This document shows positions 1-64,000 of a stretch of 64,000 nt of DNA, one piece after another. Location of the stretch: positions 1 through 64,000 of the forward strand of contig JACPPI010000012.1 in the NCBI GenBank assembly GCA_016190985.1, in the 5' to 3' direction. The DNA comes from Opitutia bacterium (lineage in GTDB: Bacteria; Verrucomicrobiota; Verrucomicrobiia; Opitutales; Opitutaceae). The notes under the pieces were generated by a model that was not told the origin of the DNA, made no database searches, and saw only the letters and a program-made list of their open reading frames with translations. Both the position numbers and the translations under genes were made by a program. How positions within the stretch are numbered: position 1 is the stretch's first letter; each line of letters opens with the position of its first letter.

Positions 1-263
1 AAACGCCTGTTCCCATCGCCGCAAATCCCCCACGCGCGCCTCCGCCATGCCCTTTTTCCACCCGCTAACCACCGTCGTCCCTCAAAAAAATCCCGGCAGG
101 CTCATCCACCAGACCCAGCCGCGAGTTTTTCAGAGGCTCCTTAATAGTTTACAAATATTACGAGGGGAAAAGGGAGATCGAAGGCGCGGAGGCCGCCGGG
201 TGGTGAAGTAACAATGGGCGCAGCGGACTGCGCCCCGGGGATGGATCCAGGCGGATGGGCCGA
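1..263. other. Leading intergenic stretch without a gene
   Basis: No convincing coding region is visible in the first 263 bases. Around 141-157 the minus strand reads TTTGTAAACTATTAAGG. This resembles one half of the palindrome family found complete at 42612-42636, so it may be a degenerate half copy. A stem-loop at 216-235 is listed separately. Confidence 0.5.
216..235 (-). terminator. Stem-loop downstream of the small membrane protein gene
   Basis: GGGCGCAG and CTGCGCCC form a perfect 8-bp stem around a 4-base loop. On the minus strand it follows the stop of the 264-500 gene by about 28 bases and is followed by ATTGTTACTT, a weak T-rich tail. It is a plausible but not strong rho-independent terminator. 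Confidence 0.4.
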
Positions 264-500
264 TTATTTCCGCGAGTCGCGCTGGAAGATGAACACGACC
301 TTGAGCATCTGCCAGGCGAGCCAGAACACGCCGGCCATGCAGCCGGCGGCCAGCCCGCCCCAGAGCTTGATCATCGCCGGGTCGCGGGACGGCACATGGG
401 AGTTCACCAGCCAGTAGAAGATGGCAAACGCCCCGGCGGTGAGCGCCAGGTCGATGACGAGGGTGACGGCGGAAAGGGGCTTTTTCTCGGGCGAGGCCAT
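264..500 (-). CDS. Small two-helix membrane protein, function unknown
   Basis: A 78-residue protein begins MASPEKKPLSAVTLVIDLAL. Two hydrophobic stretches at about residues 9-33 and 46-71 look like membrane helices, separated by a short polar loop (NSHVPSRDP), and the tail is basic (QRDSRK). The ATG at 500 was chosen because longer upstream readings are low-complexity and arginine-rich. It is divergent from the cytochrome operon at 753, and a stem-loop follows its stop. I do not recognise the family. Its position beside a respiratory operon suggests a membrane or assembly role, which is inference only. Confidence 0.55.
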   Translation of the reverse strand: MASPEKKPLSAVTLVIDLALTAGAFAIFYWLVNSHVPSRDPAMIKLWGGLAAGCMAGVFWLAWQMLKVVFIFQRDSRK

Positions 501-634
501 GCCCGAAACACAAGGAGGCGACCCGGTTTTGTCGAACAGAAACTGGGCCGGGGGCCCGGGCGCCCGGAGTGGCCGGGGGCATCCCGGGGCCCGGCGGAGC
601 CACTGCGCATTTCTTGTGAGCGGCGTCGCTCCGA

Positions 635-696
635 GCAAAATATGCATGGTGGCAGACAAGATGTGGCGAGCGGCCCCGGGCCGTTTCGGGGATACT
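635..696 (+). promoter_or_regulatory. Two-box (21-bp repeat) promoter of the cytochrome/NrfD operon
   Basis: Box 1 GCAAAATATGCATGG (635-649) and box 2 ACAAGATGTGGCGAG (656-670) start 21 bp apart. After 20 bases comes the -10 candidate GATACT (691-696). The gene starts at 753, leaving a leader of about 50 bases. It is one of the family of identical layouts described in the findings. Confidence 0.65.
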
Positions 697-752
697 GCCA
701 GCCAGCCAATCCGGCTGCCCCCAGCGACCAACCCACCAACCGTCCACCCCTC

Positions 753-1082
753 ATGACCACGCGACAAAACCTCCTCCTTATCACCCTCACAGGCGCGGCC
801 CTCACGGGCTTCGCCGCCGACGCGGCCACCAACTGGACGGAATCCTGCGCCAAATGCCACGGCGCGACCGGCAAAGGCGACACCAAGATGGGCAAGAAGC
901 TGGGCATCGCCGACCTCACGGACGCGAAGGTCCAGGCCAAATTCACCGACGAGCAAGCCGGCAAGGCGATCAAGGAAGGGCTCAAGGACGAGAGCGGCAA
1001 AACCACCATGAAGGCGGTCGAGGGCCTGAGCGACGAGGACGTCAAGGCGCTCGTCGCCCACGTGCGAACACTGAAGAAATAA
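753..1082 (+). CDS. Periplasmic monoheme cytochrome c, class I
   Basis: This is a 109-residue small electron carrier with an N-terminal signal peptide (about residues 1-25). One heme site, CAKCH, sits near residue 32, followed by lysine-rich repeats and a C-terminal helix ending VAHVRTLKK. The ATG at 753 places the signal peptide correctly; longer readings are poor. It leads an operon with a tetraheme cytochrome, an Fe-S protein and NrfD, so it probably exchanges electrons with that complex. Two close paralogues in the window (4716-5057 and 22848-23195) share the pattern CHG-x5-G-x-TK-x-GKK and also lead operons. The axial methionine is probably one of the two near the C-terminal third. Confidence 0.88.
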   Translation: MTTRQNLLLITLTGAALTGFAADAATNWTESCAKCHGATGKGDTKMGKKLGIADLTDAKVQAKFTDEQAGKAIKEGLKDESGKTTMKAVEGLSDEDVKALVAHVRTLKK

Positions 1083-1104
1083 TTCACGACCAAAAATCGT
1101 CGCC

Positions 1105-1767
1105 ATGGATCCACGCCCCACGCGACCCGGGAACAGCAAAAGCAGCCGCACCAATCTTTGGCTGGGCGGGCTGACCGTCGGGTTTCTCGGCCTGGCCGGG
1201 CTTTTCCTGGCCGGCACGCGCAGTCCGCGGCCGGCGCGGGCGGACATCCCGCCCGTCGACAAAAAATTCCTCGAGACCACGCCCTGGCGCCAGACCTACG
1301 CCGATCTGGTGAAGGCCAAGGAGGATCTCTCCGATTACGATTGCTACGGCTGCCACGAGAAAAACAAACCGCCGCCGATCCGCTTCGACGACAAGGGCAA
1401 GATCATCATCCCGAAGGAGCATGCGAACATCGTGATGGGCCACGGCTCGCACGACCGGAACGACCTCTGCTACAACTGCCACAATGAGCAGAATCTGGAG
1501 ACGCTCCAGGTGCGCGACGGACGGCAGGTGAAATTCGACAACATCCCGCTGCTGTGCGGCAGCTGCCACGGCCCGACCCTGCGCGACTGGGATGCCGGCG
1601 CCCACGGCCGCACCAGCGGTTTCTGGGACCGGAAGCTGGGAGAGGCGCAGCGGCTCAGCTGCGCCAACTGCCACAATCCGCACTCCCCCCGCATTCCCCC
1701 CCGGGAACCCGCCCCGGGGCCGCACACGCTGCACGAGACCACCCCGCCGGCCCAACCCGGCCACTGA
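1105..1767 (+). CDS. Membrane-anchored tetraheme cytochrome c
   Basis: This 220-residue protein has an N-terminal hydrophobic segment (about residues 20-38, WLGGLTVGFLGLAGLFLAG) serving as anchor or signal. Four heme c motifs follow: CYGCH, CYNCH, CGSCH and CANCH. The tail is proline-rich. It begins 22 bases after the monoheme cytochrome and ends one base before the Fe-S protein ATG. With the ferredoxin-like and NrfD subunits downstream it forms a quinol:cytochrome c type module related to NrfBCD or Qrc-like complexes. No molybdopterin catalytic subunit is encoded nearby, so electrons probably pass between quinone and periplasmic cytochromes. The exact partner is not shown by the sequence. 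Confidence 0.85.
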   Translation: MDPRPTRPGNSKSSRTNLWLGGLTVGFLGLAGLFLAGTRSPRPARADIPPVDKKFLETTPWRQTYADLVKAKEDLSDYDCYGCHEKNKPPPIRFDDKGKIIIPKEHANIVMGHGSHDRNDLCYNCHNEQNLETLQVRDGRQVKFDNIPLLCGSCHGPTLRDWDAGAHGRTSGFWDRKLGEAQRLSCANCHNPHSPRIPPREPAPGPHTLHETTPPAQPGH

Positions 1768-1768
1768 C

Positions 1769-2713
1769 ATGTCCGCCCCGCCCACCCCGCCCGACCCCAC
1801 CTCCGACGCCGCGATGACGCGCCGCAGTTTTCTTCGCGGCACGGCGGCCTTCGGCGGCCTCACTGCGCTGGCGGCGAGCCTGGCGCCGTTGCGCGAACTC
1901 AGCGACTTCAGCTCCACCGAGCAGTTTCTCCAGAAATATTACAAGGAGATGACCCCCTCGGACATGGCCAAGGTGATCGCCCGCATCGAGCGCGAGGTGC
2001 AGCACCAATACGGGGTGCGCCCGCATGTGCGCGACCTGAAGCCGATGGACGGCGTCGAGTTTGTCTACTGCCTCAACCTGACCCGCTGCATCGGCTGCCG
2101 CAAATGCGTCCACGCCTGCGTCGCCGAGAACAACCAGTCGCGCAATCCCGAGATCCAATACATCCGCGTCCTCAAGATGCCGCACGGCTCGATGGACGTG
2201 GAGAAGGGCGACCACAACTACAAGGACGCGCAGGTGCCCGACAAGGGGTTTTTCTACATGCCGGTGCAGTGCCAGCAGTGCAAAAATCCGCCGTGCGTGA
2301 AGGTCTGCCCCGTCAACGCCACCTGGCAGGAGAAGGACGGCATCACGGTCATCGACTACGACTGGTGCATCGGCTGCCGCTACTGCGAGGCGGCGTGCCC
2401 GTATTTCGCCCGGCGGTTCAACTTCACCAAGCCCGAGATCCCGAAGGACCGGCTCAACCCCGAGATGGCCTACCTCGGCAACCGGCCGCGCAAGATGGGC
2501 GTGATGGAGAAGTGCCACTTCTGCATCCAGCGCACCCGCGCGGGCAAATACCCGGCCTGCCTCGAGGTCTGCCCGGTCGGCGCGCGCAAGTTCGGCAACA
2601 TCCTGGACCCCGAGAGCGAGGTTTCGCACATCCTGCGCGAGAAACGGGTGTTCATCCAGCTGAAGGAGGAAATGGGCACCTCGCCGCGGTTCTACTACTA
2701 CTTCGACAAATGA
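1769..2713 (+). CDS. Four-cluster 4Fe-4S ferredoxin-type subunit (NrfC/HybA-like)
   Basis: This 314-residue subunit carries a twin-arginine signal, TRRSFLRG, at about residues 17-24, so it is folded before export to the periplasmic face. Four cysteine clusters are visible: CIGCRKCVHAC, CQQCKNPPCVKVCP, CIGCRYCEAACP and CHFCIQRTRAGKYPACLEVC. This is the pattern of NrfC/PsrB/HybA proteins. The ATG at 1769 almost touches the preceding stop (1765-1767), indicating translational coupling, and gives the complete Tat signal. It should wire the NrfD quinol site to the tetraheme cytochrome. The family is certain; the physiological direction of electron flow is not. Confidence 0.9.
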   Translation: MSAPPTPPDPTSDAAMTRRSFLRGTAAFGGLTALAASLAPLRELSDFSSTEQFLQKYYKEMTPSDMAKVIARIEREVQHQYGVRPHVRDLKPMDGVEFVYCLNLTRCIGCRKCVHACVAENNQSRNPEIQYIRVLKMPHGSMDVEKGDHNYKDAQVPDKGFFYMPVQCQQCKNPPCVKVCPVNATWQEKDGITVIDYDWCIGCRYCEAACPYFARRFNFTKPEIPKDRLNPEMAYLGNRPRKMGVMEKCHFCIQRTRAGKYPACLEVCPVGARKFGNILDPESEVSHILREKRVFIQLKEEMGTSPRFYYYFDK

Positions 2714-2780
2714 GACCGGCTGCATTCCAAACGCACCTCTTTGCCCCGAGCGCCGTCCTGCCTCCCGGTTCCTGCGCAAA

Positions 2781-4478
2781 ATGATCACCGCGACCCGCAA
2801 CTACCTGGTCTTCCTCCGGCGCTGCGCGCGGATCGCGTTCACCGGCGACTGGCGCTACTACCTGTGGATGGCCGTGCTGACGGTCATCGCGCTCGTCGGC
2901 CTCAACGCCTACGCCAAGCAGCTGGTCCACGGCCTCGTCGTCACCGGCATGAGCGACGAGGTGTCGTGGGGCGTCTACATCGCCAACTTCACCTTCCTCG
3001 TCGGCGTGGCGGCGGCAGCGGTGATGATGGTCATCCCCGTCTACATCTACGGCAACGAGGACCTGCACGATCTCGTCATTTTCGGCGAGCTGCTGGCGGT
3101 CGCCGCCATCATCATGTGCCTGGCGTTCGTGACGGTTGACCTCGGCCGGCCCGACCGGTTCTGGCACCTCATCCCCGGCATCGGCCAGATGAACTTTCCC
3201 GCCTCGATGCTCAGCTGGGACGTGATCGTGCTCAACGGCTACCTGCTGCTCAACGTGTGGATCTGCGGCTACCTGCTCTATTGCCGCTATCAGAAGAAAA
3301 AGGCGTCGAAGTGGTTCTATATTCCGTTTGTTTTCCTCGCCATCGTCTGGGCGATCTCCATCCACACGGTCACCGCCTTCCTCTACGTCGGGCTGGGCGG
3401 GCGGCCGTTCTGGAATTCCGCGATCGTGGGCCCGCGGTTTCTCGCCTCGGCCTTCACCGCCGGCCCCGCGCTTATCATCCTCGCCCTGCAGGTGGTCCGC
3501 CGGGTCACCGCCTCCGTGCCCACCGGCGAGACCGCGTGGCCGTGGCCGGGTGCGGCCGCGCCGGAGCCGGTGACGGGCCGGGCGGCCACCCTTGAGGATC
3601 TGGACCTGCTGGCCCGGCACCTGCCTGAACTGGCCTTCGTGCCGGCGGCGGATCGCCGGAGCTGCCTGGCCGGCGCGACGGTCCTGGAAGTGGCGGCGCG
3701 CACCATCTTGTTGCACCAGGGAGGGACGGACACCGACGCCTTCTTCATCCTGAAAGGCCGGGTGGTGGTCAAGCGGGAGGAAGGCGGACGCTCCCGGATC
3801 ACCCGCAGCGTCGGTCCGGGCGAACAGTTCGGCGAGGTCTCGTCCCTCACCGGAACCGCGCGCGTGGCCACCGCCATCACCGAGGAGCCCTCCCGGGTTT
3901 TGCGCCTGCCGGCGGAGTCCCTGCGCCGGCTCATGCGCACTCCCCAGATGAACGAGATTGTCCGCTCCCGGATGACCGAGCGGCTCATGATCACGGATCG
4001 GGGGCTGCTCATGCTCCGCAGCATCGTGCAGGTGTCGATGATCATCAATGTCTTCCTGCTCGCCTGCGAGGTGTTCAAGGAATTCTACTCCGGCACGACG
4101 CACGGGGCTTCGGCGAAATATCTTTTCTTCGGCCTGCACGGGCACAACGCGCTCGTGCCCTGGATCTGGACCGCCATCGGCTTCAACCTCATCGCCATGG
4201 TGCTGCTGGTGCTGCCCCTCAGCCGCGGCCTGAAGTATCTCAACATCGCCTGTGTGCTCAGCATCATCGGCATCTGGATCGAGAAGGGCATGGGCCTCGT
4301 CATCCCCGGCTTCATTCCCACGCCGCTCGGGGCGATCGTGGACTACCTGCCGACGCTCAACGAGACCCTGGTGTGCCTCGGCATCTGGGCGTTCGGCCTG
4401 CTCTGCTACACCATCTTCCTCCGCATGGCGGTGCCGATCCTGCAGGGCCGGCTGACCAAGGCCAACGAAATCCGGTAG
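2781..4478 (+). CDS. NrfD/PsrC-type quinol subunit with inserted cyclic nucleotide-binding domain
   Basis: This 565-residue polytopic protein resembles NrfD/PsrC over residues 1-245 and about 405-565, with roughly eight or nine membrane helices. NrfD proteins usually run near 300-420 residues. The excess is a soluble stretch at about residues 265-402 (bases 3573-3986) that reads as a cNMP-binding beta-roll. It contains FFILKGRVVV and a phosphate-binding-cassette-like GEQFGEVSSLTGTARVATA, keeping the Glu and Arg of the canonical cassette but lacking its Pro. The insertion lies between two helices and the frame is uninterrupted. With the Fe-S and tetraheme subunits it should oxidise or reduce menaquinol. 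The insert suggests direct allosteric control of quinol turnover, which is inference. Confidence 0.88.
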   Translation: MITATRNYLVFLRRCARIAFTGDWRYYLWMAVLTVIALVGLNAYAKQLVHGLVVTGMSDEVSWGVYIANFTFLVGVAAAAVMMVIPVYIYGNEDLHDLVIFGELLAVAAIIMCLAFVTVDLGRPDRFWHLIPGIGQMNFPASMLSWDVIVLNGYLLLNVWICGYLLYCRYQKKKASKWFYIPFVFLAIVWAISIHTVTAFLYVGLGGRPFWNSAIVGPRFLASAFTAGPALIILALQVVRRVTASVPTGETAWPWPGAAAPEPVTGRAATLEDLDLLARHLPELAFVPAADRRSCLAGATVLEVAARTILLHQGGTDTDAFFILKGRVVVKREEGGRSRITRSVGPGEQFGEVSSLTGTARVATAITEEPSRVLRLPAESLRRLMRTPQMNEIVRSRMTERLMITDRGLLMLRSIVQVSMIINVFLLACEVFKEFYSGTTHGASAKYLFFGLHGHNALVPWIWTAIGFNLIAMVLLVLPLSRGLKYLNIACVLSIIGIWIEKGMGLVIPGFIPTPLGAIVDYLPTLNETLVCLGIWAFGLLCYTIFLRMAVPILQGRLTKANEIR

Positions 4479-4582
4479 ACCGCCGCATCGGTCTCCGCAC
4501 CGTCCGGCCTGCTGGACGCGTCATGTCCGCGCCCCGGGTGCCGGCGCAGCGGCCGGCGCGCGCGTGGTTGTCCGTTCAACCG

Positions 4583-4644
4583 GCAATATATGCGCAGCTT
4601 CCGCCAAAATCGGGGCAGCCAACGCCCCGCGGTTCGCCGACAAT
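4583..4644 (+). promoter_or_regulatory. Two-box promoter of the cytochrome bc-type operon
   Basis: GCAATATATGCGCAG (4583-4597) and CCAAAATCGGGGCAG (4604-4618) start 21 bp apart. After 20 bases the -10 candidate is GACAAT (4639-4644). The first gene starts at 4716. Confidence 0.65.
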
Positions 4645-4715
4645 CCGGCCGATGGTGGCGTGCTGGATGCGCCGCCTGCCGGCCATACCCCTCCAGTATC
4701 CGACCCCGCGCTATC

Positions 4716-5057
4716 ATGAAAAAATCATCCCTGTTCGCCGCAGCTTGTGCATTGACCGTAACCGCCACACTCGCCGCCGGCGACGCGCCAGCCGGAACCC
4801 GGCAATATTGGGAAGAGCATTGCGCCAGTTGTCACGGGGTGGACGGCAAAGCCGACACCAAGGCGGGGAAAAAGATTGGCGCGATCAACTTCACCGACCC
4901 CCAGAGTCAGGCCAGGTTTACCGACGAGCAAATGTTCACGGCGATCAAGGAGGGCGTCAAAAACAAGAGCGGGAAATACACGATGAAGCCCGCCGAAAAC
5001 GCATCCGATGAACTGATCAAATCCCTGGTCACCCATGTCCGGTCCTTCAAAAAGTAG
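4716..5057 (+). CDS. Periplasmic monoheme cytochrome c, paralogue 2
   Basis: A 113-residue cytochrome with a signal peptide (residues 1-21, ending LAAG), one heme motif CASCH near residue 36 and the same lysine-rich layout as the cytochromes at 753 and 22848. The ATG at 4716 was chosen because it gives a standard signal sequence; the upstream reading is arginine-rich and lacks one. It opens the operon encoding the GltD-like enzyme, Rieske protein, cytochrome b and hexaheme cytochrome, and is therefore the likely soluble partner of that complex. Two possible axial methionines (MFT and TMK) are present. Confidence 0.87.
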   Translation: MKKSSLFAAACALTVTATLAAGDAPAGTRQYWEEHCASCHGVDGKADTKAGKKIGAINFTDPQSQARFTDEQMFTAIKEGVKNKSGKYTMKPAENASDELIKSLVTHVRSFKK

Positions 5058-5128
5058 CTGACCGGAGGGCGGCCCGAAAGCCGCACCGGCCGGCGGCGGA
5101 TCCCCAAGGCCTCCTTCCCCCAACGCCC

Positions 5129-7042
5129 TTGAACTACTCCATCACGATCCCGGACGTGGCGTATTTCGAGGGCCAGGTGCTCTGCCGCACCGGCTGCCCG
5201 GTGCACACCGACGCCGGCGGCTATGTCCAGGCGATCACCGAGGGGCGCTACGAAGACGCCTACATCATTGCGCGCCGGCCGAATCCCTTCGCTTCCATCT
5301 GCGGGCGGGTATGCGCCGCGCCCTGCGAGGCGAAGTGCCGGCGGAAAGACATCGACGCCGCCGTCGCGATCCGGGCGCTGAAACGATTCGTGTGCGAGCA
5401 GTGCGGGGTGGAGTCGGGGAACTTTGACCTCAGCCGGGTTTATCCCGCCGCGCAACGAGCCGGGCAGGCGAAACCGGGTCACGGAAGAAAAGTCGCCGTC
5501 GTCGGGGCCGGGCCGGCGGGCATGGCTTGCGCCCATGATCTCGCCTTGCTGGGTTTCAAGGTCACCGTCTTTGAAGCGCAGAGCATGCCGGGCGGGATGC
5601 TGACCCTGGGCATCCCGCAATACCGGCTGCCGCGCGAGATCATCCACGCCGAGATTCAGGCGATCCTCAACCTGGGCGTGGAAATCAGGCTGAACCGCCG
5701 GTTGGGTCGCGATTTTTCCCTGGCCAGCCTCACGCAGGATGGATTCGAGGCGGTCTTCCTGGCCATCGGCGCGCACAAGAGCCGCGAGCTGAACATCGAA
5801 GGGGTGGAGCTGGACGGGACCTTCCGCGCGATCGATTACCTGCTCAACATCAATCTCGGCTACAAGATCGATCTCCACGGCAAAGTGGTCGTGATTGGCG
5901 GCGGCAATGTGGCCTTTGACGTCGCGCGCTCGGTCGTGCGGCAGGCGGGGCAGATTGACGACATGAGCCCGGAAGCGATGCGCAAGATCTTGCGCGAGGC
6001 CACGACCACCCTGGATCAGCTCACCCGGGGAGAAAAAGAAGGGCCGGAGGACTTGAAAGTGGCCCTCGACGTGGCCCGGCAGGCGCTGCGCGCCGGGGTG
6101 CGCGAAGTCCACATGTATTGCCTCGAGAGCATGGAGGAGATGCCCGCGACGAAGGCCGAGATCGAGGAAGCGGTGGAGGAGGGCGTGAAACTGCACACGC
6201 GCTGGGGGCCGAAACGCATTCTGGGGAAAGACGGCCGCGTCACGGGCATCGAGCTGATCAAGGTTGGCTCCGTGTTCGACCAAAACCGGCGTTTCAACCC
6301 CACCTTCCTGGAAGGCACGGAGGAAACGGTCGCCGCCGACGGGGTCGTTCTCGCCATCGGCCAGGCGGCGGACCTCTCGTGGGTGCGCCCGGAGGACAAT
6401 CTCAAGATCACTCCGCGGGGCAGCATCGAAGCGGATCCCGAAACGCTGGCGACGTCGCGCCCCGACGTGTTCGCCGGCGGCGACGTCGCGTTCGGGCCGC
6501 GCATCATCATCACCGCGGTGGCGGAAGGCCGCCGGGCGGCGCTTTCCATCGCCAAGTTCCTGACCGGCCAAAAGCCCGCGGACGCCGTCACGATCCGCAC
6601 CACGGTCTACAACGCCCACCGGATGTTCCCCGGCTACGAAAAACTTCCGCGGAGGGAGCCGCCCGCGATCGCCACCGATCGGCGGGTCGGAATCGCCGAG
6701 GTCGAGAGCGCTTACGCGGCGGCCGACGCGCGGCGGCAAGCGGCCCGCTGCCTGAAATGCCACCTCAGCCCGGTATTTGACGGCGACCTCTGCGTGCTGT
6801 GCGGCGGCTGTGTGGATGTCTGCCCCGAATCCTGCCTGCGCATGGTGGACGTGGCCGACATCAATGGCAGCGAAACGCTCGCCGCGCTCTACCGCGCGCG
6901 CTACGGCGCGCCGCCGGCCCGCGGGGAAGCCGCCGCGATCATCAAGGACGAAACCGCCTGCATCCGCTGCGGACTCTGCGCCGCGCGCTGTCCCACGCAC
7001 GCGATCACCATGGAACGCATCGAACGACTGCAACCCGCCTGA
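5129..7042 (+). CDS. GltD-like FAD/Fe-S NAD(P)H oxidoreductase with C-terminal ferredoxin domain
   Basis: This 637-residue enzyme has an N-terminal Fe-S domain (CRTGCPVHTDAGGY, then CGRVCAAPCEAKC) as in glutamate synthase small subunit and DPYD. A FAD motif follows at about residue 126 (VAVVGAGPAGMACAHDLALL), with a second nucleotide site VVVIGGGNVAFDVARS near residue 254. The C-terminus has two 4Fe-4S motifs (CVLCGGCVDVCPESC, CIRCGLCAARCP). The start is the TTG at 5129, since no suitable ATG lies upstream of the first cysteine motif. No glutamate synthase large subunit is nearby. The Rieske gene begins three bases after its stop, so it is probably a NAD(P)-reactive arm of the Rieske/cytochrome b complex, comparable to anammox Rieske/b gene clusters that include NAD(P) oxidoreductases. 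Confidence 0.85.
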   Translation: MNYSITIPDVAYFEGQVLCRTGCPVHTDAGGYVQAITEGRYEDAYIIARRPNPFASICGRVCAAPCEAKCRRKDIDAAVAIRALKRFVCEQCGVESGNFDLSRVYPAAQRAGQAKPGHGRKVAVVGAGPAGMACAHDLALLGFKVTVFEAQSMPGGMLTLGIPQYRLPREIIHAEIQAILNLGVEIRLNRRLGRDFSLASLTQDGFEAVFLAIGAHKSRELNIEGVELDGTFRAIDYLLNINLGYKIDLHGKVVVIGGGNVAFDVARSVVRQAGQIDDMSPEAMRKILREATTTLDQLTRGEKEGPEDLKVALDVARQALRAGVREVHMYCLESMEEMPATKAEIEEAVEEGVKLHTRWGPKRILGKDGRVTGIELIKVGSVFDQNRRFNPTFLEGTEETVAADGVVLAIGQAADLSWVRPEDNLKITPRGSIEADPETLATSRPDVFAGGDVAFGPRIIITAVAEGRRAALSIAKFLTGQKPADAVTIRTTVYNAHRMFPGYEKLPRREPPAIATDRRVGIAEVESAYAAADARRQAARCLKCHLSPVFDGDLCVLCGGCVDVCPESCLRMVDVADINGSETLAALYRARYGAPPARGEAAAIIKDETACIRCGLCAARCPTHAITMERIERLQPA

Positions 7043-7045
7043 CCC

Positions 7046-7558
7046 ATGAACCAAGGCCATTCCTCACCCTCCGCGCCCCGGGCGCCGCAGCCGGGCAAAG
7101 GCGACAGCCGGCGCGATTTCATCTGGCTGACCCTCGGCTGGCTGGCTTCGCTGTTTGCGCTCGGCGCGAGCGGATTCGCCACGCTGCGCTCGCTGGTGCC
7201 GAATGTCCTGTATGAGCCGAGCCGCCGGTTCAAGGCCGGCCGGCCGGGGGACTATCCGGATGACACCGCGACCTTCATCGAAGAGGTGCGCCTGTTTATC
7301 GTGCGCAAAGGGAGCACCTATCGCGCCATGAGCGCCATCTGTCCCCACCTCGGCTGCACGGTGAACGCCACCGTCGGCAAGCATCCCTTTCTCTGCCCCT
7401 GTCACGGCAGTCATTTTTCCCCCGACGGCGCCGTGATGAGCGGCCCCTCGCCGCGCGGGCTGACCTGGCATGCGCTGAGCCTGAGCAAGGACGGACGCCT
7501 GGTCGTCGACCTGGACCGGGCCGTGACGCACGACAAAACCCTCGTCATCCAAGCATGA
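7046..7558 (+). CDS. Rieske [2Fe-2S] protein of a cytochrome bc-type complex
   Basis: A 170-residue protein with a Tat-like N-terminus ([11 protein letters not shown]), one membrane helix (about residues 28-48) and the two Rieske loops CPHLGCTV and CPCHGSHF, supplying the Cys-His ligands and the disulfide cysteines. It receives one electron from quinol at the Qo site. It starts three bases after the oxidoreductase stop and overlaps cytochrome b by four bases (ATGA), so the subunits are co-translated. Length and order (Rieske, cytochrome b, multiheme c) match the alternative bc complexes of several menaquinone-using phyla. Confidence 0.92.
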
Positions 7559-8829
7559 AATCACCCAAGCAGGTCTGGCTGTGGTTTGCCGGGACGCGCG
7601 TCGGCCGATCCATCTTCCGCGTCGGTCTGCCGGAGAGCAACCTGGGCCGGATGCAGGCGATGGTTTCGAGTTTCCTGCTCCATCTCCACCCGGCCAAGGT
7701 GCACCGGCATTCGCTCCAATTCTCCTCCACCCTGGGGCTGGGCCTGATTTCGCTCTACCTCTTTTTGCTCCTGTGCATCACCGGCGTGGCGCTGATGTTC
7801 TTCTACGTTCCCAGTCCCGAGCATGCCTATGACAACATGAAGGACCTGGAGTTTGTGGTGTCGGCCGGAATGATCGCGCGCAACATGCACCGGTGGTCCG
7901 CGCACCTCATGGTGCTCTGCGTGTTCCTGCACATGTGCCGCGTGTTTTACACCGGAGGCTACAAGCCCCCGCGCGAATTCAACTGGGTCGTCGGGGTCGG
8001 GCTCTTTGTCATGACGCTCGTGCTGTCCTTCACCGGTTATCTGCTGCCGTGGGACCAGCTGGCCTTCTGGGCGATCACGGTCGGCACCAACATCGCCGGC
8101 TACGCCCCGGTCATCGGGAAGAAAATCCAGTTCCTCCTGCTGGGCGGCAACATCGTCGGCGAGTCGGCGCTGCTCCGCTTTTACGTGCTGCACGTCGTCG
8201 TGCTGCCGGCCGCCGTGGTGTTCATGGTCGCCCTCCACCTCTGGCGCGTGCGCAAGGACGGCGGACTTTCGCGGCCCGGCGAACCCGATGTGCTCGTGCC
8301 ACAGTCGGAAACCGGCCGGCTTTCCACCAACAAGACCTACGGGCTGATGGAACTGGCGCGGGGCACGTCGCCCGCCGTGGGGCTTGACCCCGCGGATGAA
8401 TTGCCGGCCTGGCCGCACCTGGTGTTTCGCGAGGTTCTCCTGTTCCTGGCCACGATGGCCGTGGTCATGTTCCTGAGCGTGTTTTGGAACGCGCCGCTCG
8501 AGGAGTTCGCCAATCCGGCGCATCCGCCGAACCCGGCCAAGGCGCCCTGGTATTTTCTGGGCCTGCAGGAGCTGGTGGCCTACTCGGCGTTCTGGGGCGG
8601 GGTGGTCGTGCCGGCGCTGCTGCTCGTGGCGCTCGTCGCCTTGCCCTACCTCGACCGCGAACGGGCGGGTGTCGGAGTCTGGTTCGCGCGCGAACGCCGG
8701 GTGGCGGTCACGCTCTTCACCCTCTGCGTCGTGGCCGCCGTGATTCTCACCGTCATCGGCACCTATTTCCGCGGGCCCAACTGGGGCTGGGTTTGGCCGT
8801 GGGCGGCGTCGGTTGTTGTCCCGCACTGA
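7555..8829 (+). CDS. Cytochrome b (b6 plus subunit IV fused) of a bc-type complex
   Basis: This 424-residue membrane protein combines the four-helix heme b domain and the subunit IV domain. Heme b histidines appear in [19 protein letters not shown] and in [20 protein letters not shown], and the Qo loop is represented by [12 protein letters not shown] in place of the PEWY motif of classic bc1. The spacing between the two histidines of the third helix is not resolved here. The N-terminus has a cytosolic lead of about 55 residues. It accepts electrons from menaquinol and works with the Rieske protein and the hexaheme cytochrome encoded four bases downstream. The Pro-Trp-Tyr variant is common in non-proteobacterial complexes. 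Confidence 0.9.
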
Positions 8830-8832
8830 ACC

Positions 8833-10215
8833 ATGGACGCTTTGAAAAGATTCTATCCGTGGTTTGCGCTGCTCGGGCTCGCCGTCGGGGGACTGGTGCT
8901 GGCGGGCTATTACAAGGACGAATTCCGGGAATGGAAACGCTGGCAGCGGGACTACAACGCCCAGGAACTCAGCCGCGCCGCCACGCCGGAGCAGAAAGAG
9001 CAGGCCCGCGCCCTGCCGGTTGAGATCAGGCAGATCGTGCTGCCGGGCCTGCAACGGGTGGACCGCTGCACGACGTGCCACCTCGCCGTCGAGGATCCGG
9101 GTTATGCCGGCTACAGGCAGCCGCTCGCCTACCACCCGAGTCACGCGCAGCACCCGTTCGACAAATTCGGCTGCACGATCTGCCACCAGGGCCAGGGGCG
9201 CGCCACCGAACGCGAGGCGGCGCACGGGCGGGTCGCGCACTGGGAGCATCCGATGCTGGCGATGAAATACATCGAGGCCTCGTGCGCGAAGTGCCACGCC
9301 GCCACCGATCTGCCCCGCTCCCCGCTGCTGGCGCGCGGGCGCGCCTTGTTCGACGAGCAGGGCTGCATCGGCTGCCACAAACTCGGCGGCTTCGGGGGCA
9401 ACCTTGGCCCGGAATTGGACAGGGTCGGCGCGAAACGGAGCCCGGAATGGCTCGCGAAACACTTCAAGTCACCCGCGGAACTCGTGACCGGTTCAAGCAT
9501 GCCGCCCGTGAAACGAAGCGACGCCGACGTGACGGCACTTACCCTGTTCATGTTGGGGCAGACCGGCGAGCGGCTGACGGAATATTATGTTTCGATGAAA
9601 ACCATCCCCGGACCGGAACTGGGGCAGAGGTTGTTCAGCCAGAAAGGCTGCATCGGCTGCCATACGGTCGGCGGCAAAGGCGGCAAGGTCGGCCCGCCGC
9701 TCGATGATGTCACCAAACGGCGGGCCCCCGACTGGATTGTGAAGCATTTTCGCGATCCGGCGTCGGTCTCCCCTGAAACGGTGATGCCAAAATACAATTT
9801 CACGGAGCCCGAGATCCGGGCGCTGGCTGCCTTCCTCGGCTCGCTGACCGGAGCCGACATCTCCGCGTTCATGAAAATCCCGTCGCAGGCGTCGCCGATC
9901 GAGCGCGGCCGGGCGGTCTACCTGAAATTCGGGTGCGGCGGATGCCACGGCGCGAACGGGGAAGGCGGCGTGCCGAATCGCAATGCCAGGGCCAATCAGC
10001 AGATTCCGGCTCTGACGGCGGCCAATGATGTCGCCGATGTCTTCCTCGAATCGTTCGTCACCGAGGGCATCCCGGACCCGGCGAAACTGGACCCAAACGG
10101 CCCCAAGCCGCCCATCTACATGCCGGCTTTTGGCGACAAGATTTCCGAAGGCGAACTGGCCGATCTCATCAGCTACCTGCGCAGCCTGCAGCCCGCTCCG
10201 AACGAAAAGCCGTAG
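8833..10215 (+). CDS. Membrane-anchored hexaheme cytochrome c of the bc-type complex
   Basis: A 460-residue protein with an N-terminal helix (about residues 9-26) followed by a short coiled stretch and six heme c motifs: CTTCH, CTICH, CAKCH, CIGCH, CIGCH and CGGCH. The last three lie in tandem class I cytochrome domains with MPPVK, MPKYN and MPAFG methionine segments; the first three form a multiheme domain. It closes the operon and replaces cytochrome c1, taking electrons from Rieske and passing them to periplasmic carriers such as the cytochrome at 4716. No obvious terminator follows before the next promoter at 10293. Confidence 0.9.
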   Translation: MDALKRFYPWFALLGLAVGGLVLAGYYKDEFREWKRWQRDYNAQELSRAATPEQKEQARALPVEIRQIVLPGLQRVDRCTTCHLAVEDPGYAGYRQPLAYHPSHAQHPFDKFGCTICHQGQGRATEREAAHGRVAHWEHPMLAMKYIEASCAKCHAATDLPRSPLLARGRALFDEQGCIGCHKLGGFGGNLGPELDRVGAKRSPEWLAKHFKSPAELVTGSSMPPVKRSDADVTALTLFMLGQTGERLTEYYVSMKTIPGPELGQRLFSQKGCIGCHTVGGKGGKVGPPLDDVTKRRAPDWIVKHFRDPASVSPETVMPKYNFTEPEIRALAAFLGSLTGADISAFMKIPSQASPIERGRAVYLKFGCGGCHGANGEGGVPNRNARANQQIPALTAANDVADVFLESFVTEGIPDPAKLDPNGPKPPIYMPAFGDKISEGELADLISYLRSLQPAPNEKP

Positions 10216-10292
10216 AGCACCCTCCGCGCGGCGGCCAACCCCGACTGCGGGCCGCAAGGCCGCGCGCCCGGTCCCAGTGGCAGCCAAGGGAC

Positions 10293-10354
10293 CCAAGGAT
10301 TGAGGAGCATGCAGCAAGAAATGCGGAGCCGGGCGGGGGCGTTGCGGGCAGTAT
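10293..10354 (+). promoter_or_regulatory. Two-box promoter of the 10397 gene
   Basis: CCAAGGATTGAGGAG (10293-10307) and GCAAGAAATGCGGAG (10314-10328) start 21 bp apart. After 20 bases the -10 candidate is CAGTAT (10349-10354). Confidence 0.6.
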
Positions 10355-10396
10355 GGCGGCGCGCCAATCAGCCCCACCCTAAGAGCAACCCACCCC

Positions 10397-10909
10397 ATGG
10401 CCCAGCAGCTCACCGCGGATGATGCCCGCCAGTCCCTCGCCGCCCACGTCGAGGCAAAGGGCGTGGAGATATTTTATAAATACGGCCCGGTGATCGGCTG
10501 GACCGGGCTGCAGCAGTTGCTGGCCGACCGGGTCTACGTGCGCTATCCCTGCGAGGTGGTGTTTGACGCCGGCCCGCTGGAGCCCGGCGAGTTTGCCGTG
10601 CCCGTGCAGAAGGGCGGGCGGCCGGAGGAGGGGTTCACGATGTTTGTGCACCCGATCTTCATGCCCCAGCTCGACCTCGTGCCGGCGTTGGTGCTCTACC
10701 AGCTGGTGGCGCTGAACTACGGCGTCTTCGCCTCGGCGCACGACGCCGAGACCTTTGGTGCCGCCGCCCTCGGGCTCACGCGCGACGAATATTACGACCA
10801 ACTGTGCGAGGTCTCGGACCAGCTCGGCGGCGCCGGCCCGACGGACATCCTGGGCCGGCCGCTGGAAGCAGCGCCGGCCGGTGGCGGCTGTGGCGGCGGT
10901 TGCCATTGA
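10397..10909 (+). CDS. Uncharacterised 170-residue protein with glycine/cysteine tail
   Basis: The protein has no signal peptide or membrane helix. It shows a mixed alpha/beta composition and a tail GGGCGGGCH that could bind metal or be disordered. Other cysteines are PCEVV and QLCEVS. It has its own two-box promoter of the respiratory regulon and stands alone between the bc operon and a convergent DUF2339 gene. I do not recognise the family. Co-regulation suggests a role in low-oxygen or respiratory physiology, but no function can be assigned. Confidence 0.7.
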   Translation: MAQQLTADDARQSLAAHVEAKGVEIFYKYGPVIGWTGLQQLLADRVYVRYPCEVVFDAGPLEPGEFAVPVQKGGRPEEGFTMFVHPIFMPQLDLVPALVLYQLVALNYGVFASAHDAETFGAAALGLTRDEYYDQLCEVSDQLGGAGPTDILGRPLEAAPAGGGCGGGCH

Positions 10910-10922
10910 GGCAACCGGCCGC

Positions 10923-12608
10923 TCAACCCGGTTTGTCCGGGCCCGGCCGGGAGCGCAGCCGCGTGAAGATCAGCGAGACGACCAGCATCACGGTGCCGAG
11001 GGCGAGGAAGGACAGGACCCGCAGCACGGGCCCGAAGCGGCTGGTGCCGACGACCGTCACATAGATGGCCGTGAGCAGCAGCGTGGCGTGGCCCATCCAG
11101 CGGAACTTCGGGCTCCGGACCAGGAGGTTCAGCGTGTAGTAGAACAGCGCCAGCCCCACCCACGCCAGGCCCACGAAACGGACCGGCACGAGGTGGTAGA
11201 GCGCGTAGGGGAACACCACGAAGGCGGCGAACAGGTAGGCGTTGCGCATCAGGTCCGTCTTCAGCTCGAGCCGGTCCTGCTGCCAGTTGAGGAGGCGCGC
11301 GCTCACCAGCGCCACGAGGCCGAACCCGATGCTGATGCCGGTCTCCGCCTTGCTGACGAAGATGTAGGCCAGGACGATGGCGACATAGATCAGGAAATTT
11401 GCCACCACGATGAAGCGCGAGCGGAACCACACCGCCGTCGCCGCCACGATGACGCTCTGCAACGACAGCCAGACGAAGACCTCGGGCACCGCGGACGCCT
11501 TCATGATCGCCACGCTCAATGCGGCGTAGCCGGTCATGGCATACAGGAAGGTCGAGACGCGGCTGCGCTCCCGCAGCCAGAACACGACCGCCAGGCCGAG
11601 GAACTCCGCGAAGGCGAGCCCGTGCGCGGCCGCCAGGCCCGGGGTGGACGCAGCCACCGTGTGCACGAGGAACAGGAAGTAGCCCAGGCCGCAGTTCAGC
11701 AACGCGCCGGCGCAGGGCACGGCGTCCTCCCGGTCGCGGTCCGGCCGCAGCAGGGAGGCGGTGGCGAAGATGCCCGCCAGCGCCAGCAGGACCGCCGGCG
11801 CGGCGGCCGGCGCGGTCGCGAGGTGAAACGCCCCGCCGCGAAAGGGGTTGCCCACCGCCCACAGCAGATACGTGCCATAGCCGAGGGGAATACCGACCAG
11901 GCCCAGCCGCGGCCAGCCCGCCCGCACGCTGACGACGACCGTGAGCACGGCCAGCAGCCCGACGGACCCGAGGACAAACCCCGCCGAGCCGACGGCAATG
12001 GCCGTGGCGTAGCCGCTCAACAGCGCGAGCCCGGTGAGCCAGGGGGATTGCCGGCGCCACGCGAGCACGAGGTTGAACCCCGCGGCCAGCGCCAGCGGCG
12101 CGCGGCCCGCGAGGCTCTCGATGGACAGCACCGGTTGCGCCCCGAAGAAATACAGGCGCAGCGTGGCAAACCAGAGCAGCGCCAGGCCGGCGCCGCGCAG
12201 GTAGCCGGCAACAAGCTCAAAAGTGTTCCGCCACACATGGGCGAGGAGAAACAGCCCGGCCGCGACCAGGCCCCCGGCGAGCGACGGCACGGCGGCCGGC
12301 AGCCGGGCATGCGGCAGCGACAGCATGAAGCCGGCGCCCAGCGCCAGAGCGAGGATGCCCGCGATCGCGAACCAGTTCTGGCCGACCTCGAACTCGAATT
12401 CATCGTCCGCTCCCGTCGCCGCCGCGGGCGGCCCGAGGTCTGCGGTCGCGGCCGGGACCGGGGCCGGCTCGGGTGCATCCGATTGCGCGGGCACACCCAA
12501 GTGGGCTTCGAGCCGGGCCAGCCGGGCTTCGAGGTGCGCCAGCCGGACAGCTTCCGGGGAGCCAGCAGGGGGCTGATGCGGATCGGGGGGCATGGAGGCG
12601 GAGGACAC
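10923..12608 (-). CDS. DUF2339 polytopic membrane protein
   Basis: A 561-residue protein. The first 70 residues are cytosolic, with a short heptad-like segment (LAHLEARLARLEAHLGV) and a Pro/Ala-rich linker. It then enters the membrane at FEVGQNWFAIAGILALALG and continues through more than a dozen hydrophobic segments to the end. This arrangement (coiled coil, linker, conserved W-F helix, many helices) is the DUF2339 layout; the biochemical role of that family is unknown. ATGs at 12608 and 12593 are both possible. It has a two-box promoter upstream (12648-12709) and converges on the 10397 gene with a 13-base gap. Confidence 0.8.
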   Translation of the reverse strand: MSSASMPPDPHQPPAGSPEAVRLAHLEARLARLEAHLGVPAQSDAPEPAPVPAATADLGPPAAATGADDEFEFEVGQNWFAIAGILALALGAGFMLSLPHARLPAAVPSLAGGLVAAGLFLLAHVWRNTFELVAGYLRGAGLALLWFATLRLYFFGAQPVLSIESLAGRAPLALAAGFNLVLAWRRQSPWLTGLALLSGYATAIAVGSAGFVLGSVGLLAVLTVVVSVRAGWPRLGLVGIPLGYGTYLLWAVGNPFRGGAFHLATAPAAAPAVLLALAGIFATASLLRPDRDREDAVPCAGALLNCGLGYFLFLVHTVAASTPGLAAAHGLAFAEFLGLAVVFWLRERSRVSTFLYAMTGYAALSVAIMKASAVPEVFVWLSLQSVIVAATAVWFRSRFIVVANFLIYVAIVLAYIFVSKAETGISIGFGLVALVSARLLNWQQDRLELKTDLMRNAYLFAAFVVFPYALYHLVPVRFVGLAWVGLALFYYTLNLLVRSPKFRWMGHATLLLTAIYVTVVGTSRFGPVLRVLSFLALGTVMLVVSLIFTRLRSRPGPDKPG

Positions 12609-12647
12609 GGATGCGGGGCGGCTGGGGAGGGCGCCCCCGCGTAGGGC

Positions 12648-12709
12648 ATCATCGCGCGATCGCCGCCGGCTGCCTACCGCCGGATTGGCCGAAGCCGCGC
12701 ATATCTTGT
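12648..12709 (-). promoter_or_regulatory. Two-box promoter of the DUF2339 gene
   Basis: On the minus strand box 1 is ACAAGATATGCGCGG (12709-12695) and box 2 is CCAATCCGGCGGTAG (12688-12674), starting 21 bp apart. After 20 bases the -10 candidate is GATGAT (12653-12648). Confidence 0.6.
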
Positions 12710-12744
12710 CGTGCCCCGGAGCGTCCGGCCGGGGGCAAGAAGAA

Positions 12745-12770
12745 GGCCGCGGGTCCGAGGACCCGCGGCC
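12745..12770 (-). terminator. Strong stem-loop terminator after the porin gene
   Basis: GGCCGCGGGTCC and GGACCCGCGGCC form a perfect 12-bp stem with a 2-base loop. On the minus strand it lies 24 bases after the porin stop and is followed by TTCTTCTTGCC. It should end the porin-cytochrome transcript before the divergently controlled DUF2339 promoter. Confidence 0.75.
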
Positions 12771-12793
12771 TGACCAGTATCACTTACCCGAGA

Positions 12794-14992
12794 CTAAAGG
12801 GCGTAGGCGAGCGAGACGTAGGCGAGCGGTCCCTTGAAGTTGGTGAACCCGCCGGTGGTGTCGTTCTTGCTGTCGAAGTAGCCGATCTTGGCGTTGGCGA
12901 GGATGCGGTCGGAGAACTTGTGCTTCAGGGCGAGCGTCACGGTGTATTCCTTGACGGCCGCGCCGTAGGGCTGGGAGGCGACGATGGCCGGGTTGAAGTT
13001 GTCGGCGCGATACCACGTGTATTGCAGCTGGGCGTCCGTCGCCTTGTCGACCACGCAGCCGGCCACGACGCTGCCGTTGACGTAGTTGTTGTCGGCGTTG
13101 CGGAGGACGTCGTTGGCGGTGCCGCCGGCCCGCGGATAGGCCGTGCTGGTGGTCGCGAAGACCACGTTCAGATTGGCCTGCACATAGACCTGGTTGTTCG
13201 GAGTCCAGTCGATGGTCTCGCCAAAGAGATGGTTCGTGGAGTCCAGGCTGGTATACTTGTCGTTCACGTCCGTCTGCGTGTTCATTTTGCCGTCCTGGCG
13301 GACATAGCGGGTCGTGCACGTGAGGGTCGGGGCCGGCTTGACGATGGCGGTGAGCTTGGTGCCGTAGAACTCGTAGCCGAGGTTGAAGATCACGCCTTCA
13401 TCGTCGCCGAAGCCCGTGTAGCGGTTCAGATGGCTCTTGTAGAACACCTCGGCGCGCACGCTGGCCTTGGGGGAAATCGTCCAGTTGGCGCCGGCTTTGT
13501 AGTGGCCTTGGGTCACCTTGATGCGGTCCGACATGGAGGCTTCCGACGGGGCCGCGTTCAGGGTCACGCCGGTGCTGAGGCCGGACTGGTCGCCGGGCGA
13601 ATACCGGTAGTCAAACGTGCCGTAGAGCGCCAGGTTCTTGATGCCGGTGTAGCGGACCTCCAACTCCGGCACCCAGGCCTGTTCGTTGCGGAGGCTGTTG
13701 TTCGGGGCGTCGACCAGCACCGGCGTGATCACCCCGGTGGCCTGCACAATCAGGTTGTTGATGTAGGTCACCTGGTTGACGCCGCTCACCTCGAGCCGCT
13801 CGCGCTTGAGCGCGAGATTGACGGCCAGATCCTGCGCCGGCTTGTAGGCGAACCCGAGATTGGCCGTGAAGATGTTCTCCTTCGTGTTGCCGAAATCGGT
13901 GCGGTAGGAATACGGGGGGCGGCCGTTGGCGGTGAAACCGCCGACCCCGCTGACCACGCCGAAGGGGGTCCGGAGGAAGAGCGTGAGCTCGCGGTCGCCG
14001 GAGATGTCCGCCGTGGAGCGCTGGTAGTTGAGGCCGCCGAACAGGCTGAGCCGGTCGCTGAACTTCGTCTCGAACTTGCCCGTGTAGTTCATGACCCGGG
14101 CCTTGCTGCCGGCCGCGTCGAAGCCGAGGATCGGGTTGTTCGCCAGCGCGGGCGGAATCACCGTGACCGGGGACGCCGGGATGGCGGGATACGGCCGCAA
14201 TTCGCCGGGATAGCGGTTGAGGTAGCGCGTATCGAGGAAATCGGTCCGGTTGTTCGTGACGACGAGCTCGAGGTCGGTCTTGCCGACCGTGTGCCGCAGG
14301 GAGGCTTCGAGGACCTTCTGCCGCTCGTTGAGGTCGATGTAGGAAGCGACGATCTTGCGGGCGGCGGAATACGGGTTCAGGCTGCTCTGCGAGAGGATCG
14401 GGATGCCGGTGAAATCGGTATCGCCCCAGATCGTCGTGTCCTTGCGGCCGTTGCGCAGCTCGTTGGTGTAGAGCAGGCGGAAAACGGGCGCGCCGGGCCG
14501 GGCGATGCTGAGGTCCGCCCAGAATTTCGCGCGGTCCGTGTGGAGTTCCGCCTGCCCCAGCGGCATCCAGGTGTTGTTGCGCGGGAAAAATCCGCCGATG
14601 CCGTCGTAGAACGTCCGGAAGCGCTTGTAGCCGATCTCGAACGAGCCGGTCTCGTTCCTGGTCAGCTTGATCTGGCCGAGATAATCCTCGGTTCCCGACA
14701 GGGCGCGGCCGTCGATTTCGATGGCGGTCTCCTTGTTGAGATCCTTGGCGTAGTGCAGCGCCTCGAGGCCGTAGGCTCCGTTCGCGGGAGTCTGGAACCG
14801 CCGGGCGAAGGAGGAGGGGTTGCCGGTCACCGACGGGCTCTTGCCGGTGACCTTGATGTAGCTGTCGAAGACCGGGAAGGCATCGATCTGTTTTGCCTCT
14901 GTGTCGGCCAGCGAGTGGACCCCGCACAAGGCCAGGGTCAGGCTGCCGAGCGCGCGGGCGCGGCGGAGAACGGAGAATGTGAGGGCATGCAT
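12794..14992 (-). CDS. MtrB/PioB-family outer-membrane porin
   Basis: This 732-residue protein has a signal peptide (cleavage probably near HSLADTEAK) and then alternating amphipathic beta strands rich in Tyr and aromatic end residues, closing on the strand LAYVSLAYAL. The length and the strand-rich pattern fit the decaheme-associated MtrB/PioB porins of about 26 strands. It lies 21 bases after a multiheme lipoprotein cytochrome of the MtrA/DmsE type, and the pair forms a porin-cytochrome conduit across the outer membrane. The partner substrate (iron, manganese or another extracellular acceptor or donor) is not indicated. No separate extracellular MtrC-like cytochrome is seen in the window. 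Confidence 0.82.
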   Translation of the reverse strand: MHALTFSVLRRARALGSLTLALCGVHSLADTEAKQIDAFPVFDSYIKVTGKSPSVTGNPSSFARRFQTPANGAYGLEALHYAKDLNKETAIEIDGRALSGTEDYLGQIKLTRNETGSFEIGYKRFRTFYDGIGGFFPRNNTWMPLGQAELHTDRAKFWADLSIARPGAPVFRLLYTNELRNGRKDTTIWGDTDFTGIPILSQSSLNPYSAARKIVASYIDLNERQKVLEASLRHTVGKTDLELVVTNNRTDFLDTRYLNRYPGELRPYPAIPASPVTVIPPALANNPILGFDAAGSKARVMNYTGKFETKFSDRLSLFGGLNYQRSTADISGDRELTLFLRTPFGVVSGVGGFTANGRPPYSYRTDFGNTKENIFTANLGFAYKPAQDLAVNLALKRERLEVSGVNQVTYINNLIVQATGVITPVLVDAPNNSLRNEQAWVPELEVRYTGIKNLALYGTFDYRYSPGDQSGLSTGVTLNAAPSEASMSDRIKVTQGHYKAGANWTISPKASVRAEVFYKSHLNRYTGFGDDEGVIFNLGYEFYGTKLTAIVKPAPTLTCTTRYVRQDGKMNTQTDVNDKYTSLDSTNHLFGETIDWTPNNQVYVQANLNVVFATTSTAYPRAGGTANDVLRNADNNYVNGSVVAGCVVDKATDAQLQYTWYRADNFNPAIVASQPYGAAVKEYTVTLALKHKFSDRILANAKIGYFDSKNDTTGGFTNFKGPLAYVSLAYAL

Positions 14993-15013
14993 GGTGGAAG
15001 CAGGGGTTGGGAG

Positions 15014-15805
15014 TTAGTAGCGCAGGGCGCTGCTGGCGTTGGAGCCGTGGACGGCCTCATGGCAGCCGGCGGTCCAGCAGGTGCCGCCCTGCAGCCGGGT
15101 GCGGTGATCCTCGCCGCCGACGATGATGGTGCCGTTGCCGACGACGGCCGGGTGCTCGAGGTGGCAGCGCAGGCAGAGGTTGGCGTCGCGGGCGACCAGC
15201 ATCTTCTGGTTCACCGAGCCGTGCGGGTTGTGGCAGACGGTGCAGCCCTCGACCATGGCGTTGTGCCGGAAAACGAACGGACCCTTCTGCGCCACGTGGC
15301 ACTTCGTGCAGCTGTCGTTCTTCGTCTGCGCCCCGAGATCGGCGGCGCTCTGCTTGACGGCGTGACCCTTGTGCGAGTCATGGCAGTCGGAGCAGCTCAC
15401 CTGGCCGGCGTTCACCGGGTGGGCGTTGGGGAGGCTGAACTCGCCGCGCTTGTCGAGGTGGCAGGTGAAGCAGGTCTCGGGCGATTTCCCCGGATTGACG
15501 ATCGTGCCCTTGCCGCCGCCGGCCTTCACGTGGGTCGAGCCGGCCCCGTGGCAGGATTCGCAACTGATGTCGGCGCCCTTGTCGTCCTTGAGGGCCAGCC
15601 GGCTGTGGGTCGCGCCGGCGAAATGCTCGGCCTTGTCGTCATGGCACTCGGCGCAGGCCTTGGAGCCGACGAACTGGGCTCCCGCAATCTTCGGGGGCGC
15701 CACGACAGTTCGGCTGACGGAGACGCAGGAGACCAGCAGGAGGCCCCAGGCGGCGATGCCGCCGAAGATCACGGTGTTTTTGGTCCAGCGAAGCGGAAGT
15801 TTCAT
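15014..15805 (-). CDS. MtrA/DmsE-like multiheme cytochrome c lipoprotein
   Basis: A 263-residue protein beginning MKLPLRWTKNTVIFGG with a lipobox-like LLLVSC near residue 27. Seven CxxCH motifs (CAECH, CESCH, CFTCH, CSDCH, CTKCH, CTVCH, CLRCH) are followed by CWTAGCH, a CX4CH site, before a HEAVHGSN tail typical of the MtrA/DmsE family. That gives eight probable hemes instead of the usual ten. The ATG at 15805 was chosen because it yields the signal sequence. It should reside inside or under the MtrB-like porin encoded next and carry electrons across the outer membrane. A two-box promoter precedes it. Confidence 0.85.
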   Translation of the reverse strand: MKLPLRWTKNTVIFGGIAAWGLLLVSCVSVSRTVVAPPKIAGAQFVGSKACAECHDDKAEHFAGATHSRLALKDDKGADISCESCHGAGSTHVKAGGGKGTIVNPGKSPETCFTCHLDKRGEFSLPNAHPVNAGQVSCSDCHDSHKGHAVKQSAADLGAQTKNDSCTKCHVAQKGPFVFRHNAMVEGCTVCHNPHGSVNQKMLVARDANLCLRCHLEHPAVVGNGTIIVGGEDHRTRLQGGTCWTAGCHEAVHGSNASSALRY

Positions 15806-15868
15806 GGTCGGGGAAATCAGGGGTGGAGCTTGGTGTTTTAGGAGGAAAATATCCGAGGCAGCGCGGAT

Positions 15869-15931
15869 ACTATATCGGATGGGCCGGGGGGCTGGCTGCG
15901 CATCGCTTGCGGAGATGTGTGCACGGTTTGA
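15869..15931 (-). promoter_or_regulatory. Two-box promoter of the porin-cytochrome operon
   Basis: On the minus strand box 1 is TCAAACCGTGCACAC (15931-15917) and box 2 is GCAAGCGATGCGCAG (15910-15896), starting 21 bp apart. After 21 bases the -10 candidate is TATAGT (15874-15869). The leader to 15805 is about 57 bases. Confidence 0.65.
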
Positions 15932-15980
15932 TGAGCGATGTCCCGCCTCCAAATCAGGCCGGCTAATTTGCGGGGTAAGC

Positions 15981-17306
15981 TCACAGACTGATCTGCATCC
16001 CGGCCGGATGCAAGCGGGTGGTGTGCTCCGCCGTGATCGCGCTCTCCACCGGGACGCGGGCCCGCATCGCGTCGCGGTAGGCGTTCACCGACTGGAAAAA
16101 TTCCGCCATCATCAGCATGAGCCAATACCGGCCGCTTTCGGTCAGCCGCCAGCCGCGCGCATCCCGGCGCGCGGCCCCCAGCGCCTTGAGCGTGAGCAGT
16201 TCGCCCCAAAGCTGGCGGTAAAATTTCGGCCCGTGCTGCCGGAGCACCCATTCCCGGTCGAGGCCGAGGCCGAACATCCGCACAAGCAGCGCGTAGCGCA
16301 TGCGGTCGCCCTCGCCCAGCCGGTGCCGCGTCACGATGCCGGTCAGGCCCCGGGCGATGCGCTGCTCGTAGGCCGCGAGCGAGAACGTGGTCGAGTAGAG
16401 CGTGCCGTCGAGGTAGCTGAAGGCGCCGCTGCCGGCGCCGACGTAGTTGTCCGCGGTGGCGATGTATTCGTCGCCGCTCCCGCCGTGGCGCGTGAAGCAC
16501 CAGGCCGAGGTCGGGGCGAATCCCCCGGCGGCGAGCCGCCGGCCGATGGCCTGGTAAAACGGGCGCAGCCTCCGGGGATCGGGCACGCCCATCGGCCCGG
16601 CCATCCGGCGCAGCCCGGCGGGGGAACTCATGAGGGGATAGCAGGAGACCTGGTCCGCCCCGAGGGTCGGGAAGATATCCAGGTCGCGTTCGAGCGACGC
16701 CAGCGTCTGGTGCGGCTGGTTGAAGATCAGGTCGACGTTCAGGGTGGGGAAGAGCCCGGCCGCGCCCCGGATATGGTCCGCGATCTCGGCGCCGCCGCCG
16801 TATTTCTCGAAGCGGCCCATCTCGCGCAGCAGCGTGTCGTCAAAGCTCTGCACGCCCACCGACAGCCGGGTCACGCCGCCCTGGCGCAACTGCGCCAGCA
16901 GCGGTGGGCGGAGGTCGCGGGGATTGGTCTCGACCGAAATTTCCCGGACGGCAAAAAGCGTCCGCACGAGGGCGATGGTCTCGAGCAACTCCTCCGGCTC
17001 GACCGTCGGGGTGCCGCCGCCGAAGTAGACGCCCGAAAAGGCATGGCCGGCATTGTGGTAGAACCGGAGTTCCCGGCGCAGGGCGGCGAAGTAACGCTGC
17101 GCCTGCGGCCGGCAGTGGAGCACCCGGTGGAACGTGCAGAACGGGCACAGCGCCTCGCAGAACGGGATGTGGACGTAGAGACAGGTGGAGCCGGTGCGCG
17201 GCGGGGCCGGCATGGCGACGGCGCAGTCTTCCATCCGCAGAAAGCCGCGCGTGCGGAACCGGAACAGGCCGAGCAGCAGCGAATCCAGCAGGGGTGATTC
17301 ATTCAT
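15981..17306 (-). CDS. HemN/HemW-like radical SAM protein
   Basis: A 441-residue protein with the radical SAM cluster motif CEALCPFC (CX3CX2C) after YVHIPF, the glycine-rich YFGGGTPT segment and downstream blocks SVGVQSFDD and FNQPHQTL typical of the coproporphyrinogen oxidase/HemW superfamily. It may be a heme chaperone or heme-processing enzyme serving the many c cytochromes nearby. It is distinct from the true HemN at 27718, which has CESRCWFC plus a fourth cysteine. It lies 22 bases after the 11-heme fusion, in the malic-enzyme operon. The exact substrate is unknown. Confidence 0.78.
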   Translation of the reverse strand: MNESPLLDSLLLGLFRFRTRGFLRMEDCAVAMPAPPRTGSTCLYVHIPFCEALCPFCTFHRVLHCRPQAQRYFAALRRELRFYHNAGHAFSGVYFGGGTPTVEPEELLETIALVRTLFAVREISVETNPRDLRPPLLAQLRQGGVTRLSVGVQSFDDTLLREMGRFEKYGGGAEIADHIRGAAGLFPTLNVDLIFNQPHQTLASLERDLDIFPTLGADQVSCYPLMSSPAGLRRMAGPMGVPDPRRLRPFYQAIGRRLAAGGFAPTSAWCFTRHGGSGDEYIATADNYVGAGSGAFSYLDGTLYSTTFSLAAYEQRIARGLTGIVTRHRLGEGDRMRYALLVRMFGLGLDREWVLRQHGPKFYRQLWGELLTLKALGAARRDARGWRLTESGRYWLMLMMAEFFQSVNAYRDAMRARVPVESAITAEHTTRLHPAGMQISL

Positions 17307-17328
17307 GGCGGGGCGGTGGGGGCCGGTC

Positions 17329-19485
17329 TCAGTGGCCGAGGCGGGACAGCAGGGCGTAGACCATCAGGCCGAGCAGCAGCAGCCCGATCCCGACAAAGAT
17401 GAAGCCCAGGGTGCGGAAAAGGGTCCGGCGTTCGGCCCAGTCGCTGTGGATGACGCGGTGTTGCTCGAGCTTCCCGGAGGCGACGAGGCGGTCATGCCAC
17501 CGGCGGCGCTCCGTCAGCATCTCCGCCTTCGAGATGTGGCCGGAGAAGATCACGGTATCCATCGGGAACTTGTCGAGGCGCATGTGCGTGTTGAAAAAGT
17601 GGAACGTGAAGATGAAGCCAGCGGCGAGCAGGGCCTCGTCGGAGTGGATCACGACGGCGAGGTTGATCGTCCAGCCCGGCAGGAACGTGGTGAAGAAGCG
17701 GGGGAACCAGAGCATGAGCCCGGAGAGCCCGATGATGGCGACGCCCCAGAACACGGCGAGGTAGTCGAAGCGCTCCCAGTAGGTCCAGCGGTCCCACGAG
17801 GGGCGCGGGCCCCGGCCGAGGAACCACTTCATATGGGCGAGGAAGTCGCGCAGGTCCTGGAAGGAGGGCACCAGGGAGTCGGGTCCGAACACGGCGGCCC
17901 AGAGCCGGCCGAACTCAAGCCGTCCGGTGGCGGGATTCCGCAGGCCGCCGCGGCGCCGCCACAGGTTCCGGGCGAGGCTGGACAGGTGCAGGCCGAAGTA
18001 GAGGAAGGTGACGAGCGCGGCGAGGTGGTGCAGCAGACGCGCCGCCTCCGGCCCGCCGAGCAGGTTGAACAGGAGGCGCGCCCAATCGGTATAATAGAAC
18101 TTCAGCGGCATGCCGGTGAGCACCAGGGCGAGGAAGCTCGTGACCACGAGCATGTGCAGGAAGCGCTCGTAGGGATCAAAGCGCCGGTAGGTCTCCGTCT
18201 CGTCGTGCAGCGCGGCGCGGGCGGCCCGGAAGCCGGCCGGATCGCGGCAATAGGTGAGCGCGAACCGCGCGACCCAGAGCAGGGTGTGCACGCCGAAGAA
18301 GGCGAACACGCTGACGAGCAGCGACGTCATCGCCAGATAGGTCCGGTGCAGCGCGGGGTAGTTCACGCCGTCGGTGGGGTCCGCGTGCGGCTGGTATTGG
18401 GCGAAGGAGGCGTTTACGCCCTGGTGGCACGAGGCGCAGGTCTGGACAATGTTGGCGGCCGAGAGCCGCGAACCCGGGTCGGTGTGCTTCAGGATGCCAT
18501 GATGGCCGTGGCAGTCGTAGCAGGCGGCGACGTCGGTGGCGGCGTTCGCCTTGCCGAGCAGCATGGCCTTGCCGTGGTAGGTCTCGCGGTAGTTGGCGAG
18601 GCGCTCCGCGTGGCACTGGCCGCACTTCTGGTCGATGGTCTGCTTGAAGTGGGCGCTGCCGGGGCGCTCGATGTCGTGCGCGGTGTGGCAGTCGGTGCAG
18701 ACCGCCGTCTTCCCGCCGGCCTGGAGCGCCGGCTGGCCATGCACGCTGGCCGCGTAGGTCTTCCCGACGCCGACGTGGCAGGCCCCGCAGGTCTGCGAAA
18801 GGGCGGCGCGGCTGGTGTGGGCGGCGGTGTCCTTGATCGACTTGATGTCATGCACCCCGTGGCAGTCGTTGCAGCTCGGGGACACGTTGAGGCCCATCTT
18901 GTAGAGGCCCTGGCCGTGGATGCTGTCGCGGAAATGCGCGATGGCGTCGCCATTCTTCAATCCCTGCCTGGTGTTGTCGCCCTCGTGGCAGGCGGCGCAG
19001 GTGCCGAGGAGGTTGAACTTGGCGACGGGCGAGTCGGTGTGCTTGACCGGCAGCAGTTCGTGGGCGTTGCCATGGCACGCCGCGCAGTCGGCCGCGACGG
19101 CCTGGCCCCCGGGGCGGGCGACGCCGTGGATGCTGGCGCCAAACTGCCTGGTCGCGGCCTCGTGGCACGAGGCGCACCGGGCCGGTGGCAGTTTCGACGC
19201 GTGCGGCGTCTCGGTGATCGTGGCGTGGCAGTCGGCGCAGTTGAGCCTGCCGTGGACGGATTTCGCAAAGAGTTCGGGCCGGACCCCGATCCACGCGGGC
19301 GGCAGGCCCTTCCGGGGCGCCTTGAATTCCGCCTCGTGGCAATCCATGCACTCCGCGTTGGCCACGGCCGGTTTGGCGGCAAGCCCGGCCGGCAAACCGG
19401 TGGCCGGCGCGGGCGCGAGGCCGAGGGCGGAGCCAGCCAGCAGGGCGCGGAAGAGGGCGGGCACGCAGGAGGGGACGGCGTTCAT
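17329..19485 (-). CDS. Undecaheme cytochrome c fused to a cytochrome b561-like membrane domain
   Basis: This 718-residue protein has a signal peptide, then eleven CxxCH motifs over about residues 45-375 (CMDCH, CADCH, CASCH, CAACH twice, CNDCH, CGACH, CTDCH, CGQCH, CYDCH, CASCH). Five or six membrane helices follow, with histidines such as RFLHMLVV, LLHHLAAL, GLHLSSL and FTFHFFNTHM that can hold b hemes. Such a fusion can pass electrons between quinol and the periplasm in one chain, comparable in role to CymA or NrfH but far larger. It overlaps the malic enzyme gene by four bases. It could supply the MtrA-like cytochrome; that link is inference. Confidence 0.86.
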   Translation of the reverse strand: MNAVPSCVPALFRALLAGSALGLAPAPATGLPAGLAAKPAVANAECMDCHEAEFKAPRKGLPPAWIGVRPELFAKSVHGRLNCADCHATITETPHASKLPPARCASCHEAATRQFGASIHGVARPGGQAVAADCAACHGNAHELLPVKHTDSPVAKFNLLGTCAACHEGDNTRQGLKNGDAIAHFRDSIHGQGLYKMGLNVSPSCNDCHGVHDIKSIKDTAAHTSRAALSQTCGACHVGVGKTYAASVHGQPALQAGGKTAVCTDCHTAHDIERPGSAHFKQTIDQKCGQCHAERLANYRETYHGKAMLLGKANAATDVAACYDCHGHHGILKHTDPGSRLSAANIVQTCASCHQGVNASFAQYQPHADPTDGVNYPALHRTYLAMTSLLVSVFAFFGVHTLLWVARFALTYCRDPAGFRAARAALHDETETYRRFDPYERFLHMLVVTSFLALVLTGMPLKFYYTDWARLLFNLLGGPEAARLLHHLAALVTFLYFGLHLSSLARNLWRRRGGLRNPATGRLEFGRLWAAVFGPDSLVPSFQDLRDFLAHMKWFLGRGPRPSWDRWTYWERFDYLAVFWGVAIIGLSGLMLWFPRFFTTFLPGWTINLAVVIHSDEALLAAGFIFTFHFFNTHMRLDKFPMDTVIFSGHISKAEMLTERRRWHDRLVASGKLEQHRVIHSDWAERRTLFRTLGFIFVGIGLLLLGLMVYALLSRLGH

Positions 19486-21170
19486 TGCGGGGGGGCTTGC
19501 GAGTAGTCCCGGTAAACCGGCTCGAACATCCGCGCCTTGATGTCGGCGGCGATATCAGCGGGGCGGGGCGCCTGCGCCAGGCCCGTGTCGTGGGCCGCCG
19601 TGGCGACGGCGGTGGCGATCGCGAGCGAGACTTCGCGGATTTTTGTGAGCGGGGGATAGACGCGGCCGAGCGCCAGATCCTCGGGCTGCACGAGCTGGGC
19701 GAGCGTCCGGGCGGCGGCGAGGAACATGGCGTCGGTGACCTCGCGGGTCCCGCTCACCAGCGCGCCGAGCCCGACGCCGGGGAAAATGTAGATGTTGTTG
19801 CCCTGGCCGGGCACGTGGCGCCGCCCGTCGAGTTCCACGGGCGCAAACGGGCTGCCGCTCGCAAAAATGGCGCGGCCCGCCGACCCGGTGTAGGCCTGCT
19901 CCGCGGTGCACTCGGCCTTGGAGGTGGGATTGGAGAGGGCGAAGATGATGGGGCGGGCGTTGAGCGCGCTCATCGTCGCGATGATTTCGGGCGTGAAGGT
20001 CGCCGGGGTGCCCGACACGCCGATGAGGGCGGTGGGCTTGACCGCCTGCACCGCCTCGGCGAGCGGGATGATCGGCGGGTGCCCGTGCGCATAGGGCAGC
20101 TTGTGCTCGGCGAGGGAGTCGCCGCGGTTTTTCACCACGAGCCCCTTGGAGTCGACGAACCAGCAGCGCGCGCGCGCCTCGGCCGCGCCCAGGCCCTCGG
20201 CGCGCGCGGCCTCGACATACAGGTCGGCGATGCCCGTGCCCGCCTCGCCCGCGCCCAGGAAGAGGAGCTTTTGCTGCGCCAGGGCCGATCCCGTGAGCCG
20301 CAGCGCCGCGATGAGGCCCGCGAGCGCGACCGCGGCCGTGCCCTGGATGTCGTCGTTGAAGCTGGGCAGGTGGTGCCGGTATTGGCGCAGCAGCCGGAAG
20401 GCGTTGGTGTTGCCGAAATCCTCCCACTGGAGGAGCGCGTGCGGGAAGACCTTCATCACCGCGAGCACGAACTCGGCGATGAACCCGTCGTAGGCGGCGC
20501 CGCGCGCGCGCTTTTCCTTGAGGCCGATGTAGGCGGGGCCGGCGTGGAGGGCGGCGTTGTCGGTGCCCACGTCGAGGGTGATCGGCAGGGTGTAGCCGGG
20601 ATGCACGCCCGCGCAGGCGGTGTAGAGCGCGAGCTTGCCGACGGGGATGCCCATGCCGAGCGCGCCGAGGTCGCCGAGCCCGAGGATGCGCTCGCCGTCG
20701 GTCACGACGATGAGCCGCACGCCGGGCTGCGGCCAGTGGCGGAGGGTTTCCGCGATGCGGCCGCGCTCCCGCAGGCTGATGAACATGCCGCGCGGCCGGC
20801 GGTAGATGGACCCGTATTGGAGGCACGCTTCCCCGACGGTCGGGGTGTAGATCAGCGGCACCACCTCCTCGAGGTGGTCGAGCACGAGCCGGTAGAAGAG
20901 GACTTCGTTCCGGTTCTGGAGATTGGTCAGGTAGATGTATTTCTCGAGGTTGCTGGGCTTGCCGCGCAGGGCGGTGAGGGAGCGCTGCAACTGCTCCTCC
21001 AGCGTGAACACGCGCGGCGGCAGCAGCCCGCGCAGGCCGAGCCGGTCGCGCTCGCGGCCGGTGAACGCGGTGCCCTTGTTATGCAGCGGGTCGGCCAGCA
21101 GCTGCGGCCCGCGGCCGGGCCGGGTCTCGCCCCAGGCGGACAGGCCGGTCGGGGGAGGGGGGGAATTCAT
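19482..21170 (-). CDS. maeA: NAD-dependent malic enzyme
   Basis: A 562-residue enzyme converting malate to pyruvate and CO2 with NAD reduction. Family landmarks are LHNKGTAFT, YTPTVGEACLQYGSIYRRPRG around the catalytic tyrosine, VVTDGERILGLGDLG, a metal-binding FNDDIQGTAAV and a dinucleotide fold at FLGAGEAGTGIA. The length matches the large SfcA/MaeA class. The two-box promoter's -10 ends seven bases before the ATG, so the transcript should be leaderless. Placement ahead of the 11-heme cytochrome/b fusion ties carbon oxidation to the respiratory operon. Confidence 0.93.
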   Translation of the reverse strand: MNSPPPPTGLSAWGETRPGRGPQLLADPLHNKGTAFTGRERDRLGLRGLLPPRVFTLEEQLQRSLTALRGKPSNLEKYIYLTNLQNRNEVLFYRLVLDHLEEVVPLIYTPTVGEACLQYGSIYRRPRGMFISLRERGRIAETLRHWPQPGVRLIVVTDGERILGLGDLGALGMGIPVGKLALYTACAGVHPGYTLPITLDVGTDNAALHAGPAYIGLKEKRARGAAYDGFIAEFVLAVMKVFPHALLQWEDFGNTNAFRLLRQYRHHLPSFNDDIQGTAAVALAGLIAALRLTGSALAQQKLLFLGAGEAGTGIADLYVEAARAEGLGAAEARARCWFVDSKGLVVKNRGDSLAEHKLPYAHGHPPIIPLAEAVQAVKPTALIGVSGTPATFTPEIIATMSALNARPIIFALSNPTSKAECTAEQAYTGSAGRAIFASGSPFAPVELDGRRHVPGQGNNIYIFPGVGLGALVSGTREVTDAMFLAAARTLAQLVQPEDLALGRVYPPLTKIREVSLAIATAVATAAHDTGLAQAPRPADIAADIKARMFEPVYRDYSQAPPQ

Positions 21171-21176
21171 GCCCCC

Positions 21177-21238
21177 AGCTTACCGCAAGGGCGCGGGGCC
21201 GCCTGCTCAGTTATTGCGGTTTGCTGCGCCAAAATTAG
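21177..21238 (-). promoter_or_regulatory. Two-box promoter of the malic enzyme operon
   Basis: On the minus strand box 1 is CTAATTTTGGCGCAG (21238-21224) and box 2 is GCAATAACTGAGCAG (21217-21203), starting 21 bp apart. After 20 bases the -10 candidate is TAAGCT (21182-21177). The gene starts at 21170, so the mRNA is probably leaderless. Confidence 0.65.
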
Positions 21239-21261
21239 CGCGCCCGGCGGCGGACCGGAGG

Positions 21262-22758
21262 TTACTTCTGGAGGCCGCCGTTGTGGCAGTCGGCGCAGGT
21301 GAGCTCGGGGTCCAGCTCGCCGCCGGGATGCTTGAATTCCAGGCCGGCGCCGCTCAGCTGCATGAGCTCGGTGCCCTGGCCCTGCGCGAGGATGGTGTGG
21401 CAGGAATTGCAGTCGCTGGAGGAGACGACCTGGCCGGCCGCGCTCTTGTGCTTGCTGTCATGGCAGCGGATGCAGCCGGGCCAGTCCTTGTGGCCGATGT
21501 TGTTGGGGTAGACGCGCCAGTCCGCCTTGCGCTCGGGAAAGATGCTGGTGGTGAAGATGCCCTGCACGGCGGCGATGGCGCCGGGCAGCTCGGCGGCCAG
21601 GGCCTTGTCGGTGTATTTGGCGCGCAGGTAGTCCGCGATTTTCTGGGCGGCTCCGGCGTCAGTCGTGATTTCGGTCTGGGTCATGGCCTGCACGGCGACG
21701 CGCTTGATGTTCGGGAGATTGCGCGACAGGGTGCCTTCCGCCATGGCTTTTTCCACGGCCTCGTTGGCGGTGGGGAAGGCGTGGGCGGGCCGGTTGTGGC
21801 AGTCCATGCAGTCCATCACGCGGATGCGGTCGGCCGGCGGCTCGCCGGTGAATTCCGGCGTGCGGAACACGCGCGAAGTGCCGTCCTTCAGGTTCGTGAC
21901 GCGGGTCCACGGGATGTTCTGCCGCTTGTCGTCGGTGGCGTAATACTCGACCTTTTCCGTCTCATTGACGTGCCAGTGGATGCCGCCGGGCGGGCTGCCG
22001 GGCGCGCTCTTGTTCACATGCATCAGCATGCGCACGGCGTAGGGGGTGTTTTTCTTGTCGGAGAGGAAATGCTCATAGTTCATCTCGACGTTGCCGTGGA
22101 ATTTCTCGGGCCAGTGGCACTTCTCGCAGATGTCCTGGGCGGGGCGCAGGTTCCGGAGCGGGGTGGCGATGGGGCGGGAGTAATTGTCCAGGGTGTAGGC
22201 GATGAGCTGGTGGGTGCCGTTGATCTTGGCTCGCACGAACCATTCGGCGCCGGCCCCGATGTGGCAGTCCACGCAGTCCACGCGGGCATGGGCGCCGCGC
22301 CGGTAGGTGACAAACTCGGGATTCATCGCCTGGTGGCAGACTTCGCCGCAGAACTGGACCGACTCCGAGTAGTGGTAGGTCTGGTAGCTGCCGAACGCGC
22401 TCAGCATGATGAAGCCCATCGCGCCGAGGACGAAAAGGAACATGGCGCGGCGCTGGGCCGGGTTGGAAAGGTCCAGCCGCCATTTGTCGGGCATGGCGGC
22501 GTGGGTGATCATCCAGCGGCGCTGGGCCCACGCGCCGAAAAACGCCAGCGCGAGGCCGCCGATCAGGAACCCCGGGGCGACGATGTAGGTGAAGATGCCG
22601 AGGTAGGGGTTCTTGTCCCCCTGCGTGAAGTCCATCCAGACCAGCAGCGCGAAGGAGAACAGCGCCCCCGCGGCCACCACGCCGCCGATGGCGGAGATCC
22701 AGTTGTTGAAATGCGAGCGCGGCTTGAACGCGGCGGGAGTCGGGATGGGGTCGGGCAT
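21262..22758 (-). CDS. NapC/NirT-like heptaheme cytochrome c
   Basis: A 498-residue protein with three N-terminal hydrophobic helices (about residues 20-45, 55-78 and 105-128), then a NapC/NirT-like start CGEVCH (CX3CH), followed by CVDCH, CEKCH, CMDCH, CIRCH, CNSCH and CADCH: seven heme sites in all. NapC/NirT proteins oxidise menaquinol at the membrane and hand electrons to periplasmic reductases. Here the heme domain is extended and the membrane part is larger than the single NapC helix. It follows the monoheme cytochrome gene by about 90 bases and shares its promoter. Confidence 0.85.
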   Translation of the reverse strand: MPDPIPTPAAFKPRSHFNNWISAIGGVVAAGALFSFALLVWMDFTQGDKNPYLGIFTYIVAPGFLIGGLALAFFGAWAQRRWMITHAAMPDKWRLDLSNPAQRRAMFLFVLGAMGFIMLSAFGSYQTYHYSESVQFCGEVCHQAMNPEFVTYRRGAHARVDCVDCHIGAGAEWFVRAKINGTHQLIAYTLDNYSRPIATPLRNLRPAQDICEKCHWPEKFHGNVEMNYEHFLSDKKNTPYAVRMLMHVNKSAPGSPPGGIHWHVNETEKVEYYATDDKRQNIPWTRVTNLKDGTSRVFRTPEFTGEPPADRIRVMDCMDCHNRPAHAFPTANEAVEKAMAEGTLSRNLPNIKRVAVQAMTQTEITTDAGAAQKIADYLRAKYTDKALAAELPGAIAAVQGIFTTSIFPERKADWRVYPNNIGHKDWPGCIRCHDSKHKSAAGQVVSSSDCNSCHTILAQGQGTELMQLSGAGLEFKHPGGELDPELTCADCHNGGLQK

Positions 22759-22847
22759 GAAGCAGGGTGGGGACGATGCGCGCTACAGTCGGCCGGCCCG
22801 CGCCGGTCCGCCGCGGGCCGGGTCCACCATGGCCGTGGTGGTCCGGA

Positions 22848-23195
22848 TCAGGGCTTGAACTTGCGGATGTGGGCGCCGAGTTCCTTGATCTCGGCGGCGG
22901 AGAGCTCGTCCTTGTAGGCCTTCATCTTCTCCTTGCCGGCCGCGTCGAAGACGCCGTCGGCGATGGCCTTGATCATGTCCTCATCCTTCAGCTCGGCCTG
23001 CACCTTGGCGTCGGTGTAGTCCCGCAGCTTGAGTTTTTTCCCGACCTTGGTCTGGCCCTTGCCGTCCGCGCCGTGGCATTTGGCGCAGTGGTTGTCCCAG
23101 TTTTCGGCGACGGGGGCGGCCGGCGCCAGGGCGGTGCCCAGGAGAAAGACGAGCCCGGTGGCGAGAAGATGGCGGCGATGTTTCATGGTATTCAT
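22848..23195 (-). CDS. Periplasmic monoheme cytochrome c, paralogue 3
   Basis: A 115-residue cytochrome beginning MNTMKHRRHLLATGLVFLLG; a second possible ATG lies at 23186. It has a signal peptide ending near APAAP, one heme motif CAKCH and the pattern CHG-x5-G-x-TK-x-GKK shared with the cytochromes at 753 and 4716. It leads the NapC-like heptaheme gene and is the likely electron acceptor of that protein. A three-box array precedes it on the minus strand and is shared with a divergent operon. Confidence 0.87.
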   Translation of the reverse strand: MNTMKHRRHLLATGLVFLLGTALAPAAPVAENWDNHCAKCHGADGKGQTKVGKKLKLRDYTDAKVQAELKDEDMIKAIADGVFDAAGKEKMKAYKDELSAAEIKELGAHIRKFKP

Positions 23196-23251
23196 GGGAT
23201 TGAGGAGCGAACAGGTGTTTGATTGATAGCCCAATGCGTCTTGTCGTGTCA

Positions 23252-23334
23252 ACGGTAGCGCACCGGCGTGATGCCGGCTGCGCATCGCTTGCCGAGGTTC
23301 GCGCAAGGTTTGCCAAGGTTCGCGCAAAGTCTGC
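23252..23334 (-). promoter_or_regulatory. Three-box promoter of the cytochrome c/NapC-like operon
   Basis: On the minus strand there are three in-phase boxes 21 bp apart: GCAGACTTTGCGCGA (23334-23320), GCAAACCTTGCGCGA (23313-23299) and GCAAGCGATGCGCAG (23292-23278). After 20 bases the -10 candidate is TACCGT (23257-23252). It overlaps the plus-strand array at 23303-23359. Confidence 0.65.
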
Positions 23335-23385
23335 TTATAGCCGCGCAAGATACGCGCAGCCAGCGGACGGGCTTTCGGGCATGCT
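23303..23385 (+). promoter_or_regulatory. Three-box promoter of the lipoprotein-ccsBA operon
   Basis: On the plus strand there are three in-phase boxes 21 bp apart: GCAAGGTTTGCCAAG (23303-23317), GCAAAGTCTGCTTAT (23324-23338) and GCAAGATACGCGCAG (23345-23359). After 20 bases the -10 candidate is CATGCT (23380-23385). The start codon at 23397 leaves only a few leader bases. Confidence 0.65.
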
Positions 23386-23396
23386 GGGGCTCCACG

Positions 23397-24566
23397 ATGA
23401 AACTCCCCTCCTTGCCTCCCCGCCGGCCAGCGCTCTTGCCTCCTGGCCGTTTTTTCCTTCCGCTCCGCGCCGTGCATGCATTCCGCCGGCCTCAAGTGTG
23501 GTTGATTCCAGTTTTGCTCGGCCTCGCGGCCTGCCGCGATTCCAAGGTCGAGGCCTACCGCATCCCCAAGGAGCACGACACCCCGCCGCCTGCCGCCGCC
23601 CCGCCGGGCCTGGCCGGCCCGGAATCCGCCCCGGCGGCGGGCGAGCTGGAATGGTCGGCTCCGGCGGATTGGAAAGCCAAGCCCGGCGCCGCCATGCGCA
23701 AGGGCACCTATGCCATCGGCGCGGCGGAGGGGCCGGGCGCCGAGCTTGCGATCACCGTTTTCCCCGGCAACGTCGGCGGAGATCTCGCCAATGTGAACCG
23801 CTGGCGCGGGCAGTTGTCGCTGCCGCTCCTCGGCGAGGCGGAACTGGGAACGGCGCTCACGCCCCTGGCCGCCAACGGCCTGACGATGCAGGTGGCCGAC
23901 CTGGCCGGCGGCCCGGCGGACAACCCGGTGCGCATGCTCGGGGCCATCGTGCCGCACGCGGGCGCCACCTGGTTCTTCAAGCTCACGGGGCCCGCGGCCG
24001 TGGTGGCGAAAGCCCAGCCGGCCTACCTGGAGTTCTTGAAAACGCTCAAGCCGGCCGCCGCGCCGGCCGCGCCGGCGGCAATCCCCGCGGCCGCGGCCCC
24101 GCCGCCAGCCGACATGGCCGGCACACCCGTGGTCAAGGCCGCCGGCCCCGGTCTCCGGTGGACGGCGCCCGCCCATTGGCAGGAGAAGCCCGCCGGCAGC
24201 ATGCGCAAGGCGACCTTCGGGATCTCCGGCGCGAACGGCGGCGCGGCCGAGCTGGCGGTCACCGCGTTTCCCGGCGAGGTCGGCGGCGACCTGGCCAACC
24301 TGAACCGCTGGCGCGGGCAGCTCTCGCTGCCGCCCGTCTCCGAGACGGAGTTCGCCGGCGCGGTCACGCGCCTCACGGTGAACGGCCTGCCGGTCACGCT
24401 CGCCGACCTCACCGGGGGCGCGGCGGACAACCCGACCCGCCTGCTCGGCGCGATGGTGCCTTACGGGGGGTCGACCTGGTTCTTCAAGCTCACCGGCCCG
24501 GCGGCGCTCGTCGCCGCCGAGAAACCCGCCTTCCTCAACTTCGTGCAATCCCTCTCCGCCCCATGA
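23397..24566 (+). CDS. Lipoprotein with two tandem homologous domains, next to ccsBA
   Basis: A 389-residue protein with a long N-terminus and a lipobox GLAAC around residue 46, so it is probably membrane-tethered outside the cytoplasm. Two copies of a domain of about 130 residues follow, split by a Pro/Ala-rich linker. Each contains GGDLAN(V/L)NRWRGQLSLP, a WSAP/WTAP start and a WFFKLTGPAA end, showing an internal duplication. No heme motif is present. It overlaps ccsBA by four bases (ATGA), so a role in cytochrome c maturation, such as substrate or heme handling, is plausible. I do not recognise a named family. Confidence 0.8.
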   Translation: MKLPSLPPRRPALLPPGRFFLPLRAVHAFRRPQVWLIPVLLGLAACRDSKVEAYRIPKEHDTPPPAAAPPGLAGPESAPAAGELEWSAPADWKAKPGAAMRKGTYAIGAAEGPGAELAITVFPGNVGGDLANVNRWRGQLSLPLLGEAELGTALTPLAANGLTMQVADLAGGPADNPVRMLGAIVPHAGATWFFKLTGPAAVVAKAQPAYLEFLKTLKPAAAPAAPAAIPAAAAPPPADMAGTPVVKAAGPGLRWTAPAHWQEKPAGSMRKATFGISGANGGAAELAVTAFPGEVGGDLANLNRWRGQLSLPPVSETEFAGAVTRLTVNGLPVTLADLTGGAADNPTRLLGAMVPYGGSTWFFKLTGPAALVAAEKPAFLNFVQSLSAP

Positions 24567-27500
24567 ACGTCCTGAACACCCTGCTGCGCGACATTCGCGG
24601 CCTGTTTGTCTCGCTCCGGCTGACGGTCGCGCTGCTGCTGCTCTCCATCATCCTCATCCTCGTCGCCACCCTCGACCAGGTGAACCTCGGCATCTGGGTC
24701 GTGCAGGCGAAATACTTCAACACCTTCATCGTGTTCTGGCGCGTGGGCGACCTGTCGCTCGCCGTTTTCCCCGGCGGCTACACGCTCGGCGGCCTGCTGC
24801 TGGTCAACCTCGTCGCGGCGCAGGCCACCCGTTTCCAGCTCTCCTGGCGAAAACTCGGCATCTGGCTGACGCATGCCGGCCTCGTGCTCCTGCTCATCGG
24901 CCAGCTGCTCACCGCCCTCATGCAGGACGAGTTCCAGATGCGCCTCGACCAGGGCGAGACCAAGAACTACTCGGAGAGCTACCGGAACATCGAGCTCGCG
25001 ATCACCGACACCACCGATCCGAAGTTTGACGACGTGGTGGCGGTTCCCGAGGCGCCGCTGGCGCGCCAGGAGATGATCCAGCACCCCAAGCTGCCGTTTC
25101 GCCTCGCGGTGCATTCCTATCTGCCCAACGCCGCGCTGCACGAGGCCAAGTCCGGCTCCGCCGCTGCGGCCGGCCCGGCCACCCAGGGCGTCGGACCGCA
25201 GGTCCACGTCACCCCGCAGCCGCTCACCTTCAAGGCCGATGAGCGCAATATTCCCGCCGCCTACGTCGAGCTGACCGGCCCCGCCGGCCCGCTCGGCACC
25301 TGGCTGGTGACGCCGCTGCTCGAGCCGCAGCGCTTCGAGTTCGCCGGGCGCACCTGGAAGATCGCGCTGCGCTTCGCCCGGCACTACAAGCCGTATTCGC
25401 TCACGCTGCTGAAATTCAGCCACGACCGCTACGCGGGCACCGAGATCCCGAAGAACTTTTCCAGCCGCCTCCGGCTGACCACGCCCGACGGCCGCGATGA
25501 CCGCGAGGTGCTGATCTACATGAACAACCCGCTGCGCTACGCCGGGCTCACGTTCTACCAGGCCGGGTTCGCCAACAACGACATGACCACGGTGCTCCAG
25601 GTGGTGCGCAACCCGAGCTGGCTGATCCCCTACGTCGCGTGCGGAGTGATGACGCTCGGCCTCGCCTGGCAGTTCGGCCTGCACCTCGGCGGCTTCGTCG
25701 GCAAACGCCGCCGCCCCGCCGCGGCGGCCGCCGGCTCCGCGCCGCCCGTTGTCGCCGCCGGCCCGCGCTGGACGGCCGGGCGGATCGTCGCGCTGCTCAT
25801 CCCCGTTCTCGCGGTGCTGGCGGTCGGTTACTCGCTCTTCCCGCGGGCGCCCAAGAGCGATTATGACCTCGGCGCCTTCGGCCGCCTGCCGACCCTGGTC
25901 AACGGCCGGGTGAAGCCCCTCGACACCGTCGCCCGCACCACGCTGCTCGTTTTGCAGGGCCGCCAGCGCGTCACCGCGCCCGACGGCCAGTCGCTGAGCC
26001 CGGCCGAGTGGCTGCTCGACATGCTTTTCCGGCCTGCCGCGGCCAACGCCTATCCGGTGTTCGAGATCGTCCACCCCGATGTGCTGGCCTTGTGCAACCT
26101 CACGCCGGAGCAGGGCGCGGGCCAAAAACGCTTTTCCTTCCGGCAGTTGATGGCGGGCCTCCCCGAGCTGGACCGCCAGGGCCGGCTCGCCGACGCGGTG
26201 GAATCGGCCGTGCGCAGCCCGTTCCAGCGCGCCGTCGTGCAGCTGCGGGACAACATTCTTCTCTATCAAAGCCTGCAGCACAGCCTGCTCGCCCCCGGGG
26301 TCGACGACTACCTCGGCCGCCTGGCGAACTTTGACCGCGCGCTGCCGCCCAGCCTGGCCGCCGAGCAGGCCAGGCGGGCCGGCCAGCCCCATGATGCCGC
26401 CCTGGTGCAGGCGCTGGCCGAGATGCGCACCACCTTCGCCACGCTGGAACAGTTCGGCTATCTGCGCCTGATCCCGCCGGAGACCAACCCGACCGAGCTG
26501 GCCCAGTGGCAGAACACCGGCGCCGCGCTCCAAGGCGGCGCGCGGCGCGGGCGGCTCGATGCCGCCACGGCGGGCTACGTCCGCCTCGGCCTTGCCTGGC
26601 GCGATCACCAGCCCGCGGCCTTCAACACCGCCGTGCGGGAATACCGCGCGCGGTTGGAGCGGGAGATCCCCGCCTTCCTCCAAAAAAGCGACCTCGAGGC
26701 GCGCTTCAACGCCGCGCAGCCGTTCTACACCAGCACCGTGCTGTATGTCGCGGCGCTGCTGTTTGCGGTCTTCTCCTGGCTCAAGTGGCCCGAGACGCTC
26801 GGTCGCGTCGCCTTCCGCCTCGTGGTCCTCGCCTGGCTCCTGGCCACGGCGGGCATCGCCACGCGCATGTGGCTGGAGGGCCGGCCGCCGGTGACGAACC
26901 TCTATTCCTCGGCGCTCTTCATCGGGTGGGGCGCCGTCGCGCTCTGTCTGGTGCTGGAAGTGACCCACCGCAACGCCATCGGCAGCGTTGCGGCCGGCCT
27001 GATCGGCTTTGCCACGCTCCTCATCGCGCACCACCTGTCGCTCAGCGGCGACACCCTCGAGATGATGCGCGCCGTGCTCGACTCCAACTTCTGGCTCGCG
27101 ACGCACGTGGTCACGGTGACCATCGGCTACTCGGCGACCTTCCTCGCGGGTTTCCTCGCCCTGATCTACCTCGGCCGCGGCGTGTTCACGCGTTCGCTGG
27201 ACAAGCCGACGGCGGATGCGCTGGCCGGCATGGTCTACGGCGTGGTGTGCTTTGCCACGGTCTTCAGCTTTGTCGGCACCGTGCTCGGCGGCATCTGGGC
27301 CGACCAGTCGTGGGGCCGTTTCTGGGGCTGGGACCCGAAGGAGAACGGCGCGCTCCTCATCGTGCTCTGGAACGCCCTCATCCTGCACGCCCGCTGGGGC
27401 GGCCTGGTGAAACAGACCGGCCTGATGGCGCTCGCCATCTTCGGCAACGTCGTGACCGCGTGGAGCTGGTTTGGCACGAACATGCTGGGCGTGGGCCTGC

Positions 27501-27625
27501 ACAGCTACGGGTTCATGGATTCCGCGTTCTGGTGGCTCACCGTCTTTGTCGGCACCCAGCTGGCCGCCATCGCGCTGGCCGGGTTGCCGCGCGGGCTTTG
27601 GCGCAGCGCCCCGGGGACGGCTTAG
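24563..27625 (+). CDS. ccsBA: Fused System II cytochrome c synthase (ResB/CcsB-CcsA)
   Basis: A 1020-residue membrane protein that transports heme and attaches it to CxxCH apocytochromes. The N-terminal 400 or so residues are ResB/CcsB-like (four helices and a large periplasmic domain). A linker leads to a CcsA domain with the tryptophan-rich heme-handling motif WGRFWGWDPKENG near the C-terminus and flanking histidines (such as IAHHLSLSGD and LHARWG). The ATG at 24563 was chosen from coupling to the lipoprotein stop. With this single fused synthase the cell needs no CcmA-H. Its regulation together with the cytochromes makes physiological sense. Confidence 0.93.
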   Translation: MNVLNTLLRDIRGLFVSLRLTVALLLLSIILILVATLDQVNLGIWVVQAKYFNTFIVFWRVGDLSLAVFPGGYTLGGLLLVNLVAAQATRFQLSWRKLGIWLTHAGLVLLLIGQLLTALMQDEFQMRLDQGETKNYSESYRNIELAITDTTDPKFDDVVAVPEAPLARQEMIQHPKLPFRLAVHSYLPNAALHEAKSGSAAAAGPATQGVGPQVHVTPQPLTFKADERNIPAAYVELTGPAGPLGTWLVTPLLEPQRFEFAGRTWKIALRFARHYKPYSLTLLKFSHDRYAGTEIPKNFSSRLRLTTPDGRDDREVLIYMNNPLRYAGLTFYQAGFANNDMTTVLQVVRNPSWLIPYVACGVMTLGLAWQFGLHLGGFVGKRRRPAAAAAGSAPPVVAAGPRWTAGRIVALLIPVLAVLAVGYSLFPRAPKSDYDLGAFGRLPTLVNGRVKPLDTVARTTLLVLQGRQRVTAPDGQSLSPAEWLLDMLFRPAAANAYPVFEIVHPDVLALCNLTPEQGAGQKRFSFRQLMAGLPELDRQGRLADAVESAVRSPFQRAVVQLRDNILLYQSLQHSLLAPGVDDYLGRLANFDRALPPSLAAEQARRAGQPHDAALVQALAEMRTTFATLEQFGYLRLIPPETNPTELAQWQNTGAALQGGARRGRLDAATAGYVRLGLAWRDHQPAAFNTAVREYRARLEREIPAFLQKSDLEARFNAAQPFYTSTVLYVAALLFAVFSWLKWPETLGRVAFRLVVLAWLLATAGIATRMWLEGRPPVTNLYSSALFIGWGAVALCLVLEVTHRNAIGSVAAGLIGFATLLIAHHLSLSGDTLEMMRAVLDSNFWLATHVVTVTIGYSATFLAGFLALIYLGRGVFTRSLDKPTADALAGMVYGVVCFATVFSFVGTVLGGIWADQSWGRFWGWDPKENGALLIVLWNALILHARWGGLVKQTGLMALAIFGNVVTAWSWFGTNMLGVGLHSYGFMDSAFWWLTVFVGTQLAAIALAGLPRGLWRSAPGTA

Positions 27626-27643
27626 GCCCGCCGCCACCGCCGG

Positions 27644-27705
27644 GCAATATTTGCGCGGCCTTGGCCAAGGCAGGCGCAGCCGTCTGGGGGGCGTCCTGCC
27701 ATACT
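27644..27705 (+). promoter_or_regulatory. Two-box promoter of hemN
   Basis: GCAATATTTGCGCGG (27644-27658) and CCAAGGCAGGCGCAG (27665-27679) start 21 bp apart. After 20 bases the -10 candidate is CATACT (27700-27705). The hemN ATG at 27718 leaves a leader of about six bases. Confidence 0.7.
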
Positions 27706-27717
27706 GGGGCTCCACGC

Positions 27718-29121
27718 ATGATCCACCTCGAAGAAACCCGGCCCCCGGCCGCCCCGGCCCTCGATCTCGGCCTGATCCGGAAATACTCGATTCCCGGGCC
27801 GCGCTACACGTCCTATCCGCCGGCGACGAAGTTCACCGCCGAGCTGGCCCCGCTGCGCCTGGATGAGGCCATCGCGGAGGACAACCGCGCCGGCGCGGGG
27901 CCGCTCTCGCTCTATTTTCACCTGCCGTTCTGCGAGAGCCGCTGCTGGTTCTGCGGCTGCAACACAGTCATCACTAAGCGCCGCGCCTCGGCCGGCGAAT
28001 ACCTCGACGACCTCACCCGCGAGGTGGGCCTGACGGCGGCCCGGATCGACCGCCGCCGGCCGGTCGCCCAGATCCACCTCGGCGGCGGCACGCCGACCTT
28101 TTTCCCGCCCGCCGACCTGCGCCGGCTCGGCGCGCTGATCCGCGAGACCTTTCATCTCGCCCCCGATTGCGAGTTCAGCGTCGAGATCGACCCCCGGCGC
28201 CTGACCCCCGAGCACGTCATCGCCTTGCAGGACATCGGGGCCAACCGCGCCTCCCTCGGCGTGCAGGACACGAACCCGCGCGTGCAGCTCGCCATCCACC
28301 GCTTCCAGCCGCAGGCGCAGAACGAGGCGGCCTTCACCTGGCTGCGCGCCGCCGGCTTCCAGTCGATCAACGTGGACCTGATCCACGGCCTGCCCCTGCA
28401 GACCCCGGAATCGTTCGCCCTGACCGTCCACGACGTGCTCACCCTCGCGCCCGACCGGCTCTCGGTCTTCAGCTACGCGCACGTGCCCTGGATCAAGCCT
28501 TCGCAGAAAATCTTCGACGACCGCGAACAGCTGCCCGGGCCCGAGGAGAAGCTGGCGATGTTCGCCGCCGCGCACGAGATCCTGACGGCCGCGGGCTACA
28601 TCGACATCGGGCTCGACCATTTCGCCAAGCCGGACGACGAGTTGGCCGTCGCGCTCCGCGCCGGCACGCTGCACCGGAACTTCCAGGGCTACAGCACGCG
28701 CGGCGGCGCCTCGCTCTACTCCTTCGGCATCTCCTCCATCTCCTCCACCGCCGACACCTACCGGCAGAATCACAAGACGATGGAGGAGTGGCGCGCCGCC
28801 CTCGACGCCGGGCAGCTGCCCGTGGAGCGCGGCCTGCGCCTCACCGCCGAGGACGCCCGGCGGCGCACCATCATCATGCGCCTGATGTGCGACCGCCGCC
28901 TGGATTTCCGCGCGCTGTCGGAGCAACTCGGCCTCGATTTCCCGTCGGTCTGCGCGACGGAGCTGGCGTCATTGGACGACCTGGAGGCCGACGGCCTCGT
29001 GCGCCGCACGGCCACCGGGATCGAGGTCACGCGCACCGGCGTGCCCCTCCTGCGGGTGATCGCGATGCGCTTCGACCCGACGGTCACCCGCGCGGCGCTC
29101 CAGCACTCGCGCACGATCTGA
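27718..29121 (+). CDS. hemN: Oxygen-independent coproporphyrinogen III oxidase
   Basis: A 467-residue radical SAM enzyme that decarboxylates coproporphyrinogen III without oxygen in heme synthesis. It keeps YTSYPPATKF near the N-terminus, the cluster motif CESRCWFCGCN with the additional cysteine of true HemN, HLGGGTPTF, and FQGYSTRGG with GISSISS, which are HemN landmarks absent from HemW. The ATG at 27718 matches the family N-terminus. It is expressed from a two-box promoter, fitting the need for heme under low oxygen. Confidence 0.94.
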   Translation: MIHLEETRPPAAPALDLGLIRKYSIPGPRYTSYPPATKFTAELAPLRLDEAIAEDNRAGAGPLSLYFHLPFCESRCWFCGCNTVITKRRASAGEYLDDLTREVGLTAARIDRRRPVAQIHLGGGTPTFFPPADLRRLGALIRETFHLAPDCEFSVEIDPRRLTPEHVIALQDIGANRASLGVQDTNPRVQLAIHRFQPQAQNEAAFTWLRAAGFQSINVDLIHGLPLQTPESFALTVHDVLTLAPDRLSVFSYAHVPWIKPSQKIFDDREQLPGPEEKLAMFAAAHEILTAAGYIDIGLDHFAKPDDELAVALRAGTLHRNFQGYSTRGGASLYSFGISSISSTADTYRQNHKTMEEWRAALDAGQLPVERGLRLTAEDARRRTIIMRLMCDRRLDFRALSEQLGLDFPSVCATELASLDDLEADGLVRRTATGIEVTRTGVPLLRVIAMRFDPTVTRAALQHSRTI

Positions 29122-29135
29122 GGCGCTCCCGTCCG

Positions 29136-29197
29136 TCAAACGGTGCGCGGATAAAGCCAACAAACGCCGAGCGACCGGGGTGGCCGCGGCGCATACT
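29136..29197 (+). promoter_or_regulatory. Two-box promoter of the PyrD-like gene
   Basis: TCAAACGGTGCGCGG (29136-29150) and CCAACAAACGCCGAG (29157-29171) start 21 bp apart. After 20 bases the -10 candidate is CATACT (29192-29197), the same hexamer as hemN. The gene starts at 29221. Confidence 0.6.
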
Positions 29198-29220
29198 GGG
29201 GCCGTTCCCCCCGCCGCCCC

Positions 29221-30177
29221 ATGAACCTCGCCACCCGCTACCTCGGGCTGCCGCTGCGCAGCCCCTTTGTCGTCGGCGCTTCGCCCCTGTGTGACGACGC
29301 GCATCTGGCGCGGCAGCTGCAGGATGCCGGCGCCGGCGCGGTCGTCATGCGGTCGCTCTTCGAGGAGCAGCTGGCGCCGCTGGTGCCCGAGGTCTTCGGG
29401 GATGCGGGCCTGGGCTTCCCGGAATACGCCGACTATCAGCTCTCGCCCGACCGCTACCTCCGGCAACTGGAGCTGTTGAAAGCGCAATTGAGCCTCCCCG
29501 TGATCGCCTCGCTGAACGGCCACCAGCCCGGCGCGTGGACCGAGTTCGCGGTCCAGCTGGAGAACGCGGGGGCGGACGCGATCGAGCTGAACTTTTATCA
29601 GGTGGTCACCGATCCGGCGATCGCGGCGGACCAGGTCGAGACGGAGATGCTGCGCACCGTCGGGGAGGTCGCCGCCGCGGTGCGCCTCCCGGTCGCGGTC
29701 AAGATCTCGCCTTTCCACTCGTCGGTGGCGCAGCTCGCCATCGCGCTCGAGCTGGTCGGGGCGGCGGGGCTGGTGCTGTTCAACCGGTTTTTCCAGCCCG
29801 ATGTGGACCCCGCCACCCTCGAGGTGCGGCCCGTGTTGCGGCTGTCCGAGCCCAGCGAGCTGCTGCTGCGGCTGCGCTGGCTCGCCATCCTGTCCCCGCA
29901 GGTGCGCGGCTCACTCGCCGCGAGCGGCGGCGTGCACTCGGCGCCGGATGCGGCCAAGGCCCTGCTCACCGGCGCGCACGCCGTGCAGCTGGTCTCGGTG
30001 CTGCTGCGGCACGGTCCGCCCGTGCTGCGGACGCTGCTGCGCGGCCTGGAAATCTGGATGCAGGAGCAGGGCTTCGCCACGCTGGCGGATTTTCGCGGCC
30101 GGCTGAACCTGGCGCGCTGCCGCGATCCCGCGGCCTTTGAGCGCGCCAACTACATCCGGGCGCTGCAAAGCCACTGA
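29221..30177 (+). CDS. Dihydroorotate dehydrogenase-like flavoprotein
   Basis: A 318-residue TIM-barrel protein beginning with LATRYLGLPLRSPFVVGASP, with internal landmarks VIASLNG, ADAIELNFYQ, VAVKISPFHS and SLAASGGVHS characteristic of class 1 dihydroorotate dehydrogenase-like enzymes that use FMN. The catalytic base region and substrate loop differ from biosynthetic PyrD, and this subfamily is often seen apart from pyrimidine genes. Here it sits alone with a respiratory two-box promoter, between hemN and UspA. Whether it makes orotate or acts on another substrate under anaerobiosis cannot be told from sequence. Confidence 0.8.
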   Translation: MNLATRYLGLPLRSPFVVGASPLCDDAHLARQLQDAGAGAVVMRSLFEEQLAPLVPEVFGDAGLGFPEYADYQLSPDRYLRQLELLKAQLSLPVIASLNGHQPGAWTEFAVQLENAGADAIELNFYQVVTDPAIAADQVETEMLRTVGEVAAAVRLPVAVKISPFHSSVAQLAIALELVGAAGLVLFNRFFQPDVDPATLEVRPVLRLSEPSELLLRLRWLAILSPQVRGSLAASGGVHSAPDAAKALLTGAHAVQLVSVLLRHGPPVLRTLLRGLEIWMQEQGFATLADFRGRLNLARCRDPAAFERANYIRALQSH

Positions 30178-30210
30178 CCCGGCCCCAAACCGCGCGGCCG
30201 CGGCCCGCTT

Positions 30211-30672
30211 TCAGCGGGATTTGCGGGCGGGGAGGCTGATGGGGACAAGCACGACGGGGCAGGGGGCCTTGCGGATCACCCCGTGGGTGGTGCTGCCGAT
30301 GATCAGGTCGTAGGCGGCGGTGTGGCCGTGGGAGCCGATCACGATGTAGTCGGGGCGGATGACGGCGGCCGTGCGCAGGATGACGCCGGTGGGAACACCC
30401 TCGTGCATGACAACCTTGGTGTTGGGGCAACGCTTGCTGAACCAGCGGCCCAGCGCGGCCATCTTGTGGGCGGCGAGCTTGCGGCCCTCGCGGGTGAGGC
30501 CGACCATCTGGCCGCCGTCGAACGCGTAGTATTCGCTCATCACCATCGGCGGCGGCGGCACGACGTGCAGGATGACCAGCCGGCCGCCCAGCGCCTTGGC
30601 CAGATCGGCCGCGGCATTGCAGACGCGCACCGTCGCGCCCGAGAGATCAACCGGAACGAGGATCTTTTTCAT
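30211..30672 (-). CDS. Universal stress protein UspA family
   Basis: A 153-residue protein starting MKKILVPVDLSGATVRVCNA, with the alpha/beta Usp fold and the ATP-binding signature GSHGHTAAYDLIIGSTT near the C-terminus. It is closely related to the second Usp at 33127 (shared VHILH-type start and EYYAFD/DYYAFD segments). A two-box promoter lies directly upstream with a predicted start of transcription at or next to the ATG. Usp proteins assist survival in anaerobiosis and stasis; the specific action here is unknown. Confidence 0.9.
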   Translation of the reverse strand: MKKILVPVDLSGATVRVCNAAADLAKALGGRLVILHVVPPPPMVMSEYYAFDGGQMVGLTREGRKLAAHKMAALGRWFSKRCPNTKVVMHEGVPTGVILRTAAVIRPDYIVIGSHGHTAAYDLIIGSTTHGVIRKAPCPVVLVPISLPARKSR

Positions 30673-30680
30673 GGTGGCCA

Positions 30681-30741
30681 AATCTAGCCCGATCCGCGCC
30701 GGCCGCTGCGCAGCGATTGGCGCACACTGGGCCGATCTTGT
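30681..30741 (-). promoter_or_regulatory. Two-box promoter of uspA 1
   Basis: On the minus strand box 1 is ACAAGATCGGCCCAG (30741-30727) and box 2 is CCAATCGCTGCGCAG (30720-30706), starting 21 bp apart. After 19 bases the -10 candidate is TAGATT (30686-30681). The ATG at 30672 leaves almost no leader. Between here and the Hsp20 stop at 30964 I see no gene. Confidence 0.6.
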
Positions 30742-30963
30742 CCGTCGGGCGGAAAAGCGGCGCGGGGAGACAGGCCTGCGCTCCACCCTCCGGGCGGGGC
30801 GCGCGGGCTGCCGCCCGCCGCGTCTTGTTTCCCTCGCGGGAGCCGCCGGATCCCCATGTCACTTCCCCCTAAATGGGTGACATTCCCTCGGGGAGACGGC
30901 GGGTTTCCGCTGATGCTCTTGACCGGAGGGCGACAACCGGCGGCCGCCGGGTGGGACGGGCGC

Positions 30964-31419
30964 TCAGGCGCCCTTGATCTCGATCGCCTTGGGCGCGGCC
31001 TTGGCGTCCTTCGGCAGGTGGACCTTGAGCAGGCCGTCCTTGAAGTCGGCGCTGACCTTCTCGCCCGAGGTGTTGGCGGGCAGGGTGAAGCTGCGCACGA
31101 AGCTGCCGTATTCGCGCTCCACGCGGTGATACTTCCGGTTCTTCTCCTCCTTCTCCTGCCGGCGTTCGCCGGAGATGGTCAGGACGCCGTCCTCGACGGT
31201 GACCTTGACGTCCTCGCGCTTCATCTCGGGCAGCTCGGCCTTGACGAGGAATTCGCGTTCGTCCTCGACGATGTCGACGCGCGGGCTCCACTCGGTGACG
31301 GTGAGCGCCTCCTCGGCGCCGCCGAAGCGGAGCGGGTCCGCCGCCCAGAGCGAAGCGAGCCGGGTTTGCATCTGTTCCATTTCCTTGAACGGGTTCCAGC
31401 GGGTGATCTGCGTGTTCAT
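30964..31419 (-). CDS. Small heat shock protein Hsp20
   Basis: A 151-residue alpha-crystallin-type chaperone starting MNTQITRWNPFKEMEQMQ. The crystallin domain runs from about residue 48 to 140, with VDIVEDEREFLVKAELPE and the hallmark LTISGERR, and ends with a short IEIKGA tail. The ATG at 31419 is preferred over 31434 because GGAGAAG, a Shine-Dalgarno-like run, lies just before it and the family begins with this TRWNPF motif. A two-box promoter upstream suggests induction under low oxygen, as known for Hsp20/Acr-type proteins in some bacteria. Confidence 0.92.
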   Translation of the reverse strand: MNTQITRWNPFKEMEQMQTRLASLWAADPLRFGGAEEALTVTEWSPRVDIVEDEREFLVKAELPEMKREDVKVTVEDGVLTISGERRQEKEEKNRKYHRVEREYGSFVRSFTLPANTSGEKVSADFKDGLLKVHLPKDAKAAPKAIEIKGA

Positions 31420-31476
31420 GATTTTCTTCTCCATGGTTGTTTGCCGGCCGGATGTTCAGCCCGATCCGGCGGTGAA

Positions 31477-31537
31477 AAGATATTCCGTCGCCCGCGTCCG
31501 GCTGCGCATGCGTTGGCCGTTCTTGGGCGGAATTTGC
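31477..31537 (-). promoter_or_regulatory. Two-box promoter of hsp20
   Basis: On the minus strand box 1 is GCAAATTCCGCCCAA (31537-31523) and box 2 is CCAACGCATGCGCAG (31516-31502), starting 21 bp apart. After 19 bases the -10 candidate is TATCTT (31482-31477). Confidence 0.6.
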
Positions 31538-31805
31538 CAGGGGGGGAAGCCGTCACCGCAGTTTCGGCTGGGGGTTCCCGCCCCGGCGATTTGTGCGGCC
31601 CCTTCGGCAAGAAACAGTGAGCCCCCGCCCGGCGCGCGGGGCTAGGGCGCGGCGTTCCTTGATAGAACAGCCGTAGTGCGGCGGTCCGGAAGCATTGCCG
31701 AGAACACGGCTGGGATAATCCCGGGCAACCGGGGAAAGGAACGCGGCAACTGGTGCCGCGCTCCCCACGGTCGCGCAAAAAACGTCGGCGGCAGGCATAT
31801 GTCAC

Positions 31806-31856
31806 CAGTTCCTCCGGCCGGTGTCATGACCGGCCGACGACATGATCTAGGAACTG
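31806..31856. repeat. Nested stem-loop with two 8-bp perfect arms
   Basis: Outer arms CAGTTCCT (31806-31813) and AGGAACTG (31849-31856) enclose inner arms CGGCCGGT (31815-31822) and ACCGGCCG (31829-31836). All pairs are perfect. Its role is unknown. Confidence 0.6.
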
Positions 31857-32477
31857 TGCGGCGAGCCGCGATCAGAAACCGCGCGCGAGCCGAGTCAGGC
31901 GGAAGGCAGGTTTCGGGCCCTCCGCCCACGCAGTTGCCCAGAGGGTAATGGCTGCTGCTGCGCAGACCAGGACGCGATGATGGATTCCGGCGGGCGCCTC
32001 CCGCCCCAAGGCCTCTCCGGCCGACCGGTCGGGCACGCAAGGAAGCCGTGATCGCGGGGAGTGGGCGGTTTTCAGGCAAAACCCGCCAACACTCCTCGTT
32101 TGGGCGGCGCGACAAACCGCGTCACCCAGCTGCAATGTGAGTCCAGCCTGAGAGGCAAGAGGTCAGGCCCGTCCCGCAGGGCCAACGGCCAACCGCCGGC
32201 GCCGTCCCGGCACGATCACGGTGCCGACACGAGCCGGCCTTTGCAGGCGTGTCAGCACCGCGTCCGGCGCGCCGCTCCCGGCAGGGAGCCGCCGAACCGG
32301 GCGCAGAGGCCTCACTCAACAACTCCCGGCCGGCAACGGGCGGGACAGTCCCGCCATGAGACTGATGACTCCGCATGCTGTGGAGAGTGGCGTCGGGGAG
32401 CACACGGCCCGCGCAAGCGAGAGCGCCTGACGGTGTGCAGCGGCAGGAGCGCGCGGCGAGCGCCCACCACGAATTGG

Positions 32478-32510
32478 CCCCGGGGCCGCGGCTCCGGGGT
32501 CTTTTTGTTT
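32478..32510 (+). terminator. Rho-independent terminator-like structure
   Basis: CCCCGG (32478-32483) pairs with CCGGGG (32494-32499) across a GC-rich loop that can itself pair, followed by TCTTTTTGTTT. No protein gene precedes it on the plus strand, which hints at a noncoding transcript. Confidence 0.5.
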
Positions 32511-32553
32511 CTCACGGCGGGGTTGATCTCCTCGTGCCAGCTCCGGCCGGGAT

Positions 32554-32636
32554 GCGAGCGTGCTCGCACGCGACGGGCGCGGCCATCAGCCGTCGCGCCG
32601 GGCGCCAGGGCCTGACATGAGGCCGCTCCCACAAGA
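32554..32636. repeat. Partial REP-like element
   Basis: It begins with the hairpin GCGAGCGTGCTCGC and ends with CCGCTCCCACAAGAAC. The end matches the TGTGGGAGCG ends of the element at 60100-60156; the left end is degenerate. Confidence 0.45.
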
Positions 32637-32678
32637 ACGTCGCCCGGTCGCCGCCGGGCTCCCGTTGGCCGTTCGAGC

Positions 32679-32764
32679 GCAAGATTTGCGCACGCGTGTG
32701 GCAAATGCCCCCGGATGAGGAAAACCAAAACATGCGCAGCAGATCAGGCCGACTGGGATAGCTT
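32679..32764 (+). promoter_or_regulatory. Probable respiratory-regulon promoter with irregular box spacing
   Basis: Box CCAAAACATGCGCAG (32725-32739) is followed after 19 bases by the -10 candidate TAGCTT (32759-32764). A second good box, GCAAGATTTGCGCAC (32679-32693), lies 46 bp upstream, not 21, and a poor match lies at 32701. It is weaker than the other promoters of this kind. Confidence 0.45.
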
Positions 32765-32769
32765 GCGGT

Positions 32770-33021
32770 GTGGTTAAAACTCATGTCGACCCGCCTCCCG
32801 ACCGGCTCGGGAGCGATGTGGCGAGCTGGACATCGTGCAGCGCGGTGACGGTTGTCATGCGCCCGATCGGGCCCCCGGCTCCGACGCACCGACTGCTGGT
32901 TGCGGCGCAGGTGCCGCAGGTCCCATCCCCCGGGTGCGGCTGCAAGGGCATGGCGCCCGGCCAATACTGCCCGCTGTGCCTGCGCTACCTGAGCGCCTTG
33001 CCGGAAGGCCCGCGGCTTTAG
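32770..33021 (+). CDS. Small cysteine-motif protein, function unknown
   Basis: An 83-residue reading frame starting at GTG 32770 and ending LPEGPRL. Its distinctive part is CGCKGMAPGQYCPLCLRYL near the C-terminus, where C-x-C and C-x2-C pairs could bind zinc or a cluster. Support comes from position: a respiratory-regulon -10 at 32759-32764 would start transcription at the GTG itself, and the frame stops before the next promoter at 33059. An internal ATG at 32857 is possible. No family is recognised and the overlapping frames are open too, so the call is tentative. Confidence 0.4.
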   Translation: MVKTHVDPPPDRLGSDVASWTSCSAVTVVMRPIGPPAPTHRLLVAAQVPQVPSPGCGCKGMAPGQYCPLCLRYLSALPEGPRL

Positions 33022-33058
33022 CGGTCGGACGGGCGGATGCGGCGGTGTTTTCAGAGGA

Positions 33059-33120
33059 ACAAGATGTGCCCAGCCCTGGCCAAGGGTTGCGGAGCCCCGC
33101 TGGGAGTGAAGGCTTAGGTT
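33059..33120 (+). promoter_or_regulatory. Two-box promoter of uspA 2
   Basis: ACAAGATGTGCCCAG (33059-33073) and CCAAGGGTTGCGGAG (33080-33094) start 21 bp apart. After 20 bases the -10 candidate is TAGGTT (33115-33120). The ATG at 33127 implies a leaderless message. Confidence 0.65.
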
Positions 33121-33126
33121 GGGTCC

Positions 33127-33573
33127 ATGAAAACCATCCTCGTGCCCGTGGATCTTTCCGCCGCCACCCTCCGGGTGTGCGACGCGGCCGGCGATCTCGC
33201 CCGTCTGATGGATGCGCGCCTGGTGTTCCTGCACATCGTGCAGGAGCCGCCGGTCATGTTGAACGACTACTATGCGTTTGACGCCGGGGCGTTGTCCGAG
33301 GCGGTGAAAGCCGGCGAAAAATACGCCACGCGCCGGCTGCTGGCCCTGGCCCGGCGTTGCCGTCGGAAAAACCTGACCGTCCGCACCGTGCAGCTCACCG
33401 GCCAGCCGGTGGCGGGCATCCTCGCGCAGGCCGCCGCGACCAAGGCCGACTACATCGTCCTCGGTTCGCACGGCCACGGCGCCGTCTACGATCTGATCGT
33501 GGGCAGCACGACCCGCGGCGTCCTGCGCAAAGCCCGCTGTCCCGTGCTGGTGATCCCGGCCGGGCGGCGTTGA
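33127..33573 (+). CDS. Universal stress protein UspA family, second copy
   Basis: A 148-residue protein starting MKTILVPVDLSAATLRVCDA, with the Usp fold and the nucleotide-binding signature GSHGHGAVYDLIVGSTT. It is a clear paralogue of the protein at 30211-30672. It lies between a two-box promoter and the nirK1 promoter, so it is a single-gene unit co-regulated with respiratory genes. Usp proteins bind ATP and respond to stress; the precise target here is not evident. Confidence 0.9.
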   Translation: MKTILVPVDLSAATLRVCDAAGDLARLMDARLVFLHIVQEPPVMLNDYYAFDAGALSEAVKAGEKYATRRLLALARRCRRKNLTVRTVQLTGQPVAGILAQAAATKADYIVLGSHGHGAVYDLIVGSTTRGVLRKARCPVLVIPAGRR

Positions 33574-33645
33574 GCCCGCCTCACTTCCGCGCCCTTTCCC
33601 AATGCCTGCCGTTCGGGCGGATGGCACCTTAATCGGCCCGCCACC

Positions 33646-33707
33646 GCAATATATGCGCAGTGTAGTGCAACTGTTGCCGAGCCCCCCGGACCGTTTTTTG
33701 GCAGTCT
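33646..33707 (+). promoter_or_regulatory. Two-box promoter of nirK1
   Basis: GCAATATATGCGCAG (33646-33660) and GCAACTGTTGCCGAG (33667-33681) start 21 bp apart. After 20 bases the -10 candidate is CAGTCT (33702-33707). The ATG at 33715 implies a leaderless message. Confidence 0.7.
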
Positions 33708-33714
33708 ATCCTTC

Positions 33715-35244
33715 ATGAATACTCCACGCAATATTCTCTCCGCCCTCGTGCTCGCTTTCCTCGCGGTGGCCGCGGCCCTGGCCACGACCACGCTCCTGCG
33801 GGCTTCCGAAGGCCCGGCCGACGCCAAAGGCCCGGTCCTCCTCCCGATCGAGGTGCTCAACCTGCCGATCGAGCAGGCCATCCTCACCGCGCCGCCCCAT
33901 GTGCCGCCGCCGCTCAACCGCAAGTATGCGGCGCGGGTCGTCATCAACCTCGAGGTCCGCGAGGTCGTGGGCCGGCTGGCTGACGGCGTCGAATACACCT
34001 TCTGGACCTACGGCGGCAGCGTGCCCGGCTCCTTCATCCGCATCCGCGAGGGCGACGTGGTGGAGTTCCACCTGAACAACCACCCGTCCTCGAAGCTCCC
34101 GCACAACATCGACCTGCACGCCGTCACCGGCCCCGGCGGCGGCGCGGCCTCGACCTTCACGGCGCCGGGCCACAGCTCGCAGTTCACCTTTCAGGCGCTG
34201 AATGCCGGTCTCTACGTCTACCATTGCGCCACCGCGCCCGTGCCGATGCACATCGGCAACGGCATGTATGGCCTCATCCTCGTCGAGCCCAAGGACGGGA
34301 TGCCCAGGGTGGACAAGGAATACTACGTCATGCAGGGCGAGTTCTACACCACCGGCAGATACGGCGAGGAAGGCATGCAGTCCTTCGACATGGCCAAGGC
34401 CATCGACGAGCGCCCGCCCTACATCGTGTTCAACGGCTCGGTCGGCTCCCTCGTTGGCGACAAGGCCATCACCGCCAATGTCGGCGAACACGTCCGCATC
34501 TACTTCGGCGTCGGCGGGCCGAACGTCACCTCGTCCTTCCACGTCATCGGCGAGATCTTCGACAAGGTCTGGCCCGAGGGCGGCACGAAGTGGATCCAGG
34601 AAAACGTGCAGACCACCATGGTGCCGTCCGGTGGTTCCTCCATCGTCGAGTTCAAGGTCGATGTCCCCGGCACCTTCATCCTCGTGGACCACTCGCTCAC
34701 GCGCACCTTCAACAAGGGCTCGCTGGGCATGCTCAAGGTCGCCGGACCCGACAACCGCGTCATCTACTCCGGCAAGGAGGTCGACGCCGTCTATATCGGC
34801 GCGCAGGCCGAGGCCGGCTCCGACTCCGCCAAGCGCGAGGCCGAGCTGAAGGAGCTGTTCACCATCGAGCTCAAGACCAATCCCAAGCTCGCCGGGCTCA
34901 CGAAGGAGATCCAGGCGGAGAAAGGCAAGCAGGTCTACATGGGCCTCTGCTTCGCCTGCCACCAGCCCGACGGCAAGGGCCTGCCCGGCGCCTTCCCGCC
35001 GCTCGCCGCCTCGGACTACATGCTGGCCGACCGCGACCGTGCCATCCGCACCGTGCTCAAGGGCCTCAGCGGCCCCGTCACGGTCAACGGCGTCACCATC
35101 AACAGCGTCATGCCGCCGCAGGAGGCCGTGCTCACCGACGCGCAGATCGCCGACGTGCTCACCTATGTCTTCAACGCCTGGGGCAACAAGGGCGACGCGT
35201 TCACCACCGACCAGGTGAAGGCCATCCGCAACCAGATCCATTGA
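33715..35244 (+). CDS. nirK: Copper nitrite reductase with C-terminal cytochrome c domain
   Basis: A 509-residue periplasmic enzyme reducing nitrite to NO. After a signal peptide (about residues 1-30) come two cupredoxin domains. [10 protein letters not shown] carries the catalytic Asp and His, [18 protein letters not shown] carries type 1 and type 2 copper ligands, and SSFHVIG and LVDHSLTR carry the remaining histidines. A class I cytochrome c domain follows from about residue 400 with [11 protein letters not shown] and a methionine in VMPPQ, so electrons can enter through the fused heme. The two-box promoter gives a leaderless start. nirV and sco follow. A second NirK of different build lies at 36952. 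Confidence 0.94.
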
Positions 35245-35252
35245 GCGGCCGG

Positions 35253-35310
35253 GTAGGGCGGGGCCGCTGACCCCGCCTTGCTGCTGGCGGGATCAGAGAT
35301 CCCGCGCTAC
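35253..35310. repeat. REP-like doublet between nirK1 and nirV
   Basis: Two hairpins in a row, GGCGGGG/CCCCGCC (35257-35277) and GCGGGATC/GATCCCGC (35287-35305), lie within outer inverted ends GTAGGGCGGG and CCCGCGCTAC. The structure resembles paired REP sequences. Confidence 0.65.
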
Positions 35311-35324
35311 ATTCCTGTATTCCC

Positions 35325-36179
35325 ATGAAAGCCGCGTCCCTCCGCCGCCTCGGTATCTTGACGCTCGGCCTGTCGGCCGGGATGGGGCTGGGCGGCGCGG
35401 AAATCCAAAACCCGAAACCGAAAACCGGAAATCCCGGCTCGCCTTCCGTAGTCTTGGCGCAGGAGGGGATGATCGCCATCCCGGCCGGCGTCTATGTGCC
35501 CCTCCAGCGCACGACCAAGGAGGCCGCCCAGGTGGCGGTCGCCTCGTTCCTGCTCGACGAGCATCCCGTCACCAACGCGGAGTTTCTCGCCTTTGTGACC
35601 GTCCAGCCCAAGTGGCGCCGCTCGCAGGTGAGCGGACTCTTCGCCGACTCATCCTATCTGGAAAACTGGGCCGGCGACCTGGAGCCGGGGCCCTCGGCCC
35701 CGCCGGGTGCGCCCGTGGTGCGCGTCTCCTGGTTTGCCGCCCGCGCCTACGCCCGCTGGGCCGGCAAGCGCCTGCCGACCACCGCCGAGTGGGAACTCGC
35801 CGCCGCCGCCGGCTACGCGCGGCCCGACGGCCGGAACGACGCCGAGCTGAAACGCGACCTCTATGCCTGGCTGGCGCGCCCCGTGCCCGCGGTGCAGGCC
35901 GAGGCCGCCGCCGCCCGGCCCGATTTCCACGGTGTGCGCGGCCTGCACGGCCTCGTCTGGGAGTGGGTGGACGATTTCAACACCGCGATGGTCACCGGCG
36001 AATCGCGCGGCGATTCCGGCCTCGAGCGCGACCTCTTCTGCGGCGCCGGCTCCGTCGGCGCCAAGGACCCGGGCGATTACGCCGCCTTCATGCGCACCGC
36101 GCTCCGCTCCTCCCTCAAGGCCAACAACACCACTTCCGCGCTTGGCTTCCGCTGCGCCCAGGACGCCCCCCATCCATGA
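35325..36179 (+). CDS. nirV: NirV-like formylglycine-generating-enzyme family protein
   Basis: A 284-residue exported protein with a signal peptide and an FGE-sulfatase (SUMF1) domain: MIAIPAGVYVPL, DEHPVTNAEFLAF, VSWFAARAYARWAGKRLPT, LVWEWVDDF and GFRCA. NirV proteins of this fold commonly accompany nirK, although their biochemical role is unresolved. The segment after the signal peptide (EIQNPKPKTGN) is encoded by an A-rich repeat, bases 35401-35434, of the type AAATCCAAAACCCGAAACC, which looks like a low-complexity insertion kept in frame. The stop overlaps the sco start (ATGA). Confidence 0.82.
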   Translation: MKAASLRRLGILTLGLSAGMGLGGAEIQNPKPKTGNPGSPSVVLAQEGMIAIPAGVYVPLQRTTKEAAQVAVASFLLDEHPVTNAEFLAFVTVQPKWRRSQVSGLFADSSYLENWAGDLEPGPSAPPGAPVVRVSWFAARAYARWAGKRLPTTAEWELAAAAGYARPDGRNDAELKRDLYAWLARPVPAVQAEAAAARPDFHGVRGLHGLVWEWVDDFNTAMVTGESRGDSGLERDLFCGAGSVGAKDPGDYAAFMRTALRSSLKANNTTSALGFRCAQDAPHP

Positions 36180-36847
36180 ATGCCATCGCCTCCATGTCCC
36201 GTCCGGAAATATGTAATACAATACGTTACACATTTCCGGTTCGCCTCGGAGCCTTGATCCTGAGCGGACTGCTGGCCGTCCCCGGCGCCCTCGCCGCGGA
36301 ACCGGCCGCCAACCCCGACGCCTGCTGCCCGGCGATTGACGCCGCCGCCTTCACCAAGAACTCCCTCTACCAGGCCGACGCCACTTTCACCGACGACACC
36401 GGCCGCGCGGTCAAACTCGGGGAATTGCGCGGCCGGCCGGTGGTGCTCGCCATGTTCTTTGCCTCCTGCGGCTACGCCTGCCCGCTCATCGTGTCGGACA
36501 TGCAGACCATCCGGGAGAAGCTGCCGGCGGAGATCCGCGAGCGCGCGGCCTTTGTTCTCGTCTCCTTTGACGTCGCCCGCGACACCCCCGCCGCCCTCGC
36601 CACCTACCGCGCGCAGCGCTCGCTCGACGGCCAGTGGGTGCTCCTGCACGGCGCCGACGATTCCGTGCGCGAACTCGCCGCGCTGCTCGGGGTGAAATAC
36701 AAGCAGGAGACCGACGGTGCCTTCTCCCATTCCAACCTCATCACGATCCTGAACCCGCAGGGCGAGATCACGCACCAGCGCACCGGCCTCAAGGGCGGGC
36801 TCGACGAAGCCGCCGCCGCGCTGGCCGCCGCGGCCTGTGCCAACTGA
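36176..36847 (+). CDS. SCO1/SenC copper chaperone
   Basis: A 223-residue thioredoxin-fold protein that delivers copper to cupro-enzymes. The copper motif CGYACP lies near residue 100, and the third ligand histidine is in FSHSNLITIL. It follows nirV with a four-base overlap and probably loads NirK. The N-terminus is unusual: before the signal helix the protein reads SRPEICNTIRYTFPVR, encoded by a near-perfect palindrome (36203-36239) inserted in frame. A later start is possible only after that element. Confidence 0.9.
   Translation: MNAIASMSRPEICNTIRYTFPVRLGALILSGLLAVPGALAAEPAANPDACCPAIDAAAFTKNSLYQADATFTDDTGRAVKLGELRGRPVVLAMFFASCGYACPLIVSDMQTIREKLPAEIRERAAFVLVSFDVARDTPAALATYRAQRSLDGQWVLLHGADDSVRELAALLGVKYKQETDGAFSHSNLITILNPQGEITHQRTGLKGGLDEAAAALAAAACAN
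36203..36239. repeat. In-frame palindromic element in the SCO gene
   Basis: Arms CCGGAAATATGTAA and TTACACATTTCCGG pair with one mismatch around a 9-base centre. It encodes ICNTIRYT and belongs with the palindromes at 42612, 59906 and 62908. Confidence 0.6.
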
Positions 36848-36883
36848 CCCCTCCGCTCGCCCTTTCCCGGCGGCAGCAAAGGG

Positions 36884-36925
36884 TTGATTCAAGTCAAGGC
36901 ACGCGGGCGCCGCCTGCGGTAGGGT
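36884..36925 (+). promoter_or_regulatory. FNR/DNR-type box and -10 of nirK2
   Basis: TTGATTCAAGTCAA (36884-36897) fits TTGAY-N4-RTCAA. The -10 candidate TAGGGT (36920-36925) begins 29.5 bp from the box centre. Transcription would start near 36932, about 20 bases before the ATG. Confidence 0.75.
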
Positions 36926-36951
36926 GGCGGCTGCAACAGCCTGCACCTCCC

Positions 36952-38568
36952 ATGAAACATCTGTCCCGTTTGCCCGGCTTCGGCCGGCTCATCCTTGCCG
37001 GCGGAATCGCCGCCCTCGCGCTCACCGCGCCCGCCCGCGCCTGTGATGCCTGCAACAATCTGCTCGCCCGCCGCCTGCTCGGCGGCAGCAGCCCCTCGGC
37101 CCACGCCGCCGAACTCTCCGCCCTCGTGAAAAATTCCGGCTGGAGCGGCGCGGACAACCTCCTCGCCTTCGCCGGCGGCGCACCCCTGCAATTCGGCACC
37201 GACGCCGGTGGCGGCGGCGGTGGTGGCGCACCCACCGCGCCCGCTCATCCCTTCCAGGCGGTCATCGACCGGGACAAGAAACTCGGCATGTGGGAGACCA
37301 GCTACGTCGTCCCCGGCACCAAGGCCGACAAGAAATTCAACCTCGAGATGCGCGAGAGCGATGTGTTCATCGGCAACGGCGTCGTTTACAGCGGCTTCAC
37401 CGTCAACGGCACCATCCCCGGCCCCACCCTCGTCGCCGAGGAGGGCGACGTGATCGAGATGACCGTCGTCAACAAGGGCGACGTGCCGCACGGCGTGTCG
37501 ATCCACGCCGCCTACACCCAGACCTCGAAGTATTTCGGGAAAATCCCCGCCGGCGGCACCAAGAAACTCCTCTTCCGCGTCAACCACCCCGGCGTCTACA
37601 TGTATCACTGCGCGCCCGGCGGCCACGCCATCCCCATGCACACGCTGCTCGGCCAGTATGGCATGCTCGTCGTCAAGCCCAAGACCGTGAAGTTCAAGGC
37701 CGAGGAGATCATCGGCCACAAGCCCGACGTCGAGCTCTACATCGTGCAGCACGAGCTTTACGCCAACGGCAAGGACGCCGTCGAGGGCCACGCCGCCTAC
37801 GTGATGTTCAACGGGAAACTTTTCCGCTACGTCGAGAGCCCCATCAAGGTGCGCCCGGGCGACTTCGTCCGCATCAATTTCCTCAACGTCGGCCCCAACC
37901 TCGTCTCCACGTTCCACCTCGTCGGCATCATCTGGGACTACGCCTACTGGCAGGGCACGCCGGCGCCGGAGAACACCTTTCGGGGCGGCCAGACGGTCAC
38001 CGCCGGCCCGTCCGACTCCTGGGTGGTCGATTTTCGCGTGCCGCCCGATGAGGGCAACTACCTGATCGTCACCCATGCCTTCGGCTCCACCACCCGCGGC
38101 GCCATCGGCGTCCTCGCCGCGTCGAAGGACGCCCCGCGCACGCCGCCGATGCTCGCCGACGGCCCCGCCTTCACGGACGACGAGATCGCGAAGCACACCG
38201 CCGCGGCCGTCCGCGTCATCTCCCCGTTCAAGCCCACCAAGGACGATTTGGAGAACCCCTGCACGCTTCCCGCCGGGCAGAAGAAGCTCCGCATCCAGAT
38301 CATCGGCAACTCCTACTGGCCGAAGGTCGCCTCCGTGCCCGCCGGCACCACCGTCGAGTTTGTGAACGAGGACCTCTTCACCTTCGCCACGGGCGAGTTC
38401 GCCGGCATTCACGACGCCGTCACCGACGAGGCTCCCGCCGGCGGCCACTTCGCCTCCAAGATGCTCGGGCACGCCGAGAAATGGAGCGTCCAGCTCACCA
38501 AGCCGGGCGAATACAAATACCACTGCACGCCGCATCCCTACATGGAAGGCATCATCCGCGTCGAGTGA
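36952..38568 (+). CDS. nirK: Copper nitrite reductase with C-terminal plastocyanin-like domain
   Basis: A 538-residue periplasmic enzyme. After the signal peptide there is a region of about 90 residues with CDACNN and a glycine run, then two NirK cupredoxin domains. HGVSIHAAYTQTSKYF and YHCAPGGHAIPMHTLLGQYG carry copper ligands, and STFHLVG and IVTHAFGSTT carry further histidines. A third cupredoxin domain from about residue 440 ends with the type 1 site YHCTPHPYMEG, giving a built-in electron acceptor. It differs from NirK1 in its fused donor domain and in control by an FNR/DNR-type box. It heads an operon with a porin, a DUF2249 protein and a cupin. Confidence 0.93.
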   Translation: MKHLSRLPGFGRLILAGGIAALALTAPARACDACNNLLARRLLGGSSPSAHAAELSALVKNSGWSGADNLLAFAGGAPLQFGTDAGGGGGGGAPTAPAHPFQAVIDRDKKLGMWETSYVVPGTKADKKFNLEMRESDVFIGNGVVYSGFTVNGTIPGPTLVAEEGDVIEMTVVNKGDVPHGVSIHAAYTQTSKYFGKIPAGGTKKLLFRVNHPGVYMYHCAPGGHAIPMHTLLGQYGMLVVKPKTVKFKAEEIIGHKPDVELYIVQHELYANGKDAVEGHAAYVMFNGKLFRYVESPIKVRPGDFVRINFLNVGPNLVSTFHLVGIIWDYAYWQGTPAPENTFRGGQTVTAGPSDSWVVDFRVPPDEGNYLIVTHAFGSTTRGAIGVLAASKDAPRTPPMLADGPAFTDDEIAKHTAAAVRVISPFKPTKDDLENPCTLPAGQKKLRIQIIGNSYWPKVASVPAGTTVEFVNEDLFTFATGEFAGIHDAVTDEAPAGGHFASKMLGHAEKWSVQLTKPGEYKYHCTPHPYMEGIIRVE

Positions 38569-38585
38569 CCCTGCTTCGTCTCCCC

Positions 38586-39788
38586 ATGAAACGCCACCTC
38601 GCCTGTCTTCTTCTCGCCACCGGCGCCGGCCTCGCGGCTGACCCCGCCGATTTCGCCACCGCGCTCGCGCAGGGCAAGTTTTCGGTCAACGCCCGCCTCC
38701 GCTCCGAGAGCGTGGAGCAGACCGGCCTGCGCGACGCCCACGCGCTGACCCTGCGCACCCGCCTCGGTTTTGCGCCGGTCGCGTTCCGCGGCTGGAAATT
38801 CCTCGTCGAGGCCGAGAACATCGTGGCCGCCGACGGCGACAGCTACAGCCAGGCCGGTCTTAATGCCGGGGGCGCCGGCAAGGCCGTCGTCGCCGACCCC
38901 GAGAGCACCGAGATCAACCAGGCGTTTGTCAGCTACACCTCCGGCCAGACCACCGTCACCCTCGGCCGCCAGCGCCTCGTGCTCGACAACGCGCGCTTTG
39001 TCGGCGACGTCGGCTGGCGCCAGAACATGCAGACCTTCGACGCTGTCGTCGTGCAGGACAAGTCGCTCAACAAAACGACGCTCACCTACGCCTGGCTCGA
39101 CCGCATCAACCGCGTCTTCGGCGACCGGCACGCGCAGGGTTACTGGCAGTCCAACTCGCATCTCCTCAACGCCAGCTACGCCGGTCTGCCCGCCGGCACG
39201 CTCACCGGCTACGCCTACCTGCTCGATTTCCGCCGGCCCGCCTACGCCGCCAACTCCTCCGCGACCTACGGGATCAGTTTCGTCGGCGCCACCAGGCTCA
39301 CCGATGCGCTCAAGCTCACCTACCGGGCCGAGGCCGCCACGCAGGGCGACTACGGCTCCAGCCGGTTGAATTACCGCGCCAGCTACTACGACCTCGAGGC
39401 CGGCCTCGCCGCCACGCAGGGCGGTCTCACGCTCGGCCACGAGGTGCTCGGTTCCGGCAACGGCGTCGGCTTCAAGACCCCGCTCGCCACGCTCCACGCC
39501 TTCAACGGCTGGGCCGACCTCTTCCTCGCCACGCCCGCCGCCGGCCTGCGCGACACCTATGTGAAGGCTTCGCTCAACCTGCCCGCCGCGGTCTCGCTGC
39601 TCGCCTTCCAGCACTGGTATGAGACCGACGCCACCGGCGCCCGCCTCGGCGCCGAGTTCAACGTCCAGCTCACGCGCAAATTCGGGAAATATTTCACCGG
39701 CCTGGTCAAGTTCGCCGACTTCCGCCGGGACAGCCCCGCCCTGCCCGACGTGCGAAAAGTCTGGGTGCAGGCCGAGTTCGCCTATTGA
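38586..39788 (+). CDS. Alginate-export-like outer-membrane porin
   Basis: A 400-residue beta-barrel protein with a signal peptide ending GAGLAADPADF. Repeated amphipathic strands follow (for example SVNARLRSESVEQTG, LGRQRLVLDNARFVGDVGWRQN and LTYAWLDRINRVFGDRHAQGYW), closing with a final aromatic residue (VWVQAEFAY). The RLVLDNARFVGDVGWRQN block resembles alginate-export-type porins annotated in many denitrifiers and aquatic bacteria. Position after nirK2 suggests that it admits nitrite or other small anions; this is inference. Confidence 0.82.
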   Translation: MKRHLACLLLATGAGLAADPADFATALAQGKFSVNARLRSESVEQTGLRDAHALTLRTRLGFAPVAFRGWKFLVEAENIVAADGDSYSQAGLNAGGAGKAVVADPESTEINQAFVSYTSGQTTVTLGRQRLVLDNARFVGDVGWRQNMQTFDAVVVQDKSLNKTTLTYAWLDRINRVFGDRHAQGYWQSNSHLLNASYAGLPAGTLTGYAYLLDFRRPAYAANSSATYGISFVGATRLTDALKLTYRAEAATQGDYGSSRLNYRASYYDLEAGLAATQGGLTLGHEVLGSGNGVGFKTPLATLHAFNGWADLFLATPAAGLRDTYVKASLNLPAAVSLLAFQHWYETDATGARLGAEFNVQLTRKFGKYFTGLVKFADFRRDSPALPDVRKVWVQAEFAY

Positions 39789-39796
39789 TTGCCCGC

Positions 39797-40030
39797 ATGA
39801 CCGCGCCGAAATTCAGGACCATCGATGTCCGCCCGCTGCTCGCCCGCGGCGAGGAACCGCTGCCGCTGCTCCGCGCGCAGGTGGACGCCCTGGCCGCCGG
39901 CCAGGGCCTGACGGTCATCGCGCCGTTCATGCCCGCGCCGCTGATGGAAATGCTCAAGGGCGAAGGCTATCAGGTCACCGCCGAGCACCGCGCCGACGGC
40001 TCGTGGGCGGTGAATTTCTGGCGCGAATAG
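39797..40030 (+). CDS. DUF2249 protein
   Basis: A 77-residue cytosolic protein with the TusA-like DUF2249 layout: IDVRPLLARGEEPLPLL at the start, a helix, then MLKGEGYQVTAEHRADGSWAVNF. DUF2249 proteins often lie in denitrification and nitrosative-stress gene clusters. The ATG at 39797 was chosen; a TTG at 39785 is possible. It sits eight bases after the porin stop and is part of the nirK2 operon. Confidence 0.85.
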   Translation: MTAPKFRTIDVRPLLARGEEPLPLLRAQVDALAAGQGLTVIAPFMPAPLMEMLKGEGYQVTAEHRADGSWAVNFWRE

Positions 40031-40067
40031 CCGCGGCCGGCCTCCTGTCGCGACGCGCCATCCTCCT

Positions 40068-40415
40068 TTGAAAAAAACCACACTCCTCTCCTCCGCCGAA
40101 TCCGGCGCCTGCTCCCTGCTCGAGCCGGCGGCCAATGTCGCCCACGGCATCGTCAGCCGCGCAGTGCTCACCACGCCCGCCCTGCGGATCACGCTGTTTC
40201 ATTTCGCCGCCGGGCAGGAGCTGTCCGAGCACACCAGCAAGGCCCGCGCCCTCGCGCAGATCCTCACCGGCACGTGCAAATTTTCCGTCGGCGCGACGGT
40301 GCATGCGCTCAAGGCCGGCGACCTGCTGCACCTGCCGCCGGGCGCGCCGCACGCCGTGGCCGCGCCCGAGGCGTTCTCGATGCTGCTCACGCAGATCACC
40401 GAGCCCGCGGCCTGA
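40068..40415 (+). CDS. Cupin-domain protein
   Basis: A 115-residue single-domain cupin. The first cupin block is FAAGQELSEHTSKARALAQILTG, with a metal-ligand histidine in SEHTS, and the second is AGDLLHLPPGAPHAVAA, with a ligand histidine in PHAV. The only start in range is the TTG at 40068, giving MKKTTLLSS. Small cupins accompany DUF2249 and Ric genes in several denitrification clusters and may sense or bind a small ligand. The function here is unknown. Confidence 0.82.
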   Translation: MKKTTLLSSAESGACSLLEPAANVAHGIVSRAVLTTPALRITLFHFAAGQELSEHTSKARALAQILTGTCKFSVGATVHALKAGDLLHLPPGAPHAVAAPEAFSMLLTQITEPAA

Positions 40416-40457
40416 ACGGGTTTCCCGGACCGGGGTGAAGGCCGGCCGGTGGCGCGC

Positions 40458-42581
40458 CTACGGCTCGAGCTGAAACCCGCCGCCGGCCTCCAGCGTGAGC
40501 ACGGTCAGCCGGCCGGGAAGGGCGCGGACTTCGGCGCTCCACGTCCGGGCGGGCGCGCCCGCCTCGCGCCGGGTGGCGACGCTCACGCTCACCTGGTGCG
40601 CGCCCGGGGTGAGCGGCACGCGCATTTCCCCGACCGAGGCGCCGTCGGACTTGAAGCCCTTGGGCTGGAACACGCGCTCCTCGGCGCGGCCGTCCACCTC
40701 GATGCGCACCACGACGGGCGTGCGGTTGCGCCGGGCCGGCTGCGCCGTGCGCATGTGGACGGGCCGGGTGTCGTGCGCCGGGTCGGGCAGGGCCGCCGCC
40801 GCGCCGGAAATCCATTCGCCGTAGGCGCGGAAGGTGAACACGAATTCCGCCTCCGCCGGCGCCGGGTTGCGGAAGGGCGCGTCGCTGGCGGCCAGCAACG
40901 CGGCCAGCAGGACGACCGTGACCACCAGCCCGGCCGCCCACGGCGCGAGCGGCCGGCCGGCGGGCCGGGCCGGCGCGGGGGCTTGCGCGCGCAGGCGCGC
41001 CGCCGCTTCGGTGAGCAAATGCGGACGCAACGGGTCGTAATTCACATGCGCCACCTTGCGCGGGTCGGCGCGGGTCGGCCGGAAGGCGGGTTCGCGCGTG
41101 CCGCCCAGCCGCGCCGGCAGCCACGTGTTGCCCTCCTTGCAGAACGCCTCGCTGGAGCCGCAGCCCACGATGAGCACGGCGGCCACGCCCTTGCCGATGA
41201 GGCGCTCGACGAGCTTGGGCTCGATCCAGCCGGCGCACGGGATCGGGCGCACCGCGTAGCCGGGCAGCCGCCGCGCCCACGCGACGCGGTCAAAGAGTTC
41301 CCAGCCGCCGTCGGACTGCGCGCAGACAAAAGCGAGCGCGGGGGGCGCGCCGCGGGCGGCCTCGGCCGCAACGAACGCCTCCAGCTCGCGCGTGACCTGC
41401 TGGGCGTCGAACCAAGCCAGGCCGATGCCCTGCGTGTCGCAGGCCCCGGCGCACACGCCGCAGCCGATGCAGCGCGCGGGATCGATCTGCGCCTGCGAGG
41501 GGAACGGCTTCCCGTCGGTGCGCGGCACCATCGTGATCGCGCCGAACGGGCAGTCGTGCGAGCAGAGCGTGCAGGAGAAGCAGCGCGCGATGTTGACCGT
41601 GGCCTGAAACACCGGGCGCGGCCGGCGCCGGGCCAGCCACCACGGCACCGTCACCAGTCCGGCCGTCGTCAGCAGCGCCGCCAGCCAGATGCCGCCGCCC
41701 GAGAGGCGCGCGGTGATCGCCAGCGGCCAGAGATACCACCAGTCCATCGTGAAACGCACGGGCTTGACCGCCATGTGCGCGACCGCGGCGTTGGTCGCCG
41801 GATAGGCGAGGGCCGCCGCCAGCACCGCGCCTGTCAGCCACGCCGAGAGCCGCCAGTCGGGCAGCAGTTGCGAGCGGCTCAACCGCGCCAGATGCAGCGC
41901 CAGGCCGCCGGCGATGCCCAGCGGCAGCGCCAGGTGCAGGAAAAACACCACGAAGAACAGCAGCGACGGCACGGTGCGGTCCGACGTGAACAGCCGCAGC
42001 ATCGGCTCGCCGAACACGGGGAGCACGTCGAGCGCGCGGATGCTGTCGAGCGCGAGCAGCTGGGCGCGCTGGTCCCACACCAGCCAGTAGCCGCTCCACC
42101 CGATGAACCACACGAGCCCGAGCAGCGCGATCCCGCTGACCCAGGCGAGCCAGCGGGCGTCGGCGAACTTGCGCGCAAAAAAGGTCCGCCCGGCGTGCGC
42201 GAGCACCAGCAGCATGACGAGGTCGGACGAGTAGCGGTGCACGCTGCGCACGAGGCCGCCCAGGGAGCGCGGCCCGAGGTCCGCCAGCGAGCGCCACGCC
42301 AGTTGCACGCTGGCCGAATACCAGATGAGCAGGAGCACGCCCGAGAGGGTCGCGAGCGCCAGCATGGCGTTCGCCGCCGGCCCCAGTTGGGCGAGGGGGT
42401 TGAGTTCGCGCGGCAGCCACCGTTCAAGCAGTGCGTCCAGCCGCGTGCCGGCCCCGTCGAGCGCGGCGAGGAGCCGCGCGGCGCGCACGGGCGGCGGCGG
42501 CGGCAGGCTGCCGGGAGCCACCGGCGATGGGCCGAGCGTTTCGGCCAGCGCCTCGCAATCCGGATCAGGGTGCGCACTCAT
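40458..42581 (-). CDS. Cytochrome b-ferredoxin-MvhD fusion protein
   Basis: A 707-residue membrane protein combining four parts. Residues about 75-320 resemble cytochrome b/b6, with heme histidines in SVHRYSSDLVMLLVLAHAG and further helices. Residues about 340-395 hold two 4Fe-4S motifs (CFSCTLCSHDCP, CIGCGVCAGACD). Residues about 420-540 match the MvhD/FlpD hydrogenase iron-sulfur subunit (FVCAQSDGG, CAGWIEPKLVERL and VGCGSSEAFCKEGN). Another helix and a C-terminal beta domain follow. It closes the NO reductase operon. It may link a low-potential or heterodisulfide-type donor to quinone, but no such fusion function is established. Confidence 0.85.
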   Translation of the reverse strand: MSAHPDPDCEALAETLGPSPVAPGSLPPPPPVRAARLLAALDGAGTRLDALLERWLPRELNPLAQLGPAANAMLALATLSGVLLLIWYSASVQLAWRSLADLGPRSLGGLVRSVHRYSSDLVMLLVLAHAGRTFFARKFADARWLAWVSGIALLGLVWFIGWSGYWLVWDQRAQLLALDSIRALDVLPVFGEPMLRLFTSDRTVPSLLFFVVFFLHLALPLGIAGGLALHLARLSRSQLLPDWRLSAWLTGAVLAAALAYPATNAAVAHMAVKPVRFTMDWWYLWPLAITARLSGGGIWLAALLTTAGLVTVPWWLARRRPRPVFQATVNIARCFSCTLCSHDCPFGAITMVPRTDGKPFPSQAQIDPARCIGCGVCAGACDTQGIGLAWFDAQQVTRELEAFVAAEAARGAPPALAFVCAQSDGGWELFDRVAWARRLPGYAVRPIPCAGWIEPKLVERLIGKGVAAVLIVGCGSSEAFCKEGNTWLPARLGGTREPAFRPTRADPRKVAHVNYDPLRPHLLTEAAARLRAQAPAPARPAGRPLAPWAAGLVVTVVLLAALLAASDAPFRNPAPAEAEFVFTFRAYGEWISGAAAALPDPAHDTRPVHMRTAQPARRNRTPVVVRIEVDGRAEERVFQPKGFKSDGASVGEMRVPLTPGAHQVSVSVATRREAGAPARTWSAEVRALPGRLTVLTLEAGGGFQLEP

Positions 42582-42611
42582 CGGCTCAAGTTCCCGGCGG
42601 CGCCCCCGTGT

Positions 42612-42636
42612 CTTTGTAACCTATTAGGTTACAAAG
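42612..42636. repeat. Perfect 25-bp palindrome in the NO reductase operon
   Basis: CTTTGTAACCTA and TAGGTTACAAAG flank a single central base. It lies in the gap between the SCO gene and the cytochrome b fusion. It could be an operator, but related copies inside coding regions favour a mobile palindrome. Confidence 0.7.
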
Positions 42637-42667
42637 TCGCGGGGGGCGCGCTCTCGCCGGGGCGGAC

Positions 42668-43681
42668 TCATTGCGGGGTTGAGGCGGCATTCGGTTCATC
42701 GAGCAACGCGCGCAGGCCGGCGCGGAGCCAGGACTGGTGGCGCGGGTTGAGCGTGAACCGGTAGGCAATGTGTCCGGAGCGGTCGAGCAGCAGAAACAGG
42801 TTGGCGTGGCCGATGACGCCGGTCCGCGGATCACGCGTGGCGGAAAACTGCAGCCGGGTCAGCGCCTCGTGCATCGCGGCGGGTTGCGCGGTGTTGGCAT
42901 AGCGGAACCCGGGGTGGGCCAGCCCGCGGCCTTCGGCCACGAGGTTCATCAGCTCGGCGGTCTCGTATTCCGGGTTGAGGGACAGCGCCACGATGCTGAG
43001 GTCGGCGCGGGCGGCGGCCGGCAGCTCGGCGAGGATCTTTTTCAATTCCAGGAAAATCTCGGGGCAGGCCGTGGTGCAGGCGGCGTAGACGCCGGTGACG
43101 AGCACGACGCGGCCGCGCAGGTCGGCGAAGCGGAAAGGCGCGCCCTTCTGGTCCACGAACGGCGTGTCGGGCGGATCGAGCCGGACCCGGATGCGCTCCG
43201 CTGGAAACGGCGGCAGCGCCACGGCCCGCGCCGCGTCGGCGCGGGCGTAGAGCACGAGGCCGGCGACACAGGCGAAGACCAACCCGAGCGCGGTGGCGGC
43301 GGCGCGGGCGTGCGCCCGCCAGACGCGCGGGTGGCGCAGTTGGAGAAAAACCTTTTTCCACAGCAGCGCGGACACGCCGACGATGAAGAACGGCTCCAGC
43401 ATCATCACCGAGACGGCGAGCCACGAGATGCCGCCCGTGCGCGGGTCGCCGCGGTAGCACCAGAGCTGGAAGTCGCGCACGAAGTCGCCCAGCAGCCCGC
43501 CGTCGGTCGGGCCGAAGATGGTGAGCAGCAGGAACGCCTCGTAGGCCGCGAGGGCGGTGAGCAGGAATACCAGCAGGCCCGGCCCGGTGAGGAAGCGCTC
43601 GCCCGCCGAGCCGACCCGCGCGGCCGGCGCCGGCGGCAGGAGCGCCGGCGGTGGCGGGGCCAGGCTGAACGGGGCGGACAT
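42668..43681 (-). CDS. SCO-type copper chaperone with N-terminal membrane domain
   Basis: A 337-residue protein. Three hydrophobic helices in residues 35-150 precede a SCO domain with the copper motif CTTACP and the ligand histidine in GHANLFLLLD. Ordinary SCO proteins have one anchor helix; the extra helices make a small fusion. It lies 15 bases after the NO reductase catalytic subunit and should insert CuA into the subunit II encoded at 45410. The gene order subunit II, subunit I, SCO resembles the norSY-senC clusters of ammonia oxidisers. Confidence 0.88.
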   Translation of the reverse strand: MSAPFSLAPPPPALLPPAPAARVGSAGERFLTGPGLLVFLLTALAAYEAFLLLTIFGPTDGGLLGDFVRDFQLWCYRGDPRTGGISWLAVSVMMLEPFFIVGVSALLWKKVFLQLRHPRVWRAHARAAATALGLVFACVAGLVLYARADAARAVALPPFPAERIRVRLDPPDTPFVDQKGAPFRFADLRGRVVLVTGVYAACTTACPEIFLELKKILAELPAAARADLSIVALSLNPEYETAELMNLVAEGRGLAHPGFRYANTAQPAAMHEALTRLQFSATRDPRTGVIGHANLFLLLDRSGHIAYRFTLNPRHQSWLRAGLRALLDEPNAASTPQ

Positions 43682-43696
43682 GGGCGGGCGGCGCGC

Positions 43697-45400
43697 TCAG
43701 CGCACGGGCCAGACGTCGGCCAGCGCCTTCCAGTTGGCGAAGTAGTAGACCGCGAAGCAGGCGAGGAAGACCAGCGTGAGCACGATCGTGCCCTTGGTGG
43801 CGTAGTGGTCGTGGGCGAGCGAGCCGGGCTGGCTGCCGGCGAGCGCGGGCGGCGTGCCCCAGTCCGCCATGGCCCGGCCCTCGATCTTCTTCCCGAAGAA
43901 AAGCGTGCCGACGCACAGCAGCGCAAAGATCAGCAGGCCGGTGAACGCGAGCACGCCGCCGAGGCCCAGCACGCCGAGCCAGAGGTGCGCCGCGGGGCCG
44001 TAGACGCCCTGGGCGTCGATGTCCCAGCTGCGGCGCGGCACGCCCATGGAGCCGGCGAACGACATGCCGAAGGCGAGCATGGTGATGCCGAGGCCGAAGA
44101 TCCACGGCTGCACGCGGGCGGCGCCGCGCCAGATGAAGTCGCGCTGGAAGATGAGCGGGACCACGTAGTAGGCCAGGGCCATGAACGCCAGCGTGGTGCC
44201 GCCGACCACGGTGACATGGAAGTGGCCGGGGATGCGCAGCGTGTTGTGCGCGATGATGTTGATCTGCTGCGTGCCGAGGGTGACGCCGGTGATGCCGCCG
44301 AGGAAACCGAAGATCACCACCGAGAGCGCGGTGCCGGAAAAGGCGGGGTTTTTCCACGGCAGCGCCGCAACCCAGCCGAAGATGCCGCCGGTGTAGCCCT
44401 TCTCGCGCATGGCGACCTCAATGCCGGCCGGCACGGTGAAGCCGTGGACCATCGAGGCCAGCACGGCGAGATACATGGCGTAGGAGGTGTTCCAGATCTT
44501 CCAGGTCGCGCCGACGCCGGGATCGACGAGCAGGTGGTGCGCCGAGGCGAGGTTGATGAAGAGGATGTAGAGCACGAACGCCGTGCGGCAGACCGCCTCG
44601 TTGATCGGGCGCGCGCCGACGGTGATGTGCGAGAGCAGATACCAGACGGCGACCATCGCGCAGACGTTGACCTGCTGCGACTGGTGGCCGAGACCCCACC
44701 AGATGAGGCGATACCACTGCGGGTCGGGCTGCGGCGTCCAGCCCATCGAATAGGTGAAGGTCGGGATCATCACCACCGCGCCGTGCAGCAGGGTGACGAC
44801 GGCGATGATGGCGGCGGCGAGCGCGCCGAAGGTCACGATCGGCATGGAGCCGGTGTAGGCGCCGTCGCGCTTGGCGACGTAGAGCGTGGCGAAGAAGTTG
44901 AACACGCCGGTGAGCGTGCCGACCGCGACGAGGATGATGCCGAGGTAGAAGGCCGGGTGCGCCAGCAGGGGCAGGTAGGAGGTCATCATCACGTCGGCCT
45001 GGCCGGCGAGGATGATGTAGTCGACCATGACGGCGCCGGCGAGCATCAGCAGGAACGACGCCCAGGCGACCTTGCGGGAGAAGAGCCGGGCGTTGAGCGG
45101 CGTGGTGCAGGCGAAACAGAGGATGGCGACCTCGAAGAAGAGGATCCACAGGATCAGCATGTTGATGCCGTGGAAGGTGAGGATGCGGTAGAACCAGTCG
45201 ACCGGCAGCAGGTGCACCGTCTGCCAGCGCGTGAGCGCGAGGAGCAGCGCGGCGACGCCGCCCAGCAGCAGGAAGACGATGCCGCAGACGGCGTTGAGCT
45301 TGATGAAGCGCTGGGCGTCGAGGCAGACGCCGAGGCCGGTGGTGCCGCAGACGCGGGCGGGGGTGCCGGGGGCGGCGAGGTTGTGGGATGAAGTGGACAT
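43697..45400 (-). CDS. Heme-copper oxidase family subunit I, probable NO reductase
   Basis: A 567-residue twelve-helix-type protein. All six metal-ligand histidines are visible: H77 (TFHGIN), H239 (GLGHQSQQ), the H288-H289 pair (SAHHLL), and H393 and H395 (PGHFHVT). At position 243, where oxygen reductases have the cross-linked tyrosine of GHPEVY, this protein has Gln (GHQSQQ). Loss of that Tyr is the hallmark of NO-reducing members of the superfamily. Together with a CuA subunit II, a SCO gene and DNR-type control, this supports a CuA-type NO reductase of the sNOR/eNOR class. Oxygen reduction cannot be fully excluded. Confidence 0.85.
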   Translation of the reverse strand: MSTSSHNLAAPGTPARVCGTTGLGVCLDAQRFIKLNAVCGIVFLLLGGVAALLLALTRWQTVHLLPVDWFYRILTFHGINMLILWILFFEVAILCFACTTPLNARLFSRKVAWASFLLMLAGAVMVDYIILAGQADVMMTSYLPLLAHPAFYLGIILVAVGTLTGVFNFFATLYVAKRDGAYTGSMPIVTFGALAAAIIAVVTLLHGAVVMIPTFTYSMGWTPQPDPQWYRLIWWGLGHQSQQVNVCAMVAVWYLLSHITVGARPINEAVCRTAFVLYILFINLASAHHLLVDPGVGATWKIWNTSYAMYLAVLASMVHGFTVPAGIEVAMREKGYTGGIFGWVAALPWKNPAFSGTALSVVIFGFLGGITGVTLGTQQINIIAHNTLRIPGHFHVTVVGGTTLAFMALAYYVVPLIFQRDFIWRGAARVQPWIFGLGITMLAFGMSFAGSMGVPRRSWDIDAQGVYGPAAHLWLGVLGLGGVLAFTGLLIFALLCVGTLFFGKKIEGRAMADWGTPPALAGSQPGSLAHDHYATKGTIVLTLVFLACFAVYYFANWKALADVWPVR

Positions 45401-45409
45401 GGCGGTGCG

Positions 45410-45961
45410 TTATTCGACGAAGATTTTGCCGGTCATGGCGTGGTGGCCGGCGCCGCAGAATTCATTGCAGACGATGGTGAACTCGCCCTTGGAGGTCGGC
45501 GTGAGGGTCAGCACGTGGTCGTAGCCGGGGACCACCTGGAAGTTCATGTTGAGCGGTTGGAGCGAGAAGCCGTGCTGCAGGTCGAGCGACGAGAGGTGGA
45601 GCCGGTAGGTCTCGCCCTGCCGCAGGCGCAGGGCCGGATACCACTGCCACATGCGGCCGATCAGATAGACATCGCCGCCGGCGGGCGGCTCGACGAGGGG
45701 CAGCTCCTGGCCCAGCGGGTTGGCGATCGGGTTCTTGAACGTGCCGACGCGGTTGGCGGCGACGAACTTTTCCGTGCGCGCGAGGAAATCGGCGGGCTTG
45801 ACCGTGTAGGCCTCGCCGGTGCTGTTCTGTTTGCCGCGGAAATGCCAGTAGGGCATCATCAGCGACATCACGAAGCACCAGAGGATGGCGCAGCCGAGCC
45901 AGAGTTTCTCGTGGCCGGCGGGCGCGTGGAACCAGGGGGAGGTGAGGGGACGCAGGCTCAT
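45410..45961 (-). CDS. CuA-containing subunit II of the NO reductase
   Basis: A 183-residue protein with one N-terminal membrane helix (about residues 20-40) and a cupredoxin domain holding the CuA ligands: a histidine in DLQHGFSL and the CNEFCGAGHHAM segment with two cysteines, a histidine and a methionine. It takes electrons from periplasmic cytochrome c. It is ten bases upstream of the catalytic subunit. It has one transmembrane helix in place of the two usual for aa3 oxidases, as in B-type and NOR-type subunit II. Confidence 0.88.
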   Translation of the reverse strand: MSLRPLTSPWFHAPAGHEKLWLGCAILWCFVMSLMMPYWHFRGKQNSTGEAYTVKPADFLARTEKFVAANRVGTFKNPIANPLGQELPLVEPPAGGDVYLIGRMWQWYPALRLRQGETYRLHLSSLDLQHGFSLQPLNMNFQVVPGYDHVLTLTPTSKGEFTIVCNEFCGAGHHAMTGKIFVE

Positions 45962-45973
45962 GGGGGCGGGGGG

Positions 45974-46123
45974 TCAGGGCAGCAGGGCGGGTTTGGTGAA
46001 CAGGAGTTCGATCCAGCCCCACACGGTGTAGGAGAGGATGGGGATGAGGACGCCGAGGACGAGGAGCAGCCAGGGGTTGTCCAGCACGCGCTGCCACGGA
46101 TGTTTTTCGGTTTCGTTTTTCAT
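45974..46123 (-). CDS. Small single-helix subunit in the NO reductase operon
   Basis: A 49-residue protein starting MKNETEKHPWQRVLDNP with one membrane helix (WLLLVLGVLIPILSYTVWGW) and a short tail. The start at 46123 follows the preceding stop by 11 bases. It resembles the accessory small subunits of heme-copper oxidases such as CcoQ-like or subunit IIa peptides. Its role is probably structural. Confidence 0.7.
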   Translation of the reverse strand: MKNETEKHPWQRVLDNPWLLLVLGVLIPILSYTVWGWIELLFTKPALLP

Positions 46124-46134
46124 GGTGATAAAGA

Positions 46135-47562
46135 TCAGGCGAGGGGCGCGGCGCGGCGGCGCCACGCCGCGAGGTGGGACAGCATCACCGCGAGGAAAAA
46201 GATCCCGCCGGCCACCGCGACGAGCCCGCCCAGGCCCATGACGCTCAGGCCGAGGTATTCGCCGAGGGAGCGGACGTGCTGCTCGACGCCATATTGCTTG
46301 CGGCCCAGCCCGTAGGCCCCGGCCAGCGCGAACCCGAGGCCGAAGACGGCCTGGCCGCCGCCGAAGAGCAGGAGTTGCAGGCGCGCGCGCCGGAGCGGCG
46401 CCGGGGTCGCGCCCGCCGGCGCCACCGCCGTGCAGAAATCATACGCCGCCGCCATCAACGCGATGGTCACGGCGCCGATGGCGCAATGGTAGTGGCCGGG
46501 CACCAGCGTGCTGGAGCCCCGGATCAGCGAGCCCAGCAGGAAACCCAGCACGGTGAGCAGCGCGCTGCCGGCGAGGCCGGTGAAGCGGTGGTCGCGCCAG
46601 CCGGCGCCCGCGCGATGACGCCACACATCCGCGCCCGCCACCCCCAGCACGACGAGCACGGCCGGGAAGAGCGTCCAGCGCATCAGGTGCGTGGCCATGG
46701 AGAAATAGAGCGTCCCGGTCGTGCCTTGGAAGGCCAGCAGCGGCATGACCGCCTGCGGCGCCACCAGCGCCAGCATCAGCGCCAGGGTGACGGCCGGCGT
46801 GAGCGCCTCGCGGCCGGACCAGCGGCGCAGCAGGTGCAGCCACAGCGCCAGCATGAGCGCGACATTGCCCGCCTGCAGCACGTGCCCGCCGCCCCAGAAC
46901 AGCAGCTCGTAATAGGCGCCGGGCGCCGCGGCGGGAGTGGTCCACCAGGCCCCGATGAACGTGAGGAGCGCGAGCAGGTTGGCCGCGGCCGACGCGCGCA
47001 GGGCCACGACGACGGCGGGCGCCAGCGCGCGCCCGTCGGTGCGCGCGGGCGTCAGCAAGGCGTGCAGGAAAAACAGGCCGGCGCCGGCAAACCAACAGAC
47101 CAAGCCGGTGAAAAATACCGGATGATCGATCACCGGCACATAGTTGGAGAGCACGGGCCGGGCGCCCGGCATGAGCGCCCCGGCGAGCAGGCCGGTGACG
47201 CCCGCGCCGGCCAGCGCGAAGGCGGCCGTGGTCACGCGGCGCGACAACTGCGGGCCAAGCGCCAGCCCGAGGAAGGCCAGCGTGCCGGCCTGAAACCAGA
47301 TCACGATCGCCAGATCGACATGCACGACCAGGGCGCGTTTGAAAAACAGCGGGTCGGTGAACAGCCATCCGAGGAAGGGCAGCCGGCCGACGACGAGCAG
47401 CAGGGAAAGCAACCCGGCCAGCACCAGGCTGCCGATGGCGAAAAGGAACCAACCCTGCGCCGGACTGTAGCCCGGGATCTTGGTGGTGGCGGTCTGTCCG
47501 CGACCAGCCAGCGGCGCGGTGAGCGCCGGATGTCGGGACATGGAGGCCGCAGGCGGGGGCAT
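46135..47562 (-). CDS. Second heme-copper-oxidase-like membrane protein with incomplete metal site
   Basis: A 475-residue polytopic protein related to subunit I of the heme-copper superfamily. Visible histidines are H81 (VVHVDLA), H227 (GGGHVLQ), and H357 and H359 (PGHYHCA). The usual His-His pair of helix VII is reduced to one histidine in ATHLMRW, so a complete copper or non-heme iron site looks unlikely. It is the first gene of the operon, directly after a DNR-type box. It may be an electron-transfer or assembly partner of the NO reductase, or a divergent NOR. The start at 47562 gives an almost leaderless transcript; an ATG at 47541 is an alternative. Confidence 0.75.
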   Translation of the reverse strand: MPPPAASMSRHPALTAPLAGRGQTATTKIPGYSPAQGWFLFAIGSLVLAGLLSLLLVVGRLPFLGWLFTDPLFFKRALVVHVDLAIVIWFQAGTLAFLGLALGPQLSRRVTTAAFALAGAGVTGLLAGALMPGARPVLSNYVPVIDHPVFFTGLVCWFAGAGLFFLHALLTPARTDGRALAPAVVVALRASAAANLLALLTFIGAWWTTPAAAPGAYYELLFWGGGHVLQAGNVALMLALWLHLLRRWSGREALTPAVTLALMLALVAPQAVMPLLAFQGTTGTLYFSMATHLMRWTLFPAVLVVLGVAGADVWRHRAGAGWRDHRFTGLAGSALLTVLGFLLGSLIRGSSTLVPGHYHCAIGAVTIALMAAAYDFCTAVAPAGATPAPLRRARLQLLLFGGGQAVFGLGFALAGAYGLGRKQYGVEQHVRSLGEYLGLSVMGLGGLVAVAGGIFFLAVMLSHLAAWRRRAAPLA

Positions 47563-47568
47563 GGCTAG

Positions 47569-47610
47569 GTTGTAGCCCAAAGCCGCCCGCCCGGCCTTGA
47601 CCCAAGTCAA
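47569..47610 (-). promoter_or_regulatory. FNR/DNR-type box and -10 of the NO reductase operon
   Basis: On the minus strand the box TTGACTTGGGTCAA (47610-47597) is centred 29.5 bp before TACAAC (47574-47569). The start codon is at 47562. The same spacing is seen at nirK2 and ric. Confidence 0.75.
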
Positions 47611-47622
47611 GGAGTGCCGGGC

Positions 47623-48219
47623 TCAGGGAAAGAGCAGTTGCGAGTGCCACCCGCCCGCGGTCCTGGTGAAGCGGACGCGCTCGTGCAGCCGGAACGGCTT
47701 CTCCTGCCAGAACTCGATCATCTCCGGCGCGACGCGGTAGCCGGACCAGTCGGGCGGCCGCGCCACGGGGCCCAGGCCGAACCGCAGGGCAAACGCCGCG
47801 CAGTTGCGGGCCAGTTCCAGCGGGTCATGCATCGGCTGGGACTGGTGCGAGGCCCAGGCGCCGATCTGGCTGAACCGGGGCCGGGTCGCGAAGTAGGCGT
47901 CGGCCTCGGCGTTGGTCACGCACTCCGCCCGGCCGGAGACCCGGACCTGGCGCCCGAGCTGGTTCCAGTAGAAGCAGAGCGCGGCGCGGGGATTGGCTGT
48001 CAGCTCGGCGGCCTTCGGGCTGTCGAGGTGGGTGTAGAAGACGAAGCCGCGTTCATCGGCGTGCTTGAGGAGCAGCATGCGCACGTGGGGCGCGCCGTCG
48101 GCGCCGGCGGTGGCCACGGCCATGGCGGTGGGCTCGGGCAAGCCGGCCTCATCCGCCTCGCCGAGCCATGCCTGGAATCGGGCGATCGGATCCTGTCCGT
48201 CGGGGGCGGTGGAGCTCAC
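47623..48219 (-). CDS. pdxH: Pyridoxamine/pyridoxine 5'-phosphate oxidase
   Basis: A 198-residue FMN enzyme making pyridoxal phosphate. Family blocks are [43 protein letters not shown] and the C-terminal signature [18 protein letters not shown]. Length is slightly short, as in many bacteria. It overlaps the upstream 48216 gene by four bases (ATGA), so it is transcribed from the two-box promoter of that gene. Confidence 0.92.
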
Positions 48220-48704
48220 GTTCGGGTCGGCGTGCGGGCGGGGTGGCGGCGGGCGGGGGCTGCGGACGATCTTCCGGGCGCGCGCGGGGGGCGCGGCCGG
48301 GCGGATTTCCGGCGGATGGCTTCCCAGGCCCTGACTTCCCGCTGGGTGAGGTTGTGGATCACCTGTTTCAAGACGCCAAAGGTGGTGTCGCGGGTCGCGG
48401 GGTCCAGCAATTTCATCTCGGCCTGCAACAGGACCAGGCTTTCCAACAGCGCCTGCTCGCCGGCGCGGAAGTAGGCCTGCCAGGGGCTGGGGCTCTCGGC
48501 CAGGATCGCGCCCGGGCTGGATTTGGCCGGCGGGGGCTGCCGCAGCGCGGCGAAAATCTCGTCGAGGGAATGCTCCAGCCCGAACACCATGGTGTCGGGG
48601 TTCGCCAGCGGGGTGGTGACCTTCTCGATGCGGAGCAGGGCCTCCCAGCGGGCGCGGATCTGGGCGCGGCGCTGCCGCAACCCCGTGATGATTTCCTCCT
48701 GCAT
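48216..48704 (-). CDS. Uncharacterised helical protein upstream of pdxH
   Basis: A 162-residue protein beginning [20 protein letters not shown], predicted mostly helical up to residue 130, with a very basic proline- and arginine-rich tail ([18 protein letters not shown]). The helical part ([24 protein letters not shown]-like) is reminiscent of small sensor or RsbR-type N-domains, but no conserved catalytic motif is visible. Its two-box promoter places it in the respiratory regulon. Function unknown. Confidence 0.65.
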
Positions 48705-48713
48705 GTCGGTGCC

Positions 48714-48775
48714 ATTATGCGGCCAACGGGCCCGGCCGGCTGCGCAGTTATTGTGAACAGCTTCGCGTGCGTTGC
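48714..48775 (-). promoter_or_regulatory. Two-box promoter of the 48216-pdxH pair
   Basis: On the minus strand box 1 is GCAACGCACGCGAAG (48775-48761) and box 2 is ACAATAACTGCGCAG (48754-48740), starting 21 bp apart. After 20 bases the -10 candidate is CATAAT (48719-48714). The ATG at 48704 follows closely. Confidence 0.65.
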
Positions 48776-48791
48776 TGGCCCGGCGGCCGGG

Positions 48792-51287
48792 TCAGGCCAG
48801 TTCGCAGGCCCCGCCGGCGCAGGCCGCGATGTCCTTGAGGGCGGTCTCGTCGGTGGTTTCCACCAGCTGCGTGTAGTCGACCGGCTGGTATTTCAGCCGG
48901 TTCCAGCGCGCCACATCCTCCGCCGTCTCGACCGCCTCGCGCGGCGCCTGCGGGTAGCGCTTGGCGCCGTCATGGGCGAACAGCGCGACGCCGGTGAAGC
49001 CCTCGCGGTGGCGCCAGATGAAGTCGGCGACCGCCTCCCACAGGTCGGGCGCCACCGTGCAGGTGTGCGAGACGTTGTGGTGGAGGCCGGGCGAGCGGGT
49101 CGACTCCGCCTCGCCGGCGAGGACCCAGTGCTTCTGGACGAGCTGCACGAAATGCAGGAAATCCACCGCGCCGATCTCGGCGCGCAGGATGGCATGGGCC
49201 GGCGCCTCGACCGGAAAGGTGATGACGTCGTCCGCGTCGGGCCGGTAGACCGAGGCCTCGGTGAGGTGGGGGTTGGCGGCCTGGAAATGCCGGTAGACCG
49301 GGTCGGAGCGGCTGGCCTGCACGCGGCGGAAGTAGTGCCGCGCGTGGTGCGGATGGATGCCGGAGGCGGCGCCGAGCAACAGCGACGCCGTGCCCTCGGG
49401 CTTGACACAGGTGACGCGCGCCGCCGGGCGGATGCCGAGGCTGGCGGCGATGATCTGGTTGACGGTCCGGGTCAGGCGCGCCCCGCGCTCGAGCACGTCG
49501 GGGTTGAACAGGATCTCGGGGTTGTCCATGAACCCGCAGATGGAGACGCCGAGCAGGGCGTCGCGCTCGTTGAGGTAGCGCGTGACCGGCCCGAGGTAGG
49601 GGATGTCGGTGTAGGCGGCCTGGAGCGTCCCGATGACGGCGGCGTCGATGCAGGCGGCGAGGAAATCGTCGGTGTTGTGCAGCGCCGCCCCGTTGATCGT
49701 GCTCAGGTTGCACATCTGCCAGCCGCTGAGGCGGGTGCCGGGCTCCACGGAGCCGGTGTAGCCGCAGGCGCGCAGGCGCGCGACCTCCACCTCGTCGTCC
49801 AGCTCCCCGCCGACGACGGGATGCAGGCCGATCTCGCAGCACGGGTTGCAGCCGTAGTCGGGGTGGTCGGCGAAATAGAAGCCCGGTTCGCCAAACTCCT
49901 TCTGCGCGGTGAAGAGCCGCCGGAACAGGGTGTCGTCGGCGGTGGTCCGCGGGAGCACGGCGGAGTTGTTGGAGGCGGAGCGCTGGGGGTGCTTCTCGAA
50001 CCAGGGGCCGGTCTTGGCGTCCATCATCTCCTTGTCGTCCGGGGAGAACAGGCAGATCGTGGCGGAGCGGCGGATGCCGCCGCTGAGCACGGAGCGCGCG
50101 GCGAACATGCAGATGTCGTAGACCTCGATCGGGCGGAGCCTGCGGCCGTTGGCGGCGGCGAGCACGCCCTCGATGTCGAGCAGCGCCTGCTTGAGCGGCA
50201 GGTGGCCGGGCGCCTTGCCGCCGGAGGTGCGCAGCGCGCTGCCGCGCGGGCGGACCGGGGAGAAGTTGAACTCGGCCTTGAAGCGCTCGGTGTGGCTGCG
50301 CAGGAGCAGGTGCAGCGCGTCGGCCCAGCCCTCGATCGTGTCGGCCACGGCGTGGTGCACGACGGGCAGGTCCAGCTCGTCGCCCCGCACCGGCAGCACG
50401 GGCAGCCGGTCGACATGGTGCCGCTGCACCGAGAAACCGCAGCCGGTGCCCGCGAGCAGGAGGAAGAGATATTCCCGGAAAAACCCGAGCCGGTCCACCG
50501 GGCTGAAGGCGCAGTTGAAGAGGCGCGCGTGGTGGCGCAGGATGGCCTCGCCGCCGAATTGGAGCGAGCGCATCGAGGGCAGCACGCGGCGCGCGCTCAC
50601 GGCGGCGAACGCGCGGTCGAGCACCGAGCCCAGCGAGGCGCCGGCGAGCCAGGCCGCGAGCCGCTCCCGGTCTTCCGGGCGCACCGGGGCGTCGGGGCGG
50701 GGCGGGGGCAGCGGCCGGTCGAGCCGGTCGGCGAAGAACTCGCGGTGCATGCCGCGCACGCGCTCCGCCGCCTCGGGGAACAGCTCGCGGCGGCCGAGGT
50801 CGGGCCGGTGGCGGGCGTATTTGGCGGTGGCGATGTAGTCGGCCAGGCCGTTTTCGGCGTAGTGGTTGAGCCGGCGCGCGGCCTTGCGCTCGCGGAAGAT
50901 GATGTAGGAGCGCGCGACCGCCCACTCGCCCTCGGCGGCGATGGCCTTCTCCACGTTGTCCTGGATCTGCTCGATGGTCGGGTGCCGGCCGGCGCGGTAA
51001 TACAGCTCCGTCATGTGCGCGACGCGCGCGGCGATGCGCTGCGCCTTGCGGTGGGTGGCGGGGTTGACGCCGTAGCGGGCCGCGGGGTTGTCGCGCGCGG
51101 GGTTGTCGGCGTGGCCGTGCTGCACCTCGTGGAAGGCGAGGGCGATGGCGCGCGTGATCTTGGCGGCGTCCCACGGCACGGTGGTGCCGTCGCGCTTGAA
51201 CACGCAGCGGTCGGCGGGGGCGATGGCGGGGCTGGGGGCGGAACGGGGGTGGAAACGCGCGAGCAGGGAAGCGGTCGAGTGGGTCAT
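48792..51287 (-). CDS. nrdJ: Adenosylcobalamin-dependent (class II) ribonucleotide reductase
   Basis: An 831-residue enzyme making deoxyribonucleotides without oxygen. An N-terminal ATP-cone (CVFKRDGTTVPWDAAKITRAI) gives allosteric control. The core contains NCAFSPVDRLG, an active-site segment reading NPCCEIGL where related enzymes usually read NPCGEI, CNLSTINGAAL and CVKPEGTASLL. The C-terminal pair CAGGACELA can reduce the active site. The extra adjacent cysteine in NPCCEI is unusual. Its promoter has the respiratory-regulon boxes, so oxygen-independent DNA precursor synthesis is tied to respiration. No other ribonucleotide reductase lies in the window. Confidence 0.88.
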   Translation of the reverse strand: MTHSTASLLARFHPRSAPSPAIAPADRCVFKRDGTTVPWDAAKITRAIALAFHEVQHGHADNPARDNPAARYGVNPATHRKAQRIAARVAHMTELYYRAGRHPTIEQIQDNVEKAIAAEGEWAVARSYIIFRERKAARRLNHYAENGLADYIATAKYARHRPDLGRRELFPEAAERVRGMHREFFADRLDRPLPPPRPDAPVRPEDRERLAAWLAGASLGSVLDRAFAAVSARRVLPSMRSLQFGGEAILRHHARLFNCAFSPVDRLGFFREYLFLLLAGTGCGFSVQRHHVDRLPVLPVRGDELDLPVVHHAVADTIEGWADALHLLLRSHTERFKAEFNFSPVRPRGSALRTSGGKAPGHLPLKQALLDIEGVLAAANGRRLRPIEVYDICMFAARSVLSGGIRRSATICLFSPDDKEMMDAKTGPWFEKHPQRSASNNSAVLPRTTADDTLFRRLFTAQKEFGEPGFYFADHPDYGCNPCCEIGLHPVVGGELDDEVEVARLRACGYTGSVEPGTRLSGWQMCNLSTINGAALHNTDDFLAACIDAAVIGTLQAAYTDIPYLGPVTRYLNERDALLGVSICGFMDNPEILFNPDVLERGARLTRTVNQIIAASLGIRPAARVTCVKPEGTASLLLGAASGIHPHHARHYFRRVQASRSDPVYRHFQAANPHLTEASVYRPDADDVITFPVEAPAHAILRAEIGAVDFLHFVQLVQKHWVLAGEAESTRSPGLHHNVSHTCTVAPDLWEAVADFIWRHREGFTGVALFAHDGAKRYPQAPREAVETAEDVARWNRLKYQPVDYTQLVETTDETALKDIAACAGGACELA

Positions 51288-51303
51288 GGTCCGAAAGCCC
51301 GCG

Positions 51304-51375
51304 AAGATAGCGGGAAGAAAAAATCCGCGCTAACCATTCCTTGCGAAATGAAACCAATCTCTGCGCATAAATTGT
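51304..51375 (-). promoter_or_regulatory. Two-box promoter of nrdJ with 31-bp box spacing
   Basis: On the minus strand box 1 is ACAATTTATGCGCAG (51375-51361) and box 2 is GCAAGGAATGGTTAG (51344-51330). The starts are 31 bp apart, one helical turn more than the usual 21. After 20 bases the -10 candidate is TATCTT (51309-51304). Confidence 0.55.
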
Positions 51376-51442
51376 TTTCGGGGCCGGCGCGGAAAATTTT
51401 TCACGCGACACCGGCGGCGCGGGCCTTATCAAGGCGGGTGCG

Positions 51443-52156
51443 ATGCCCCCGCGTTTCCCCGACCACAAGATCACCGGCCTGATGGGCTCGCTGCGCTGCG
51501 CCCAGCTCTTCGCCGGGCTGCCCGACGCCGACCTGGCCGCGATCGCGGACTTCACCGTCGCCCACCGGCTGGCGAAGGGCGATTATCTGTTCCGCGAGGG
51601 CGAGCCGTCGCGGGGCTGCTACCTCGTGCAGAGCGGCGCGGTGAACGTCCATCGCGTCAACGCCGCCGGCAAGGAGCAGGTCATCCATGTCTTCCGCGCG
51701 GGGGAGTCTTTCGCCGAGGCCTCGCTGGCCTCCCCCACCGGCTATCCCGCCAACGCCCGGGCCAGCGAGGCGGGCACGGTGCTGCTCATCCCCAAGGCCC
51801 CGATCCTCGACCTCATCGGCCGCCGGCCCGACCTCGCCCTGCGCATGTTGGGCTCGATGAGCGTCCACCTCCGCGTCCTGGTCGGCATGCTCGACGACCT
51901 GACCCTCAAGGACGTGGAGACCCGCCTGCTCAACTGGCTGGTGAAACACGGCCGCGGCGCGCCGGGCGGCGTCATCCGCCTCACCGGCACCAAACGCGAG
52001 CTGGCCGCCGAGCTCGGCACCAGCAGCGAGACGTTCTCCCGCACCCTGGCCCGGCTCCGCGCCGACAAGCTCATCACCGTCGGCGCCCGCTCCGTCACGC
52101 TGCTCGCGGCGCCGGCCCTCGCCGCCCGGCTGCGCCGCAACCTCGGCGAGGCCTGA
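51443..52156 (+). CDS. Crp/Fnr-family regulator, DNR/NNR-like
   Basis: A 237-residue transcription factor with a cNMP-type beta-roll (residues about 20-135), a dimer helix and a winged helix-turn-helix. The recognition helix TSSETFSRTLARLR carries the E-x2-SR arrangement that reads TTGA half-sites in FNR and DNR. The N-terminal cysteine cluster of FNR is absent, leaving only isolated cysteines, so an Fe-S oxygen sensor is unlikely and NO or heme sensing as in DNR is more probable. Three matching boxes occur at nirK2, the NO reductase operon and ric; ric begins 70 bases after its stop. Confidence 0.88.
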   Translation: MPPRFPDHKITGLMGSLRCAQLFAGLPDADLAAIADFTVAHRLAKGDYLFREGEPSRGCYLVQSGAVNVHRVNAAGKEQVIHVFRAGESFAEASLASPTGYPANARASEAGTVLLIPKAPILDLIGRRPDLALRMLGSMSVHLRVLVGMLDDLTLKDVETRLLNWLVKHGRGAPGGVIRLTGTKRELAAELGTSSETFSRTLARLRADKLITVGARSVTLLAAPALAARLRRNLGEA

Positions 52157-52178
52157 AACGCGGCGATCGACCCGGGGC

Positions 52179-52220
52179 TTGACTTGTCTCAAGGCCGGGT
52201 CGCGCCCGGCGTGGCAGAGT
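52179..52220 (+). promoter_or_regulatory. FNR/DNR-type box and -10 of ric
   Basis: TTGACTTGTCTCAA (52179-52192) is centred 29.5 bp before CAGAGT (52215-52220). The ATG at 52226 makes the message probably leaderless. The right half-site deviates by one base (CTCAA). Confidence 0.7.
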
Positions 52221-52225
52221 GGGGC

Positions 52226-52960
52226 ATGTCCACCACCATCACCCCACCCGGCATCGCGCCGGAAACCACCATCGGCCAGCTGGTCGCCGCCCGGCCGCTC
52301 CTGGCCCGCCTTTTCGACCGGCTGGGCCTTGATTATTGCTGCGGGGGAAAACAGACCCTGGCCGCCGCCTGTGCCGCCCGCGGGTTGGATCCCGCCACCA
52401 CCCTGGCGCTGCTCGAATCCGCCACCGCGGCCCTGGAGGCCGGCCCGGCCGAGGTGGATGCCGCGGCCCTGGGGCTCGCCGAACTGGCCGACCATATCGA
52501 GGCCACGCATCACGCCTGCCTGAAGGACGAGCTGCCCCGCCTCGTCGAGATGGCGGACCGCGTCGCGGCCAAACACGGCTGGCGCGACACGCGCCTGCCG
52601 GAGGTGGCCGCCGCGATGAACACCCTTGCGGCGGAGATGCTCAGCCACATGCGGAAGGAGGAGACGGTGCTCTTTCCGCTGGTGCGGCAGATCGAGGCCG
52701 GCGCCGCGGGCACGTTTCACTGCGGCGGCATCGCGAACCCCATCCGCCAGATGGAGGCGGAGCACGAGGCCGCCGGCCAGCTCACGGCGAGCCTGCGGGA
52801 ACTCACCGACGGGTTCACGCCCGACCCCGAGGCCTGCAACACCCACCGGGCGCTGCTCGCCGGCCTGGCCGCGTTTGAGGCCGACCTGCGCCGCCATGTG
52901 CACAAGGAGAACAACATCCTCTTTCCGCGCGCCCTGGCGCGGGCCGGGGGCGGCGGCTGA
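52226..52960 (+). CDS. ric: Di-iron Fe-S cluster repair protein Ric/ScdA/YtfE
   Basis: A 244-residue protein. The N-terminal ScdA_N domain has the DYCCGGK motif (residues about 36-42), and a hemerythrin-like four-helix di-iron domain has histidines in EATHHACLKDE, LSHMRKEETVLFP, EAEHEAAG and HVHKENNILFP. Ric repairs Fe-S centres after nitrosative damage. Placement after a DNR-like regulator and behind a DNR-type box fits defence against NO made by the two NirK enzymes. Confidence 0.93.
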   Translation: MSTTITPPGIAPETTIGQLVAARPLLARLFDRLGLDYCCGGKQTLAAACAARGLDPATTLALLESATAALEAGPAEVDAAALGLAELADHIEATHHACLKDELPRLVEMADRVAAKHGWRDTRLPEVAAAMNTLAAEMLSHMRKEETVLFPLVRQIEAGAAGTFHCGGIANPIRQMEAEHEAAGQLTASLRELTDGFTPDPEACNTHRALLAGLAAFEADLRRHVHKENNILFPRALARAGGGG

Positions 52961-53107
52961 CCGGCCCATCCACCGGGGAAACCAGGTCGCGCGGGCCCGC
53001 GCGGCCGGGCGAAAATATTTCATCACGCGGCGCACGGGGCTAATGCCTGCGGCCCGGGGGCCATTTGAGCGTTGCGCGCAGGGCCGGGCGTGTTTTCCTT
53101 AGGGTCA

Positions 53108-54013
53108 GTGTCCACGCCCGATGCCAACGCCAAGCGCAGCCGCGCCGTTGTCGAGCAACTGAAACGCTCGCAGATCTACCGCGATTACGCCAAGGCGTTC
53201 CGCGAGACCACCGGCCTGCCGTTCAACCTGCGCGCGCTCGAATCCTTCGACCTCCCGCATCACGGCGAGAAAAACGAGAGCCCTTTCTGCGCGCTGATGG
53301 CGAGCAGCAACCAGTCCTGCGCGGCCTGCCTCCAGTTGCAGCGCAAGGTCGAGGAGGAGGCGCGGCTCGAGCCCAAGACCCTCAAGTGCTTCGCCGGCCT
53401 CTGCGACTCCGCCGTGCCGGTGCGCGTGGGCGACAACCTCGTGGCCTTCCTCCAGACCGGCCAGGTCCTGCTGCACCAGCCGAACAGGCGGGAGTTCACG
53501 AAGCTCACCCGCGAGCTGCTCAAATACGGCGTCGAGACCGACCTCAAGCGCCTCGAGGAGGCCTATTTTCAGACCCGCGTGCTGGACAAGAAGCAATACG
53601 AGGCCGTGCTCCGCCTGCTCACCATCTTCGCCCAGCATCTCGCCTCGCTCAGCAACCAGCTCATGGTCTCGGCCGAGCAGGTCGAGTCGCCGCTGGTGAG
53701 CCGGGCCAGGCTCTTCATCACCGAGCACCAGGACGAGGAGATCTCGCTGCGGCAGGTCGCGGCGGCCGTGAACACCAGCGCGTTTTATTTCTGCAAGATG
53801 TTCAAGCAGGCCACGGGCCTGACCTTCACCGACTACCTCGCCCGCACCCGCATCGAGAAGGTGAAGAACCTCCTCCTCAACCCGCACAAGCGCGTCAGCG
53901 AGGTCGCCTACGAGACCGGCTTCCAGTCGCTGTCCCAGTTCAACCGGGTGTTCCGGCGGGTGACCGGCCAGTCGCCGACGGTGTGGCGGGCGAAGCTGCC
54001 GCAGGCGGGCTGA
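53108..54013 (+). CDS. AraC-family activator with PocR sensory domain
   Basis: A 301-residue regulator starting at GTG 53108. The N-terminal PocR-type ligand domain (residues about 15-175) is cysteine-rich, with FCALMASSNQSCAACLQLQ and LKCFAGLCDSAVPV, the conserved cysteine positions of this domain; they could bind a metal or cluster. Residues about 195-300 are the double helix-turn-helix of AraC/XylS proteins (SLRQVAAAVNTSAFYFCKMF and RVSEVAYETGFQSLSQFNRVF). AraC/XylS activators bind 15-17 bp direct repeats 21 bp apart upstream of the -10, the geometry seen at seventeen promoters here. Its 3' end overlaps the convergent K+ channel gene by 74 bases. Confidence 0.9.
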   Translation: MSTPDANAKRSRAVVEQLKRSQIYRDYAKAFRETTGLPFNLRALESFDLPHHGEKNESPFCALMASSNQSCAACLQLQRKVEEEARLEPKTLKCFAGLCDSAVPVRVGDNLVAFLQTGQVLLHQPNRREFTKLTRELLKYGVETDLKRLEEAYFQTRVLDKKQYEAVLRLLTIFAQHLASLSNQLMVSAEQVESPLVSRARLFITEHQDEEISLRQVAAAVNTSAFYFCKMFKQATGLTFTDYLARTRIEKVKNLLLNPHKRVSEVAYETGFQSLSQFNRVFRRVTGQSPTVWRAKLPQAG

Positions 54014-54767
54014 CGGCCGCCCCGGGCCGCGCCGCCTCCAGCTGCTCGAGCTTCTCGCGCAGTTTCCGCACCTCGAGGATGAGGCGGTGGATCTCCGTCT
54101 CCTCCTTCAGCTGCGCCTTCTCCAGGAAAAAACTGGCCACGTAGGCCGTGAACGCGCCGAAGAAGCTCAGCCCGAACACCACCAGCACCATCGCCACGAT
54201 CCGTCCGCCCGCCGTCACCGGGAAATGGTCGCCGTAGCCGATGGTCGTGATGGTGGCGAAGGCCCACCACAGCGCGTCGCCCGCCGAGCGGATGTTGGCC
54301 TCCGCCAGGCCGTGCTCCAGCTCGAAGACCGCGATGGTCGCGAAGAGCACGGCGATCAGCGACATCAGCCCCACCACGACAAACGTGGCCCGCGCCCGGT
54401 CCGCGCGGAAATGCTCGCTCACCGCCTGGAAGGAACGCAGCGCCCGCAGGATCCGGAAGACGCGGAAGGCCCGGCCCCAGCGCAGCCAGCCGATCTCCGG
54501 GATGCTGGACAGCAGGTCGATCCAGCCCAGCCGCCAGAACGCCGCCTTCGACGGCGCCAGCAGCAGGTGCACGAAAAAATCCAGCAGGAACACGGCGCAG
54601 ATGAAATCGTCGGCCCGGCGCAGGAGCAGCCGGGTCTCCGGGTCGAGCGGCAGCAGCAGCTCGGCCGTCAGCGCCCCGAGCGAATAGAGCGACAGCACGA
54701 GCACCACCAGCTCGAGGTAGATGACGCGGCCGCTTTGCCGGGCGGCCTCCTTCAGGCTCAGGGTCAT
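53940..54767 (-). CDS. Voltage-gated-type potassium channel
   Basis: A 275-residue membrane protein of the six-helix ion-transport family. The selectivity filter TTIGYGD lies near residue 180, and an S4-like helix with regular arginines (RWGRAFRVFRILRALRSF) lies near residue 100. After the last helix a coiled coil (EETEIHRLILEVRKLREKLEQLEA) leads to a proline/alanine-rich tail. It probably conducts K+ across the inner membrane. Its 3' end overlaps the PocR-AraC gene in the opposite direction. It has a conventional -35/-10 promoter unlike most genes here. Confidence 0.88.
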   Translation of the reverse strand: MTLSLKEAARQSGRVIYLELVVLVLSLYSLGALTAELLLPLDPETRLLLRRADDFICAVFLLDFFVHLLLAPSKAAFWRLGWIDLLSSIPEIGWLRWGRAFRVFRILRALRSFQAVSEHFRADRARATFVVVGLMSLIAVLFATIAVFELEHGLAEANIRSAGDALWWAFATITTIGYGDHFPVTAGGRIVAMVLVVFGLSFFGAFTAYVASFFLEKAQLKEETEIHRLILEVRKLREKLEQLEAARPGAAVSPPAAASPATPSATGRSPAGTPG

Positions 54768-54773
54768 GCGGCA

Positions 54774-54802
54774 AACCTAGTCCGGGAGCCCCGCCTTATC
54801 AA
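54774..54802 (-). promoter_or_regulatory. Conventional -35/-10 promoter of the K+ channel
   Basis: On the minus strand TTGATA (54802-54797), a 17-bp spacer and TAGGTT (54779-54774) form a standard housekeeping promoter. The ATG at 54767 lies near the expected start of transcription. Confidence 0.55.
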
Positions 54803-54837
54803 GGCCGGGCCCCCGGGGGCGGGTGTTTTTCCCCGCC

Positions 54838-54899
54838 GCAAGAAATGCGCGCAGTAGGCCAACCGGTGAGGAGCCGGGCCGCCGCCGGTGCCCTAGACT
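54838..54899 (+). promoter_or_regulatory. Two-box promoter of the cbb3 oxidase operon
   Basis: GCAAGAAATGCGCGC (54838-54852) and CCAACCGGTGAGGAG (54859-54873) start 21 bp apart. After 20 bases the -10 candidate is TAGACT (54894-54899). The first gene starts at 54919. Confidence 0.65.
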
Positions 54900-54918
54900 G
54901 CGCCAAGACATTCCACGC

Positions 54919-55146
54919 ATGTCCGTCCTCCCGCTCACCATCTTCTTCAGCCTGCTGCTGGCCGGCCTGTTCATCGGCCTGTTCGCCCATGAGCAGCGCC
55001 GCCGCCGTTTCACCAGCGCCGAACGCGATTCCCTGCTGCCCCTGGCCGATGAGACCCCGCGCGAGGTGGATTCCCGCCGGGCGGTGTCGCCGGATCCCGC
55101 CCCGGGCCGCGGCGAAGACCCTTGCCCCGAGTCGATTTACTTCTGA
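54919..55146 (+). CDS. ccoS: CcoS-like small cbb3 assembly protein
   Basis: A 75-residue protein with one N-terminal membrane helix (LPLTIFFSLLLAGLFIGLFA), then a basic stretch HEQRRRRF and a longer polar tail than usual for CcoS. CcoS is needed for cofactor insertion into cbb3 oxidase and is normally 50-70 residues. Here it opens the operon directly behind the two-box promoter, 15 bases before ccoNO. The tail is atypical, so the name rests on size, topology and position. Confidence 0.6.
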   Translation: MSVLPLTIFFSLLLAGLFIGLFAHEQRRRRFTSAERDSLLPLADETPREVDSRRAVSPDPAPGRGEDPCPESIYF

Positions 55147-55161
55147 GTCCGTCCCCGCCCC

Positions 55162-57474
<2,313 letters not shown>

Positions 57475-57478
57475 TCGG

Positions 57479-57510
57479 TCTCTCAACTCTCATCCCTCAA
57501 CTCTCAACCC
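57479..57510. repeat. CTCAACT low-complexity repeat
   Basis: TCTCTCAACTCTCATCCCTC continues into a second CAACTCTCAACCC run. It occupies the gap between ccoNO and ccoQ and has the look of a short degenerate tandem repeat. Confidence 0.6.
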
Positions 57511-57519
57511 AATCCCCCC

Positions 57520-57678
57520 ATGCTCCGCCGCATCATCTACGAAGACTGGCAGCTCATCTTCCCCGTGGTCGCCCTCGCTGTCGCGTCGTGCGTCTACCTC
57601 GCCGCCGCCTGGCGGGCCGCGCGCATGAAGCCCGCGCAGGCCGAGCGCCTCGCCCGCCTGCCGTTCGAGCAGGAATGA
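57520..57678 (+). CDS. ccoQ: CcoQ/FixQ-like small subunit
   Basis: A 52-residue protein, MLRRIIYEDWQLIFPVVALA onwards, with one membrane helix followed by a basic, alanine-rich cytosolic tail ending PFEQE. Size, single helix and position between ccoNO and ccoP match CcoQ, which stabilises the oxidase. It starts 45 bases after ccoNO and ends 13 before ccoP. Confidence 0.75.
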   Translation: MLRRIIYEDWQLIFPVVALAVASCVYLAAAWRAARMKPAQAERLARLPFEQE

Positions 57679-57691
57679 ATTCCGCCGTGCC

Positions 57692-58264
57692 ATGAACCCG
57701 CCCCCCGATCCCGGCATCAAACTCCGGCCGCACACCTACGACGGCATCCAGGAATACGACCAGCGCCTCCCGAACTGGTGGCTCTACACCCTCTACGGCG
57801 CCATCGTCTTCTGGGTCGCCTACTGGTTCACCTGCATGATCGCCGGCATCATGCCGGCCGACGGCGCCCGGGTGGACTCGGCGATGAGCCGCATCGCCGC
57901 GGCCAAGATGGCCTCGTCGATCGACGTCACCAACGACAGGCTGTTCTGGGAGATGAGCCGCAACCCGGTGTTCATCGACGCCGGCAAGCAGACCTATCAG
58001 TCCCTCTGCGTGCCCTGCCACCTGCCGAGCCTGCGCGGCAAATCCGAGAACCCGGCCGCCGTCGGCCCCGACCTCACCGACACGGCGTGGCTGCACGGCG
58101 GCACGCCGAAGGAAATCTACGTCACGGTGGCGAAAGGCGTCGTGGCGAAGGGCATGCTCGCCTGGGAACCCGTGCTCGGGCAGAAAAAGACCGCCGAGGT
58201 CGTGGCCTACCTGCTCAGCCGCCACCAACCCGGGGAGACGGTCACCGTCGAGCTGCCCAAGTGA
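57692..58264 (+). CDS. ccoP: CcoP-like cytochrome c subunit with a single heme
   Basis: A 190-residue subunit. The N-terminus has the CcoP hallmark YDGIQEYDQRLPNWWLYTLY, then a membrane helix and one class I cytochrome domain with CVPCH and a methionine in GMLAW. Standard CcoP has two heme domains and about 300 residues; here the second is missing without sign of a frameshift. Electrons from periplasmic cytochromes should enter through this heme. Confidence 0.9.
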   Translation: MNPPPDPGIKLRPHTYDGIQEYDQRLPNWWLYTLYGAIVFWVAYWFTCMIAGIMPADGARVDSAMSRIAAAKMASSIDVTNDRLFWEMSRNPVFIDAGKQTYQSLCVPCHLPSLRGKSENPAAVGPDLTDTAWLHGGTPKEIYVTVAKGVVAKGMLAWEPVLGQKKTAEVVAYLLSRHQPGETVTVELPK

Positions 58265-58272
58265 ATTGGTCG

Positions 58273-58294
58273 GGCGCGTTATCCCTAACGCGCC
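58273..58294. repeat. Perfect hairpin between ccoP and ccoG
   Basis: GGCGCGTTA and TAACGCGCC pair perfectly around TCCC. It resembles half of a REP-type element and might also attenuate transcription, although no T-run follows. Confidence 0.65.
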
Positions 58295-58318
58295 GCCCTG
58301 CCACCGCTCAATCTACGC

Positions 58319-59878
58319 ATGGGCGTCCAATCCGAAATCGAAAAGCCAAAATCCAAAATGGTGTCGGCCCACCGGCCGACGCCGGACTCTGTCACGACCA
58401 TCAACGCCGACGGGTCGCGCTACTTCCTTTACCCGGCCGATGTCCGCGGCCCGTTCACGGCCTGGCGCCGGATCAGCGCCGGGCTGCTGATCGCCGTCTA
58501 CTTGCTGTTGCCGTGGATCCCCGTCAACGGCCACCCCGCCGTCTTCCTCGACATCGCCGGGCGCCGCTTCCACTTCCTCGGCTGCACGCTCGCCGCGCAG
58601 GATGTCTGGCTGCTTTTCTTCGGCGTCAGCGGCCTCGGGTTCGGACTGTTCTTCCTCACCGCGCTCTTCGGCCGCGTCTGGTGCGGCTGGGCCTGCCCCC
58701 AGACCGTCTTCCTCGACCACGTCTACCGGCGCATCGAGCGCTGGCTGGAGGGCGACGCCCTGGCGCGGCGCGCGCTCAAGCTCGCGCCGATGTCGGCGGG
58801 CAAGCTCCTCCGCCGCGCGCTCAAGCACCTCCTCTACGTCCTGGCGTCGCTGGTCATCACGCACCTCTTCCTCGCGTATTTCGTCAGCCTGCCCGAGGTC
58901 TGGAGCATGATGCACGACGCGCCGGGCGAGCATTGGACCGCGTTCCTCTTTGTGTTCACCGCGGCGGGCCTGCTGTATTTCAACTTCGCGTGGTTCCGCG
59001 AGCAGCTCTGCATCGTCATCTGCCCCTACGGCCGGCTCCAGTCGGCGCTCACCGACGACCACTCGATCGTCATCGGCTACGACGCGCGGCGCGGCGAACC
59101 GCGCGGCAAGCTGAAAACAGAAGACAAAGGACGGAAGACAGAGGACAGGACCGCGCACGCGGCCAGCCTATCGGCGCACACCTCTCCGGCCTCGGTCCCC
59201 GGTTCTCTGTCCTCTGGAGCCGCAGGCGATTGCGTTGATTGCAACCGCTGTGTGCAGGTCTGCCCGACCGGCATCGACATCCGGCACGGCCTGCAGCTGG
59301 AGTGCATCGGCTGCGCGGCCTGCATCGACGCCTGCGATGAGGTGATGGCCCGGGTGCACCGCCCCGCCGGTCTCATCCGCTACGATTCTTTTGCCGGCCT
59401 CATGGGAGGCGTCACGCGCTGGGTCCGGCCGCACACCGTCCTCTATGGCGTGCTGCTGGGTGTCGGCGCCGCGGTGGCGGCCTTTGCGTTCTCCACGGTG
59501 AAGCCGGCGAATTTCCTCGTCTACCGCGCGGGCGGGGCGGCGTATTTTGCCGGGCCGCACGAGGTGCGGAACCAGTTCATGGTGCGCCTCGTCAACAAGC
59601 GCACCGCGCCCGCGGTGTTCACCGTGAGCACCGAGGGATTGCCCGCGGGGCTCCGGCAGAGCGGCTTCGAGACGCCGGTCACGCTGGCACCGATGGGGGA
59701 GACGGTCAGCCCGCTCGTGCTGGTCGCCCCGCGCCGGGACTATCACGGGTCGTTCAAGTTCACCGTCCGGGTGCGCGACGCCGCACGGACATTCACGCTC
59801 GCCCGCGAGGTCGAGTTCATGGGCCCCGACGCCCGCCTGCTGGAGGAGGAAGATCATGCCAAAGGCCTCAAACGCTGA
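58319..59878 (+). CDS. ccoG: CcoG/FixG/RdxA-type membrane ferredoxin with in-frame insertion
   Basis: A 519-residue cbb3 assembly factor linked to copper reduction. It has helices, the ferredoxin-like membrane motif WCGWACPQTVFLDHVYR, CIVICPYGR, two 4Fe-4S motifs (CVDCNRCVQVCP, CIGCAACIDACD) and a C-terminal Ig-like domain. Between GEPRGK and GDCVDC about 40 residues (LKTEDKGRKTEDR... to SSGAAG) are encoded by an inserted repetitive, palindromic segment (59107-59226) absent from the normal family spacing. The N-terminus (SEIEKPKSKM) is also from an A-rich repeat at 58331-58360. The frame remains open. Confidence 0.9.
   Translation: MGVQSEIEKPKSKMVSAHRPTPDSVTTINADGSRYFLYPADVRGPFTAWRRISAGLLIAVYLLLPWIPVNGHPAVFLDIAGRRFHFLGCTLAAQDVWLLFFGVSGLGFGLFFLTALFGRVWCGWACPQTVFLDHVYRRIERWLEGDALARRALKLAPMSAGKLLRRALKHLLYVLASLVITHLFLAYFVSLPEVWSMMHDAPGEHWTAFLFVFTAAGLLYFNFAWFREQLCIVICPYGRLQSALTDDHSIVIGYDARRGEPRGKLKTEDKGRKTEDRTAHAASLSAHTSPASVPGSLSSGAAGDCVDCNRCVQVCPTGIDIRHGLQLECIGCAACIDACDEVMARVHRPAGLIRYDSFAGLMGGVTRWVRPHTVLYGVLLGVGAAVAAFAFSTVKPANFLVYRAGGAAYFAGPHEVRNQFMVRLVNKRTAPAVFTVSTEGLPAGLRQSGFETPVTLAPMGETVSPLVLVAPRRDYHGSFKFTVRVRDAARTFTLAREVEFMGPDARLLEEEDHAKGLKR
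59107..59226. repeat. In-frame repetitive insertion in ccoG
   Basis: The left part is an A/G-rich quasi-repeat (GAAAACAGAAGACAAAGGAC and on). CAGAGGACAG (59139-59148) is repeated inverted as CTGTCCTCTG (59207-59216), so the insert can fold. It lies between conserved codons for GEPRGK and GDCVDC. Confidence 0.6.
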
Positions 59879-60080
59879 GTCAGGGCTCCCGCACCCCCAA
59901 GACGCTTGTCAACTAATAGTTGACAAAAGCGAAGTGCGCGCCGCCCGCTCGCTCTCCCTTTGGTTGTGGGTGGCCGCCGGTTTCCTGTTTCTCGCCCTCC
60001 TCTGGACGGCCATGTTCACCGCCGCCCGGTCCGCCGACACGCGCGCCGTGCCGCTCGCAACCCCGGGAGGCCGGCCATGA
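59856..60080 (+). CDS. Small CcoH/FixH-like single-helix protein
   Basis: A 74-residue protein overlapping the ccoG end by 23 bases. It has one membrane helix (SLWLWVAAGFLFLALLWTAM) and a short tail. Position after ccoG suggests the role of CcoH, though the periplasmic FixH domain is missing. The part before the helix (DACQLIVDKSEV) is encoded by a 21-bp palindrome at 59906-59926, so the N-terminus seems to have been altered by an inserted element. The last codons overlap a REP-associated duplication. Confidence 0.55.
   Translation: MPKASNAESGLPHPQDACQLIVDKSEVRAARSLSLWLWVAAGFLFLALLWTAMFTAARSADTRAVPLATPGGRP
59906..59926. repeat. Palindromic element in the ccoH-like gene
   Basis: TTGTCAACTA and TAGTTGACAA flank a single A. 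The structure matches the palindrome at 42612-42636 in layout and partly in sequence. Confidence 0.6.
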
Positions 60081-60182
60081 CCGCGGCGGTGATCCCTCCT
60101 GTGGGAGCGACCTCGGTCGCGACCATGCAGCAGTTGCGTGCAAGCACGCTCCCACAACGGCAAAAGGGAGGCCGGCCATGAC
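60065..60182. repeat. REP doublet flanked by 17-bp direct repeats
   Basis: GGGAGGCCGGCCATGAC occurs at 60065-60081 and again at 60166-60182, at the boundary of two genes. Between them TGTGGGAGCG (60100-60109) and CGCTCCCACA (60147-60156) form inverted ends around two small hairpins (GCGACC/GGTCGC and GCGTGC/GCACGC). The duplicated flank contains the start codon of the next gene. Confidence 0.75.
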
Positions 60183-60879
60183 GGCGGAACTCGCCGGCGT
60201 CACCGGGCCGGGCACGGCGTTCGTCGCCGGGCTGGTCACGAGCCTGCATTGCGCCGGCATGTGCGGACCGCTGGCCTGCGCCCTGATGTCCGCCGCGCGC
60301 GACGACAGCGACCCGCAGGTCGTGGCTTCCACCTATCATCTGACCCGGCTCGCCGGCTACACCGTGTTGGGCGCGCTGGCCGGCGGGGTGGGGCGCTGGC
60401 CGCTCGCGCTGCTGGGCGAGGGCGTCCTGCGCTGGCTGCCCTGGCTGCTCGTGGTGTTCTTCGTCGCCATCGCTTTCCGGCTCGACCAGCGCCTGCCGCG
60501 CTGGCCGCTGCTCGGCCGCGCCTACGCCGCGCTGCTGGCGCGTCTGCGCGGGGGCTCGCGCGTGCGGGCCGCCGCCGCGCTGGGCCTGGCCACGCCGCTG
60601 CTGCCCTGCGGCCCGCTTTATTTCCTCCTGTCGTTGGCGCTGTTGTCCGGGTCCGCCCTGCGCGGGGCGGAGACGCTGCTGGCCTTCGGGCTCGGCACCG
60701 TGCCGCTGCTCTGGCTGGCCCAGGCCAATTTCCACTGGGTGCGGGCGCGCCTCGGCCCGCGCACGCTGGCCCGCGCGCAGGGCGTGTTCGCCCTGGCGGT
60801 CGCCGCGCTCCTGATCTGGCGCCTGCGCGGCACGCTCGGCCTCGGCGGGCCCGGCCCAGGCGATTTCATCTGTTTCTGA
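60178..60879 (+). CDS. SafE/TauE-like membrane protein of the cbb3 operon
   Basis: A 233-residue protein with six or seven helices and the family start FVAGLVTSLHCAGMCGPLACAL, plus the second half-motif LGLATPLLPCGPLYFLLSLAL. Members of this DsbD/SafE-like family with paired cysteines (HCAGMCG and LLPCGPL) are common between ccoG/H and ccoI and probably assist copper or thiol handling during oxidase assembly. The start at 60178 lies in the second copy of a REP-flanking direct repeat; the first copy carries an alternative ATG at 60077. Confidence 0.85.
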   Translation: MTAELAGVTGPGTAFVAGLVTSLHCAGMCGPLACALMSAARDDSDPQVVASTYHLTRLAGYTVLGALAGGVGRWPLALLGEGVLRWLPWLLVVFFVAIAFRLDQRLPRWPLLGRAYAALLARLRGGSRVRAAAALGLATPLLPCGPLYFLLSLALLSGSALRGAETLLAFGLGTVPLLWLAQANFHWVRARLGPRTLARAQGVFALAVAALLIWRLRGTLGLGGPGPGDFICF

Positions 60880-60881
60880 CC

Positions 60882-61001
60882 ATGAACTTTCCCGCGAACA
60901 ATTGGGTGAACGGGGGCGTGAGCCCGACGGTGCGAGTGCGTGGACTGCGCGCCGCGCAAGCCGCCCCCGTTCACCTTTTGGCGGGTTCCCCTTGCGCATG
61001 A
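60882..61001 (+). pseudogene. Duplicated, truncated start of ccoI
   Basis: A 39-residue frame reading MNFPANNWVNGGVSPTVRVR and on to HLLAGSPCA. Its first 32 or so codons match the ccoI N-terminus at 60998 almost exactly, after which it diverges and stops inside the real ccoI start. It is the upstream copy of a tandem duplication with a 116-bp period. It could still be translated as a leader peptide. Confidence 0.6.
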
Positions 61002-61092
61002 GCTTTCCGGCCAACAATTGGGTGAACGGGGGTGCGAGCCCGACGGTGCGAGTGCGTGGACTGCGCGCCGCGCAAGCCGCCCCCGTTCACCT
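60882..61092. repeat. Tandem duplication carrying two copies of a 71-bp inverted-end element
   Basis: Copy 1 (60882-60977) and copy 2 (60998-61092) are nearly identical. In each the central 71 bp (60905-60975 and 61021-61091) begins GGTGAACGGGGG and ends CCCCCGTTCACC. In copy 1 the 14-bp ends are perfect complements. The element is translated in frame at the ccoI N-terminus. Confidence 0.75.
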
Positions 61093-63538
61093 TTGCCGGC
61101 ACTGCGGCACGCCGCTGGCGGGGGAGGCCGCGCAGGCCGCGGGCTTCTGCTGCGCCGGTTGCGGCTGCGTTTTCCGGCTCGTGGCGGAGCACGGGCTTGA
61201 TGGTTACTACAAGATTCGCGACGCCGTCGTGGCGCCCGTCGGCGAGGCCGTGTTCCAGCCGCGCGACTTTGCCTGGCTCGCCAAGCTGGCGGCCGGGGCC
61301 GAGGCGCAACCCGGCACGCCCGCGCTGACGCTCGAGGTGCAGGGCATCTCCTGCGCCGGCTGTGTGTGGCTGATCGAAAAGGTCTTTCACCAGCAGCCGG
61401 GCGCGCTGCACATCGGGACCGATGCGCAGCTCGGCCGCATGAGGCTGCGTTGGACGCGCGGCGTATTTGACGTCCCGGCCTTTGCCCGGCTGCTCCAGTC
61501 CTTCAACTACCTCGTGGGTCCGCCGGGCGAGGAGCCGGCCGTGCCCGAAAGCAAGCGGCTGGTGCGGCGTGTCGGGCTGGCGGCGGCGTTCTCAATGAAC
61601 GTCATGCTCTTCACCCTGCCGGCCTACTTCGGCATGGAGGCGGGCTTCGCCTATGCGCGGCTCTTCGGCACGCTGTCGCTGGTCTTCGCCACTCTCAGCC
61701 TGCTGACGGGCGGGTTGTATTTCCTCGGCCGCGCGGTGTCGGCGTTGCGCGCGGGGGCCATGCACATCGACCTGCCCATCGCCCTCGGCATCGTCGGCTC
61801 CTACCTCGGTTCGCTCTACGGCTGGCTGGCGCACCGGGAGGAGTTTGTTTACTTCGATTTTGTCGCCGCGTTCATCCTGCTGATGTTGGTCGGGCGCTGG
61901 GCGCAGGTGACCGCCGTCGAGCGCAACCGCCGCCAGCTGCTTTCGCCCAAGGACCGGCCCCAGCCGGTCTGGGTCGAGACTCCGGCCGGTCCGGTTGAGC
62001 GCGCGGTGGCCGAGCTGCGGATCGGCGATGTGTTCGCGGTGCGGTCCGGCCAGGTGGTGCCGGTCGAGGCGCAGTTGGAAACACCGGCTGCCACGGTCGG
62101 CACGGCGTGGATCTCGGGCGAAACCGACCCGCGCGAATGCCGCGCCGGGGCCCGGGTGCCGGCGGGTGCCGTCAATCTCGGCCGGGGCGACATCCGGCTG
62201 TGTGCGGTCCGGGGGTGGGAAGGCTCGCTGCTCGCGCAGTTGCTGCGGCCTGTGACCCGCGACGCCTACCGCCACCGGTTTCTCGAGCGCGTCATCCGCG
62301 GCTATCTGGTCGGCATCCTCGGGATCGCCCTGGCGACCGGGCTCGGCTGGTGGCTGGGCACGCATGATGCCGTGCGCACCTGGTCGGTGGTAACGGCCGT
62401 GCTGGTCGTCTCCTGCCCCTGTGCGATCGGGCTGGCGTTCCCGCTGGCGGACGAAATGGCCACGACGGCGCTGCGCCGCGCCGGCGTGTTCGTGCGCGAG
62501 TCCGACCTCTGGCCGCGGCTGGCCCGCATCCGCAAGATCATCTTCGACAAGACCGGCACGCTGACGCTGGAGACCCCGGTGCTGGCCAACCCCGCCGCCT
62601 TGGCGGCGCTGGCGCCGACGGCCCGGGCCGCGCTCGCGGCGCTGGTGCGCGACAGCGCCCATCCGGTCAGCCGCAGCCTGCATGAAAACCTGCTGGTGTC
62701 GGCCCCACAGGGTGGGGCGAGTCCTTCCGCCTCCGCCGAGGCTATGGCGGACAGGCCGGACGGGCCGCGTCACCCTCCGGCTCATCGGGACGATTCGCCC
62801 TACCGTGAGATGCACGGCGAACTGCGCGAGGAACCCGGCTTCGGCGTGGTGCTCGAAAACCCCGACGGCCGCTGGTCCCTCGGCCGGCCCGGCTGGCGCG
62901 GCGGGGAAATTTGTAATCCATTGGATTACAAATTGCGGGAGGAACACGATGCGGAGTTCGCCTGCGACGGCGTGGTGCTGGCGCGGTTCCGCTTCACGGA
63001 TGCGGTGCGGGCCGATGCGGTGGCGGAGATCGCCGCGCTGCGCGCGCGCGGCCTCGAGGCCTACATCCTCAGCGGCGACCGCCGGGCCAAGGTGGACCAG
63101 ATGACCCAGGCGCTGGGCCTGCCCGAGAATCACGGCCTGGCCGAGGCGACGCCGGGCGGCAAGGCGGCCTGGTTCAAGATAAACGACCGGCGCGACACGC
63201 TCATGCTGGGCGACGGCGCCAACGACAGCCTCGCCTTCGACGCCGCGTTTGCCCGCGGCACGCCGGTCATCCATCGCGGCGTGCTCGAGGGGAAGGCCGA
63301 TTTCTACTACCTCGGGCACGGGCTCGCGGGCATCCGCCGGCTGTTCGAGGTCAACGCCGCGCGCCGCCGCACGCAGGCGTGGCTGCTGGTGTTTTCGGTC
63401 GCCTACAACCTCGGGGCCGTCGGCCTCGCGGTCGCGGGCCGCATGAGCCCGCTGCTCGCGGCGATCCTCATGCCGGTGAGCTCGCTGCTGACGCTCGCCA
63501 TCGTGGCCGGCGGCATGCGCCGCTGGCTGGCGCGCTAA
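60998..63538 (+). CDS. ccoI: Copper-exporting P-type ATPase of cbb3 assembly
   Basis: An 846-residue CcoI/FixI-type pump supplying copper to the oxidase. It has an N-terminal CRHCGT...CCAGC metal domain, a heavy-metal domain with GISCAGCVWL and eight helices. It keeps the transport motif SCPCAIGLAFPLAD, the phosphorylation motif FDKTGTLTLE and GDGANDSLAFD. Three foreign-looking in-frame stretches are present: residues about 7-32 from the 71-bp element, about residues 570-606 (SAPQGGASPSASAEAMADRP and on) from a REP-like insert, and GEICNPLDYKLREE from a perfect palindrome at 62908. All lie outside catalytic motifs. Confidence 0.93.
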   Translation: MSFPANNWVNGGASPTVRVRGLRAAQAAPVHLCRHCGTPLAGEAAQAAGFCCAGCGCVFRLVAEHGLDGYYKIRDAVVAPVGEAVFQPRDFAWLAKLAAGAEAQPGTPALTLEVQGISCAGCVWLIEKVFHQQPGALHIGTDAQLGRMRLRWTRGVFDVPAFARLLQSFNYLVGPPGEEPAVPESKRLVRRVGLAAAFSMNVMLFTLPAYFGMEAGFAYARLFGTLSLVFATLSLLTGGLYFLGRAVSALRAGAMHIDLPIALGIVGSYLGSLYGWLAHREEFVYFDFVAAFILLMLVGRWAQVTAVERNRRQLLSPKDRPQPVWVETPAGPVERAVAELRIGDVFAVRSGQVVPVEAQLETPAATVGTAWISGETDPRECRAGARVPAGAVNLGRGDIRLCAVRGWEGSLLAQLLRPVTRDAYRHRFLERVIRGYLVGILGIALATGLGWWLGTHDAVRTWSVVTAVLVVSCPCAIGLAFPLADEMATTALRRAGVFVRESDLWPRLARIRKIIFDKTGTLTLETPVLANPAALAALAPTARAALAALVRDSAHPVSRSLHENLLVSAPQGGASPSASAEAMADRPDGPRHPPAHRDDSPYREMHGELREEPGFGVVLENPDGRWSLGRPGWRGGEICNPLDYKLREEHDAEFACDGVVLARFRFTDAVRADAVAEIAALRARGLEAYILSGDRRAKVDQMTQALGLPENHGLAEATPGGKAAWFKINDRRDTLMLGDGANDSLAFDAAFARGTPVIHRGVLEGKADFYYLGHGLAGIRRLFEVNAARRRTQAWLLVFSVAYNLGAVGLAVAGRMSPLLAAILMPVSSLLTLAIVAGGMRRWLAR
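62707..62811. repeat. REP-like insertion within ccoI
   Basis: GGGTGGGGCGAGTCC near the left end is matched by GGACGATTCGCCCTACC near the right end as imperfect inverted repeats, with CCGCCGAGGCTATGGCGG as an inner hairpin. The frame is maintained. Confidence 0.55.
62908..62934. repeat. Perfect 27-bp palindrome within ccoI
   Basis: AATTTGTAATCCA and TGGATTACAAATT flank a single T. It encodes ICNPLDYKL in frame and is the third coding member of the TTTGTAAYC-type palindrome family. Confidence 0.7.
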
Positions 63539-63545
63539 AGGGCAC

Positions 63546-63561
63546 ATATCTGGTCAGATAT
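63546..63561. terminator. Small stem-loop after ccoI
   Basis: ATATCTG and CAGATAT pair perfectly around GT, eight bases after the ccoI stop. There is no long T-run, so it is a weak terminator candidate at the end of the cbb3 operon. Confidence 0.35.
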
Positions 63562-63605
63562 TCGTCTGTCCTTGATTTGGACTTGCGGGCCGCAATGCTC
63601 CTGCC

Positions 63606-64000
63606 GTGCCCAAATCCGCAAAAGACAAGATGGAATCTTTCGCCGACTTCAGGGCGGAGGCGAGGAATTGGATTACGCTGGCCACCGGCGAATATTATCC
63701 AGACATCCTCAAAGACGCTTGTGAACTCTACAAGCCGGTCCTCGTGCTATTCGGCCAGCTATTAAAATCCTCGGAGTCCTCGACCCGTCTGTTTCTGCAA
63801 ATATCCGAGCAGTCCGACGGCTGGATGCGGGTGCAACTCGCGCGCGTCTTCCGCAAATACGTCAGCCCCGAGACTCCGGTGGAGATGCTCAAGCAGAAAG
63901 CCAAGGCCGCCAGCTTTTGCGAACAGTTCGGCAAGGGGTTCCGCCCTGTGCCCAAGGTGCAGGCTGCTTTCCTTTCACGGCCCATTCCAGACGAGGCGCT
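63606..64000 (+). CDS. Partial unknown gene of lower GC, cut by the window end
   Basis: An open frame starting at GTG 63606 (MPKSAKDKMESFADFRAEAR) runs off the end of the window with at least 131 codons. It continues with WITLATGEYYPDILKDACEL and later SFCEQFGKGFRPVPKVQAAF. It has no signal peptide or membrane helix. Base composition and codon use are visibly less GC-rich than in the respiratory genes, suggesting later acquisition. The style resembles some type II restriction endonucleases, but I cannot name the family. Confidence 0.6.
   Translation, partial: MPKSAKDKMESFADFRAEARNWITLATGEYYPDILKDACELYKPVLVLFGQLLKSSESSTRLFLQISEQSDGWMRVQLARVFRKYVSPETPVEMLKQKAKAASFCEQFGKGFRPVPKVQAAFLSRPIPDEA

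Follow-up and report, generated by a model that had tools for sequence, protein, structure and literature searches.

Second messengers control respiration through transcription, and they also act on channels, exchangers and kinases. In the MloK1, SthK and HCN/CNG channels and in the SLC9C1 exchanger, the cyclic nucleotide-binding domain (CNBD) follows the membrane domain on its C-terminal side. In the NrfD family of membrane subunits, the first bundle holds the quinone site, beside the FeS subunit and on the P side, and two half-channels with a gate have been proposed, with the gate residue and the P-side half-channel both assigned to the second bundle (PMC8076601). Coupled function of QrcD requires residues for quinone binding and proton transfer, including those of a cytoplasmic proton path (PMC13059093). 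Both modules are already known, as are CNBDs on transporters and channels; what is new is their combination in one NrfD-CNBD protein, of which we found no published example. Our search of the open-access literature, which did not cover subscription literature or domain-architecture databases, returned no description of such a fusion, and the one paper that mentioned both NrfD and CNBD proteins treated the two kinds separately.

The stretch of DNA analysed here (the window) comprises 64,000 nucleotides of an Opitutia bacterium whose genome is a 34-contig draft; all features given window coordinates below are on the + strand. Positions 2781-4478 form a single uninterrupted ORF (ATG at 2781, stop codon at 4476-4478) encoding 565 amino acids. 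The protein matches both Pfam NrfD (PF03916; residues 54-243, E 6.6e-36, 125 bits against a gathering threshold of 25.8) and Pfam cNMP_binding (PF00027; residues 303-386, E 8.6e-18, 64.5 bits against 27.5). It also met the equivalog test for DsrP (NCBIfam NF045798; 412.8 bits, curated cutoff 350), with an alignment in two stretches that indicates a DsrP interrupted by an insert. Judged by these profiles, the subunit falls within the NrfD family in the DsrP branch. Relatives occur with the insert (fused) or without it (short), and a non-redundant set contained 54 fused proteins, all with the insertion at the identical site, and 35 short ones. The first NrfD/DsrP part (residues 1-243, 2781..3509; Pfam NrfD 9.5e-37 for this half alone) comprises helices TM1-TM6 of the AlphaFold2 model and holds the family's quinone-site bundle. 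The second part (residues 404-565, 3990..4475), identified from short relatives and modelled helices, comprises TM7-TM10 and includes a conserved WIEKGMG helix; residues 403-563 are 86-89% identical to short relatives of the genus.

Upstream of this gene lie a monoheme c-type cytochrome (753..1082; CAKCH motif), whose homologue precedes the multiheme cytochrome gene in most fused and short relatives, a tetraheme periplasmic cytochrome c in the 'J' position (1105..1767; Pfam Paired_CXXCH/Cytochrome c3, four CXXCH motifs), and an exported DsrO/NrfC-like 4Fe-4S subunit (1769..2713; Pfam Fer4_11, 3.4e-17) with a Tat-type signal, TRRSFLRG, read in the translation. A DsrO-like gene is 5' of NrfD in 43/45 fused and 30/31 short loci, which meets the test for an exported 4Fe-4S partner. 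Most relatives of either form share the order cytochrome c, multiheme cytochrome c, DsrO-like FeS protein, NrfD and a 170-aa protein of unknown family, the last normally being the next gene after NrfD, at about +1.7 kb in 42 of 45 fused loci and +1.3 kb in 28 of 31 short loci. In the window, the 170-aa protein gene (10397..10909) is separated from NrfD by a second monoheme c-type cytochrome with an uncertain start codon (4632..5057; Pfam Cytochrom_C 1.6e-6) and by window-specific genes assigned by Pfam to a GltD-like FAD/4Fe-4S oxidoreductase, a Rieske protein, a cytochrome b and a multi-domain cytochrome c (5129..10215). Nearly all relatives lack the 5129-10215 set in the immediate vicinity; L095 is the only one with a nearby cytochrome b/c of this kind. 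The 170-aa protein ends in CGGGCH and had no Pfam or NCBIfam match. At one fused locus (L063, 2489-4687) it is apparently in frame with the NrfD C-terminus in a 733-aa ORF, a hint of physical interaction between the two proteins.

The window protein resembles DsrP of DsrMKJOP in its ten TM helices and in its neighbours, a DsrO-like Tat-exported FeS protein and a multiheme cytochrome c, but differs by a 159-residue cytoplasmic insert with a CNBD. The cluster also departs from DsrMKJOP. Its 4Fe-4S subunit scored 165.8 bits against NCBIfam DsrO, below the cutoff of 200, and did not meet the DsrO equivalog test. The tetraheme cytochrome, with its four CXXCH motifs, had no NCBIfam DsrJ match and did not meet the DsrJ triheme test. 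Neither DsrM nor DsrK was found among the annotated neighbouring genes, to which this comparison was confined, and no DsrA match was found in the window's genome, so that the DsrAB test for DsrMKJOP was not met. Given the subthreshold DsrO, the lack of a DsrJ match and the absence of DsrA, this is not the DsrMKJOP of sulfate reduction, and we refer to it as DsrJOP-like. As in QrcABCD (QrcD) and alternative complex III (ActC), a quinone/proton subunit of the NrfD type faces a cytochrome c and an FeS protein in the periplasm, but the locus has no Mo-protein-like subunit, a single NrfD and the CNBD insert. With one NrfD gene in the cluster, the test for alternative complex III (two NrfD subunits plus ActB) was not met. 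Elsewhere in the same genome (C32:48945-49946), an ActC-like NrfD without the insert directly follows an ActB-like FeS ORF, and this locus is probably an alternative complex III lacking the insert.

Alignment to short relatives defined the inserted block as residues 244-402 (159 residues), which replace a two-residue loop. The block consists of a variable linker of about 22 aa followed by a CNBD of about 135 aa, and residues 265-402, which the first-pass annotation had read as a cNMP-binding beta-roll of some 138 residues with a recognisable phosphate cassette, are therefore almost exactly the domain. Both parts of that reading held. The isolated segment (3573-3986, 138 aa) matched Pfam cNMP_binding at 6.1e-19, and phmmer against solved structures returned EPAC2 (7.9e-13), PKA regulatory subunits, PKG and CRP-type proteins. 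The CNBD proper spans residues 267-401 (3579..3983; Pfam cNMP_binding; phmmer EPAC2/PKA-R/PKG; VIA Z 15-16 to the Rv0998 and MloK1 CNBDs). Its phosphate-binding cassette, QFGEVSSLTGTARVATAI (residues 349-366, 3825..3878), retains the canonical Gly-Glu...Arg-x-Ala-Thr pattern of cAMP-type sites, and phmmer aligned the window sequence FGEVSSLTGTARVAT with FGELALIYGTPRAAT of PKA RI-alpha. G351, E352 and R361, which in CNBDs that bind cAMP are the cassette positions in contact with ribose and phosphate, were kept in 54/54 inserts.

AlphaFold2 run on the family alignment (mean pLDDT 77, pTM 0.78) gave both folds in one model of 2781-4478, an ActC-like part and a CNBD. The best structural match of the whole model, at Z 28-29.5, was ActC of alternative complex III. 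The insert, with its beta-roll strands and flanking helices, matched the solved CNBDs of Rv0998, MloK1, SthK, PKA and PKG at Z 14-16. Confidence was mostly 84-92 pLDDT in the CNBD blocks and very low in the linker (residues 244-266, 3510..3578; pLDDT <50 at 248-259). The NrfD-type protein has ten TM helices in this model, with the insert in the TM6-TM7 loop, and a helix at 388-399 is followed directly by the TM7 helix at 406-436. Profile searches, insert-less relatives and the model agree with the earlier proposal that the domain is embedded between two membrane helices and that NrfD resumes after it. By positive-inside loop charges, the modelled topology and the Tat signal on the FeS partner, the CNBD loop is cytoplasmic, which puts the insert on the face opposite the quinone site. 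Our own mapping of the ten helices assigns it to the second bundle, in the N-side loop that joins core helices 5 and 6. The placement of the CNBD relative to the membrane part rests on the pTM of 0.78 without a PAE map.

MloK1, SthK, the HCN/CNG channels and SLC9C1 likewise have a CNBD at the cytoplasmic face of a membrane transport protein, and the MloK1 and SthK domains match that of the window at Z ~15. Unlike theirs, the window CNBD is inside the membrane domain of a redox subunit and exits straight into a TM helix. The PKA regulatory subunit, EPAC2 and the mycobacterial acetyltransferase Pat (Rv0998, Z 16) share its fold and cassette, but these are soluble proteins without a quinone or membrane part.

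Across the 54 inserts, mean divergence was 43%, and L277, L311, Q313, G314, G326, V330, R339, R342, G347, F350, G351, E352, S354, R361, A365, M398, R401 and L402 were invariant. The cassette, which contains six of these positions (F350, G351, E352, S354, R361 and A365), was the most constrained stretch of the CNBD (entropy 0.69 vs 1.2-1.6 elsewhere; Mann-Whitney p 0.001). Divergence at the three codon positions was 0.32/0.24/0.54 for the insert, indicating purifying selection, and 0.57/0.59/0.67 for the N-terminal linker, which by this measure and by its entropy of 2.91 bits/site (246-266) appears nearly unconstrained. At the other end, the exit junction RMTERLMITD (3969..3998), through which the C-terminal helix of the CNBD continues into TM7, is near-invariant (0.50 bits/site at 397-406; M398, R401 and L402 in 54/54). 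A variable linker and a fixed exit junction point to a transmission path on the TM7 side. The invariant R339 and R342 (3795-3797 and 3804-3806) are unexplained by the canonical phosphate cassette, and contact with the membrane part or with the ligand is possible.

We consider the CNBD to be a cyclic-nucleotide sensor that regulates the complex, with a probability of roughly 0.6; nucleotide binding, an effect on activity and the direction of that effect are all inferred, as there are no binding or activity data. The first-pass annotation had also proposed a second-messenger sensor, and this is well supported, in that the ligand-contact Glu and Arg are conserved and the genome encodes class III cyclases, but binding of a nucleotide has not been demonstrated. 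Seven class III cyclase domains were found in the window's genome, and at least one class III cyclase was present in each of 30 genomes tested. As these included both fused and short kinds, cyclase presence was ruled out as a discriminator between them, and ligand supply does not explain which species own the insert.

The domain could instead be a true sensor of something other than cAMP or cGMP, such as c-di-GMP, another small effector or a redox or gas cofactor, acting by the same mechanical route. Non-cNMP sensors with the CNBD fold, such as FNR and DNR, do exist and turn up in the fold searches, and the invariance of R339, R342 and S354 goes beyond what the canonical cassette alone accounts for. 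The cassette itself nevertheless has the canonical pattern and aligns with that of PKA RI-alpha, and the inserts share no Cys/His cluster of the kind expected where a metal or heme is bound. We regard a different ligand as improbable, while keeping it ahead of the remaining alternatives.

Somewhat more doubtful is a CNBD that serves assembly, stability, localisation or oligomerisation on the cytoplasmic face without controlling turnover, whether or not nucleotide is bound. Relatives manage without the domain, its presence is interleaved among lineages, and it has diverged at about 2.5 times the rate of the flanks (0.43 vs 0.17), all of which would suit a structural role. The invariant ligand-contact residues and a junction conserved on one side only fit signal transmission better than a tethered scaffold. 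The idea that the insert arose from misassembly or misannotation, or is merely a degenerate passenger, can be practically dismissed: nothing was found to support it beyond the draft state of the genome, and 54 non-redundant related loci from independent assemblies have the same insert, site and open frame, with purifying selection and the cassette residues in 54/54, which excludes the assembly error that would have refuted the original observation and likewise rules out a chimera.

The fused form was present in 33 of 83 matching genomes of the window's family (counted from our tabulated matches) and in four further families, giving at least five families of one Verrucomicrobiota class; named records belong to Opitutaceae, Limisphaerales and other Verrucomicrobiota. 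Outside the class, only short forms were found in a phylum sample of 388 genomes. For two fused genes (L088, L089) the record titles name Klebsiella pneumoniae and Proteobacteria, but in the tree both sit with a Verrucomicrobia record (L090), and the two records are probably mislabelled MAG bins. Both forms occur within the window's genus, with fused relatives at 80 and 95% identity and short ones at about 86-89% over the flanks. Where fused proteins have 152-163 residues, short ones have two (xY) in a loop of pattern VT-x-Y-x-I-x-D. At the place judged by eye to correspond, the sequence is ITQYHIDC in the ActC-like paralogue encoded by the window's genome, and the short loop is therefore probably ancestral.

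A maximum likelihood tree of fused and short proteins, built from the flanks alone, required at least 10 changes between the two states, 6 of them forced by strongly supported branches. A single insertion inherited by one fused clade was ruled out (10 changes, p-AU 1.6e-7). Insert distances tracked flank distances with r 0.53, close to the r 0.59 between the two halves of the flanks, suggesting, not conclusively, that the insert mostly travels with its gene. In close fused/short pairs, identity was only mildly lower beside the insert; this and the distance correlations speak against the insert alone having recently recombined into short alleles, without settling the matter. Our preferred reading, an inference, is one origin followed by gene exchange and replacement, with the path of transfer, recombination or loss unresolved. 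On sequence comparison, the fusion is not a one-off and appears to be an old, recurrently exchanged variant in Verrucomicrobiota.

No partner gene specific to the fused form was strictly tied to it in the neighbourhoods. The only strongly enriched ORF in fused loci (38 vs 1) lies on the opposite strand at the insert's own position, and the upstream cytochrome c was mildly enriched (42/45 vs 21/31, p 0.005). The lack of a strictly tied gene and the faster evolution of the CNBD count against regulation of the complex. Regulation would also be dispensable for basic activity, since close species function with only two residues in this loop.

If the CNBD is nonetheless a cyclic-nucleotide sensor, the following mechanism may be envisaged. 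The subunit would be the membrane quinone/proton part of a DsrJOP-like periplasmic-cytochrome:quinone complex, in which the quinone site, the exported 4Fe-4S subunit and the tetraheme cytochrome c would exchange electrons on the outer face. On the inner face, cAMP (or cGMP) made by class III cyclases would bind the phosphate cassette. The C-terminal (lid) helix of the CNBD would then move and pull or rotate TM7 via the RMTERLMITD junction. A shift of TM7 could alter the second four-helix bundle, the proposed site of the P-side proton half-channel and gate residue, and so raise or lower electron/proton throughput of the complex. The fusion, its position, the conserved ligand-contact residues, the conserved exit junction and the cyclases were observed, and both folds were predicted. 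Whether a cyclic nucleotide exerts direct allosteric control over a respiratory quinone/proton-coupling subunit, with a TM-wired CNBD gating electron/proton flow, we judge to be an even bet.

Were it true, signalling would reach the proton-motive force directly, through a nucleotide sensor built into a redox complex at its membrane subunit, and a second messenger would set respiratory flux post-translationally, inside the electron-transport chain itself. Close species with and without the insert, at exactly the same site and with flanks about 89% identical, constitute a natural experiment, in which the two-residue loop is a defined point for removing or adding a CNBD. This offers a handle on a question that concerns the NrfD family as a whole, namely whether movements of the second bundle control proton transfer. 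Predicted as it is from sequence and structure, the intact-looking CNBD in the middle of this subunit suggests direct tuning of respiration by cAMP or a similar second messenger in Opitutaceae and related Verrucomicrobiota.
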